The translations under genes and the position numbers were made by a program. This document shows positions 1 to 40,290 of a stretch of DNA of 40,290 nucleotides, piece after piece; the first letter of the stretch is position 1, and every line of letters starts with the position of its first letter. The notes beneath the pieces were generated by a model that was given only the letters and a program-made list of their open reading frames with translations, made no database searches and was not told where the DNA came from. Source of the stretch: Bacteroidia bacterium (GTDB lineage: Bacteria; Bacteroidota; Bacteroidia; DATLTG01); NCBI GenBank assembly GCA_039924845.1, contig JBDTAC010000007.1, positions 1 to 40,290 on the forward strand. The letters are read 5' to 3'.

Positions 1-287
1 CCATCTATCGAATTACTTGATTTTATGGGTACTCCGATAACTGGAAGTGGCGTGTGAGACGCCGTCATTCCAGGTAAATGTGCGGCACCACCAGCACCTG
101 CAATAATTACTTTTAAGCCTCTGGCGACTGCAGTTTTGCCGTATTCCAGCATTTTCTCAGGCGTACGATGCGCTGAAACAATACTTATTTCAAACGGAAT
201 TTCGAGTTTGTCCAATACCAATGCGGCTTCGTTCATCACCGTTAAATCGGATTGGCTACCCATGATAATACCTACAAGTGCTTTCAT
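1..287 (-). CDS. purE: N5-carboxyaminoimidazole ribonucleotide mutase PurE (partial)
   Basis: Catalyses the rearrangement of N5-CAIR to CAIR in de novo purine synthesis. The reading from the ATG complement at 285-287 gives [20 protein letters not shown], then SAHRTPEKM and [11 protein letters not shown], which are the signature segments of class I PurE (the GSxSD loop, SAHRTP and the AGxAAHLPG segment). The gene runs off the left edge, so only about 95 N-terminal residues are visible. It lies 10 bp downstream of purK on the same strand, so the two steps are probably made from one transcript. Confidence 0.96.
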
Positions 288-297
288 TTTTATTTTT

Positions 298-1440
298 TTA
301 CGAAATAACTTTTAATTTTTCTTTTACGAATATTGCTTTTTTCTTCGCTTTTTCAATAGTTTCAGCAAGAATAGTTACGTGCCCCATCTTTCGAAAAGGC
401 TTTGTCATTTTTTTTCCGTACAGATGTACATAAACTTCTTTTTCCGCTAAAACTGCTTCTAATCCTTCGTATTTGACATCGCCTTGAAAATTTTTATCGC
501 CCAATAAATTTACCATTACACTGGGTGAACTGATTTTTGTATCGCCCAAAGGCAAATTTAAAATAGCACGTAAATGCTGCGCGTATTGCGATGTGAAATT
601 TCCTTCAATTGTTTGATGTCCGCTGTTGTGCGGACGAGGAGCCATTTCGTTTACTAAGATTTCTCCATCTTTTGTAACAAACATTTCAACAGCAAGCAAA
701 CCGACAATTCCTAATTTTTCAACTATTTGAAGTGCGATTTCAGTTGATTTTTTTTCTGTCTTTTCAGAAATATCAGCCGGAGAAAATAAAAATTCTACCA
801 GATTAGCTTCTGCATTAAATTCCATTTCAACAGCAGGAAAACAAGCACTTTCACCCGATTTATTTCTGGCAACAATCACCGAAATTTCTTTTTCGAAATC
901 AATTAATTTTTCCAACACACTAGGCGCATCAAATGATTTTTCAATGTCTGATTCGTTGCTTAATTTCATTACGCCTTTTCCGTCATAACCGCCTTTACGG
1001 AGTTTTTGCATAAAAGGAAAATGCGCTTTATGCGAAAGCGTTTCTAATTTATTTTCCGATAAAAAATAATCGGCAGTAGGAAAATTATGCTCGCTGTAAA
1101 ATTTTTTTTGCAAACCTTTGTCTTGAATCATTCGCAAAATATTTGGCTGTGGATAAACTGCCAAGCCTTCTTTTTCGAGGCGTTCGAGCGCATCCACATT
1201 TACGTGTTCAATTTCAATAGTCAATAAATTAACGGTTTTTCCGAATTGATATACTGTTTCAAAATCACGAATATCGCCAACAGTAAAATCAGAAACAATT
1301 TCTTTACAAGGTGCATTTTTATCGGGATCTAATATCGCCACCGATAGACTTAAATTGATAGCTTCCTGCACCAACATGCGTCCTAATTGTCCGCCGCCAA
1401 GTATTCCTAATTTAAAATTGCCGTAAAAAGCTGAATTCAT
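298..1440 (-). CDS. purK: N5-carboxyaminoimidazole ribonucleotide synthase PurK
   Basis: ATP-grasp enzyme that makes N5-CAIR from AIR, bicarbonate and ATP, feeding PurE. The 380 residues match the usual PurK length. Residues 12-26 hold the N-terminal [16 protein letters not shown] signature. The ATP-grasp loop [12 protein letters not shown] is near residues 146-157 and the metal/substrate segment [13 protein letters not shown] near 263-275. The first Met is used because no later Met precedes the GGGQLGR motif. On the coding strand a TATATTTG box (complement of 1445-1452) ends only 4 nt before the ATG, so either the transcript is nearly leaderless or the box is fortuitous; no clear -33 element was seen. 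The stop is followed 10 bp later by purE. Confidence 0.97.
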
Positions 1441-1472
1441 CCAACAAATATAAAGGGATTTTTTAGTGCTCC

Positions 1473-1489
1473 GAAAAAATAATTTTTTG
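1473..1489. repeat. AT palindrome (GAAAAAATAATTTTTTG)
   Basis: One copy of the palindrome family found across the window. This copy lies between the 5' end of purK and the 3' end of the next minus-strand gene. A second copy with almost the same flanks (cgaaaaaataattttttga followed by aYgcaatttt/a) is at 2713-2729. Confidence 0.7.
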
Positions 1490-1509
1490 AACGCAATTTT
1501 AAACAGGCT

Positions 1510-2550
1510 CTAAGACCTTCTTTTTGTCGGAGCTTTAATTTGGACAACAATTCCGGCTGTTACAAAAGTGCCGCTCCAGCTAATAGTCATATTATTATTG
1601 GTCGGATAGCCGAACGAAGAAGTTGCATCCGTAGATAAAATACGATATCCAGCTCTGACTTCCAATCCAAATGTTTTTTGAGCACCGAAAAAATATTTTC
1701 CGACAGTTGCAACATGCAATCCAAAACCATTTCCGGAATATGTTCTAATAACATTTGTAGTAGTTTTTGCATTTCCGATGTAAAGATTGTCGTTTTCGGA
1801 ACCAAACAAGAATCCATAATCAATACCTAATTCTCCACCCGCTTGAAATGCATCCAAAGGATCTAAGCCACGCAGGTATTGCCCTGAAAGATTCATTCCC
1901 AATAAATTAAAATATAAATCTCCGTTGGAACCATCTAAAAAAACAGCCGTGTTGTACACAGCATGCGAAGCAGAAATATCAACCTGAAATTCTAAATTCA
2001 AATTATCTACTTCGCTTAATTTAAAAGAATTTCCGATAAAAATACTTTTAAACGAAGGACCTCCTTGATCTAATTGAAGTCCGCCATCTCCAGAAGCCGT
2101 TTCCGAAGCAAATAAATTTTTCCAATACGAATCGATATCGCCTCCATTATAGCTATTAAAAAGCGAAGCGCGAACACCAAAATAAAGATAATGTGTTTTA
2201 GGAGCTGCAACAACGGTTGTTGGTTTTTGTGGCGGAGGCGGAGCATCAATCGGTTTAACAGGAGGCGGAGCTACCGGCGGCACAGGAGGTCTTGTTCCTG
2301 TTGGCGAATTGCCTGCGTTGAATACATCTTTTGTCCCATCAGCATATTTGATCATACTTACTTGATCTTTCGGGATGGAATAAACAGGACTGGTTTGCCG
2401 ATTTTCGTATTTTTTATATTTGATTTCCGTAGTTCCTACTTCCTGCACTACCGCAATGATCTTGATGCCATTGGTTTGCACAATTGTGTCTTGCGACATT
2501 GCTGTTTTTCCAATTAAAAAAAGTGCGATTACAAAGAAAAAATGTTTCAT
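1510..2550 (-). CDS. Secreted outer-membrane-like protein with proline-rich linker
   Basis: Not a named family to me. The 346-residue product begins with a signal peptide (residues 1-19, ending TAMSQ). Residues 20-80 form a small domain with the pattern EVGTTEIKYKKYEN...IPKDQVSMIKYADG, which I know as a recurrent N-terminal module in Bacteroidota surface proteins. Residues 84-112 are a proline-rich linker (RPPVPPVAPPPVKP and PPPPQKP). The last ~230 residues alternate aromatic/polar and glycine residues as in a beta-barrel and end in a strand-like segment. I infer an outer-membrane location. Transcription is probably monocistronic, from the promoter at 2605-2634. Confidence 0.75.
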   Translation of the reverse strand: MKHFFFVIALFLIGKTAMSQDTIVQTNGIKIIAVVQEVGTTEIKYKKYENRQTSPVYSIPKDQVSMIKYADGTKDVFNAGNSPTGTRPPVPPVAPPPVKPIDAPPPPQKPTTVVAAPKTHYLYFGVRASLFNSYNGGDIDSYWKNLFASETASGDGGLQLDQGGPSFKSIFIGNSFKLSEVDNLNLEFQVDISASHAVYNTAVFLDGSNGDLYFNLLGMNLSGQYLRGLDPLDAFQAGGELGIDYGFLFGSENDNLYIGNAKTTTNVIRTYSGNGFGLHVATVGKYFFGAQKTFGLEVRAGYRILSTDATSSFGYPTNNNMTISWSGTFVTAGIVVQIKAPTKRRS

Positions 2551-2604
2551 ATTTTGTTTCGATTTTGATGCTAAAAAAAATATTTTCTTTTTTTAAATAC
2601 AAAA

Positions 2605-2634
2605 CAAATATAAACGATTTTATAATTTTCGCAA
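2605..2634 (-). promoter_or_regulatory. Bacteroidota-type promoter for the 1510-2550 gene
   Basis: Read on the minus strand there is TTG (complement of 2632-2634), a 19-bp spacer and TATATTTG (complement of 2605-2612). This matches the TTTG / TAnnTTTG consensus of the phylum. It leaves a leader of about 45-50 nt before the ATG at 2550. Confidence 0.7.
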
Positions 2635-2712
2635 GTTGTCTATTAAATTAATATTTTTCTTGTTGAAAAAATAATTTTGCAGAGATGATTTTTGGCGAGG
2701 AAAAAGGTCTTC

Positions 2713-2729
2713 GAAAAAATAATTTTTTG
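2713..2729. repeat. AT palindrome between paaG and a promoter
   Basis: GAAAAAATAATTTTTTG, eight bases beyond the paaG stop codon on the minus strand. It could help form a transcript end for the paa operon, but it lacks a GC stem, so this is uncertain. It belongs to the palindrome family found throughout the window. Confidence 0.55.
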
Positions 2730-2737
2730 AATGCAAT

Positions 2738-3514
2738 TTATTCTCCTTTAAAAACAGGTTTTCTTTTTTCGAAAAAAGCCTTTACACCTTCTTGATGATC
2801 GTGTGTCTGTGCTGCTTTTACTTGCATATCAGCTTCTAAATCCAATTGTTGTTCCAGCGTATTGTTCATGGATTTGTTGAGTAACTGTTTTGTTAAACCA
2901 ATTCCGCGCGTCGGCATTGAAGCCAATGTGTTAGCAATGTTCAAAGCTTCTTGAAAAAAATTCGCATCGTCAAATGTTTTGTAAATCATTCCCATTTGTT
3001 GCGCTTCAGTCGCCATTATTTTATCTCCGAGCATCATTAAAGCAGCCGCTTTTTGTAAGCCGATATAACGCGGGAGAAAAAAGGTGGCACCACTGTCAGG
3101 TATTAATCCGATTTTACTAAACGCTTGAATAAATGCTGCGGAATTAGCAGCAATAACAATATCGCAAGCCAATGCTAAACTGGCACCTGCTCCGGCAGCA
3201 ACTCCGTTTACCCCACAAACAATAGGTTTTTCGATGGTTCTGATTTTTTGAATAATCGGATTGTAATGTTCGCGCACAATTTTTTCGATTACTGGACCAT
3301 TTGCATCAACAGCTTCCGACAAATCTTGTCCGGCGCAAAATGCTTTCCCTTCAGCATATATAAAAACAGCACGTATATTTTTATCGGTTTCGCAAATGCT
3401 TAATTTTTCTTGCAATTGCAAAGCCATTTCTCTGTTAAAGCTGTTGAATTTTTCAGGGCGATTTAACTTTATTTTGGCAACATTATTTTCGAGTTCGAAG
3501 TGTATCAATTCCAT
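2738..3514 (-). CDS. paaG: Enoyl-CoA hydratase/isomerase, probably PaaG
   Basis: Crotonase-fold enzyme. In the phenylacetate pathway PaaG isomerises the ring 1,2-epoxide of phenylacetyl-CoA to the oxepin form. Visible motifs are the CoA/oxyanion segment FCAGQDLSE, the GAGASLALACDIVIA segment with the second oxyanion glycine, and GLIPDSGATFFLPR, where the acidic residue is typical of PaaG. The start chosen is the ATG at 3512-3514 (MELIHFELENN), which gives 258 residues, the usual crotonase length. A longer in-frame opening to 3601 would overlap paaD. It is the last gene of paaA-B-C-D-G and starts 10 bp after the paaD stop, which supports PaaG over a general enoyl-CoA hydratase. Confidence 0.88.
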   Translation of the reverse strand: MELIHFELENNVAKIKLNRPEKFNSFNREMALQLQEKLSICETDKNIRAVFIYAEGKAFCAGQDLSEAVDANGPVIEKIVREHYNPIIQKIRTIEKPIVCGVNGVAAGAGASLALACDIVIAANSAAFIQAFSKIGLIPDSGATFFLPRYIGLQKAAALMMLGDKIMATEAQQMGMIYKTFDDANFFQEALNIANTLASMPTRGIGLTKQLLNKSMNNTLEQQLDLEADMQVKAAQTHDHQEGVKAFFEKRKPVFKGE

Positions 3515-3524
3515 AAAATATTTT

Positions 3525-4013
3525 TTAGATGCATTTAAAATAATCGAAAGGTTCCAAGCAATCGAGGCATTTATAAAGGGCTTTACAAGCCGTAGATCCA
3601 AATTGGCTGATCATTTCCGTATGTAAAGAATGGCATTGCGGACATTGAATTTTTTTTTCTTTTCCTGTTAAAGAATTTTTATCAGAACTTGTTTTTTCAG
3701 GCGGAGCGATGCCGTATTTTTTTAATTTTTCTTTTCCAGATTCGCTTATCCAATCGGTTGTCCAAGCTGGCGCGTAAACTGTTTTTATGCTAACATTTTG
3801 AATTCCTTTTTCGTGAAGTTTTGATTTGATATCGTCCTCAATCACTTTCATAGCAGGACATCCAGTGTAGGTTGGAGTAATCGTAATTTCAGTTTTTTCT
3901 CCGTTCGAAAAAATATTTTTTACGATGCCTAAATCCAAAATGCTCAATACAGGAACTTCCGGATCCATCACTTCGCTGAGAAAATTCCGTATTTGCGCTT
4001 CGTCAAAAAGCAT
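3525..4013 (-). CDS. paaD: Phenylacetyl-CoA epoxidase subunit PaaD
   Basis: PaaD (also called PaaJ) is needed to mature the epoxidase, probably through metal or Fe-S handling. The 162-residue product has an N-terminal MIP18/DUF59 domain (DPEVPVLSILDLGIV and the TPTYTGCPAM segment with its conserved Cys). The C-terminal zinc-ribbon-like tail carries CPQCHSLHTE and CLDC. This two-part layout is the family hallmark. It sits 26 bp after paaC and 10 bp before paaG. Confidence 0.94.
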   Translation of the reverse strand: MLFDEAQIRNFLSEVMDPEVPVLSILDLGIVKNIFSNGEKTEITITPTYTGCPAMKVIEDDIKSKLHEKGIQNVSIKTVYAPAWTTDWISESGKEKLKKYGIAPPEKTSSDKNSLTGKEKKIQCPQCHSLHTEMISQFGSTACKALYKCLDCLEPFDYFKCI

Positions 4014-4039
4014 TTTTGAAAATTTTAAAATTTAATTTG

Positions 4040-4810
4040 TTACCATTTTGCATCCGGATATGCTCTCGGTAAATATTGCATTTCTGCCAATAAAAATCCA
4101 AGATGTTCCGTATGAAATCCTTTGCGACTGCCTGTTTGCATCCAAGTAGATTCGGGCTTTACGAGTGTTGCTGTTTTTAATACTTCGAAAACTTTTTTCT
4201 CCCAAAGTGATTTTACTTTCGATAAATCAACTGCAATTTTTTCTTTCAGTAAAATTTCGTCCACTTCATTCATCTCAAAAAATTCTCCAGTAAACATCCA
4301 TAAATCATTCACCGATTTTTGAATACGCTGATGACTTTCTTCTGTCCCATCGCCCAAGCGAATTACCCATTCGCTGCTGTGGCGCAAATGATACGTCATT
4401 TCTTTAAAGGATTTAGCTGCAATGGCAGCAAGCATTTCGTCGGAACTTTTACTTAATTCCTGATAAAAATAGAAATCGAAAACATCCGTAAAAAATTGGC
4501 GTACAATTGTTTTTCCAAAATCGCCATTCAGCTGTTCCGCCAACATGGTATTGTAAAATTCATGTTCCTTGCGGAGAAAAGCCAAATCATCTTCTGTTCT
4601 ATTTTTACCTTCTACTTGTGCCGCATATTGCAGCAAAGCACGCGCATGTCCGATATGATCTAACGCGATATTTGTAAGCGCAATGTCTTCTTCTAAAACA
4701 GGACCGTGCCCACACCACTCCGAAAGTCGATGACCTAAAATCAAACTATTATCGGCAAGACGCAAACAATATTGGAATAAAGCGTGTTGAATTTTTTCTT
4801 TTTCTGCCAT
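4040..4810 (-). CDS. paaC: Phenylacetyl-CoA epoxidase structural subunit PaaC
   Basis: Ferritin-like partner of PaaA in the epoxidase core. The 256-residue product contains the segments LGHRLSEWCGHGPVLEEDIA, ALDHIGHARALLQYA and WVIRLGDGTEESH, as in PaaC. Metal ligands are only partly kept, as expected because catalysis lies in PaaA. It begins 3 bp after the paaB stop, so translation is likely coupled. Confidence 0.95.
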   Translation of the reverse strand: MAEKEKIQHALFQYCLRLADNSLILGHRLSEWCGHGPVLEEDIALTNIALDHIGHARALLQYAAQVEGKNRTEDDLAFLRKEHEFYNTMLAEQLNGDFGKTIVRQFFTDVFDFYFYQELSKSSDEMLAAIAAKSFKEMTYHLRHSSEWVIRLGDGTEESHQRIQKSVNDLWMFTGEFFEMNEVDEILLKEKIAVDLSKVKSLWEKKVFEVLKTATLVKPESTWMQTGSRKGFHTEHLGFLLAEMQYLPRAYPDAKW

Positions 4811-4813
4811 GGC

Positions 4814-5110
4814 TTAAATGTATTTAACGCCTTCAGGCAATGTGTAAAAGGTAGGATGACGATACACTTTATCGTTTGCCGGATCGAAAAATGAACCAAT
4901 ATCTTCGGGAGAAGAAGCTGTGATAGCAAGGGCTGGAACCACCCAAAGGTTTGTGCCTTCGCCTCTGCGCGTATATACATCGCGTGCATTTTGCAAAGCC
5001 GTTTCTTTGTCGGCAGCATGTAAACTTCCTACGTGTTTATGCGGTAATCCGGGTTTTGTTTGTACAAATATTTCCCATAAAATACCTTGATCGTCTGTTG
5101 TTGTGCTCAT
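4814..5110 (-). CDS. paaB: Phenylacetyl-CoA epoxidase subunit PaaB
   Basis: Small subunit that bridges PaaA-PaaC dimers. From the ATG at 5108-5110 (MSTTTDDQGILWEIF) the product is 98 residues, the normal size. FVQTKPGLPHKHVGSLHAAD and the ARDVYTRRGEGTNLWVVP segment are the family signatures. A longer upstream opening to 5242 overlaps paaA and reads its complement-frame text, so it is rejected. It lies 37 bp after paaA. Confidence 0.95.
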   Translation of the reverse strand: MSTTTDDQGILWEIFVQTKPGLPHKHVGSLHAADKETALQNARDVYTRRGEGTNLWVVPALAITASSPEDIGSFFDPANDKVYRHPTFYTLPEGVKYI

Positions 5111-5147
5111 TTTATTTGAAAATTTGAGGTGTTGAGAAAATATTTTT

Positions 5148-6092
5148 TTAAGCAGCTTGCATTTTATTAGTCTTTTTTTCGGCGTGCGCTTTCGTGGCTG
5201 CTCGCACCCAAGCTCCATTTTCGTGAGCGGTTTTACGTGCATTTAAACGTTCACTATTACAAGGTCCGTTTCCTTTTATTACATTAAAAAATTCGTCCCA
5301 ATTAATTTCTCCGAAATCATAATGTCCTTTTTCTGCATTCCATTTTAAATCTTTATCCGGAATTTTTAATCCGATTAAATCGGCTTGAGCAACGGTTCTA
5401 TCAATAAATTTCTGACGCAAGTCATCGTTGCTTTCTCTTTTAATTTTCCATTTCATGGATTGCGCACTGTTCGGAGAATGTTCATCGTTCGGACCAAACA
5501 TCATCACAGAAGGCCACCACCAACGGTTTAGCGCATCTTGTGCCATTGCTTTTTGTTCCGGAGTTCCTTTGGAAAGGTGCGCCATAATTTCATATCCTTG
5601 GCGTTGATGAAAACTTTCTTCCTTGCAAATCCGCACCATTGCACGCGCATAAGGTCCGAAGGAACAACGTTGCAACATCACCTGATTTACAATTGCAGCA
5701 CCATCCACCAACCAACCAATCGCGCCCATATCTGCCCAAGTAAGCGAAGGATAATTAAAAATACTGGAGTATTTTGCTTTGCCGCTGTGCAGTTGATCTA
5801 ACAATTCTCCGCGACTAATACCAAGTGTTTCCGTAGCGCTGTATAAATATAAACCGTGTCCAGCTTCGTCTTGTACTTTTGCTAATAAAATAAGTTTGGA
5901 GCGTAAACTCGGAGCTCGCGTTATCCAATTTCCTTCGGGCAACATTCCTACAATTTCGGAATGCGCGTGTTGCGACATTTGCCGAATCAATTGTTTCCGG
6001 TAGGCTTCGGGCATATAATCTTTCGGCTCGATGTATTCGTTGGCATCTATTTTTGCCTGAAAATTTTTTTCTAAAAGGTCTGTCTGTTCCAT
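5148..6092 (-). CDS. paaA: Phenylacetyl-CoA epoxidase catalytic subunit PaaA
   Basis: Di-iron oxygenase that inserts one O atom into the ring of phenylacetyl-CoA. In the 314-residue product the ligand motifs are visible: E46 in the AHSEIVGML helix, DEAGH at residues 75-79 and EESFH at residues 158-162. It is the first gene of paaA-B-C-D-G. The ATG at 6092 follows a good promoter with a palindromic operator-like site. The reductase PaaE, the ligase PaaK and the downstream ring-cleavage genes are not in this window, so they must lie elsewhere if the pathway is complete. Confidence 0.97.
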
Positions 6093-6117
6093 TGCTGAGT
6101 TTTTTTTGCTCGGGTTA

Positions 6118-6158
6118 CAAATATAGGCAATATCTGTTGTTAGTACAAAACAGATATT
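6118..6158 (-). promoter_or_regulatory. paa operon promoter overlapped by a perfect inverted repeat
   Basis: On the minus strand there is TTTG (complement of 6146-6149), a 20-bp spacer and TATATTTG (complement of 6118-6125), ending about 25 bp before the paaA ATG. A perfect 10-bp inverted repeat, AATATCTGTT (6129-6138) and AACAGATATT (6149-6158), is separated by 10 bp and straddles the spacer and the -33 element. Such a position fits repressor binding. In other bacteria paa operons are controlled by TetR- or GntR-type repressors that release on phenylacetyl-CoA. The regulator gene is not in this window. Confidence 0.72.
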
Positions 6159-6173
6159 TTAATAAAAATCACG

Positions 6174-6195
6174 TTTGAAAAATTATTTTTTTGAA
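6174..6195. repeat. AT palindrome upstream of paa operon
   Basis: TTTGAAAAATTATTTTTTTG and flanking bases form a dyad just beyond the paa promoter, between it and the 3' end of the alpha/beta hydrolase gene (6233). It could end hydrolase transcription, as a T run follows on the minus strand. Confidence 0.5.
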
Positions 6196-6232
6196 GGCTG
6201 GAAATTTATTTTTCAAAAAGAGATTGCGTAAG

Positions 6233-7027
6233 TCAAAAACATTTTTTCGCGAAGACAATTAGAGCGTTTAAAATTTCTTGTTTTGCTTCGTAGAAACCTG
6301 CATGACCAACATTGTCCAATAATAAAATTTCTTTTTTTTCGGGTAATTCGGTTTGTGGTAAAATTAATTCCGGCGGAATAATGCCATCTTTTTTTCCGAT
6401 GATAAATAAAATGGGATAGTTGGAAAATTTCAAAATCATTTCCCTGTTTTTACGATCTTTCATTCCTTGTAAACACGCTATAATGCTTCGCTGCGAGGTA
6501 TTTGAAAAAATAATTTTCAAAAACGAAATTTCTTTTTTGAAACGAGTTTTATTTTTTTCGAAAAATAAATTCTCGGCTAACTGATTCGTAAATTGTTTCG
6601 GATGTTTTTTCACCAATTGAATGGAGCGATCGCGGTCTTTTTTTTTCGCGTCGGTATCTGCCAAAGCAGAAGAATGAAACAAACAAATACCTTTTAAATT
6701 ATCGGGAAATAATTCAGCAAAAGCCATTGTAGTATAGCCTCCCATGGAATGTCCGACTAAAATATATTTTCGCAAATGCAAAAAATCCATCACCACTTTT
6801 ACGCATTCTGCCATCAATTCCATCGAATGCACATAACCAATGCAATCGCTTTCTCCGTGTCCGGGAAGGTCGATGCAGATGATGCGAAATTTTTTGGAGA
6901 GCTCGTCTGAAAATTCTTTCCACATTTCCAGCGAAAGCGGAAAACCGTGCAATAAAACAATCGTTCTGCCTTTTCCTTTGTCGGAAAAACGAATGCGGGC
7001 GTTTCTAAATTGGGTGTATTGAAACAT
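6233..7027 (-). CDS. Alpha/beta fold hydrolase
   Basis: Serine hydrolase of unknown substrate. The 264-residue product has the oxyanion segment VLLHGFPLSLEMW (residues 24-36), the nucleophile elbow GHSMGG with Ser94, the acid in IIGKKDGIIPPE and the base in LDNVGHAGFYE, so the catalytic triad is complete. No signal peptide is seen. It ends in TGA, which is rare in this window. The palindrome TTGAAAAAATAATTTTCAA (6502-6520) lies inside the coding sequence and encodes the KIIFSN segment. It could act on an ester or lactone; its place upstream of the paa promoter does not prove a role in that pathway. Confidence 0.9.
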   Translation of the reverse strand: MFQYTQFRNARIRFSDKGKGRTIVLLHGFPLSLEMWKEFSDELSKKFRIICIDLPGHGESDCIGYVHSMELMAECVKVVMDFLHLRKYILVGHSMGGYTTMAFAELFPDNLKGICLFHSSALADTDAKKKDRDRSIQLVKKHPKQFTNQLAENLFFEKNKTRFKKEISFLKIIFSNTSQRSIIACLQGMKDRKNREMILKFSNYPILFIIGKKDGIIPPELILPQTELPEKKEILLLDNVGHAGFYEAKQEILNALIVFAKKCF

Positions 7028-7091
7028 TAAATTTTGCGACTTGAAAAATTATCTTTTCGCGTTTGTTTTTTTTGAAATTGAAATTTAGGCG

Positions 7092-7113
7092 TTCAAAAAA
7101 TTATTTTTTTGAA
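7092..7113. repeat. AT palindrome spanning the aminopeptidase stop codon
   Basis: TTC-AAAAAATTATTTTTTT-GAA; the TAA stop of the aminopeptidase (7101-7103, minus strand) sits at its centre. Several family members overlap start or stop codons in the same way (29941-29959, 14536-14552, 9257-9276). Confidence 0.6.
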
Positions 7114-8396
7114 GCCATTAATGCTTCAATTTCATCAGCTTCAATCGGAATATTTACCATTAAATTTACCGGACCTTTTGCGGTAATTAAAATATCATCT
7201 TCCAAACGAATGCCTAATTTTTCTTCCGGAATATAAAATCCAGGTTCGCAGGTAAAAACCATTCCTGCTTCAAACTTGCGGTATTTGCTGCCAATGTCGT
7301 GAACATCTAATCCCAAAAAATGTGAAATTCCGTGCATACAATATTTTTTATACAAAGGATTTTCTGGATTTTGTTTTTTCACATCAGCCGCTTTTAACAA
7401 GCCTAATTTTATCAATTGTTCTTCCATTAAAACGCCTACCGCTTTGTGATAATCCGTAATGTTATTTCCTACTTTCAACATTTTCATCGCGCCACGCATC
7501 ACATGCAAAACGGAATTATACACTTCTTTTTGACGTTTGGTAAATTTCCCGCTAACGGGTACTGCACGCGTCATATCCGAAGCATAATTTCCATATTCAG
7601 CAGCCACATCCATCAAAATTACATCACCGCTTTTACATTGTTTATTGTTTTCCACATAATGTAAAACGCAGGCATTTAGACCCGATGCAATGATGGGTCC
7701 GTAAGCAAACCCACGCGAGCGATTTCGTGTAAATTCGTGTATTAATTCGGCTTCAATTTCGTATTCCCAAACGCCAGGTTTTACAAAAGATAATATTCTT
7801 CGGAACCCTTTTTCGGTAATGTTGCACGCTTGTTGCATTAACTTTATTTCTTCCGCAGATTTAATGGCTCTTAAATTTTGCATGATAGGAGCGGAGCGTT
7901 CGTATTCGTGCAGCGGAAAATGACTTTTACATTCCTTAATGAAGCGTGCATCGCGGGTTTCCACCACAATATGCGCGCGCGTATGTTCATTGGTATTTAA
8001 ATAAACATGATCGCATTCCGCCATTAATGCGGCAAAAACAGTTTCGAATTGAGAAATCCAATACACTTTTTTAATGCCCGAAGTTTGTGTAGCTTCTTCT
8101 TTTGTATATTTATGTCCTTCCCAAATAGCAATGGTACCGTTGGTTTCGCGCAAAAAAAGGATTTCGCGATGCGCAGCTTCTTTGGCATCCGGATAAATCA
8201 ATAAAATACTTTCTTCTTGGTCAATTCCTGATAAATAAAATAAATCAGTATTTTGAATGAAAGCCATGGATCCATCAGCATTGGTGGGCATAATATCATT
8301 TGAATTAAAAACAGCCAATGAATTTGATTTTAATTGTTTCGCAAAACGTTTTCTGTTTTCGATAAACAAAGAAGAAGGGATGGATGAGTATTTCAT
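7101..8396 (-). CDS. pepP: Xaa-Pro aminopeptidase (M24B)
   Basis: Removes N-terminal residues that precede proline. Residues 1-170 match the AMP_N domain and residues 175-425 the pita-bread catalytic domain. The five metal ligands are visible: D263 in ILMDVAAEYG, D274 in ASDMTRA, H359 in GISHFLGLDVHD, E384 in FTCEPGFYIP and E399 in IRLEDD. The 431-residue length is typical. There is no signal peptide, so it is cytoplasmic. It is divergently arranged with the sdh operon. No clear promoter was found on its own strand in the 197-bp gap. Confidence 0.95.
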   Translation of the reverse strand: MKYSSIPSSLFIENRKRFAKQLKSNSLAVFNSNDIMPTNADGSMAFIQNTDLFYLSGIDQEESILLIYPDAKEAAHREILFLRETNGTIAIWEGHKYTKEEATQTSGIKKVYWISQFETVFAALMAECDHVYLNTNEHTRAHIVVETRDARFIKECKSHFPLHEYERSAPIMQNLRAIKSAEEIKLMQQACNITEKGFRRILSFVKPGVWEYEIEAELIHEFTRNRSRGFAYGPIIASGLNACVLHYVENNKQCKSGDVILMDVAAEYGNYASDMTRAVPVSGKFTKRQKEVYNSVLHVMRGAMKMLKVGNNITDYHKAVGVLMEEQLIKLGLLKAADVKKQNPENPLYKKYCMHGISHFLGLDVHDIGSKYRKFEAGMVFTCEPGFYIPEEKLGIRLEDDILITAKGPVNLMVNIPIEADEIEALMASKK

Positions 8397-8451
8397 AAGC
8401 CTTGATTTTAAAGGATTGTTAATTAAGAATTGTTTTAAATAAATTTTTTAC

Positions 8452-8482
8452 TTGATAGAAATAAATCTGCATTATACATTTG
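8452..8482 (+). promoter_or_regulatory. sdh operon promoter
   Basis: TTG at 8452-8454, a 20-bp spacer and TACATTTG at 8475-8482 match the Bacteroidota promoter pattern. It predicts an untranslated leader of about 100 nt before sdhC (8594). The rest of the 8397-8593 gap is AT-rich with no other feature that I can support. Confidence 0.72.
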
Positions 8483-8593
8483 TACTCTAAATTTGCTGTT
8501 TGTAAAATTATATAATTATTAATTAGAAATATAATTACTGCGTAATATTAGCTGAAACAATTAATTTTTAAAACAAAAACCGCTTTCTACACT

Positions 8594-9259
8594 ATGAATA
8601 AGTTTCTACAATTCTTCGCTTCGTCTTTAGGAAAAAAAATTTTGATGGCTTGCACAGGACTTTTCCTCAGCGCCTTTTTAATTGAACATCTCTACGGAAA
8701 CATAATGCTTTACAAGCACGATAACGGCGTCGCTTTTGATCAGTATACAAAAGATATGACGGGCAGTTTGATAATCCGAATTATCGAAATCGGTTTGTTC
8801 GCTACGTTTTTTATCCACATTATTTATGGAATTGGAATTACGCTTCAAAACAGAAAAGCACGTCCGATTAAATATGCCGTAAAAAATGATTCGGCCAACA
8901 GCTCTTGGTTTTCGCGTAATATGATTGTGAGCGGATTAATCGTTTTGATTTTTTTATGTTTACATCTGTACAACTTTTTTATTCCGCACCGTATTGGTAA
9001 TTTGGATGCTACGCAAACGTATTATCAAACGTTATTAATTGTTTTTCATTCTGGATTATACGTAAGCATTTATTGCCTTGGAGTGGTTATGTTGGGGGCG
9101 CATCTCAACCACGGTTTTCAATCGGCATTTCAATCTTTGGGATTGAAAAATAAAAAATACACTTCTTTGTTGAGTGCAATAGGCAGTGGATTTGCGCTTA
9201 TCATGACTATTGGTTTTATTTCATTTCCGATACTTTTTTATTTCGGAATCGTTAGCTAA
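8594..9259 (+). CDS. sdhC: Succinate dehydrogenase cytochrome b558 subunit SdhC
   Basis: Membrane anchor that binds heme b and passes electrons from succinate to menaquinone. The 221 residues form five hydrophobic helices, as in the b558 family of one-subunit anchors. Conserved histidines are seen in LIEHLYGN, FIHIIYGIG, LCLHLYNFF, VFHSGLY and GAHLNHGFQ, and these are candidate heme ligands. A palindrome overlaps the stop codon. sdhA begins 35 bp later. Confidence 0.95.
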   Translation: MNKFLQFFASSLGKKILMACTGLFLSAFLIEHLYGNIMLYKHDNGVAFDQYTKDMTGSLIIRIIEIGLFATFFIHIIYGIGITLQNRKARPIKYAVKNDSANSSWFSRNMIVSGLIVLIFLCLHLYNFFIPHRIGNLDATQTYYQTLLIVFHSGLYVSIYCLGVVMLGAHLNHGFQSAFQSLGLKNKKYTSLLSAIGSGFALIMTIGFISFPILFYFGIVS

Positions 9260-9294
9260 AAAAATATTTTTTCAACACATAATTCGGTACAGAA

Positions 9295-11214
9295 ATGTCA
9301 AAATTAGATTCAAAAATTCCGGAAGGATCCGTAGCAGAAAAATGGACCTTGTACAAATCGCACGTTGCACTTGTAAATCCTACCAATAAAAGACATATTG
9401 AAATCATTGTTGTTGGTTCAGGACTTGCTGGAGCATCGGCAGCAGCCAGTTTAGCCGAAATGGGTTATAAGGTAAAAGTTTTTTGTTTCCAAGATTCACC
9501 ACGTAGAGCGCACAGTATCGCGGCTCAAGGAGGTATCAACGCAGCAAAAAATTATGCGAACGATGGCGATAGCACGTATCGTTTATTTTACGATACTGTT
9601 AAAGGTGGTGATTATAGATCGCGCGAATCCAATGTTTATAGGCTTTCTGAAGTAAGTGCGAATATTATTGATCAGTGTGTGGCGCAAGGCGTTCCTTTTG
9701 CCAGAGAATATGGTGGCTTGCTTGATAATCGTTCCTTCGGCGGGGTACAAGTATCGCGTACGTTTTATGCGCGCGGACAAACTGGACAACAATTATTGCT
9801 AGGTGCATACAGCGCGTTAAGCAGACAAATTGGGAAGAAACAAATTACAATGCACAACCGTCATGAAATGTTGGAAACGGTTATTATTGATGGAAAAGCG
9901 CGTGGAATTATTGCGCGTGATTTAATCACAGGAAAATTAGAACGTCATTTTGGGCATGCGGTTATTTTAGCAACTGGCGGCTACGGAAATGTGTTTTATT
10001 TATCCACTAATGCAATGGGATCAAATGCTACGGCAGCTTGGAAAGCCTATAAAAAGGGTGCTTTTTTCGCGAATCCATGTTATACACAGATTCATCCAAC
10101 ATGTATTCCTGTTTCAGGAGATCATCAATCGAAATTAACATTGATGTCGGAATCCTTGAGAAATGACGGACGTATTTGGGTGCCGAAGAAAAAAGGAGAT
10201 GCACGCAAACCAACCGATATTCCAGAAGAAGAAAGAGATTATTATTTGGAAAGAAAATATCCTGCTTACGGAAATTTAGTTCCGCGAGATGTGGCATCGC
10301 GTGCTGCGAAACAACGTTGCGACGAAGGTTATGGTGTTGGAACTTCCAAACTGGCGGTTTATCTGGATTTTTCAGAAGCCATTGGTCGTTTAGGACACGA
10401 CGTAGTGAGCGCACGTTACGGAAATTTGTTCGAGATGTACGAAAAAATTACAGGCGAAAATCCATACAAAACACCGATGCGTATTTATCCTGCGGTGCAT
10501 TATACAATGGGCGGTTTGTGGGTAGATTACAATTTAATGACTACTATAAACGGCTTGTATGCTTTGGGCGAATGCAATTTTTCCGATCACGGCGCGAATC
10601 GTTTGGGTGCATCTGCATTGATGCAAGGTTTGGCGGATGGTTATTTCGTTATTCCTTATACAATTGGCGAATATCTCGCGAAAGAAATTGGCACTAAACC
10701 AATTCCTACTGATCATCCCGCTTTTGCGGAAGCAGAAAAAAGTGTGCAAGATGTTATCGCTAAATTATTAGGAATAAAAGGCACAAAATCAGTAGATCAT
10801 TTTCACAAACATCTCGGAAAAATTATGTGGGAATATTGTGGAATGGCTCGTAATGAAGCTGGTTTAACAAAAGCCAAAGCGATGATTCGCGAATTGAGAG
10901 TTGAATTTTGGAAAGATGTAAAAGTTCCCGGAACAGCCAACGAATTTAATCCGGAATTGGAAAAAGCAGGTCGCGTTGCCGACTTTTTTGAATTAGGTGA
11001 ATTGCTTGTGGACGATGCACAAAATAGAAAAGAATCGTGTGGAGGACATTTTCGCGAAGAATCACAGACCGAAGAAGGCGAAGCAAAACGTAACGATGAT
11101 TTGTATGCCTACGTAGCTGCTTGGGAATTTAAAGGCGTTGGTGAACCTTCTGTTTTGCACAAAGAAGAATTGAAATTCGAAGCCATTGCATTGAAACAAA
11201 GAAGTTATAAATAA
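9295..11214 (+). CDS. sdhA: Succinate dehydrogenase/fumarate reductase flavoprotein subunit SdhA
   Basis: Oxidises succinate to fumarate using covalently bound FAD. The 639-residue product has the dinucleotide-binding segment [17 protein letters not shown] (about residues 38-54), the flavin-linking His in [14 protein letters not shown], the active-site segment [20 protein letters not shown] and the late [15 protein letters not shown] segment. It is the long form of the flavoprotein found with b558-type SdhC. Its TAA stop overlaps the ATG of the next gene by one base (TAATG), so translation of the inserted toxin-antitoxin-like pair is coupled to it. Confidence 0.97.
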
Positions 11215-11534
11215 TGAATACCGAAACCAAATATTTAAACATCGCAAAAAAAATTATTTTGAATCACATCGAAAAGAATAATTATGCTGTTTTTTTATTT
11301 GGTTCCAGAGCAAATGGAAGTGCAAATCGTACTTCGGATATTGATGTTGGAATAATTGGGAAAAATATTTTTCCGCTATTGTTGAAAGCAAAAATGAAGG
11401 AAGAATTGGAAGAATCTATCATTCCTTATCATGTTGATATTATTGATTTTTTAGAAGTGTCGGAGGATTTTAAAAAAGTTGCATTACAGAAAATTGTAGC
11501 ATGGAACCAACCGAAAAATATCATCATAAATTAA
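11214..11534 (+). CDS. mntA: MNT-type minimal nucleotidyltransferase (antitoxin-like)
   Basis: Minimal nucleotidyltransferase with the family motif GSRANGSANRTSDIDVG (residues about 30-46), i.e. GSx10DxD with both aspartates present. In known MntA-HepT pairs this enzyme AMPylates the HEPN toxin and silences it. The 106-residue length is normal. The ATG overlaps the sdhA stop by one base and the HEPN gene starts 34 bp before this gene ends, a typical tight pair. Its place inside the sdh operon, between sdhA and sdhB, is unusual. Confidence 0.88.
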   Translation: MNTETKYLNIAKKIILNHIEKNNYAVFLFGSRANGSANRTSDIDVGIIGKNIFPLLLKAKMKEELEESIIPYHVDIIDFLEVSEDFKKVALQKIVAWNQPKNIIIN

Positions 11535-11911
11535 ATGATTTAAAAAAAGCCGTCGCGAGTTTAGACGAAGCCTTGAAAGTAAATTTATTTTCTTTCACTG
11601 AAGAGGTTTCAGACCTGATTCAAAATGGTCAAATTCAAAAAATTGAATATTTTTCGGAAATACTTTGGAAAACAGTAAAAATAGCGTTAGAAGAAAAAAA
11701 TGGTTTAATAGCAACTGCCCCTAAAAATGTTTATTGAGGCTTGTTTTAGAATGGATACATCAACGAATCGGAATGCGAAAAATTAATTTTGATGGTGGAC
11801 GATAGGAATTTATTAAGTCATTTGTATAGCGAAGATTATTACGAAAAAATACACAAAAGATTGCCAGAACATTTGAATTTAATGAAATATATAATCGCTA
11901 AAATAGCGTAG
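11501..11911 (+). pseudogene. HEPN (HI0074/HepT-like) partner, frameshifted twice
   Basis: The intact reading from 11501 covers 78 residues (MEPTEKYHHKLNDLKKAVAS, then IQKIEYFSEILWKTVKIALE) and matches the N-terminal part of HI0074-type HEPN proteins. It then meets TGA at 11735-11737. One base too many near 11729 and one too few near 11753 restore a continuous family-like sequence: PKNV, IEACFRMG, YINESECEKLILMVDDRN, LLSHLYSEDYYEKIHKRL and so on to the TAG at 11909-11911. The restored part holds the catalytic RNLLSH motif (R-x4-H). So the toxin is broken by two compensating one-base changes, or the assembly has two indel errors here. If real, only a truncated protein without the RNase motif is made. 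Confidence 0.78.
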
Positions 11912-11939
11912 CGAAATTTTAAAATATAAAATTAAAACT

Positions 11940-12683
11940 ATGAATCTCACATTAAAAGTATGGAGACAAAAAAACTCCAAAGAAGCAGGGAACTTTGTTA
12001 CGTATAAAGTAACAGATGTTTCTACTGATATGTCGTTTCTCGAAATGTTTGACGTACTCAACGAATCGCTTATCAATAAAGGCGAAGAGCCGATTGCATT
12101 TGATCACGATTGCCGCGAAGGAATTTGCGGAATGTGTAGTATGTTCATCAATGGCAGACCGCACGGACCGCTAAAAGGAACCACCACTTGTCAGTTGCAC
12201 ATGCGCCATTTTAAAGATGGAGAAACGATTGTGGTCGAACCTTGGAGAGCGAAATCGTTTCCGGTAATTAAAGATTTAGTGGTGGATCGCTCTTCGTTCG
12301 ATCGAATTATTTCTGCTGGCGGATTTGTTTCCGTTAATACCGGAAATGCTCAAGATGCCAATTGTATTCCCATTCCAAAACACGATGCGGATGCTGCTTT
12401 TGATGCTGCCGCTTGCATTGGCTGCGGCGCTTGCGTGGCTACGTGTAAAAACTCTTCTGCGGTGCTTTTTGTAAGTGCGAAAGTTTCTCAACTCGCTTTA
12501 TTGCCGCAAGGACAAGTGGAAAGAGCTGACCGCGTGAAAAAAATGGTGGCGGCAATGGATGCTGAAGGTTTCGGAAATTGCAGTACAACCGGTGCTTGCG
12601 AAATAGAATGTCCGAAAGAAATTTCGCTTGAAAATATTGCGCGCATGAACCGTGAATTTTTAGTTGCGAATTTGACAGAATAA
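11940..12683 (+). CDS. sdhB: Succinate dehydrogenase iron-sulfur subunit SdhB
   Basis: Carries electrons from FAD to the membrane subunit through three Fe-S clusters. The 247-residue product has the [2Fe-2S] segment [11 protein letters not shown] plus the later Cys in TTTCQLH, the [4Fe-4S] segment [11 protein letters not shown], and the [3Fe-4S]/[4Fe-4S] Cys residues in [16 protein letters not shown]. In related genomes sdhB follows sdhA closely; here it is 725 bp away because of the MNT/HEPN pair. The sdh operon ends at the terminator at 12725-12760. Confidence 0.97.
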
Positions 12684-12752
12684 TTTTATCGTTTAAAAAA
12701 ATATTTTTTTGAAAACCTTATTTTGCCCTTCGAAAAATTAATTTTTCGAAGG
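12681..12752. repeat. Left 72-bp direct repeat flanking the ORF6N gene
   Basis: Starts within the sdhB stop codon (taattttatcgtttaaa) and runs through two AT palindromes to gaagg. By eye it matches 13653-13724 at 67 of 72 positions, in the same orientation, 972 bp apart. The segment between them holds the ORF6N gene and its promoter. Confidence 0.85.
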
Positions 12753-12760
12753 GCTTTTTT
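12725..12760 (+). terminator. sdh operon terminator
   Basis: A perfect 30-nt palindrome with arms beginning GCCCTTCGAAAAATT (12725-12739 and its complement to 12754) is followed by TTTTTT (12755-12760). The AT palindrome common in this window forms the apical part of the stem. Confidence 0.85.
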
Positions 12761-12864
12761 CACTTAAAAGATTAAACCGATTTACTATCTTTAGGTGGAC
12801 GAAAAATTAATTTTTGTAGTTACAGCCAATACTTCAGCTTCATGCTTACGGAAAATGGGATACC

Positions 12865-12913
12865 TTTTTTGAGGTACCAATTTGGCACCTCAAAAAATAA
12901 AAAAGTAGATTTG
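12865..12913 (+). promoter_or_regulatory. Promoter with operator-like inverted repeat for the ORF6N gene
   Basis: TTTG at 12881-12884, a 21-bp spacer and TAGATTTG at 12906-12913 form a good promoter, about 50 bp before the ATG at 12964. The -33 element sits at the centre of an inverted repeat with 14-bp arms, TTTTTTGAGGTACC (12865-12878) and GGCACCTCAAAAAA (12884-12897), with one mismatched pair and a 5-bp centre. A protein bound there would block the promoter; self-control by the KilA-N/ORF6N-type product is a possibility, not shown. Confidence 0.62.
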
Positions 12914-12963
12914 TATCATTAAAAGATATTACAAATGGAGATATCTACAAGCTCTCAAAAAAT

Positions 12964-13512
12964 ATGGCAAAACAAGAAATCGCAGTAATAATATCCGATG
13001 AAGTAGTAATGAGTAAGATTTATTACATTAGAGGACAAAAGGTGATGTTAGATGCAGATTTAGCAGAATTATATCAGGTAGAAACAAAGAGCTTAAAGCG
13101 AGCAGTAAACCGCAATAAGGACATATTCCCCAATCATTTTATGTTTGAATTAACAGCGCAGGAATTTATCTCTTTGAAGTCGCAATTTGCGATCTCAAAA
13201 ACAGGAAGAGGCGGAACACGTTATTCGCCAATGGTTTTCACTCAGTTAGGCGTTTTACAACTCGCAAATGTTTTAAAAAGTTCAAGAGCAAGACAAATGA
13301 GTATCCGGATTTTAGAAGTCTTTGTTAGATTACAAAGTATGCTTATTGAAAACACGGAATTACGATTAGCAATAGAAAAGCTGGAAAGGAAAACAGAAAA
13401 CAATACAAAGAATATTGAAATTGTATTTAGGTATTTCGATGAACTTTTAGAGAAAAAAGAAAATAAAAAACCACGTAAAAAAATGGGATATAAAATTCCA
13501 AAAACGAAATAA
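12964..13512 (+). CDS. ORF6N domain-containing protein
   Basis: The 182-residue product holds an ORF6N domain at about residues 14-105 (YYIRGQKVMLDADLAELYQV, then LKRAVNRNKDIFP, FMFELT and RGGTRYSPMVFTQLGVLQLA). This DNA-binding-type domain is common in phage and mobile-element regulators. A coiled-coil-like stretch follows (residues about 125-160) and the tail is Lys-rich. Flanking 72-bp direct repeats and its own promoter suggest that it arrived as a separate cassette. The biochemical function is unknown. Confidence 0.88.
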   Translation: MAKQEIAVIISDEVVMSKIYYIRGQKVMLDADLAELYQVETKSLKRAVNRNKDIFPNHFMFELTAQEFISLKSQFAISKTGRGGTRYSPMVFTQLGVLQLANVLKSSRARQMSIRILEVFVRLQSMLIENTELRLAIEKLERKTENNTKNIEIVFRYFDELLEKKENKKPRKKMGYKIPKTK

Positions 13513-13579
13513 CTTCACGTAGGCACGAAACTTATGTGGTGTTACTTGTGTTTTGCTTATAAAATGGAAAAAAATATAA

Positions 13580-13684
13580 TATATTTGTAAGCACAGCTTA
13601 TTGACAATATATACAAAAGCAGAACTTAATGGGTACGAGGAATTTAACAACCTAATTTTATCGTTTAAAAAAATATTTTTTTGA
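13580..13684 (+). other. Promoter-like box followed by a possible gene remnant
   Basis: TATATTTG at 13580-13587 with TTTG at 13552-13555 (spacer 24, longer than usual) is followed by an open stretch without a start codon. Read in one frame, this stretch gives IYTKAELNGYEEFNN and then the palindrome as SFKKIFF and a TGA. It has no recognisable family. I report it as a possible leftover of the cassette between the direct repeats. Confidence 0.25.
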
Positions 13685-13724
13685 ACACGTTATTTTGCTC
13701 TTTGAAAAATTAATTTTTTGAAGG
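13653..13724. repeat. Right 72-bp direct repeat flanking the ORF6N gene
   Basis: Second copy of 12681-12752. Five differences were counted; one changes the lower stem from perfect pairing (CGAAGGGC) to TGAAGGCTG, so this copy no longer forms the GC-rich terminator stem. A third palindrome follows at 13740-13756. Confidence 0.82.
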
Positions 13725-13768
13725 CTGTTCTTTACTCGCTGAAAAATTATTTTTTCATACGAAGAAAA

Positions 13769-14554
13769 TTAAAATTTCACAATAAAATCCTGTTTCGTTA
13801 ATTCCTTTCGAAAAAAAACAAAGCCCATAAAAAACAAATCAATCGTAACGGTTACAGAATTATTTTTCTGGATCATTTCCCACGCATTTTCCATTTCCGC
13901 CGACCAGTGAATGTCATCAAAAACAAAAAGGGAATCGTTGTGTGCGGCTTTTAAACATTCGTTGAAATACTTTAAGGTGGCTTCTTTCCGATGATTTCCA
14001 TCGAAAAAAACAAAATCTAATTTTTGCAATTTATTTATCGAAGCAGAAAGTTTTTCGTCAAAATTTCCGATAATTAATTCGATATTTTTGCATTTTATTT
14101 GCGAAAAATTATTTTTTGCAAGCGCCGCCGTTTGCGGACAACCTTCGATAGAAATAACTTTTGCGTTTGAATCGGGCATCGCTAAATAAAGTGTCGTAAT
14201 ACCAAGTGATGTGCCTAATTCTAAGATGTTTTTAAATTCGAAATAATGAATTAACCGAAATAATAATTGTCCGTATTTGGTAGGTTTTACCGATGTTTTT
14301 GCAATGTCCTTTACGGCTCTTTTTTTAGTTTTTAAATTTTTAGAACCAGCGCCAAAATCTTCCACCACAATTATTTCGGAAGATAAAATCATTTTCTGCC
14401 GCAATTTTTCAATCGCGTTAAAAGCATAAAACGAATTTTTATTTTCAAAAATTTCTGTTATTAAATGAAAAACAAAAGGAGAATGGACGCCGTGTTTATC
14501 AAGAGCTTTAATGCGATAACGGAAATACTTCAGAAGAAAAAATAATTTTTTCAT
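13769..14554 (-). CDS. Class I SAM-dependent methyltransferase (O-methyltransferase-like)
   Basis: Residues about 110-125 carry the SAM-binding motif I, NILELGTSLGITTLYLA. It is followed by VISIEGCPQTAALA (motif II acid), LDFVFFDGNHRKEATLKYF and FVFDDIHWSAEMENAWEMI, the pattern of O-methyltransferases related to the catechol OMT family. The 261-residue protein begins with a basic segment, MKKLFFLLKYFRYRIKALDK, then HGVHSPFVFHLI, a pairing that I know from Bacteroidota proteins of unassigned substrate. It ends a minus-strand run with the SDR and the dioxygenase (gap 27 bp). Palindromes overlap its start codon (14536-14552) and lie inside it (14102-14118). Confidence 0.85.
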   Translation of the reverse strand: MKKLFFLLKYFRYRIKALDKHGVHSPFVFHLITEIFENKNSFYAFNAIEKLRQKMILSSEIIVVEDFGAGSKNLKTKKRAVKDIAKTSVKPTKYGQLLFRLIHYFEFKNILELGTSLGITTLYLAMPDSNAKVISIEGCPQTAALAKNNFSQIKCKNIELIIGNFDEKLSASINKLQKLDFVFFDGNHRKEATLKYFNECLKAAHNDSLFVFDDIHWSAEMENAWEMIQKNNSVTVTIDLFFMGFVFFRKELTKQDFIVKF

Positions 14555-14581
14555 CGCACAAAAATACGTATTGAAAAAGAA

Positions 14582-15367
14582 TTATTTATTGTATAAATTT
14601 CCGGCAATTTTTTCCGTCAATGATTTCGGAATAAAGGAAGTCATTTTTGCAGAAACCAAATTCATCCATCCTGGCAATACTTCTGCTTTGCCTTTAAACA
14701 TAGCATTTACAGCAGTTTTCGCAACATCCTCGGGATGCATATTAAATTTGGCAGCGGTAGCTTTCAAGGCTTCCATTCCAGCTCTGTCCATAAAATTAGT
14801 ATCCGTTGCACCGGGGCAAACGCAGGTAACAGAAATGTTTGATTTTTTTAATTCGTAACGCAATCCGCGCGAAAATAAAAGCACAAAAGATTTAGTGGCA
14901 GCATACACGCTAAGGCATGGTACCGCTTGATAAGCGGCAGTACTACTGATATTTAAAATATATGATTTTGGTTGTTTTTTTAAGAGCGGCAATAATTCGT
15001 ACGTAATGTTTACAAGGGCATTCATGTTGAGTTGCATCATGTTTTTTTGCTCGCTCAACTCAAGTGTATCAAATCTGCCCCAAAGTCCGTAACCCGCGTT
15101 ATTCACGAGAATCGAGACATTGTAATTGTTTTCCGAACACCATTTTTGAATAGTAACAGCAGCATCGGGAAGTGATAAATCGGTGGCTAAAAAATTAATT
15201 TTTACGCCGTACTTTTTACTGAAATCTTCCGCAATATTTTTGAGCATATCCGCAGATCTGGCAACGAGCAACAAATCCACTTTTTGTTTTGCCAATACTT
15301 CGGCAATCGCTTTGCCAATACCTTTGCTGGCTCCGGTAATCAGAGCTAAATGTTTTTGCTCACTCAT
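14582..15367 (-). CDS. Short-chain dehydrogenase/reductase
   Basis: NAD(P)-dependent SDR with the cofactor loop TGASKGIGKAIAEVL (TGxxxGIG), the NNAGYG segment, the catalytic Ser in ISSTAAYQA and the YAATKS active site (YxxxK). The 261-residue length is classical. The C-terminal part (VNAMFKGKAEVLPGWMN) resembles the DltE/YqjQ-like group of SDRs. It starts 12 bp after the dioxygenase gene on the same strand. The substrate is unknown. Confidence 0.93.
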   Translation of the reverse strand: MSEQKHLALITGASKGIGKAIAEVLAKQKVDLLLVARSADMLKNIAEDFSKKYGVKINFLATDLSLPDAAVTIQKWCSENNYNVSILVNNAGYGLWGRFDTLELSEQKNMMQLNMNALVNITYELLPLLKKQPKSYILNISSTAAYQAVPCLSVYAATKSFVLLFSRGLRYELKKSNISVTCVCPGATDTNFMDRAGMEALKATAAKFNMHPEDVAKTAVNAMFKGKAEVLPGWMNLVSAKMTSFIPKSLTEKIAGNLYNK

Positions 15368-15379
15368 ATTTTTGAAGGA

Positions 15380-16189
15380 TTATTTTACGTATTTCGAAAA
15401 ACGTTGGTACAATTGAGTCGGACTGTCTTCTGATTTTGGAGCGTATTTTCCGCTAATCACGGGAACGTACATTACTCTTCTTCTGCTTTTTGGACCAATG
15501 TGCGGCGACAAGGCTACACGATGCCACATGCGACCGTCGTGCACGGTTAAATCTCCGGCTTTTGCGTTGATAGCAATTTCATTTTCATCGGGCGTATTGT
15601 CCACAAAATATTTTTTTCCAAAAACAAGTTTGATAAAATTTTGTTTGTGCGAACCTGGAATCACGCGTAAACCGCCATTATCATCGGAAGAATCATCCAA
15701 ATAAATCCCGACATTTAACATCGGCATAATTTTTTTTCCGTAAAAAACATCCCGCAAACAGTCGGTATGCCAACCCATTTTGGTGAAATTACTACTGCCC
15801 ATATTGAGATAATGATTCAACACCAAACCATCTTTTTCATTTTCGCCAATACGCCCGGGAGCTTGTAAAAGCGGAAACAATGCAGGAAAGCGAGTGTCTT
15901 GCAACAACTCATGAAATGCTTGGCTGTGAAGTGATAAAAAGGCGAAACGATGCACAATGGATCTCCCCTCTTCATTTACCCCATATTTAATGGGAACACC
16001 GTTTATTTTTTCCACTTTTTCGGCAGCCCAGCGGTTTTCCACTTCTTCGGCAGCTAAAATTAATTCCTGTACTTTTTCTTTTGAAATAAAATTTTCAAAA
16101 TGGATATATCCTTGTTCGTTAAAATAGTTCGTTTGCTCGGCTGTAAGCTCTTTTCCGAGGCTAAAACGAGGGTATGAAGCTTGTTTCAT
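15380..16189 (-). CDS. Phytanoyl-CoA dioxygenase family protein
   Basis: Fe(II)/2-oxoglutarate-dependent oxygenase. Iron ligands are the HTD of KMGWHTDCLRDVF and the His of GRMWHRV. The 2-oxoglutarate-binding Arg is probably in GPKSRRRVMYV, and the NGGLRVIPGSHKQNF segment is the family hallmark. The start chosen is the ATG at 16187-16189 (MKQASYPRFSLGKEL), giving 269 residues; an upstream in-frame Met at 16225 would add a hydrophobic leader with no support. A CAAATGTA (16215-16222), i.e. a minus-strand TACATTTG box, lies about 25 bp upstream. It heads a run with the SDR and the methyltransferase. The substrate is unknown. Confidence 0.9.
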   Translation of the reverse strand: MKQASYPRFSLGKELTAEQTNYFNEQGYIHFENFISKEKVQELILAAEEVENRWAAEKVEKINGVPIKYGVNEEGRSIVHRFAFLSLHSQAFHELLQDTRFPALFPLLQAPGRIGENEKDGLVLNHYLNMGSSNFTKMGWHTDCLRDVFYGKKIMPMLNVGIYLDDSSDDNGGLRVIPGSHKQNFIKLVFGKKYFVDNTPDENEIAINAKAGDLTVHDGRMWHRVALSPHIGPKSRRRVMYVPVISGKYAPKSEDSPTQLYQRFSKYVK

Positions 16190-16326
16190 GTAAAATCGAA
16201 AAATAAAATTTTTACAAATGTACAATTTTCTAACATACGCTTAAAATGTGTTACTGGATTTGGGATTTTAACCTTCGCGAATTTAGGCAGTCAAATAATG
16301 ATTATTTTTACAAAAAAATTTTGGAC

Positions 16327-16905
16327 GTGAGTAAAAAAAATATTTTTCTGTTGCTGCTTATTTTGTTTTCCTTGCAAAGTTTTGCTCAATACGATGAGGA
16401 TGGAAATCAATCTGGACAAAGAGATTCTGTGCGCACTCATCGTCCGACTCCGCAGCCCAAACCTGATTTTTGGAGCCATACTTATACGGGTGGGAATTTC
16501 GGCTTGCAATTTGGCACTGAAACGCTGGTGGATATTTCACCTTTGTTTGGCTATCGCGTAAGCGATCAATTTGCTGTGGGTGTAGGCATTACGTATGAAT
16601 ATTATCATTATCAAGATAGTTATTATAATTTTGTTTCCAGTGTTTATGGAGGTAGAGCCTTTGCCGAATATTTTTTGTTTGATAATATTTTCGCGCATGC
16701 GGAATACGAAGTCTTAAATATTCCAACGTATGATTACTTTAATGATCGTATCAATCTAAACAGCGTATTGGTTGGAGGTGGATACAGTCAGCCTTTCGGC
16801 AACAATTCATCGTATGTAATAATGATACTTTTTGATGTGAATCAATCACCAAATTCCATTTATATTAATCCTATTTTCCGTGCTGGTTTTACAATTGGGT
16901 TGTAA
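16327..16905 (+). CDS. Secreted beta-barrel-like protein
   Basis: With a GTG start at 16327 the product is 192 residues and opens with a clean signal peptide (VSKKNIFLLLLILFSLQSFA, cleaved before QYDEDG). Without it, the only Met in frame (16246) adds 27 residues without signal character, so the GTG (or the TTG six bases earlier) is preferred. The mature part alternates aromatic residues and glycine (TYTGGNFGLQFGTE, FGYRVSDQFAVGVGITYEYY, FAEYFLFDNIFAHAEYEV) and ends in FRAGFTIGL, as small Bacteroidota outer-membrane barrels do. It stands alone, divergent from the dioxygenase run. Confidence 0.75.
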   Translation: MSKKNIFLLLLILFSLQSFAQYDEDGNQSGQRDSVRTHRPTPQPKPDFWSHTYTGGNFGLQFGTETLVDISPLFGYRVSDQFAVGVGITYEYYHYQDSYYNFVSSVYGGRAFAEYFLFDNIFAHAEYEVLNIPTYDYFNDRINLNSVLVGGGYSQPFGNNSSYVIMILFDVNQSPNSIYINPIFRAGFTIGL

Positions 16906-16913
16906 TTTTTGGC

Positions 16914-16967
16914 GTTGAAAAATTATTTTTTCAACCCGTTATTTCATTCAAAAAATTATTTTTTTGA
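16914..16967 (+). terminator. Pair of AT palindromes after a barrel gene
   Basis: Two family palindromes lie 11 bp apart: GTTGAAAAATTA... (16914-16935) and TTCAAAAAATTA... (16947-16967). They directly follow the stop codon at 16905 and precede the next gene's promoter region. The first has 4 GC-containing pairs at its base, so it is a weak terminator candidate. Confidence 0.5.
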
Positions 16968-17062
16968 AGCTCTTAATTTCCAATAGTAAAATATCTTTGA
17001 CATCCTTTTCTGTGTGTTACATTTAGTTCGCACGTGTTTAAATTTTATTACTTTTGGGTTCG

Positions 17063-18499
17063 ATGAAACTGTACGCAATTTATTTATTTCTGGGAATAAG
17101 TTCATTGTTTTTGCAATTTCAATCTTGCAGTAACAATGAAGTTAAAAAAGGCGTTACTACTTTTCAAACGTCCGTTACAACTGTTGCTCCGATAAAACAA
17201 CATTTCGAATCTTTCGCAAAAGGAAAAGAAATTCCGAAAATAATTTGTGAATCGGATAGCCTGCAATCGTATGCTTTGTATTTGCCTTCCAATTACAGCA
17301 CAGATAAAAAATGGCCCGTTATTTATTGTTTTGATCCGCATGCCAGCGGACTTTTACCCGTTTCGTTGTATAAAAATTTAGCAGAAAAATATGGGTACGT
17401 TTTAATTGGTTCTAACAATTCGCAAAATGGCACAACGTGGGATGCTATCAATGCTTCTGTGCAAACCTTAATGGACGATACGCATGCACGTATTTCGATT
17501 GACAATAAACGTGTTTATTTGGCAGGATTTTCGGGAGGTGCTCGTGTAGCTGGACTTGTAGCAGAAATGATTCCTGGAATTACAGGCGTTATCGGCTGTG
17601 GTGCAGGAATAAACGGATTGGATCCGGGAACGATTTATCCCTTTTCGTACATCGGTATTGTTGGGAATAAAGATTTTAATTACAATGAAATGCAGGATTT
17701 AATTGCGAAAATGGGAACCAATATTCGCCATCAATTAATTGTTTACAACGGTAAGCACCAGTGGGCTCCCGTGGAAATTATGAATCAAGCTTTTGAATGG
17801 ATTACGCTTAACGCGATGAAAGATAAATTGATTCCAAAAAACGATAAACTAATTAATTTAGTAGCAGATGAAAATGAAATAAGCATCAAAAAATATGAAA
17901 AAGAAAACGATGATTATAACATGTATTTGAATTATCGAAAAATGTCGAATTTTCTTTCCGGATTGTACGATGTGAAGGTAGAAAATAACATGATTGCCGA
18001 ATTGGGAACATCCGATAACGTAAAAAAAACAATTGCAACACAAGCTGCTATTGAACTGAAGGAGCGCGCCATTCAGCAAGAATACATGGACGATTTACAA
18101 TCCAAAGATGTGAGTTGGTGGAAAGACGAAACTAAAAAATTAAATGCGCCGTCGGATAAAGATATTTATTTGATGAACCAACGATTGTTGGGTTTTATGA
18201 GTTTGGCGACGTACATGACAATTAGCGATGCCATTCAAAAAAATGCCTGGGATGCTGCCGATCATTTCAATCAAATTTATGCAGCAATAGATCCCACAAA
18301 TGCAGAACACGCCTATTTATCAGCTTGCTTTGATGCGCGAAAAAAACAAAATGATGCTGCGTACGGAAGTTTGGAAGAAGCGGTAAAATTAGGTTTTTCA
18401 GATTTTAATCGGACAGAAAAGGATTCCAATTTTGTTGCCTTAAAATATACCGCAACTTTCTCAAAAATTATTTCTCAGATGAAGAAAAAGTCGAAATAA
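17063..18499 (+). CDS. Alpha/beta hydrolase lipoprotein
   Basis: The 478-residue product begins MKLYAIYLFLGISSLFLQFQ with Cys22 in a lipobox-like FQSC|S, so it is probably a surface or periplasmic lipoprotein. Residues about 75-260 form a hydrolase of the dienelactone-hydrolase/esterase kind: the WPVIYCFDPHASG segment, the nucleophile elbow AGFSGGARVAG, the acid in IGIVGNKDFNY and the base in VYNGKHQWAP. The remaining ~200 residues look helical and contain TPR-like text near the C-terminus (DAADHFNQIYAAIDPTNAEH). The ATG at 17063 is chosen over a TTG 9 bp earlier. A TACTTTTG box at 17049-17056 lies almost on the start, as for purK. Confidence 0.83.
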   Translation: MKLYAIYLFLGISSLFLQFQSCSNNEVKKGVTTFQTSVTTVAPIKQHFESFAKGKEIPKIICESDSLQSYALYLPSNYSTDKKWPVIYCFDPHASGLLPVSLYKNLAEKYGYVLIGSNNSQNGTTWDAINASVQTLMDDTHARISIDNKRVYLAGFSGGARVAGLVAEMIPGITGVIGCGAGINGLDPGTIYPFSYIGIVGNKDFNYNEMQDLIAKMGTNIRHQLIVYNGKHQWAPVEIMNQAFEWITLNAMKDKLIPKNDKLINLVADENEISIKKYEKENDDYNMYLNYRKMSNFLSGLYDVKVENNMIAELGTSDNVKKTIATQAAIELKERAIQQEYMDDLQSKDVSWWKDETKKLNAPSDKDIYLMNQRLLGFMSLATYMTISDAIQKNAWDAADHFNQIYAAIDPTNAEHAYLSACFDARKKQNDAAYGSLEEAVKLGFSDFNRTEKDSNFVALKYTATFSKIISQMKKKSK

Positions 18500-18578
18500 T
18501 ATTCGTTGCTCTTCATTTTTTGTTCGTGTAAAAAAGGTCTTCCAAAAAATAATTTTTCAGAACACATATTTTCCTTTT

Positions 18579-18608
18579 TTTGTTTTCTAAAAAAAATAAT
18601 TACCTTTG
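18579..18608 (+). promoter_or_regulatory. Promoter of the T9SS-substrate gene
   Basis: TTTG at 18579-18582, an 18-bp spacer and TACCTTTG at 18601-18608 match the phylum consensus. The start codon at 18650 is about 40 bp downstream. A family palindrome lies just upstream at 18541-18560. Confidence 0.75.
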
Positions 18609-18649
18609 GTGGAGTAAATTAAAAAAAATAACCTAAAAATAAATATATT

Positions 18650-19588
18650 ATGATAAAAAAAATACTCTTTGTCGGTATGTCAATTGTTACATTCGGTGTT
18701 TTAAATGCCAATGCACAAGCACTTCCAAACCCTGGTTTTGAAACATGGGTTCACACTTCTGGTCCGCCAGCTTACGATGATCCACAAGGATATGCGACGG
18801 CAAATATTTTATCCAATTCCTTTTTAGGAAGTAATCCTGTTTCTGTTTTTAAAGAAACAACTATTATTCATAACGGTGCTGCTGCGATGAAAATCGTATC
18901 GGTTGCTCTAACCAACAACCCATTGTCGGCAACACTACCTGATACTATTGGTTTAGCCGTAACAGGAAGCGTGAGTGGTTCTGGAATAAAAACAGGGTTT
19001 GCTTACGCTGCAATACCAAGTGCTTTTCAATTTTATGCGGAATATATTCCTAATGGAGTAGATACTGCTTGGGGACTTTCTGCTTTAACCCACTTTAATA
19101 CAATTACTCATAAGAGAGATACTCTTGATGTAGCGGTTATTCGAATTGCAGGAAACGTTTCTACTTACACGTTATTCACCACTCCATATATTTCTTTATT
19201 GACTGGTACTCCAGATACTTGCATAGTCGCTTTTTCAGCAACTAATCCTCGTAAAACTGGAAGACATCACGCAGGAAGCATTTTTTATGTGGACGATGCC
19301 AATTTGAATACGACAGGAATTCCTGAAAATTCAATGGCAACTGAGCATGTTTCGGTTTTTCCGAATCCAGCTATCAATGAATTAAACGTGGTAACTACGA
19401 ATATGAAAAATGCAACATCCGTAATTGTATATGACATTACTGGACGCAAAATAAACTCGTACAACATCGCAAATCAAGAACATTTGAAAATTAGTACCGA
19501 CGAATATGCTGCTGGCTTGTACATTTATCAAATAACAGATAAAAATAACAACACTATGCACACTGGAAAATTCAATGTGATAAAATAA
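18650..19588 (+). CDS. Secreted protein with type IX secretion sorting domain
   Basis: The 312-residue product has a signal peptide (MIKKILFVGMSIVTFGVLNA, NAQA cleavage). A middle domain of about 200 residues begins LPNPGFETWVH and reads like the carbohydrate-binding/DUF4493-like sandwiches seen in this phylum. The last ~78 residues form a type A C-terminal sorting domain: VSVFPNPAINELNV, VIVYDITGRKINSYNI and AAGLYIYQITDKNN. It is therefore probably exported by the Por/type IX system and anchored or released at the surface. The middle domain has no visible catalytic motif, so I assign no function. Confidence 0.88.
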   Translation: MIKKILFVGMSIVTFGVLNANAQALPNPGFETWVHTSGPPAYDDPQGYATANILSNSFLGSNPVSVFKETTIIHNGAAAMKIVSVALTNNPLSATLPDTIGLAVTGSVSGSGIKTGFAYAAIPSAFQFYAEYIPNGVDTAWGLSALTHFNTITHKRDTLDVAVIRIAGNVSTYTLFTTPYISLLTGTPDTCIVAFSATNPRKTGRHHAGSIFYVDDANLNTTGIPENSMATEHVSVFPNPAINELNVVTTNMKNATSVIVYDITGRKINSYNIANQEHLKISTDEYAAGLYIYQITDKNNNTMHTGKFNVIK

Positions 19589-19612
19589 TTTTTTCGAAAA
19601 ATAATTTTTAAG

Positions 19613-19638
19613 AAGGGAACTTTCGGGTTCCCTTTTTT
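19613..19638 (+). terminator. Terminator after the T9SS-substrate gene
   Basis: Stem AAGGGAAC (19613-19620) and GTTCCCTT (19627-19634) with the loop TTTCGG, then a T run to 19638. The T run touches the stop of the convergent M28 peptidase gene. A family palindrome (cgaaaaataattttta) lies just before the stem. Confidence 0.8.
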
Positions 19639-20902
19639 ATTGAATTTCTGTTGCGAAATCAATTAATAAATGCGCTAAGTTTTCAAATTTAGCGAGCGAT
19701 AAAAGTGCAGGTTTGTCAAACACATCGTGATATGCTTTCGAGCCGCCCATCGTGTAAACAAATACTGCTTTCACATTTTTTTTGGAGAAATAATAATGAT
19801 CGCTGTTCGCTGCTTCGCCACGAATTTTAACTTGCAACAAATAATTTTTTTCGGAATTTATTTTTGAAAGTAAATCAAAATCAGTTTTAAAAATGCTGCC
19901 ATTTACAACTGTAATGCCTTCTTCGCCCGTTCCAACCATATCCATATTTACTAAAATTTTTATTTCCGATAATGGAAACAAAGGATGTTCGGTATAATAT
20001 TTTGAGCCGAGTAAACCTACTTCTTCACCCGTAAATGCCATAAAAACAACGGAGCATTTTAATGGATGTGCGCTGAAATAGTTTGCCAAATTTAACAACA
20101 TCGCTACGCCGCTGGCATTGTCGCTCGCTCCTGGAAAATAAGCGTTTTTACCCATTTCTCCGAGGTGATCGTAATGTGCCGAAAACACAATAAACGAATC
20201 TGTATACTGAGTTCCTTTTACAAACCCAATAACATTTTGTGTACGACATTTTTCTAAAAATTTAGTTTGAATGTCGAGAAAAATATTTTTTCCGGATACT
20301 GGAAATTTATTCCTAAGCGTTTCGATGAGCGCATACTTTTCAACGTATTGCGACATTTCTTCTGTCAATTTAGTTCTCAATACAATCACGCCTTTCGCAT
20401 GAAAAGGATTGAATCGCAAACGTTCAAAAAACGATAAAGTATCCTTGTTTTTTATTCCGGAATCGTCCACTAAAATAAATGCATTTGAAAAATTATTTTT
20501 TTGAAAGGCTTCGTATGCTTTCGGATTTTTGTAAACAGAGTCATTAAAAAGAAGAATCGGAAATGTTCCAGAAGTGCTTGCTGTAACAGGAATAACTATG
20601 TAATCTTCACCAGGAATTAATTTTTTGTCGTCTATTTTAATTTCCATTTTTCCCGGAAAAATATTCACCGGAAAATTTAAATTTTGGAAATAGGATTTTC
20701 CGAATTTCTGCAAGCCTATTTTCTCAAATTGATGTTCGATATAAATAGCTGCCTTTTTATTTCCATCGCCTACATAGCCACGCCCGTGCATGGTTTCGGA
20801 AGCCAGCGTGTCGATAATTTGTTTTGCGTAGGATATACTTTGTGCCTGCAAACAGATTTGTACAAGACAAAAAAAACAGAAGGTAAAAAAATATTTTTTC
20901 AT
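19637..20902 (-). CDS. M28 family metallopeptidase
   Basis: Secreted zinc aminopeptidase-like enzyme. From the ATG at 20900-20902 the product has 421 residues and a signal peptide (MKKYFFTFCFFCLVQICLQA). A longer opening to 20944 adds 14 residues before a second, better signal start. Zinc-site residues are visible: SAHYDHLG, the bridging Asp in PGASDNASGVA, the catalytic/ligand Glu pair in FTGEEVGLLGS, NMDMVG, and the last His in GGSKAYHDVFD. The N-terminal third resembles the PA-type inserts of this family. The palindrome at 20484-20505 is inside the gene and encodes FQKNNFSN. Its neighbour, the MBL-fold gene, ends 51 bp upstream. Confidence 0.9.
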   Translation of the reverse strand: MKKYFFTFCFFCLVQICLQAQSISYAKQIIDTLASETMHGRGYVGDGNKKAAIYIEHQFEKIGLQKFGKSYFQNLNFPVNIFPGKMEIKIDDKKLIPGEDYIVIPVTASTSGTFPILLFNDSVYKNPKAYEAFQKNNFSNAFILVDDSGIKNKDTLSFFERLRFNPFHAKGVIVLRTKLTEEMSQYVEKYALIETLRNKFPVSGKNIFLDIQTKFLEKCRTQNVIGFVKGTQYTDSFIVFSAHYDHLGEMGKNAYFPGASDNASGVAMLLNLANYFSAHPLKCSVVFMAFTGEEVGLLGSKYYTEHPLFPLSEIKILVNMDMVGTGEEGITVVNGSIFKTDFDLLSKINSEKNYLLQVKIRGEAANSDHYYFSKKNVKAVFVYTMGGSKAYHDVFDKPALLSLAKFENLAHLLIDFATEIQ

Positions 20903-20952
20903 AAAAAATAAATTAAAAAAGGGCTTCGAAAAATAATTTTTCAAACACTATT

Positions 20953-21801
20953 TTACTCGCCGAAAAAATCGCTTAAACTAAAAGTATCTTTTAATCGGAT
21001 TCCTTTTTCTGTTTTCTGAACGGTGCAGCATTCGCTTACCGAATCGTGTTCGAGAAATAAAATAAATTCTTCTTCGGCTGCTTTCTCCAAAAAAATCTTT
21101 TTTTCTTCCATCGTCAAAAGCGGTCGCGTATCGTAACCCATTACGTAAGGCAAAGGAATATGTCCGGTAGAAGGTAATAAATCTGCCATATAAACAATAG
21201 TTTTACCTTTGTATTTAATGTGCGGAATCATCATCGCGTCAGTGTGTCCGCGCGCATACATCACTGAAAAATCAGAAAATAATTCACCTTCTTTTTCTAC
21301 AAATTTTAATTGTCCACTTTCTTGAATAGGCAAAATGTTTTCTTTCAAAAAACTTGCTTTCTCGCGCGGATTGGGTTTTGTCGCCCATTCCCAATGTTCG
21401 CGATTGCTCCAATACGTGGCGTTTTTAAAAGTAGTTTCAAAACCTGTTTTATTTTTATTGTGTTGAATGCTGCCTCCACAATGGTCAAAATGTAAATGCG
21501 TTAAAAACATATCGGTTATATCGCTACTCGAAAAATTAATTTTTCGAAGTGATTTTTGAAGCGAATCATCTCCGCTCAAATAAAAATGTCTAAAAAAATT
21601 CTCGTCTTGTTTATTCCCGATTCCGTTGTCAATTAAAATTAATTTATTCCCATCTTCAATCAACAAACAACGCATTGCCCAGGTGCACATATTATTGGCA
21701 TCGGCTGGATTTGTCTTGTTCCACAAGGATTTCGGAACAACGCCAAACATCGCGCCTCCGTCTAATTTAAAAAGTCCGGAATTAATTACGTGAAGTTTCA
21801 T
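20953..21801 (-). CDS. Metallo-beta-lactamase-fold hydrolase
   Basis: The zinc motif THLHFDHCGG (HxHxDH) near residue 105, a later His in ARGHTDAMMIPH, the Asp in YMADLLPS and the His in LFLEHDS complete the metal site. The 282-residue length and the N-terminal HVINSGLFKLDGGAMFG resemble the quinolone-lactonase/YtnP-like group of MBL-fold enzymes; the substrate is not known. An exact palindrome, TCGAAAAATTAATTTTTCGA (21528-21547), lies in the coding sequence (RKINFSS). It starts 9 bp after the ogt stop. Confidence 0.9.
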   Translation of the reverse strand: MKLHVINSGLFKLDGGAMFGVVPKSLWNKTNPADANNMCTWAMRCLLIEDGNKLILIDNGIGNKQDENFFRHFYLSGDDSLQKSLRKINFSSSDITDMFLTHLHFDHCGGSIQHNKNKTGFETTFKNATYWSNREHWEWATKPNPREKASFLKENILPIQESGQLKFVEKEGELFSDFSVMYARGHTDAMMIPHIKYKGKTIVYMADLLPSTGHIPLPYVMGYDTRPLLTMEEKKIFLEKAAEEEFILFLEHDSVSECCTVQKTEKGIRLKDTFSLSDFFGE

Positions 21802-21810
21802 CTGAGTATT

Positions 21811-22305
21811 TTAAAGATTAAACAATTGTTTTTGCTCGCCTAAACTACCTTTTTTTTCGTGCTGAAGCAACCATTCTTTTCGCCACAAACCACCAGCGTA
21901 GCCAGTTAATTTTCCGTTTTCGCCAATTACACGATGACAGGGAACGATAATAGAAATAGGATTTTTCCCGTTGGCATTTCCTACGGCTCGCGTTGCATTT
22001 TTATCGCCCAAAGCAATTGCGATTGTTAAATATGAAACAGTTTTTCCGAAAGGAATTTCAGCCAATTCTCGCCAAACTTTTTTTTGAAAATCGGTTCCTT
22101 CCGGATTTAATTTGAGCTCGAAAATTTTCCTTTTGCCAGAAAAATATTCTTCGATTTGATACGCTACATTTTTCAAAGAATCGTGTATTTCAAAAATATT
22201 TTTTTTATTTTCTTCGATAAAAATGAGCGAAGAAATTCCCGATTCATTTCCTGTTAATTCCATCCACCCGATAGGCGATTTTATAAACGAGGTATAAATC
22301 TCCAT
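21811..22305 (-). CDS. ogt: Methylated-DNA--protein-cysteine methyltransferase
   Basis: Suicide repair enzyme that takes alkyl groups from O6-alkylguanine onto its own Cys. The 164-residue product has the DNA-binding segment PFGKTVSYLTIA, the Arg finger in NATRAVGNANGKNP, the active site IIVPCHRVIGENG and the GYAGGLWRKEWLLQHE tail. The short N-terminal part matches Ogt-type proteins without an Ada regulatory domain. It lies between the acyl-CoA dehydrogenase gene and the MBL-fold gene, and may be read from the same transcript. A family palindrome directly precedes the ATG (22306-22325). Confidence 0.94.
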   Translation of the reverse strand: MEIYTSFIKSPIGWMELTGNESGISSLIFIEENKKNIFEIHDSLKNVAYQIEEYFSGKRKIFELKLNPEGTDFQKKVWRELAEIPFGKTVSYLTIAIALGDKNATRAVGNANGKNPISIIVPCHRVIGENGKLTGYAGGLWRKEWLLQHEKKGSLGEQKQLFNL

Positions 22306-22340
22306 TTGAAAAAATTATTTTTCGAACGATTTTTCTTCGA

Positions 22341-24116
22341 TTAAAAACAGTATTTATTTTCTGTAATTAATTTAGCGGCAACGTTTCTGCGTGCGTCTTT
22401 TGCGTTAAAAGATTCTGTTTTTGTGAAACGTTTTAAACCCATCAACATCATGCGTTGTTCATCGCCTTGTACAAAAGAATTAATTGCTTCTTTCCCATTT
22501 TTGTTGATACGATCGGCAGCATCATTTATAAAAATGCGCATCATATCAATATGAACTTTGCAACTTTCTTCGCCACGCATTCCGACCAATTTTTCAACAC
22601 GCAATTGCAACGATTCGGCAACGTATAAATCAATTAGCATATCTGCAATGTTCATTAATACTTCTTGTTCTTTCGCCAATTCCATCATTAATTTTTGAGC
22701 AGCAGAGCCAGCAACCATCAAAATTGCTTTTTTGAAATTTTGTAAATATTTTTTTTCAGCTGCAAATAAAGTCGTTTCGTCTGCACCAAAATCAGGAATT
22801 GACATTAACTCTCCTGCCACTTTTGTAGCTGGTCCCATTAAATCCAATTCGCCTTTCATGGCACGTTTCAGCATCATATCTACAATCAACATTCTATTGA
22901 TTTCATTCGTTCCTTCAAAAATCCGATTGATACGTGCATCGCGATAAGCGCGTTCCATCGGAGCATCAGCAGAATAACCCATTCCGCCATAAATCTGAAC
23001 GCCTTCATCCACCACGTAATCCAACACTTCCGAACCATTTACTTTCATGATGGCAGCTTCGGTAGCAAATTGTTCCACGCCTTTTAAAATAGATTTTGCG
23101 TAATCCATTCCGCCTTTTGCAAGCGATTGAATATTGTCTTCAATATCCTGGGTAACGCGATACAAAGCCGATTCAGAAGCATAAATACGAATAGCTTGTT
23201 CCGCCAATTTGTAACGAATAGCGCCATATTTTGCAATTGGTCTGCCAAATTGTTGGCGCTCATTTGCATATTTTACAGATTGACTCGCAGTTTCTTTTGC
23301 TCCGCCCAAAGCAGCCGCAGCAAGCTTTATACGACCCATATTCAAAATATTAACGGCTATTTTAAAACCGTTTCCGCGTTCGGATAATAAATTTTCTACT
23401 GGTACTTTACAATCATTGAAAAAAACTTGGCGCGTAGAACTTCCTTTAATCCCCATTTTGTGTTCTTCCGGATTTAGTGTAATTCCGCCAAAAGATTTTT
23501 CCACAATAAAAGCACTTAAATTTTCATCGTTATCTATTTTTGCAAAAACCGTGAAGACCTCTGCAAATCCAGCATTCGTAATCCACATTTTTTGTCCGTT
23601 CAAAATATAATTTTTTCCGTCAGGCGAAAGCACTGCTTTTGTTTTTCCTGAATTAGCATCCGATCCAGCACTTGGTTCTGTCAAGCAATAACTTGCTTTC
23701 CATTCGCCATTGGCAAGTTTCGGAAGGTATTTGGCTTTTTGAGCTTCGGTTCCATAATATAAAATCGGTAACGTTCCAATTCCGGTATGAGCCGCAATAG
23801 AAACTGCCATACTGTGCCCAGCACCAATACTTTCAGTAGCAAGCATTCCGGTAACAAAATCTTTTTCAAAACCTCCGTATTGTTCTGGAATATTTAGTCC
23901 GAGAATACCGAGTTCAGCGGCTTTGTCTAATAAGCGAACATTGATATTATCTTCTTGGCGATCAATTTTATCGAGATTGGGCCACACTTCTTGCTCTAAA
24001 TAATCTTTGCAAGTTTGCGCAATCATTAATTGTTCTTCGTTCCACTCTTCGGGAATAAAAACATTTTTGGCTTCTGTTTCTTTGATGAGGAATTCTCCTC
24101 CTTTTAATGTTGACAT
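22341..24116 (-). CDS. Acyl-CoA dehydrogenase
   Basis: FAD enzyme that introduces the alpha,beta double bond in acyl-CoA. The 591-residue product is longer than the ~380-residue short/medium-chain group because of a ~170-residue C-terminal helical extension after the catalytic core, as in the ACAD9/very-long-chain-like bacterial group. Motifs are YCLTEPSAGSDANSGKT, the FAD segment WITNAGFAEVF, GSSTRQVFFNDCKVP and the late YGGMGYSADAPMERAYRD plus IFEGTNEINRML. The start is the ATG at 24114-24116, downstream of a good promoter. Confidence 0.94.
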   Translation of the reverse strand: MSTLKGGEFLIKETEAKNVFIPEEWNEEQLMIAQTCKDYLEQEVWPNLDKIDRQEDNINVRLLDKAAELGILGLNIPEQYGGFEKDFVTGMLATESIGAGHSMAVSIAAHTGIGTLPILYYGTEAQKAKYLPKLANGEWKASYCLTEPSAGSDANSGKTKAVLSPDGKNYILNGQKMWITNAGFAEVFTVFAKIDNDENLSAFIVEKSFGGITLNPEEHKMGIKGSSTRQVFFNDCKVPVENLLSERGNGFKIAVNILNMGRIKLAAAALGGAKETASQSVKYANERQQFGRPIAKYGAIRYKLAEQAIRIYASESALYRVTQDIEDNIQSLAKGGMDYAKSILKGVEQFATEAAIMKVNGSEVLDYVVDEGVQIYGGMGYSADAPMERAYRDARINRIFEGTNEINRMLIVDMMLKRAMKGELDLMGPATKVAGELMSIPDFGADETTLFAAEKKYLQNFKKAILMVAGSAAQKLMMELAKEQEVLMNIADMLIDLYVAESLQLRVEKLVGMRGEESCKVHIDMMRIFINDAADRINKNGKEAINSFVQGDEQRMMLMGLKRFTKTESFNAKDARRNVAAKLITENKYCF

Positions 24117-24164
24117 GGGGAAATTGATTTTAGATGTTTAGCTATTGAGTAGTAGAAAATAAGT

Positions 24165-24189
24165 GTTCTGAGAAATTATTTTTCAGAAC
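24165..24189. repeat. Palindrome upstream of the acyl-CoA dehydrogenase gene
   Basis: GTTCTGAGAAATT with its near-complement (arms GTTCTGA at 24165-24171 and TCAGAAC at 24183-24189) lies between the dehydrogenase start codon and its -7 element, so it would be in the 5' leader of that mRNA. It is a variant of the window-wide palindrome with outer GTTCTG arms. Confidence 0.5.
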
Positions 24190-24195
24190 AAATGC

Positions 24196-24224
24196 CAAAA
24201 TTAATAATTAATAATTAGTGCAAA
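24196..24224 (-). promoter_or_regulatory. Promoter of the acyl-CoA dehydrogenase-ogt-MBL run
   Basis: On the minus strand there is TTTG (complement of 24221-24224), a 17-bp spacer and TAATTTTG (complement of 24196-24203), about 80 bp before the ATG at 24116. Confidence 0.65.
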
Positions 24225-24256
24225 CTAATTTTTTGAATACTTATGGAATTATAGTG

Positions 24257-24309
24257 GTTATCAAAAATCTATAATCTGCCTGTAAATCGGATTATAGATT
24301 TTTGATAAC
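24257..24309. repeat. Perfect 20-bp inverted repeat between two divergent genes
   Basis: GTTATCAAAAATCTATAATC (24257-24276) and its exact complement (24290-24309) are separated by 13 bp. It lies in the 329-bp gap between the acyl-CoA dehydrogenase and hup genes, outside both promoters. There is no T run on either side, so it is not a standard terminator. A protein-binding site, or a hairpin end left by a small mobile element, are both possible. Confidence 0.85.
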
Positions 24310-24347
24310 AGAATTCGTAAACTTAAAAATAGAATAAAAGTTAATTT

Positions 24348-24376
24348 TTTGTATATCAATTTTAATATTATCTTTG
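24348..24376 (+). promoter_or_regulatory. Promoter of the hup-rng cluster
   Basis: TTTG at 24348-24351, a 17-bp spacer and TATCTTTG at 24369-24376 match the consensus closely. The leader to the hup ATG (24446) is about 60 nt. Confidence 0.78.
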
Positions 24377-24445
24377 CAGCCCTTAAATAAATTATTAGGG
24401 GATTAAAAAATTGATAATCAAAGTATAAAAAGTGTAAAGAGTAGT

Positions 24446-24736
24446 ATGACAAAAGCAGATATCATCGCAGAAATTGCAGAGAAAACAGGAGTAGAAAAGG
24501 TTGCTGTGCAGGTAACGGTTGAAACATTTATGAAATCAGTGAAAAATTCGCTTACCAAAGGAGATAACGTGTATTTGAGAGGTTTCGGAAGTTTTATCGT
24601 GAAAAAGAGAGCAGAGAAAACAGGTAGAAATATTTCGAAAAATACCGCAATAATTATTCCTGCGCATAATATTCCGGCGTTTAAACCGGCTAAAACATTC
24701 ACTGAAAAAGTGAAAAAAAATGTTAAAGTAGTGTAA
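24446..24736 (+). CDS. hup: HU family DNA-binding protein
   Basis: Nucleoid protein that bends DNA as a dimer. The 96-residue product has the N-terminal helices (MTKADIIAEIAEKTGVEKVA), the GFGSFIVKKRAEKTGRN segment and the beta-arm with Pro in NTAIIIPAHNIPAFKPAK. It is first in a cluster with a TPR protein, a 29-residue basic protein and rng, an order that I know from other Bacteroidota. A 20-bp perfect inverted repeat lies upstream. Confidence 0.95.
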   Translation: MTKADIIAEIAEKTGVEKVAVQVTVETFMKSVKNSLTKGDNVYLRGFGSFIVKKRAEKTGRNISKNTAIIIPAHNIPAFKPAKTFTEKVKKNVKVV

Positions 24737-24746
24737 ATTAAAATTC

Positions 24747-25586
24747 ATGCAATCCGCGCAAAAAACACGATTATTAGTTATTGCTGGAGCAATTATTGTA
24801 TTTGTTCTTTTATTTTTTGTAAGTAAAAAGCCTAACACTGAAATCGTTTCAAAATCTGCGGTAGCAGCCACAACAGATTCGAGTGCAGTTACGTTCGATC
24901 AATTTATCAGTCAGCAAAAAGCAAGCGCAGGAGCTGCAAATGCTACTTCTTTACGTTTGGAAGGTTTATTCGGACATGCAGATAAGAATCAGAAAATTAA
25001 TTTTTCAGACTCTTTAATTGTATGTTGGGATAGTTTAAAAAAGCCTGCAGTTGCTGCTTTTTATGCCGAACAAAAAGCAGGTTTTAGTAATGCAGCAAAT
25101 GATTGGTACAGAGCCGGTGATCGTTATTATAAATCAGCGGGATTTGTGGATGCGAAAAGTCGTCCGATGTTGTTCAACAAAGCAATGGATTGTTTGAATA
25201 AATGTTTGGCAATTGCACCCACCAATTTGGAAGCACAGGTAGATTTAGGTGTTTGTTTTGTGGAAAGTAGCACCAATCCGATGAAAGGAATTTCTTTGTT
25301 GAAAGGTGTTATAGAAAAAGATTCCAACAATGTGGACGCACAATTGAATTTGGGTTTTTTCTCGGTTAATTCTGGTCAGTACGATAAAGCGCTGTATCGT
25401 TTTCAACGTGTATTGCAAATTGATCCGACGTATTTGGAAGCCTATTTATTTATGGAAGATGTGTACGAGAAAACGGGAAATAAAGCACAAGCCATTGTCT
25501 GCTTAAAAAAATACGTTAGTTTAGTGGACGATCCAACCATTAGAAATGAAGTAAAAAATTATATTAGTAAATTAGAAAACAGTTAA
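24747..25586 (+). CDS. Membrane-anchored TPR protein
   Basis: The 279-residue product has one N-terminal membrane segment (LLVIAGAIIVFVLLFFVS, residues about 8-25), then a low-complexity linker, and at least two TPR-like units (FNKAMDCLNKCLAIAPTNLE; DKALYRFQRVLQIDPTYLE) towards the C-terminus, so it probably serves as a scaffold facing the periplasm or cytoplasm. It begins 10 bp after hup and is probably co-transcribed. The function in this cluster is not known to me. A palindrome inside the gene (near 24990-25010) encodes QKINFSD. Confidence 0.85.
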   Translation: MQSAQKTRLLVIAGAIIVFVLLFFVSKKPNTEIVSKSAVAATTDSSAVTFDQFISQQKASAGAANATSLRLEGLFGHADKNQKINFSDSLIVCWDSLKKPAVAAFYAEQKAGFSNAANDWYRAGDRYYKSAGFVDAKSRPMLFNKAMDCLNKCLAIAPTNLEAQVDLGVCFVESSTNPMKGISLLKGVIEKDSNNVDAQLNLGFFSVNSGQYDKALYRFQRVLQIDPTYLEAYLFMEDVYEKTGNKAQAIVCLKKYVSLVDDPTIRNEVKNYISKLENS

Positions 25587-25598
25587 AATACTTAAAAA

Positions 25599-25688
25599 AT
25601 GCCAAGCGGTAAAAAAAGAAAAAGACATAAAATGGCCACTCACAAACGTAAAAAACGTTTGAGAAAAAATCGCCATAAGAAAAAGTAA
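25599..25688 (+). CDS. 29-residue basic protein, AURKAIP1/COX24-like (mS38-type)
   Basis: The complete product is MPSGKKRKRHKMATHKRKKR followed by nine more residues rich in Lys and Arg. The KRHKMATHKRKKRLRK stretch matches the short domain shared by mitochondrial ribosomal protein mS38 (AURKAIP1) and yeast Cox24, and I know near-identical micro-proteins from Bacteroidota, often next to ribonuclease G. I infer a ribosome-bound protein. It starts 12 bp after the TPR gene, with only weak AT-rich text upstream of the start. It is easily missed because of its size. Confidence 0.8.
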   Translation: MPSGKKRKRHKMATHKRKKRLRKNRHKKK

Positions 25689-25877
25689 TCTCTTAAAGAG
25701 CGTGCGTTGCGCATAAACTTTCATGTTTGTAAACCAAGCGGAAAGTTTATGTTGCTACACTAAATGTACGCGTGCTATTTTCCTTACATTTTCTAAAACA
25801 AAACACAAATTTTCGCATTTCGTCCACCGGAATCATCGGTACGGAGCGCGCGTTATTTTCATTAAAAAAAACTTAGA

Positions 25878-27425
25878 GTGAACGAATTAATAATTAATTC
25901 TACTCCCACAGAAGTTGTTATTGCCCTTTTAAACAACAAAAGATTAGTTGAGTTAAACAGAGAAAAAAGCAATAATAATTATACAGTCGGCGATATTTAT
26001 TTGGGCAGAGTAAAAAAAGTAATGCCTGGATTAAACGCTGCATTTGTGGATGTAGGCTACGAGAAAGACGCCTTTTTGCATTACCTTGATTTAGGTCCGC
26101 AAGCGCAATCCCTTAACAAATACACCAAACTCACACAAACAGGGAAACAAAGTGCTTCCGCTTTGATGTATTTCAAATTAGAAGATGATATTAAAAAAGA
26201 TGGTAAAATAGGCAATATCCTTTCTGGCAATCAGCACATAATGGTGCAAATAGCGAAAGAACCTATTTCTACAAAAGGTCCACGAATTACAACGGAAATT
26301 TCTTTGGCAGGACGATATTTGGTATTGGTTCCTTTTTCGGATAAAATTTCTGTTTCTCAGAAACTGAAAAATCCCGAAGAAAAAAACCGTTTGAAACGCT
26401 TAATTCAAAGTATCAAACCGAAAAATTTCGGTGTGATTGTGCGCACTGTTGCTGAAAACAAAAGTGTTGCCGATTTGGATGCCGATTTAAACGATTTGGT
26501 TAAAAAATGGGATACCTGTTTTGAAGCGCTTAAAAGCGGCCAACCTCCGCAAAAATTATTGGGCGAAATAGATCGTACTTCTGCGATTCTGAGAGATTTG
26601 CTGAACGCAAGTTTCAACAGCATCAACGTAAACGACGCCACTTTGTACGAGGAAATGAAAACCTATTTACAAACTATTGCGCCCGACAAAGAAAAAATTT
26701 TAAAACTCTATAAAGGCAGCGAACCTATTTTTGATCATTTCGGTGTAGATAAACAGATAAAAGCTGTTTTCGGGAAAACAGTGAATATGAAATCTGGTGC
26801 GTATTTGATTGTAGAACATACCGAAGCTTTGCACGTTATCGATGTAAACAGTGGTAATCGTACAAAATCAGATAAAGATCAAGAAACAAATGCCTTAGAA
26901 GTAAATTTAGAAGCTGCTTCGGAAATTGCGCGCCAATTGCGTTTGCGCGATATGGGCGGAATTGTTGTGGTGGATTTTATTGATTTACACTCTCCTGCCA
27001 ATCGTAAATTATTGTTTGATAAAATGAAAGAGGAGATGAAGCAAGATCGTGCCAAACACAATATTTTGCCTCCAAGTAAATTTGGATTGATTCAAATTAC
27101 ACGTCAACGCGTTCGTCCAGAAATGAATATTATAACCGTAGAAAAATGTCCTTCTTGCGGCGGAACTGGCGAAATACAAGCCAGTATTTTATTGGTAGAT
27201 GGCATCGAAAATAATTTACGTTACATCTTAAAAGAACAAAACGAAAAATCGGTTACACTTTGCGTACATCCTTTTATCGAAGCGTATTTGTTGAAAGGAT
27301 TTTTTTCCATCCGAGTAAAATGGTTCCTCAAATACAAAAAATGGATTTCTGTAAAAGCCATTACTTCGTATCACTTTACGGAATATCATTTTCTCAATAA
27401 AAGCGGAGAAGAAATAAAATTGTAA
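25878..27425 (+). CDS. rng: Ribonuclease E/G family protein
   Basis: Endoribonuclease acting on rRNA and mRNA 5' ends. The 515-residue product starts at a GTG (VNELIINSTPTEVVIALL). It has the S1-type RNA-binding domain (GDIYLGRVKKVMPGLNAAFVDV, about residues 37-60 and onward), the DNase I-like catalytic part with the metal-binding Asp residues in VIDVNSGN and VVVDFIDLH, and the Zn-link CPSCGGTG. The length fits RNase G rather than the longer RNase E scaffold form. The 190-bp gap before it holds no clear promoter; it may be read from the hup promoter. Confidence 0.95.
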   Translation: MNELIINSTPTEVVIALLNNKRLVELNREKSNNNYTVGDIYLGRVKKVMPGLNAAFVDVGYEKDAFLHYLDLGPQAQSLNKYTKLTQTGKQSASALMYFKLEDDIKKDGKIGNILSGNQHIMVQIAKEPISTKGPRITTEISLAGRYLVLVPFSDKISVSQKLKNPEEKNRLKRLIQSIKPKNFGVIVRTVAENKSVADLDADLNDLVKKWDTCFEALKSGQPPQKLLGEIDRTSAILRDLLNASFNSINVNDATLYEEMKTYLQTIAPDKEKILKLYKGSEPIFDHFGVDKQIKAVFGKTVNMKSGAYLIVEHTEALHVIDVNSGNRTKSDKDQETNALEVNLEAASEIARQLRLRDMGGIVVVDFIDLHSPANRKLLFDKMKEEMKQDRAKHNILPPSKFGLIQITRQRVRPEMNIITVEKCPSCGGTGEIQASILLVDGIENNLRYILKEQNEKSVTLCVHPFIEAYLLKGFFSIRVKWFLKYKKWISVKAITSYHFTEYHFLNKSGEEIKL

Positions 27426-27439
27426 TTCTCATTTTCTAA

Positions 27440-27480
27440 AAAACGTCTTCGAAAAATTAATTTTTTGAAGACGTTTTTTT
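27440..27480 (+). terminator. Terminator after rng
   Basis: Stem AAACGTCTTC (27441-27450) and GAAGACGTTT (27467-27476) caps the family palindrome GAAAAATTAATTTTTTG, followed by a T run to 27480. The rest of the 27426-27958 gap holds one 29-bp repeat and one long structured repeat, listed separately. Confidence 0.85.
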
Positions 27481-27549
27481 ATTGTTTTTATTTCGCGAAA
27501 AATCCGATTTGAAAAATGTGTGATTATGACATTTAAAAAAAATGTGAAC

Positions 27550-27578
27550 GTCATTCCGAACTTGATTCGGAATCTGCG
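27550..27578 (+). repeat. 29-bp repeat, first of an inverted pair
   Basis: Begins GTCATTCCGAACTTGATTCG. It can fold on itself (ATTCCGAA / TTCGGAAT) and its exact reverse complement is at 28652-28680, so the pair brackets the lipoprotein gene at 27959-28606. Confidence 0.9.
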
Positions 27579-27667
27579 CGAAAGAAAAACTTCGCTGAAA
27601 TCCTTCAACAATAATTGAAAAAAAGGTATTTTATTGTTGTATTCAGCTTTTAAGAAAATGTTTTTTT

Positions 27668-27835
27668 ACGTTCTTTTTTCTTGATAAAAAAGAACCAAAA
27701 GATCAAGGCTTGGATTCCTCATTTCATTTCAGCTTCCTAAAGTCTATTCGTTGGGTGATTTCCGAACATCCGTTCGGAACTTCCCAATCTCATCACGACT
27801 TCATTTTGCTAAAATTTTATTCGCAATCCTATGCC
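27668..27835 (+). repeat. Long structured repeat, copy 1
   Basis: About 168 bp. It starts with a hairpin GTTCTTTTTT-CTTGAT-AAAAAAGAAC (27670-27695), continues through CAAGGCTTGG, then a second hairpin TTCCGAAC-ATCC-GTTCGGAA (27760-27779), and ends at AATCCTATGCC. The reverse complement of 39342-39510 is closely similar over the whole length; the last ~110 bp are almost identical. No protein-coding sense is evident. Confidence 0.85.
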
Positions 27836-27958
27836 ATTTTAAACTTGTAAAACTATTTTGTTGCAAAAAAAATATACGTTATTTTTGAAACGTAAAGCGA
27901 CAATTTGATTGCGGCAATCTAAATATTACCGAGCATTTAAAAGACGACATAGCTGACA

Positions 27959-28606
27959 ATGAAACGACAAAAATTAATATTGACATTGTTCATTTTGACA
28001 AGCTTATTTGCTTGTGAGCCGCCTGTGACTTTTAATGAACCGCAACCAACCAAGACAGACAATTTATCAAAATTTCCAAATCGCTTACAAGGACAATACA
28101 TAAGCCTTGCAGACAATTCATCATTATCCATTAGTAATGGATTAATTTTAAGAATTTACGACTATGACTACAAGGTTAATCCAAACCAACTTGATAGTAA
28201 TTCAAGAGTTTCAGGAGACACAATTATAGATCTAAAGACAAATGAAAGGACTTTAATAAAACATGAAGGAGATAGTTTGGTAACTCACATTCACTACATC
28301 GACACTTTGTTTCAAATGAACTACGACAACGTTGTACGAAAATTTAAGGGGTACTATTTTTTAAACACACGTTACGACAAAGAAAGTTGGGTAATTAAGA
28401 AAGTTAAATTATCAAATGGACAACTTGTAATTAGCAGCATTGAAGGAAAGCTTGACCTCGAAAATTTAAAAGAAATAACCGAAACAACACAAGATACAAT
28501 TCCTCCTTATAAGTTCACAACGACTAAAAGGCAATTTAAAAAATTTATAAAAAATGACGGCTTCCGCGATAGCGAAATTTTCGTGCGACAAAATAAAAAT
28601 GGTTAA
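27959..28606 (+). CDS. Hypothetical lipoprotein
   Basis: Not recognised. The 215-residue product starts MKRQKLILTLFILTSLFAC with Cys19 in a lipobox (LFAC), then EPPVTFNEPQPTKTDN. The body is polar with beta-type segments (GQYISLADNSSLSISNGLIL; NNVVRKFKGYYFLNTRYDKE). It has no neighbour of clear function. It lies alone between repeats: copy 1 of the long repeat and a 29-bp repeat upstream, and the inverted 29-bp copy downstream, which suggests acquisition as a single-gene unit. Confidence 0.75.
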   Translation: MKRQKLILTLFILTSLFACEPPVTFNEPQPTKTDNLSKFPNRLQGQYISLADNSSLSISNGLILRIYDYDYKVNPNQLDSNSRVSGDTIIDLKTNERTLIKHEGDSLVTHIHYIDTLFQMNYDNVVRKFKGYYFLNTRYDKESWVIKKVKLSNGQLVISSIEGKLDLENLKEITETTQDTIPPYKFTTTKRQFKKFIKNDGFRDSEIFVRQNKNG

Positions 28607-28651
28607 GTGTTGCGTCTTCGATACGCTAATTAAGTAGGACTCTTCCCCCCC

Positions 28652-28680
28652 CGCAGATTCCGAATCAAGTTCGGAATGAC
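28652..28680 (-). repeat. 29-bp repeat, second of an inverted pair
   Basis: Exact reverse complement of 27550-27578 (begins CGCAGATTCCGAATCAAG). It is preceded by a run of eight C residues (28645-28652). The other part of the 28607-28817 gap holds only the bshA promoter box. Confidence 0.9.
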
Positions 28681-28772
28681 ATCCAACATTTTAATTAGCA
28701 TATCTGCAAATTTTCAAATCTATTTTCAATTATTGTCGGATAATTTCGGCAAAACTTGAAAATAGAAATAAG

Positions 28773-28780
28773 TATCTTTG
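28773..28780 (+). promoter_or_regulatory. Probable -7 element of the bshA promoter
   Basis: TATCTTTG, 37 bp before the bshA ATG. A TTG at 28756-28758 is only 14 bp upstream, shorter than usual, so only the -7 part is well supported. A family palindrome (28795-28815) lies between the promoter and the start codon. Confidence 0.5.
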
Positions 28781-28817
28781 ACAAATAAATGGCATTCAAA
28801 AAAATAATTTTTCAAAG

Positions 28818-29951
28818 ATGAAAATCGGTATTGTTTGTTATCCAACTTTTGGAGGAAGCGGCGTAGTAGCCACAGAATTAGGCAAAGCGCTCGCGCAAAA
28901 AGGGCATCAAGTTCATTTTATTACATACAGTCAGCCGGTGCGCCTCGATTTTTTTTCGGAAAATTTATTTTATCACGAAGTTCAAGTTTCCGATTATCCA
29001 TTGTTTGAATATCCACCTTACGAATTAGTATTGGCAAGCAAATTAGTAGATGTAGTGAAGTATGAAAAATTAGATTTATTGCACGTTCATTATGCCATTC
29101 CGCACGCATCTGCAGCCTATATGGCGAAACAAATTTTGGCTTCGCAAGGCATTCACATTCCTTTTATTACCACACTGCACGGCACGGATATCACGCTGTT
29201 GGGCAGAGATAAATCTTTTGAACCAGTCATTACTTTTGCTATTAATCAGTCGGATGCCGTTACCACTGTTTCCGAAAGTTTGAAATTGGATACCTACAAA
29301 CATTTTCCGGTAACTCGTGATATCAAAGTAATTCCGAACTTTATCAATTTGAAAGAATACAATCATTCTCAAAATTTATGTCACAAACATTCGTACGCAC
29401 CGCAAGGTGAAAAATTACTCATTCACGTTTCTAATTTCCGTAAAGTAAAACGGGTAGAAGATGTGTTGCGCGTGTTTGATAAGGTTCGAAAAAAAATTCC
29501 TGCGAAACTTATTTTAATCGGCGATGGTCCGGAACGCAGCAATATCGAGAAATTGTGTCGCGAATTGGATACCTGTAAAGACATTCGCTCGCTCGGTAAA
29601 ATTGTAAATCCAGAACACGTTTTAAATATTGCCGATTTATTTTTATTGACTTCCGAAACAGAAAGTTTTGGATTGGCAGCTTTGGAAGCAATGGCGAGTA
29701 AAGTGCCTGTTATTTCAACTAATTCGGGTGGAATTCCGGAAGTAAATATTCAGGGATTTTCCGGAATGCTCAGCAACGTAGGCGATGTAGACGATATGGC
29801 GAAAAATGCTATTTATATTTTAGAAGACGAAGAACGCCTAAAACAATTTAAAGCAAACGCTTACAAACAAGCTGAGAAATTTGACATTCATCTGATTTTA
29901 CCACTTTACGAAAACTTATACGACGAGGTTTTAAAGGCTTCGAAAAAATAA
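28818..29951 (+). CDS. bshA: N-acetyl-alpha-D-glucosaminyl L-malate synthase BshA
   Basis: GT4 glycosyltransferase that makes GlcNAc-malate, the first step of bacillithiol synthesis. The 377-residue product starts MKIGIVCYPTFGGSGVVATE, a BshA signature, followed by DLLHVHYAIPHASAAYMA, TTLHGTDITLLG, VSNFRKVKRVEDVL, LIGDGPER and the E-x7-E donor-site segment SETESFGLAALEAMAS. The BshB deacetylase and BshC synthase genes are not in this window. The stop codon is inside a palindrome (29941-29959). Confidence 0.95.
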   Translation: MKIGIVCYPTFGGSGVVATELGKALAQKGHQVHFITYSQPVRLDFFSENLFYHEVQVSDYPLFEYPPYELVLASKLVDVVKYEKLDLLHVHYAIPHASAAYMAKQILASQGIHIPFITTLHGTDITLLGRDKSFEPVITFAINQSDAVTTVSESLKLDTYKHFPVTRDIKVIPNFINLKEYNHSQNLCHKHSYAPQGEKLLIHVSNFRKVKRVEDVLRVFDKVRKKIPAKLILIGDGPERSNIEKLCRELDTCKDIRSLGKIVNPEHVLNIADLFLLTSETESFGLAALEAMASKVPVISTNSGGIPEVNIQGFSGMLSNVGDVDDMAKNAIYILEDEERLKQFKANAYKQAEKFDIHLILPLYENLYDEVLKASKK

Positions 29952-30089
29952 TTTTTCATTCTTCCTATTTATCTTTTCTTTTTCTTGAAAAAAGTCACAA
30001 TGAATCCGATGTCGAAATTAAAAATCGCGCGTTGGCAATGAAAGCATACGATGCCGTGTTGCGTGTGTGTGAGGAATTATGCTTTCTTG

Positions 30090-30127
30090 ATTTTTTGGTT
30101 CTTTTGAATCAAGTCAAAAGAACGTAA
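30090..30127 (-). repeat. Hairpin of the long structured repeat, copy 3 (partial)
   Basis: Contains the hairpin GTTCTTTTGA-ATCAAG-TCAAAAGAAC (30098-30123), a perfect 10-bp stem. On the minus strand it corresponds to the 5' hairpin of copies 1 and 2; downstream similarity is lost after the AAGAAAGC text. The gap 29952-30188 also contains a palindrome at 30154-30173 and no gene that I can support. Confidence 0.65.
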
Positions 30128-30188
30128 GAAATAAAAATGTTTTGTTAAGCAACTTCAAAAAAATAATTTTTCATTCTGCATTCTTCAT

Positions 30189-31430
30189 TTACTCAAACCT
30201 CAATGCCTCTATCGGATCGAGTTTAGAAGCTTTGATGGCGGGAATAATTCCGGATAATAATCCGACTAAAAGACATAAACCAATTCCGAAAAAAATCCAT
30301 TCCCAAGGCACAATAAATCCGATTCCGAATTGTAAGGAAATTAAATTCCCTGTAATAATTCCCAATAGAATTCCGAATAAACCACCCAACTGACAAATCA
30401 CAATGGCTTCCATTAAAAATTGATTGCGAATCACTTTTCCGGTTGCACCAATTGCTTTACGGATGCCTATTTCGCGCGTACGCTCTGTTACGGAAACCAA
30501 CATAATATTCATCAAGCCAATTGCTGCGCCCAGCAAAGTGATAAAGCCGATCGCGGTTGCGCCATAAGTTACTTTTTTGATATTATCAATCAACATATTG
30601 GCGAGGTTATCGCTTTTTACGATGTCGAAATTATCTTCTTCGCTTAGCGGAATTTTACGCACAATCCGAAAAACACCCGTTGCTTCATTGATGGCGGCAT
30701 TCATTTGTTGCGCATTTTTTCCCAATACATTAATCCGATAAGACATATTCGGATCGGGAAAATATTGCCGCGCATTGTTGAGTGGAATAATGCAAATTTT
30801 ATCGCCGCCAAAACCCATTCCTGTACCTTTTGATTTCAATACTCCAATAATTTTATATTTACCCGGACCGATGGAAATAACTTTATCAATGGGGTTTTCG
30901 TTGCTTTTGAAAAGCACTGAGATCAGCTCGCTTCCAATCATTACTACGTGATTGGCATCTGTATTGTCTTGCGCAGAAAAATTTCTGCCGCTTCCCATTT
31001 CATAACCAGAAGTTGCCAAATAATTTTCGTCGCCGCCAATCACTTGAATGTTGGGATTACTTTGTTGCGATTCGTATTTCAGCGTTCCAGTGCCAGATGC
31101 CATTGTAGAAACAGAAGCAATAGCAGGGAAATTAAAGTCTTTTACGAAATTTTCCGCTTCGTCAAACGATATGGCACGAAAGGGCTTCGGATGTTTTCCT
31201 TTTTTACCCACTTGCACATTTAATCCGCGATTACGAATGGTAAATGTATTCGCACCCATACTTGTAAAATTTGTGCTAATGGAAGATTTCATTACATCAA
31301 TGGAAGTTAAAATACCCACCAAAGCCCATATTCCAATGGCGATAATCAATGCGGTAAGAATGGTGCGCAGCAATTGCCCTTTGATGGAATTAAGCGAAAT
31401 TTTAATGTTTTCTGTAAATAGATTCTTCAT
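30189..31430 (-). CDS. ABC transporter permease (MacB/FtsX type)
   Basis: The 413-residue product has the four-helix MacB layout: helix 1 at about residues 20-45 (LLRTILTALIIAIGIWALVG), a periplasmic MacB-PCD domain (VMKSSISTNFTSMGANTFTI to NNIKK), then FtsX helices (ATAIGFITLLGAAIGLMNIM; GGLFGILLGIITGNLI; IFFGIGLCLLVGLLSGIIPA) and the common ending PIEALRFE. The segment TERTREIGIRKAIGATGKVI is the coupling-helix signature. No ATPase or membrane-fusion gene is adjacent, so the partner lies elsewhere. Its start lies beside the palindrome at 31440. Confidence 0.93.
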   Translation of the reverse strand: MKNLFTENIKISLNSIKGQLLRTILTALIIAIGIWALVGILTSIDVMKSSISTNFTSMGANTFTIRNRGLNVQVGKKGKHPKPFRAISFDEAENFVKDFNFPAIASVSTMASGTGTLKYESQQSNPNIQVIGGDENYLATSGYEMGSGRNFSAQDNTDANHVVMIGSELISVLFKSNENPIDKVISIGPGKYKIIGVLKSKGTGMGFGGDKICIIPLNNARQYFPDPNMSYRINVLGKNAQQMNAAINEATGVFRIVRKIPLSEEDNFDIVKSDNLANMLIDNIKKVTYGATAIGFITLLGAAIGLMNIMLVSVTERTREIGIRKAIGATGKVIRNQFLMEAIVICQLGGLFGILLGIITGNLISLQFGIGFIVPWEWIFFGIGLCLLVGLLSGIIPAIKASKLDPIEALRFE

Positions 31431-31474
31431 CCTCCCAAAAAAATATTTTTCTCAATATTACACATTTTATTTTT

Positions 31475-33037
31475 TTGAAAAGTACTAAACATCTTTCTGC
31501 AATGATGCGGAATTTTTGCGAAGTAGGCGGTTCGAACATTTTCAGAAAAAAATTACTTCTTCAACTGCAGCGGACGACTCTTCGGGTAAGGAAACAAATG
31601 CTCATACTCCTGCGGACGACACTTCGGGTCTGGAAATTGACTCTTCAACTCGTGGGGACGACACTTTGGGTCTGGAAATTGACTCTTCAACTCGCGGGAA
31701 CGACACTTTGGGTCTGGAAATTGACTCTGCAACTCGTGGGGACGATACTTTGGGTCTGGAAATTGACTCTCACACTCCGGCGGACGACACTTCGGGTCTG
31801 GAAATTGACTCTCACACTCTGGCGGACGATACTTCGAGTATGGAAATTGATGCTCACACCTCCGCCACTACCAGTGCCTTGTTGCTGGCCTCCACCCTGC
31901 TCTTGCGAAGATATAACAGGTCTGGATTCCATCACATGGACATACATGGAAGAACAAAAACAATACGAATTAACCAACCACTTAGGTAATGTTTTTGTAA
32001 CTTTGAGCGATAAAAAAATTCCTGTGGATACAACTTCTGGTACATCTGCTAAATATTATATCCCTTTGGTTATTACTGCTCAGGATTATTATCCTTTCGG
32101 GATGCTGATGCCAGGCAGGAATTTAAACACTACTGGTTTTAGGTTCGGCTTCAACGGAAAAGAAAAGGACAACGAGCTTTACGGAACTGGAAATGCCTAT
32201 GATTACGGCATGAGAATGTATGATGCGAGGTTAGGTAGGTTTATGAGTGTTGACCCGTTATTCAAAAAATATCCTTTTTATTCTTCATATATGTTCGCTG
32301 GCGATATGCCTATTGTTGCCGCAGATTTAGATGGAGAAGAACCTAATATAAAAGGCTCGCCATCAGTGGAAGCTTTAATTCAACCTACACAGAAAGACAT
32401 TGTTATATCGAATGCAAAGAATGAGGCCTTAGATGCTTTAACAAATGATGCGTATGAAAAAATTGGAGGAGATGCAAAATTCCCCGCTACTGCTACTACT
32501 ACTTCTGCTGTAACTAGACAAGAAGCAAAAGCGACCATAAAGAATACGATTAGCCAAAATATTGACATAAATGTTACAGTAAAAGAAACGCAGAACATGG
32601 ATGGTAGCACTTCTTATTCAACAACGACTATTATTACACCCAATAATTTTAGTGAAGCTCAGGCAAAAAATGCTCAAAAAGTACAATTTAAGGAAACAGC
32701 TATTAAAATAGCTAAAGGGGCATTTAGTTTAATAACTGATATTCCAGATCCCACTAATCTGGACGAAGGAGGTGAAATGGTTACCTTTACGTTGGGTGTT
32801 CTTAAAGTAATACCTAAGGAATCTGTTGGTGCAGCAGGTTGGGTAGCTTCCCCAGTAGCAGTAGGCAATTCTACAATTTCTGCTGCTCACGCAGGAAATT
32901 TGATAATTATAGCTGCACAATCTGAAGAATATCTAAAAGATTTATTTACTACCGGCAATTCTGGAACTAAAACACAAAAAACAGTCGATAATCCTGGACC
33001 TAAAACGGTTAGTCAACCAAATTCAACAACAAAATAA
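31475..33037 (+). CDS. Rhs core fragment with variable C-terminal tip (unit 1 toxin candidate)
   Basis: The recognisable part starts at about residue 158 (ATG at 31946, MEEQKQYELTNHLGNVFVTL). It has the Rhs core landmarks: YELTNHLGNVFVTLSDKK, YYPFGMLMPGR, FRFGFNGKEKDNELYG and YDARLGRFMSVDPL, then a break at DLDGEEP. About 230 variable residues follow, rich in Thr and Ala, with no motif I recognise (VQFKETAIKIAKGAFSLI, LGVLKVIPKESVGAAGW). The N-terminal 130 residues of the open frame are read through a 42-bp minisatellite, and their coding is doubtful. It is a truncated Rhs gene; the full Rhs body is absent. It overlaps by one base a 66-residue membrane protein gene. Confidence 0.75.
   Translation: MKSTKHLSAMMRNFCEVGGSNIFRKKLLLQLQRTTLRVRKQMLILLRTTLRVWKLTLQLVGTTLWVWKLTLQLAGTTLWVWKLTLQLVGTILWVWKLTLTLRRTTLRVWKLTLTLWRTILRVWKLMLTPPPLPVPCCWPPPCSCEDITGLDSITWTYMEEQKQYELTNHLGNVFVTLSDKKIPVDTTSGTSAKYYIPLVITAQDYYPFGMLMPGRNLNTTGFRFGFNGKEKDNELYGTGNAYDYGMRMYDARLGRFMSVDPLFKKYPFYSSYMFAGDMPIVAADLDGEEPNIKGSPSVEALIQPTQKDIVISNAKNEALDALTNDAYEKIGGDAKFPATATTTSAVTRQEAKATIKNTISQNIDINVTVKETQNMDGSTSYSTTTIITPNNFSEAQAKNAQKVQFKETAIKIAKGAFSLITDIPDPTNLDEGGEMVTFTLGVLKVIPKESVGAAGWVASPVAVGNSTISAAHAGNLIIIAAQSEEYLKDLFTTGNSGTKTQKTVDNPGPKTVSQPNSTTK
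31570..31863. repeat. 7 x 42-bp tandem repeat
   Basis: Seven full units of 42 bp, starting GCGGACGACACTTCGGGTCT, with a decayed partial unit before the first. The unit length is a multiple of three, so frames stay open on both strands. On the plus strand frames read TTLRVWKLTLQLVG or ADDTSGLEIDSSTR. On the minus strand one frame reads SQFPDPKCRPPECE-like units that end in a stop at 31553-31555. The most common change between units (TCGGGT/TTGGGT) is silent only in the minus-strand frame. No start codon was found for that frame. Confidence 0.92.
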
Positions 33038-33237
33038 TGGGAGGATTCTTTGCCTGTATAATAGTAGAATGTATAGGAGCCTTTGTGTTTTGGATGTTGA
33101 ATGGATTTAAAGGAAAATTCCAAACTTACTTATCACACGAAGATGAAAAAAGTAAAGGGCGAAAAAATGGTTTTATGGGGATAATAGTTTTGATACTTCT
33201 ATTTATTATTTATACGGTAGTGTTCAAAATTTTATAG
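33037..33237 (+). CDS. Small membrane protein, candidate immunity protein of unit 1
   Basis: The 66-residue product has two hydrophobic helices (FACIIVECIGAFVFWMLNGF and FMGIIVLILLFIIYTVVFKI) around a charged loop (SHEDEKSKGRKNG). Its ATG overlaps the stop of the Rhs-tip gene by one base (TAATG), the arrangement expected for an immunity gene directly after a polymorphic toxin. I do not recognise the family. The end of the gene contains GGTAGTGTTC (33217-33226), the same word as in the tail repeat that follows. Confidence 0.65.
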   Translation: MGGFFACIIVECIGAFVFWMLNGFKGKFQTYLSHEDEKSKGRKNGFMGIIVLILLFIIYTVVFKIL

Positions 33238-33241
33238 GGTA

Positions 33242-33276
33242 GGTAGTGTTGGTAGTGTTCGGAATGTCACCTGAGA
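33242..33276 (+). repeat. Tail motif of unit 1
   Basis: GGTAGTGTT-GGTAGTGTTCGGAATGTC then ACCTGAGA, directly after the candidate immunity gene. Closely similar words follow the immunity candidates at 36434 and 39266. Confidence 0.75.
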
Positions 33277-33302
33277 GGATGTTGAAATTAGCCCCACCTA
33301 AA

Positions 33303-33320
33303 TCCTCCTCAAAGGGAGGA
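33303..33320. repeat. Short GC-rich hairpin
   Basis: TCCTCC (33303-33308) and GGAGGA (33315-33320) with loop TCAAAG, within text of the type CCCACCTAAATCCTCC. It is in the 373-bp gap after unit 1, beside the tail motif. No T run follows. Confidence 0.4.
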
Positions 33321-33377
33321 CTTAAAAGAAAAAAAAATTGGAAATGATTTTGGAATTTGAAGATTTCAAATTACTAA

Positions 33378-33550
33378 CCGAAAACAATTCCACAAAGTGT
33401 TATTGCTAATTGGCTCAACGAGAAAAAATACCGCTCGAACAAGTTTAATTATTAGCAGGACACAGTTGAACTTCTTCTACCGAACGTTACAAACAAAATA
33501 ATCTCAACGAACAAAGAACGCTTATCAATAAATGGTTTCCGCTCGGATGA
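33378..33550 (+). pseudogene. Degenerate tyrosine recombinase 3' end, copy 1
   Basis: Reading across a missing A and two in-frame stops restores QSVIANWLNEKK, then LLAGH and TSSTERYKQNNLNEQRTLIN, nearly the same as the intact fragment at 36523-36771. The decay is clear: one base lost in the A run after NEK, CAA to TAA, and TGG to TGA. The GH and the nucleophile-position Tyr of the recombinase active site can be recognised. It ends at TGA 33548-33550. Confidence 0.8.
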
Positions 33551-33610
33551 AATAATTGTAAAATAAATGAACTGCGTAAATTATAAATAGATAAATTTGA
33601 ACTTGGAAAC

Positions 33611-34546
33611 ATGAATAAAATAACCTTAAATATTCCCAAAAGAGGCTCTGATAATTTTTTAGAGCCCATATATAATTTCATGAATTTTGTTTCAATTTTG
33701 AATCAAAATGAGGTGGATATTTTAGAAATAGATTTTAGCAAATGTAAATTTGCAAATCCTTTTATTATTGGTGGTGCTGCGAGTTTAGCAAATTCTCATA
33801 ATCAAAAAGGTGGTGAGAAAAGTAAAGTAATAACGAATAGCGTAAACGAAGAATTTTCAAATTATTTAGATACTATTTCGTTTTACGATGGATTCAATTA
33901 TTCGGAATGTAATTTAGATGAATTGGATAATGCGTTGAGGTCATATTATACTAAAACATACATTCCTATCGTTTGCTTTCCCACAGGAAAAACAGAACAC
34001 GAAGTCAAAATAAGAGAAAAAATTATTACTGCGATAAACAATATAATTAAGAACCAACTTGGTTTAAAACAGGAGCAATTTACAGCAATTGCTTATTTGA
34101 TTGATGAATTAACTCAAAATATAGTTGAACACTCAGGCTCTGAAAAAGGTATTTTGTTCGCACAGTTTTATCCTACAAAAAATTATATGGATGTGTGTAT
34201 CGTAGATTATGGAAAAGGTCTTTTTCAATCATATATTGATAGTGGAAAGCATCATCCTAAATCAGAAGAAGAAGCCATTAATTTTGCTGTATTTGGTAAA
34301 TCAACAAAGGATTTGGCAGAGAGCAGAGGCTTTGGCATATCTACTTCAAGAGAAATGCTTGTAACTGGTCTAAAGGGAAAGTTCTTTTTATATTCGGGAG
34401 GGACGTTTTATATACAGACTCTTGAACAACAAGAAGTGCTGAGCCTTCTTGACGAATATAATTACAAAGGCTGTTATATTGCTTTACGAATACCAGTCAT
34501 TCAACAGGATGATTTTAATTTTTACAACTTTGTTGAAGGTAAATAA
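33611..34546 (+). CDS. GHKL-type ATP-binding protein with STAS-like N-terminal part
   Basis: The 311-residue product ends in a histidine-kinase-like ATPase domain: N box IDELTQNIVEHSGSEKG (residues 164-180), G1 box VDYGKG (198-203) and G2 box ESRGFGISTS (237-246). The N-terminal ~110 residues (VDILEIDFSKCKFANPFIIG) resemble an STAS-like fold. There is no phospho-acceptor His domain, so it is closer to anti-sigma-factor-type kinases (partner switching) than to sensor kinases. A TAAATTTG box (33592-33599) precedes the ATG by 11 bp. The next gene encodes a DUF4325/STAS-like protein, a pairing I know from other genomes without a firm function. Confidence 0.82.
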   Translation: MNKITLNIPKRGSDNFLEPIYNFMNFVSILNQNEVDILEIDFSKCKFANPFIIGGAASLANSHNQKGGEKSKVITNSVNEEFSNYLDTISFYDGFNYSECNLDELDNALRSYYTKTYIPIVCFPTGKTEHEVKIREKIITAINNIIKNQLGLKQEQFTAIAYLIDELTQNIVEHSGSEKGILFAQFYPTKNYMDVCIVDYGKGLFQSYIDSGKHHPKSEEEAINFAVFGKSTKDLAESRGFGISTSREMLVTGLKGKFFLYSGGTFYIQTLEQQEVLSLLDEYNYKGCYIALRIPVIQQDDFNFYNFVEGK

Positions 34547-34561
34547 TCTAACATAATTGAT

Positions 34562-34569
34562 TAACTTTG
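34562..34569 (+). promoter_or_regulatory. Possible -7 element before the STAS-like gene
   Basis: TAACTTTG, 23 bp before the ATG at 34593. The nearest TTG/TTTG at 34529-34535 is 26-29 bp upstream, too far for a standard promoter, so it may not be real and the gene may depend on its upstream partner. Confidence 0.35.
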
Positions 34570-34592
34570 CGTTGAATAGAAAAAACGAACCT

Positions 34593-34958
34593 ATGAAAAA
34601 CACAGAAACGATAAAAATAAATGTAGCCAATGAATTTGGTAATACATTGCATTCGAGGGAAGCTGCGTTGAATCTTTTTAGTTTGCTATCAGAGATGTCA
34701 AGCAAAGAAATAGAATTTGATTTTTCAAAAGTAGAATATATTTCAAGGTCATTTGCCGACCAATTTTATAAAGAAAAAGAAAAATATCAAAACTCTTTTA
34801 GTGTACTTGTGAACATATCAAATGCGGGAGAAGAAGTTCTGTCAATGCTTCGTATTGTTGCTAAAACGCAAAACAAATCGAGTCGTAATTATGTTGTACT
34901 TCCAGTATTTAAGTATTCCGATAAAGCTAAGCTTTCCGATTATATGCTTTCGATTTAA
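34593..34958 (+). CDS. STAS-like (DUF4325) protein
   Basis: The 121-residue product has the DUF4325 signature VEYISRSFADQFYKEK (residues about 48-63) after a DFSK strand, with VLVNISNAGEEVLSMLRIV behind it. In anti-sigma-antagonist proteins a Ser at this position is phosphorylated by the partner kinase; here S51/S53 are candidates. The ATG at 34593 is chosen; an upstream TTG at 34557 is in frame but would add 12 unlikely residues. It pairs with the ATPase gene 46 bp upstream. I infer a two-protein phospho-switch; target unknown. Confidence 0.8.
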   Translation: MKNTETIKINVANEFGNTLHSREAALNLFSLLSEMSSKEIEFDFSKVEYISRSFADQFYKEKEKYQNSFSVLVNISNAGEEVLSMLRIVAKTQNKSSRNYVVLPVFKYSDKAKLSDYMLSI

Positions 34959-35099
34959 TTCTTGATTAAAATTGTTTAAAATCCATTCTCAAAAGGAATG
35001 GATTTTTTATTTTCAATACAATTTATTTTGTATTTTTATCGAAAGAAAAAATGAAAAATACTTTATCCATTTCAGATAGTTTTGTTAAAACCTATACAG
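34959..35099 (+). repeat. Rhs leader repeat, copy 1 (141 bp)
   Basis: Starts TTCTTGATTAAAATTGTTTA, contains a terminator hairpin, a short palindrome (ATACAA-TTTATT-TTGTAT at about 35018-35035) and the start codon with the first 16 codons (MKNTLSISDSFVKTYT) of the unit 2 Rhs tip. The second copy is 37521-37663, in the same orientation, with roughly 90% identity by eye. Confidence 0.88.
34979..35008 (+). terminator. Terminator after the STAS-like gene, inside the leader repeat
   Basis: Stem AATCCATTC and GAATGGATT with loop TCAAAAG, then TTTTT (34979-35008). In the second leader the pair T-A in the stem becomes A-T (AACCATTC / GAATGGTT), so the pairing is kept by paired changes. Confidence 0.82.
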
Positions 35100-35953
35100 C
35101 AGGTTTTAGGTTCGGTTTCAACGGAAAAGAAAAAGACAACGAGGTTTATGGAGCTGGGAATGCTTACACTACCGAGTTTAGAGAACTGGACACCCGTTTA
35201 GGTGGCAGGTGGTGGAGCTTAGACCCGAAAGGAAAAGCGTGGGAAAGCCCTTATGTGGGGTTTGGTGATAATCCGATACTGTATAACGATGCAAATGGAG
35301 ATATAATTTATTTTGCCAAAGGAACATCCAGCCAGTTTAAAATACAATTTGCGACAACAATTAAATATTTAAACCAACATGGTGCCGCAGGTGTTATAGC
35401 AAAATTAGAGGCCTCTAAAGTTCCTGTATATATTCAGGAAAGTACATCAATTAGTTCAGGTACAGAAGCAGAAGGAGGAGACAAATTTACTCCCGACAAG
35501 GCGAAAGGAGGAAATGGAAAGAACACTATATTATGGAATGCGCATGCTGGAGTCCTAACTACTAAAGGTCATATTTTATCAGCTGCAAGCGGTTTATCTC
35601 ACGAGGCTGATCATGCGTATGAATACGCTACACATCCAGAGAAATATACGAAAGATGCAACAACTGGCGATGCCAAATATACTACAAAAGAAGAAAGGCG
35701 AGTAATAACAGGAAGCGAACAAAATGTTGCATTAAAATTGGGTGAAATAAAAAAAGGAGAGGAGACCAGAACAGACCATTCAGGAACATATCAATATATG
35801 GCGGGACCGACAACAACCCAAAGCGAATTTGGAACTGGTGCAACAGTAAACGGCACTAATAAAGACTATGGATTATCTCAGTATATAACTCCAAATAAGG
35901 CACCTACTGCAAAATCATCTGATAAAGGATCTTCTTACGCACCCCTCAAATAA
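35051..35953 (+). CDS. Orphan Rhs tip with HExxH metallopeptidase-like domain (unit 2 toxin candidate)
   Basis: The 300-residue product consists of a 16-residue leader-encoded head (MKNTLSISDSFVKTYT), the last part of an Rhs core (FRFGFNGKEKDNEVYG, LDTRLGGRWWSLDPKG, NPILYNDANGD; residues 19-84) and a ~215-residue variable domain. That domain has HEADHAYEY (HExxH at residues 184-188) and, about 30 residues later, TKEERRVITGSEQNVALKLG, a layout similar to M91/NleD-type effector peptidases, where a later Glu completes the zinc site. No signal sequence or Rhs shell is present, so delivery is unclear. A lipoprotein gene starts 4 bp behind the stop. Confidence 0.78.
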   Translation: MKNTLSISDSFVKTYTAGFRFGFNGKEKDNEVYGAGNAYTTEFRELDTRLGGRWWSLDPKGKAWESPYVGFGDNPILYNDANGDIIYFAKGTSSQFKIQFATTIKYLNQHGAAGVIAKLEASKVPVYIQESTSISSGTEAEGGDKFTPDKAKGGNGKNTILWNAHAGVLTTKGHILSAASGLSHEADHAYEYATHPEKYTKDATTGDAKYTTKEERRVITGSEQNVALKLGEIKKGEETRTDHSGTYQYMAGPTTTQSEFGTGATVNGTNKDYGLSQYITPNKAPTAKSSDKGSSYAPLK

Positions 35954-35956
35954 ATT

Positions 35957-36433
35957 ATGATAAATAGAAAATTTTATATTTCCTTATTAATTAGCTTTTG
36001 CATTCTAATGGCATCTTGCCATAACACCCGAAGGCAATTACCCAAAGCAAAAATTAATACTGTTGATAGTATTAAGATAACAAAAGTTATTATCCAATGT
36101 GCATCCCCACTTATAGAGACCATCATAGATATAAATTGTGATGATTTTGAAGGCACATTTAAAGCGGAGATGGAAGATACTACAATAACTGATTCTGTTT
36201 TTTGCAATGAACTTTATAAAAGGCTAAAGGAAATAAAATTATCAAAAGATTCAAGGACTCCTGATGTAAGAGTAAAAACAATAATCTTTTTTAGCAATAA
36301 TACAACTTCTGATTTCTGCATGAGAGGGAATTGTGCAAGTTGTCCATTCGAATACAATAACAAAGCAATAATGTATAATAAAGATTTAGTAGCTCTGATA
36401 TGGAATAATTTACCTGATGGTTATAATAAATAA
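35957..36433 (+). CDS. Lipoprotein, candidate immunity protein of unit 2
   Basis: The 158-residue product starts MINRKFYISLLISFCILMAS with Cys21 in a lipobox (MASC), followed by a mixed polar domain with four further Cys (CASP, CDDF, CMRGNCASCPF). Its start 4 bp after the peptidase-tip gene suggests co-expression, and a periplasmic lipid-anchored inhibitor would fit a periplasmic toxin. No family is recognised. Confidence 0.65.
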   Translation: MINRKFYISLLISFCILMASCHNTRRQLPKAKINTVDSIKITKVIIQCASPLIETIIDINCDDFEGTFKAEMEDTTITDSVFCNELYKRLKEIKLSKDSRTPDVRVKTIIFFSNNTTSDFCMRGNCASCPFEYNNKAIMYNKDLVALIWNNLPDGYNK

Positions 36434-36460
36434 GGTAGTTTTCAGATTGTCCTTCTGAGA
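36434..36460 (+). repeat. Tail motif of unit 2
   Basis: GGTAGTTTTCAGATTGTC then CTTCTGAGA, starting directly after the stop codon of the candidate immunity gene. It is the most diverged of the three tails but keeps the word order. Confidence 0.7.
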
Positions 36461-36484
36461 ATTTTTTTTCAGTAAAAAAACCAG

Positions 36485-36546
36485 TTTGAAAAAATAATTT
36501 TTCGAAAAAAAAGAAAATAAAATTGATTGAAAAAAATAATTTTTTG
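36485..36546. repeat. Two AT palindromes before the recombinase fragment
   Basis: TTTGAAAAAATAATTTTTCG (36485-36506 region) and TTGAAAAAAATAATTTTTTG (36527-36546). The second is read as the first codons of the recombinase fragment (IEKNNFLL). These and one copy at 38742 are the only family members in the accessory region. Confidence 0.6.
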
Positions 36547-36771
36547 TTACCCGAAAAGATTATTTATAAGCCGCTTTTTCCTGATAGAAATTTAAACACC
36601 AAAACGATTCGGCAAAGTGTTATCGCCAACTGGCTCAACGAGAAAAAAATACCGCTCGAACAAGTTCAATTATTGGCAGGTCATCGTTGGACTTCTTCTA
36701 CCGAACGATACAAACAAAATAATCTCAACGAACAAAGAACGCTTATCAATAAATGGTTTCCGTTGGATTAA
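36523..36771 (+). pseudogene. Tyrosine recombinase 3' end, copy 2 (N-terminally truncated)
   Basis: The open frame from a TTG encodes 82 residues ending IRQSVIANWLNEKKIPLEQV, then QLLAGHRWTSSTERYKQNNL and so on to WFPLD. The GHRWTSSTERY segment matches the last His and the nucleophile Tyr of the recombinase active site, but the DNA-binding domain and the first catalytic Arg are absent, so it cannot be active alone. It may be a piece left by insertion, or the complete recombinase may be elsewhere. Confidence 0.78.
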
Positions 36772-36795
36772 ATTAAAAAATAATTTGTAACTTTG
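36763..36795 (+). promoter_or_regulatory. Promoter before the GNAT-like gene
   Basis: TTG at 36763-36765, a 22-bp spacer and TAACTTTG at 36788-36795 fit the consensus. The start GTG is at 36830. The -33 box lies in the last codons of the recombinase fragment. Confidence 0.6.
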
Positions 36796-36829
36796 TGTAA
36801 CAAAATAAAAAAAAAATCGTAAATTTAAG

Positions 36830-37351
36830 GTGGCTAAAAAAGCAAGAAAAAAAGAAGTAAATATTGAAATTGATAAATTGACTAACTCGATCGAAAATGT
36901 ACTCAGTGGGGATGTTTTCGATACGGAGTTTCACAAAGTATCAAAGAGCGATATTAAAAAGAAAGACTGGCTTTTTGATTGGCATTTGGAACTTAAAAAT
37001 AAAAACAGGCAGGTTTATAAAATGACGATTAAAAATAATGCGAAAATTATTCAAGGCTTAATATCTTTTTCTGTGGATGAGAATTTTATTTTTATAAATC
37101 TTGTTGAAAACGCCAAATTTAACAGAGGAAAAAATAAAATTTATGTAGGTGTTGCAGGAAATATGTTTGCCTTTGCCTGTAAGGTATCTAAGGAAAAGGG
37201 ATTTGGTGGAATCGTTAGTTTCGTTGCAAAAACATTGTTGATTAATCATTACTATAAAACATTAGGAGCTACAACAATTATCGGACAAAGAATGATTATT
37301 GAAGGAGAAGCGACACATAATTTAATAAACCAATATTTTAAAAATAAATAA
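36830..37351 (+). CDS. GNAT-like protein of unknown function (cargo of unit 2)
   Basis: The 173-residue product starts at a GTG (MAKKARKKEVNIEIDKLTNS). Residues 100-150 read KNKIYVGVAGNMFAFACKVS, then GFGGIVSFVAKTLLINHYYK and TLGA, which is the form of the acetyl-CoA-binding loop and C-terminal part of GNAT acetyltransferases (small residue, helix, gly-phe strand, hydrophobic helix, Tyr, G). The N-terminal ~50 residues have a conserved-looking SGDVFDTE segment. I know similar proteins from mobile regions of several phyla. The next gene, 2 bp later, encodes a 52-residue protein, so a pair is likely. Whether it is a toxin-antitoxin pair is not known. Confidence 0.75.
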   Translation: MAKKARKKEVNIEIDKLTNSIENVLSGDVFDTEFHKVSKSDIKKKDWLFDWHLELKNKNRQVYKMTIKNNAKIIQGLISFSVDENFIFINLVENAKFNRGKNKIYVGVAGNMFAFACKVSKEKGFGGIVSFVAKTLLINHYYKTLGATTIIGQRMIIEGEATHNLINQYFKNK

Positions 37352-37352
37352 C

Positions 37353-37511
37353 ATGAAACTGCAAAGAGAACCAATAGAGATAGACCTTTATGTTGAAAAC
37401 AAGGAGCTATCCGAAAAAGAAAAACAGGAGATAAGGGACTATGTCAAAGCCTTAAATCTTCGGAAAAAATTGATTAAGAAAAAACACAAGCAAAAGCTAA
37501 CTGCTGCTTAA
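37353..37511 (+). CDS. 52-residue charged partner protein
   Basis: MKLQREPIEIDLYVENKELS, then EKEKQEIRDYVKALNLRKKL and a Lys-rich tail. It is mostly helical by composition. The ATG is one base after the TAA of the GNAT-like gene, and the second leader repeat starts 9 bp after its stop. An antitoxin-like or adaptor role is possible, inferred only from size, charge and pairing. Confidence 0.7.
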   Translation: MKLQREPIEIDLYVENKELSEKEKQEIRDYVKALNLRKKLIKKKHKQKLTAA

Positions 37512-37520
37512 TACTAAATA

Positions 37521-37663
37521 TTCTTGATTAAAATTGTTTAAAAAACCATTCAAAAAAAGAATGGTTTTTTTATTTTTTATACAATTTATTTTGTATTTTT
37601 ATCGAAAGAGAAAAATGAAAAATAATCTTTCCATTTCAGATAGTTTTGTTAAAACCTATACAG
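37521..37663 (+). repeat. Rhs leader repeat, copy 2 (143 bp)
   Basis: Second copy of the leader at 34959-35099 with its own terminator, ATACAA...TTGTAT palindrome, ATG and 16 codons (MKNNLSISDSFVKTYT). Similarity stops at CCTATACAG, exactly where copy 1 goes into the Rhs core, which marks the recombination junction. Confidence 0.88.
37542..37572 (+). terminator. Terminator inside leader copy 2
   Basis: Stem AAAACCATTC (37542-37551) and GAATGGTTTT (37559-37568) with an A7 loop, followed by a T run. It ends the GNAT-like/52-residue transcript. The stem covaries with that of leader copy 1. Confidence 0.82.
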
Positions 37664-38143
37664 GAAAATTCAGATTTCCGTTCCACTGTTACTAAAGGAA
37701 ATAGTGGATTATGGACTGCTAGCCCTCCTTCTAATTATATTCCTTATCCTCATGAATTTGCACATTTGCTTGGCTTGGATGATGGTTATTTCGATGTGTT
37801 TTATTCAACAGACGCAATATTTGACGCTGACAAGATACAGGGACAGACAAAAGAAAATTACAATAAAAATGATGTTGTTGTGGATCCAAACGGTATAGTA
37901 ACACAAGATGATGTAGATGCTTTAGGAGATTATATAATGAAACAATACACCAACCAGCCTACCTCTAATAACAAAACATGGACTTGAAAAATAGAAGTAC
38001 CTAGCATGACTTTATGAAAAGGAACGACAGTAGAGGAAAGATTAAAAATGCAAGGACGACCAGTTAAAATGGACGAAAACACAAAACACACTCCGGCTAA
38101 CAATAAAGGAAAAGAAAGCCATCAGACTGTTAGAAATTTATAA
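37615..38143 (+). pseudogene. Metzincin-like Rhs tip fused out of frame to leader 2 (unit 3 toxin remnant)
   Basis: The leader start codon (37615) reads MKNNLSISDSFVKTYT and then meets a stop after ten more codons. The next frame (from about 37664) gives ENSDFRSTVTKGNSGLWTAS and NYIPYPHEFAHLLGLDDGY, i.e. HExxHxxGxxD as in metzincin zinc peptidases. The frame has TGA at 37985-37987 and 38015-38017, and ends NKGKESHQTVRNL at the TAA at 38141-38143. No Rhs core lies between leader and tip. It is therefore a broken toxin end; an internal TTG at 37646 would give a 113-residue piece. Confidence 0.72.
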
Positions 38144-38211
38144 AGAATGAAACAAAAAATAACATTTTTTAAGTATTTGTCGTTTATTAATTAGGACTAG
38201 TAATAATTCAA

Positions 38212-38703
38212 ATGAAAAAGATCATATTTTTCTTTATAGCTTCAATAAGCATTATTTCTTGCACAGAAAGACAGACAAGCCTCTTTGACAATAAAGACAA
38301 CAATAAATACGGTTTACAATTCGAATTATTCGGTGATAATTGTGATAAAAAAAGAATTACTATTTACTTTACCCCCGACATTTTGGAAGACACACTAATC
38401 GTTGATAAATACTATAATTCTCATAGCGATTCTTGTGATTCACGAAGAGTGAGCATTTCTAAAATTGACCAAGATTCGCTGTACACTTTTTTTAAAGATG
38501 CTATGAATAAGTTTAAAATAAACGGAGAAAGACCAAATAAAAAAATAAGCATGGCAATTAAACTAACAATTTTTTCAACAGACAAGACAATATCAACAAG
38601 TTATTTAAATCTTAAAGATCTTAATAAGGATAATCCTGACATTACACAACTTGTTAATTTTTTAAATAGAAGAATTGGCAGGAAGTCTCAAATTAATTAC
38701 TAG
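38212..38703 (+). CDS. Lipoprotein, candidate immunity protein of unit 3 (first of two paralogs)
   Basis: The 163-residue product starts MKKIIFFFIASISIISC with Cys17 as the lipobox Cys. Its body has conserved positions shared with the next gene: LQFELFGDNCD, EDTLIV, SCDS, SISKIDQDSLYTFFKDAM, and VNFLNRRIGRKSQINY at the end. It follows the broken metzincin tip by 68 bp, with no promoter that I can support. No known family. Confidence 0.65.
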   Translation: MKKIIFFFIASISIISCTERQTSLFDNKDNNKYGLQFELFGDNCDKKRITIYFTPDILEDTLIVDKYYNSHSDSCDSRRVSISKIDQDSLYTFFKDAMNKFKINGERPNKKISMAIKLTIFSTDKTISTSYLNLKDLNKDNPDITQLVNFLNRRIGRKSQINY

Positions 38704-38741
38704 TTTGAACAGTGTCAAAATTTGGTCATGCGCTTTTTTTG

Positions 38742-38763
38742 TTTCAAAAAATAATTTTTCAAA
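38742..38763. repeat. AT palindrome between the two paralogous lipoprotein genes
   Basis: TTTCAAAAAATAATTTTTC and flanks, ending at the A of the second gene's ATG (38763). The short spacer 38704-38741 contains AGTGTCAAAATTTGGTC, a weak echo of the tail motif. Confidence 0.55.
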
Positions 38764-39254
38764 TGAAAAAGATTATATTCTTCTTTATAGCTTCAATAAG
38801 CATTATTTCTTGCACAGAACAGCAAACAAATCGCTTTGATGCTAATGATAGTAATAAATCCTGTTTAAAATTTGAGCTATTCGGTGATGGTTGTGATAAT
38901 AGGTTTACTATTCTTTTGAACGTTCCGACGTCAGAGGATACTCTAATCATTTATAAATGCAGTAATGCTTATACCAATTCTTGTGATTCAAATAAAATAA
39001 GCATTACTAAGATTGACCAAGATTCGCTATACGCTTATTTTAAAGATGCTGTGAATAAATTTAAAATAAACAAACTGGGTCAAAATAAAACAGGGATAGC
39101 TATTAGGCTATCAGTCTTTTCAAAAGACAAGTCAATATCAATAAGTTATTTAAGCCTTGAACAACATCTTCGTAAGAATAATTCTGACGAGATCACACAG
39201 ATCGTTAATTTTTTAAATAGAAGGATTGACAGGAAATTTCAAATTAATTATTAG
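38763..39254 (+). CDS. Lipoprotein, candidate immunity protein of unit 3 (second paralog)
   Basis: The 163-residue product is a clear paralog of the preceding gene: the same signal (MKKIIFFFIASISIISC), then LKFELFGDGCD, EDTLII, SCDS, SITKIDQDSLYAYFKDAV and VNFLNRRIDRKFQINY. The signal region is almost identical at the DNA level while the middle has diverged, so the duplication is followed by sequence change. The ATG at 38763 is chosen over a TTG/other start at 38712, which would add a non-signal segment. Duplicated, diverged immunity genes behind one toxin end are common in polymorphic-toxin loci. Confidence 0.65.
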   Translation: MKKIIFFFIASISIISCTEQQTNRFDANDSNKSCLKFELFGDGCDNRFTILLNVPTSEDTLIIYKCSNAYTNSCDSNKISITKIDQDSLYAYFKDAVNKFKINKLGQNKTGIAIRLSVFSKDKSISISYLSLEQHLRKNNSDEITQIVNFLNRRIDRKFQINY

Positions 39255-39257
39255 AAT

Positions 39258-39286
39258 GGGTAGTGGGTAGTGTTCAGATTGTCACC
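39258..39286 (+). repeat. Tail motif of unit 3
   Basis: GGGTAGTG then GGTAGTGTTCAGATTGTC and ACC (core 39266-39286), four bases after the stop of the second lipoprotein gene. It shares the doubled GGTAGTG start with unit 1. Confidence 0.78.
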
Positions 39287-39341
39287 AACAAAGAATTGAA
39301 AATTGACAATGGATAATTGATAATTGATAATTGAAAGCAGC

Positions 39342-39510
39342 GGCATCGGATTTCGAATAAAATTTTAGCAAAATGAAAGCGTGATGAGATTGGGAAGTTC
39401 CGAACGGATGTTCGGAAATCGCCCAACGAATAGCTTTCAGGAAGCTAAAATGAAATGAGAAAGCCAAGCCTTGAATTTTTGTTTCTTTTGCTTCAAGGCA
39501 AAAGAAAAAG
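39342..39510 (-). repeat. Long structured repeat, copy 2 (inverted)
   Basis: Reverse complement of copy 1 at 27668-27835. On the plus strand it starts GGCATCGGATTTCGAATAAA and ends in the hairpin TTTCTTTTGC-TTCAAG-GCAAAAGAAA (39482-39507). The stem of the terminal hairpin differs from copies 1 and 3 by paired changes. It is in the 408-bp gap 39255-39662, which otherwise holds short direct repeats of the type TGATAATTGA (about 39311-39333). Confidence 0.85.
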
Positions 39511-39632
39511 CAATTGAAAATGCAAAACTGATTTGAAGATTAAATAAATTAAGAATGCAGAATTGATTTGAAGATGTATCAATTATAAAGAAGCGTGTCA
39601 TTATGCAATAATCCTGTTTAAAAATATATGTA

Positions 39633-39640
39633 TATATTTG
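39633..39640 (+). promoter_or_regulatory. Possible -7 element of the last gene
   Basis: TATATTTG, 22 bp before the ATG at 39663. No TTG lies at the expected distance upstream, so support is limited to this box. Confidence 0.4.
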
Positions 39641-39662
39641 ATACTCTAAAAAAATAATCTCC

Positions 39663-40290
39663 ATGAATCAAAAAGCTACTCTTTTATCTTCTGCCATTGT
39701 TTCCGCAGTATTAATTTCTACAATTGCCTTATCAGTGAAACATCAAAAAAATAATTTTCCGAAACAGCAAAATGTAAATGCAACAAACAATGCAGGTGTT
39801 TTTGAAGACGATGCCAATGAACGTATCGCATGGGAAACTCAGCGTTTACGCGATCCCGAAACAGGAAAAATCCCAAACGATATTCGCAGACAAGAATTAA
39901 TTTATGCTTCCACATTACCTGTTAATATTGCTTCTGAGAATGAACGTACACATAGTGCAAGCACTTGGGCAGCTCGTGGACCTTGGAATGTAGGCGGTAG
40001 AACGCGTGCTTATGCAGCAGACATCAGCAATGAAAATATATTACTTGCCGGTTCTTGTTCAGGCGGAATGTGGCGTTCCTCCGATGGCGGTGGTTCGTGG
40101 ACAATGACAACACCGCTTGCTATTCAGCAAAGTGTAAGTTGTTTAGCACAAGATGTTCGTGTTGGACATACCAACACTTGGTATTATGGTTCCGGAGAAG
40201 CTTATGGAGCATCTGCCAGCGCTGGCGGAAATGCGTATTATCTCGGTAACGGAATTTATAAATCAACAGACGATGGACAAACGTGGACTT
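39663..40290 (+). CDS. Secreted protein with sortilin/BNR-like repeats (partial)
   Basis: The gene runs off the right edge; 209 residues are visible. It starts MNQKATLLSSAIVSAVLIST, a membrane/signal segment, then an acidic linker with RIAWETQRLRDPETGKIPND. From about residue 108 come repeats of the VPS10/sortilin-BNR kind: WAARGPWNVGGRTRAYAADI, GSCSGGMWRSSDGGGSWTMT and GNGIYKSTDDGQTWT (the S/T-x-D-x-G-x-x-W Asp-box). Such proteins in this phylum usually end in a T9SS sorting domain, which would be outside the window. The AT palindrome type occurs in the sequence for HQKNNF (39748-39760). Confidence 0.85.
   Translation, partial: MNQKATLLSSAIVSAVLISTIALSVKHQKNNFPKQQNVNATNNAGVFEDDANERIAWETQRLRDPETGKIPNDIRRQELIYASTLPVNIASENERTHSASTWAARGPWNVGGRTRAYAADISNENILLAGSCSGGMWRSSDGGGSWTMTTPLAIQQSVSCLAQDVRVGHTNTWYYGSGEAYGASASAGGNAYYLGNGIYKSTDDGQTWT

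Follow-up and report, generated by a model that had tools for sequence, protein, structure and literature searches.

Within the 40,290-nucleotide stretch of DNA analyzed here (the window), two adjacent forward-strand genes at 33611-34958 encode an ATPase and a STAS protein that are placed by sequence comparison in a distinct third branch of the CapK/CapS and VapK/VapS/VapC kinase-STAS superfamily. Our preferred reading, to which we assign a probability of roughly 0.55, is that the two proteins form an ATP-driven switch belonging to a branch of this superfamily marked by an arginine (hereafter the arginine branch), that the pair travels as mobile cargo with no target encoded next to it, and that switching probably does not proceed by canonical serine phosphorylation.

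Both open reading frames of the pair are intact. The first (33611-34546) encodes P0001, a kinase-like STAS-GHKL ATPase of 311 amino acids, and the second (34557-34958) encodes the stand-alone STAS protein P0002, for which the ATG at 34593 is the likelier start and would yield a product of 121 amino acids (34593-34958). An intrinsic terminator at 34978-35006 on the same strand, composed of a 12-bp stem and a U tract with a folding z of -2.58, closes the pair. Relative to their closest homologues (G660; 72% amino acid identity for the ATPase and 64% for the STAS protein), the two genes have dN/dS values of approximately 0.10 and 0.26, respectively, and the pair has kept these low values while the integrase tail upstream of it has gained three stops. 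The pair thus consists of genuine genes under purifying selection, with 64 homologous pairs recovered, in agreement with the original prediction of a two-gene unit in which an anti-sigma-kinase-like ATPase with its own N-terminal STAS domain stands beside a separate STAS protein. The promoter boxes also proposed for the pair did not hold up: 12 boxes were found versus 9.4 ± 3.2 by chance, and neither sigma-70 nor Bacteroidota-type promoter scans exceeded chance.

The AF2 model of P0001 (pLDDT 91.8, pTM 0.91) comprises an N-terminal STAS-like domain of approximately 110 residues followed by a GHKL domain spanning residues 117-295. Foldseek retrieved GyrB/ParE and SpoIIAB folds, with SpoIIAB as the best whole-domain match (TMt 0.72), and the match between P0001 and phrog_3364 is full-length (E=7e-34). 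The ATP site is intact, with conserved N-box residues E166/N170/H174, a D199-x-G201 motif, and G240/G242; the three N-box residues together with G201 and G240 are invariant in 64/64 pairs, and K233 and R239 are invariant within the arginine branch. Pairwise alignment of P0001 to the kinase of a Deinococcus plasmid operon, which served as our kinase-STAS-PIN (K-S-PIN) reference, gave an E-value of 2e-9. In an alignment within the window family alone, F47 occupies the column corresponding best to the single-stranded DNA (ssDNA)-stacking aromatic residue of CapK/VapK, and this column is aromatic in 34 of the 38 arginine-branch kinases and not aromatic in the other four. An HTH domain is absent from both P0001 and P0002. 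A PADLOC match of P0001 to the DISARM protein DrmA was rejected, the match covering only the GHKL part (residues 101-254 of a 1750-position model). The GHKL domains of several kinases of the family match the first 275 positions (about 100-275) of the DrmA model PDLC02567, with E-values down to 3e-11, suggesting that this model contains a GHKL-like region.

P0002 is also predicted to adopt a STAS fold, both in its AF2 model (pLDDT 87.8) and by Foldseek, with helix 2 starting at R52 and a C-terminal helix formed by residues 111-120. The protein matches DUF4325 (PF14213) weakly, below the gathering cut-off, and this Pfam family, like phrog_3364, is of unknown function; a second candidate identity, PDC-M64C (E=0.011), did not recur in relatives and was rejected. 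A profile built from 31 STAS partners, P0002 included, matches the solved structure of VapS (PDB 9Z7O, 9z7o_A) at 2.8e-12. Between the DF motif and helix 2 the alignment of P0002 to VapS is gapless (DFSNVKMFA-S48-PFF in VapS versus DFSKVEYIS-R52-SFA in P0002), and the same column is occupied by serine in the SpoIIAA-like protein TM1442 and is again assigned to R52 by the DUF4325 alignment. R52 is thus predicted to occupy the phospho-acceptor column held by S48 in VapS. R52, R22, and D43 are each present in 38/38 members of the arginine branch, and the R52 column is Ser or Thr in 10/10 PIN-linked pairs. The original prediction that the STAS protein carries serine in the usual place is therefore wrong by sequence alignment: the acceptor column holds Arg52, flanked by Ser51 and Ser53.

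These flanking serines form the basis of an alternative in which the acceptor of a canonical partner switch has merely shifted, P0001 phosphorylating Ser53 or Ser51 of P0002 as VapK does VapS, with R52 only shaping the interface and the released target being a toxin-like host protein encoded elsewhere. Position 51 is Ser or Thr in 38/38 members of the branch and position 53 is Ser in 35/38, the catalytic residues of the kinase are conserved, and its characterized relatives are kinases (PMC13373217). However, the gapless alignments to VapS, TM1442, and DUF4325 put R52, rather than either neighbour, at the acceptor column. Ser51 lies at the helix N-cap, where TM1442 has Asp, and its conservation may thus be structural, while Ser53 is replaced by Ala or Gly in three of the 38 proteins. 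We regard a shifted acceptor as possible, although doubtful.

To place the window pair among its relatives, homologues were collected from whole genomes, GTDB contigs, IMG/VR, and phage and plasmid records, and duplicates were removed to leave 64 unique pairs. Across these pairs the distances among kinases and among STAS proteins co-vary (Mantel r=0.71, with 0/2000 permutations as high), establishing by comparison that the two genes belong together. Single-gene ATPase-STAS fusions also exist (L009, 428 amino acids; L153, 429 amino acids), and PHROG family 5816 matches both halves; a search of IMG/VR for natural fusions returned none. P0001 finds phage records by tblastn, while P0002 alone found none. 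In a maximum-likelihood tree built from the kinase sequences alone, and so without the column that defines the R52 trait, a single branch with support of 98/94 separates the 38 arginine-type pairs from the rest; shuffling the trait over this tree gave an expectation of 20.5 changes. The branch is represented in Bacteroidota, Methanobacteriota, Thermoplasmatota, and Pacearchaeota as well as in their viruses, and appears old or mobile enough to be common to all of these. In the literature searched, we found no experiments on members of this branch.

The arginine branch also differs from its relatives in gene content. Using a PIN HMM on neighbouring genes, a PIN gene was found beside 0/38 arginine-type pairs versus 10/24 Ser/Thr-type pairs (Fisher 2e-5). 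The K-S-PIN gene order is seen in part of the collected set (L018-L020, L024, L027, L030, L130, L154, L158, and L164). Neither a wHTH nor a clear PIN gene was found in the arginine branch, with psiM100 as a possible exception. In the archaeal prophage psiM100, ORFD, a 492-amino acid protein with a PIN-like N-terminus, is encoded 12 nt downstream of the arginine-type pair; as a PIN effector, ORFD has a Pfam PIN match of only E=0.15 and no PDB match, and counting it as PIN changes the Fisher value to 1.5e-4. The psiM100 fragment IFa (L034 3677-6298), which holds this pair and the 492-amino acid protein, is a possible archaeal K-S-PIN cassette. A tblastn search of plasmids and phages with VapS recovered only the Deinococcus plasmid operon and one short unannotated phage contig.

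Immediately 5' of the window pair lies the decayed 3' tail of a gene encoding a tyrosine recombinase, Int2 (33368-33550, forward strand), which is 91% identical over 162 nt to nucleotides 688-849 of intact int2 and contains three in-frame stops. The intact gene, the second of two tandem recombinases, is found in the same genome on contig C68 (C68:43478-44335), where another ATPase-STAS pair, of the Ser type, directly follows it; a left int2 copy on this contig ends exactly at int2 nucleotide 767. In a further genome (G419), an arginine-type pair whose ATPase is 56% identical to that of the window likewise follows this integrase. Elements of this family (L068-L074 and L102-L129) occur in Bacteroidota and carry primase/AAA genes and two tandem tyrosine recombinases, with a cargo slot directly behind the second recombinase and RHS toxin tips often following. 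The same slot in other members of the family holds PemK-like, Fic, ORF6N, DUF1016/YhcG, or IS genes, or directly contains an RHS tip. The window contains a second int2 tail on the forward strand (36565-36771; 95% identity over 207 nt to int2 nucleotides 652-858), after which the same slot is occupied by a 173-amino acid open reading frame (36830-37351) with no Pfam, NCBIfam, or PADLOC match. Together with two in L047 (3221-3328 and 11474-11644), this makes four partial int2 3' ends starting at int2 nucleotides 652-688. In all but one case a cargo gene comes next, with an RHS-tip unit behind it. The arrangement looks as though cassettes had accumulated at an attachment site within the integrase gene.

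The next gene 3' of the window pair, after the terminator, is a forward-strand RHS-core tip (35051-35953) with weak similarity to Peptidase_M91, considered here as context only. The sequence at this boundary (34968-35112) is repeated at 37531-37676. In-frame tandem repeats with periods of 42 and 21 nt are present at the 5' ends of RHS-tip open reading frames in the window (31508-31850) and in L047 (591-821), and two tandem lipoprotein-like genes that are approximately 80% identical (38212-38703 and 38712-39254) lie downstream of an RHS-tip unit. The placement of the pair between toxin units, to which the original prediction had attached significance, is real in the window and is explained by the slot for cargo that lies behind an integrase gene in elements that also bear RHS tips.

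Pairs of this kind are also found outside the int2 elements. In Bacteroidales prophages, arginine-type pairs stand beside an integrase or a cI-like repressor; in Francisella phage KIRK, a gene for a hypothetical protein of 293 amino acids and a DUF4325 gene (Fhv_0046/0047) lie beside cI; and in psiM100 the pair is part of an inserted fragment. In Streptococcus prophages, the slot between lysin and paratox holds a Ser-type sister pair or an Abi_2 gene (E=3e-39), or is empty, an alternation that is seen among the closely similar Streptococcus agalactiae prophages L189, L190, L191, and L192. Many chromosomal arginine-type copies stand alone among housekeeping genes. The pair is therefore accessory cargo of phages and integrase elements, as originally proposed, with the evidence from position coming from arginine-type copies and that from presence or absence between near relatives coming from the sister type.

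This mode of carriage would also suit a regulator of the lifestyle of the element or prophage itself, one that detects DNA damage and tunes excision, induction, or the expression of nearby cargo and has no part in host defence. Such a role is consistent with where the pairs lie, next to an integrase or cI-like repressor gene in prophages and immediately after int2 in elements. Nevertheless, neither protein contains an HTH, many copies stand alone in chromosomes with no integrase, and the Streptococcus sister pair sits in the lysogenic-conversion slot by paratox, where Abi_2 can take its place and where the phage can also do without it. We consider lifestyle regulation unlikely. Sigma-factor regulation by an anti-sigma kinase with its anti-anti-sigma factor, as in SpoIIAB/SpoIIAA or RsbW/RsbV, is less probable still: the GHKL and STAS folds of the window pair are common to these systems and match SpoIIAB and SpoIIAA, yet the window kinase has a STAS domain of its own, the acceptor serine is an arginine, and genes for a sigma factor, a PP2C phosphatase, or Rsb proteins were not seen beside the pairs examined. 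In the window, as first noted, no sigma factor, phosphatase, or sensor adjoins the pair, and the true RsbW-like pairs recovered (L021, L023, L026, and L031) are short kinases that lack the N-terminal STAS domain and stand by standard STAS genes. That the genes provide immunity to, or regulation of, the RHS toxin units between which they lie in the window is highly improbable, given that the pair has its own terminator and that, apart from the window, C68, and G419, no RHS tip was seen beside the other pairs examined.

Under our preferred reading, an arginine-branch switch, the groove separating the STAS and GHKL domains of the ATPase would serve to sense infection or DNA damage, and sensing would change the hold of the ATPase on the STAS protein. 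P0002, through its conserved C-terminal helix, would hold or block a target not encoded beside the pair, presumably either a protein of the host or its partner ATPase, and release or capture of this target would then stress, arrest, or protect the cell. The step linking ATP to the STAS protein may involve binding or hydrolysis of ATP, R52 (possibly together with R22) lying near the gamma-phosphate, or else phosphorylation of a flanking serine; phosphorylation of serine at the canonical site is improbable because the acceptor column is Arg. More tentatively, the branch could represent a third mode of GHKL-STAS switching that dispenses with Ser/Thr phosphorylation, in which the invariant arginine lies at the acceptor place by the gamma-phosphate of ATP and serves either as a trans arginine finger, turning the kinase into an ATP-hydrolysis timer, or as the phospho-acceptor itself, making the ATPase an arginine-phosphorylating GHKL kinase. 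We hold this extension to be conceivable but doubtful.

Several points count against the preferred reading, among them the four arginine-branch kinases with no aromatic residue in the F47 column. No effector gene accompanies the branch, many of whose copies have the solitary housekeeping surroundings described above. A small matched PADLOC survey gave no clear difference that would indicate enrichment in defence islands, with known defence genes both around nine arginine-type loci and in nine control stretches, one of which held a CRISPR locus. A role as a defence or stress switch is nonetheless plausible, since VapKSC and CapKS act in phage defence or in regulating immunity and the sister pair is exchanged for Abi_2; what does not survive from the original wording is "unknown type", which is now too strong as the superfamily was described in 2026. 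Similarly, the proposal of a partner-switching module stands insofar as the genes form a GHKL ATPase/STAS pair of the kinase-STAS superfamily, but not in its reliance on the usual serine. With an arginine at the phosphosite and no attached toxin gene, the arginine branch would have to switch, or find its target, differently. This opens to test both GHKL-STAS switching without serine phosphorylation and the host target of an effector-less pair.

The closest known systems, CapK/CapS and VapK/VapS/VapC, were described in EMBO J in June 2026 (PMC13373217). CapK is activated by ssDNA and phosphorylates the STAS serine S54 of CapS, releasing this repressor, and CapK and CapS regulate Bub, CBASS, and further immune operons in response to DNA damage (PMC13373217). 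In VapKSC, the STAS antitoxin VapS holds the PIN RNase VapC, which is released by the S48E substitution; the S48 position is Ser/Thr with absolute conservation, and the operon provides approximately 2-log protection against one phage, Bas42 (PMC13373217). Activation by ssDNA depends on an aromatic residue in the STAS domain of the kinase, F54 in VapK and W68 in CapK (PMC13373217). The window pair resembles CapK and CapS as a two-gene kinase and STAS unit with an internal STAS domain next to the GHKL domain of the kinase, but its kinase has no HTH, P0002 has no wHTH and consists of a STAS domain with a 10-residue helix, and downstream of the pair there is a terminator followed by RHS-tip genes rather than an immune operon. 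It shares with VapKSC a STAS-GHKL kinase and a STAS protein with a short C-terminal region that is homologous to VapS by profile, a conserved ATP site, the C-terminal helix on the STAS protein, and sporadic occurrence; it differs in having no PIN third gene, in the Arg rather than Ser/Thr at the acceptor column, in kinases that form a separate clade, and in the additional invariant residues R22 and D43. Taken together, the known kinase-STAS switch is a DNA-damage-activated serine kinase whose substrate is a STAS protein serving as repressor or antitoxin. The arginine branch departs from it as a separate and widespread lineage, spread by temperate phages and integrase elements of Bacteroidota and archaea, in which the ATP site is kept but the residue open to phosphorylation is gone and an effector gene is usually missing as well.
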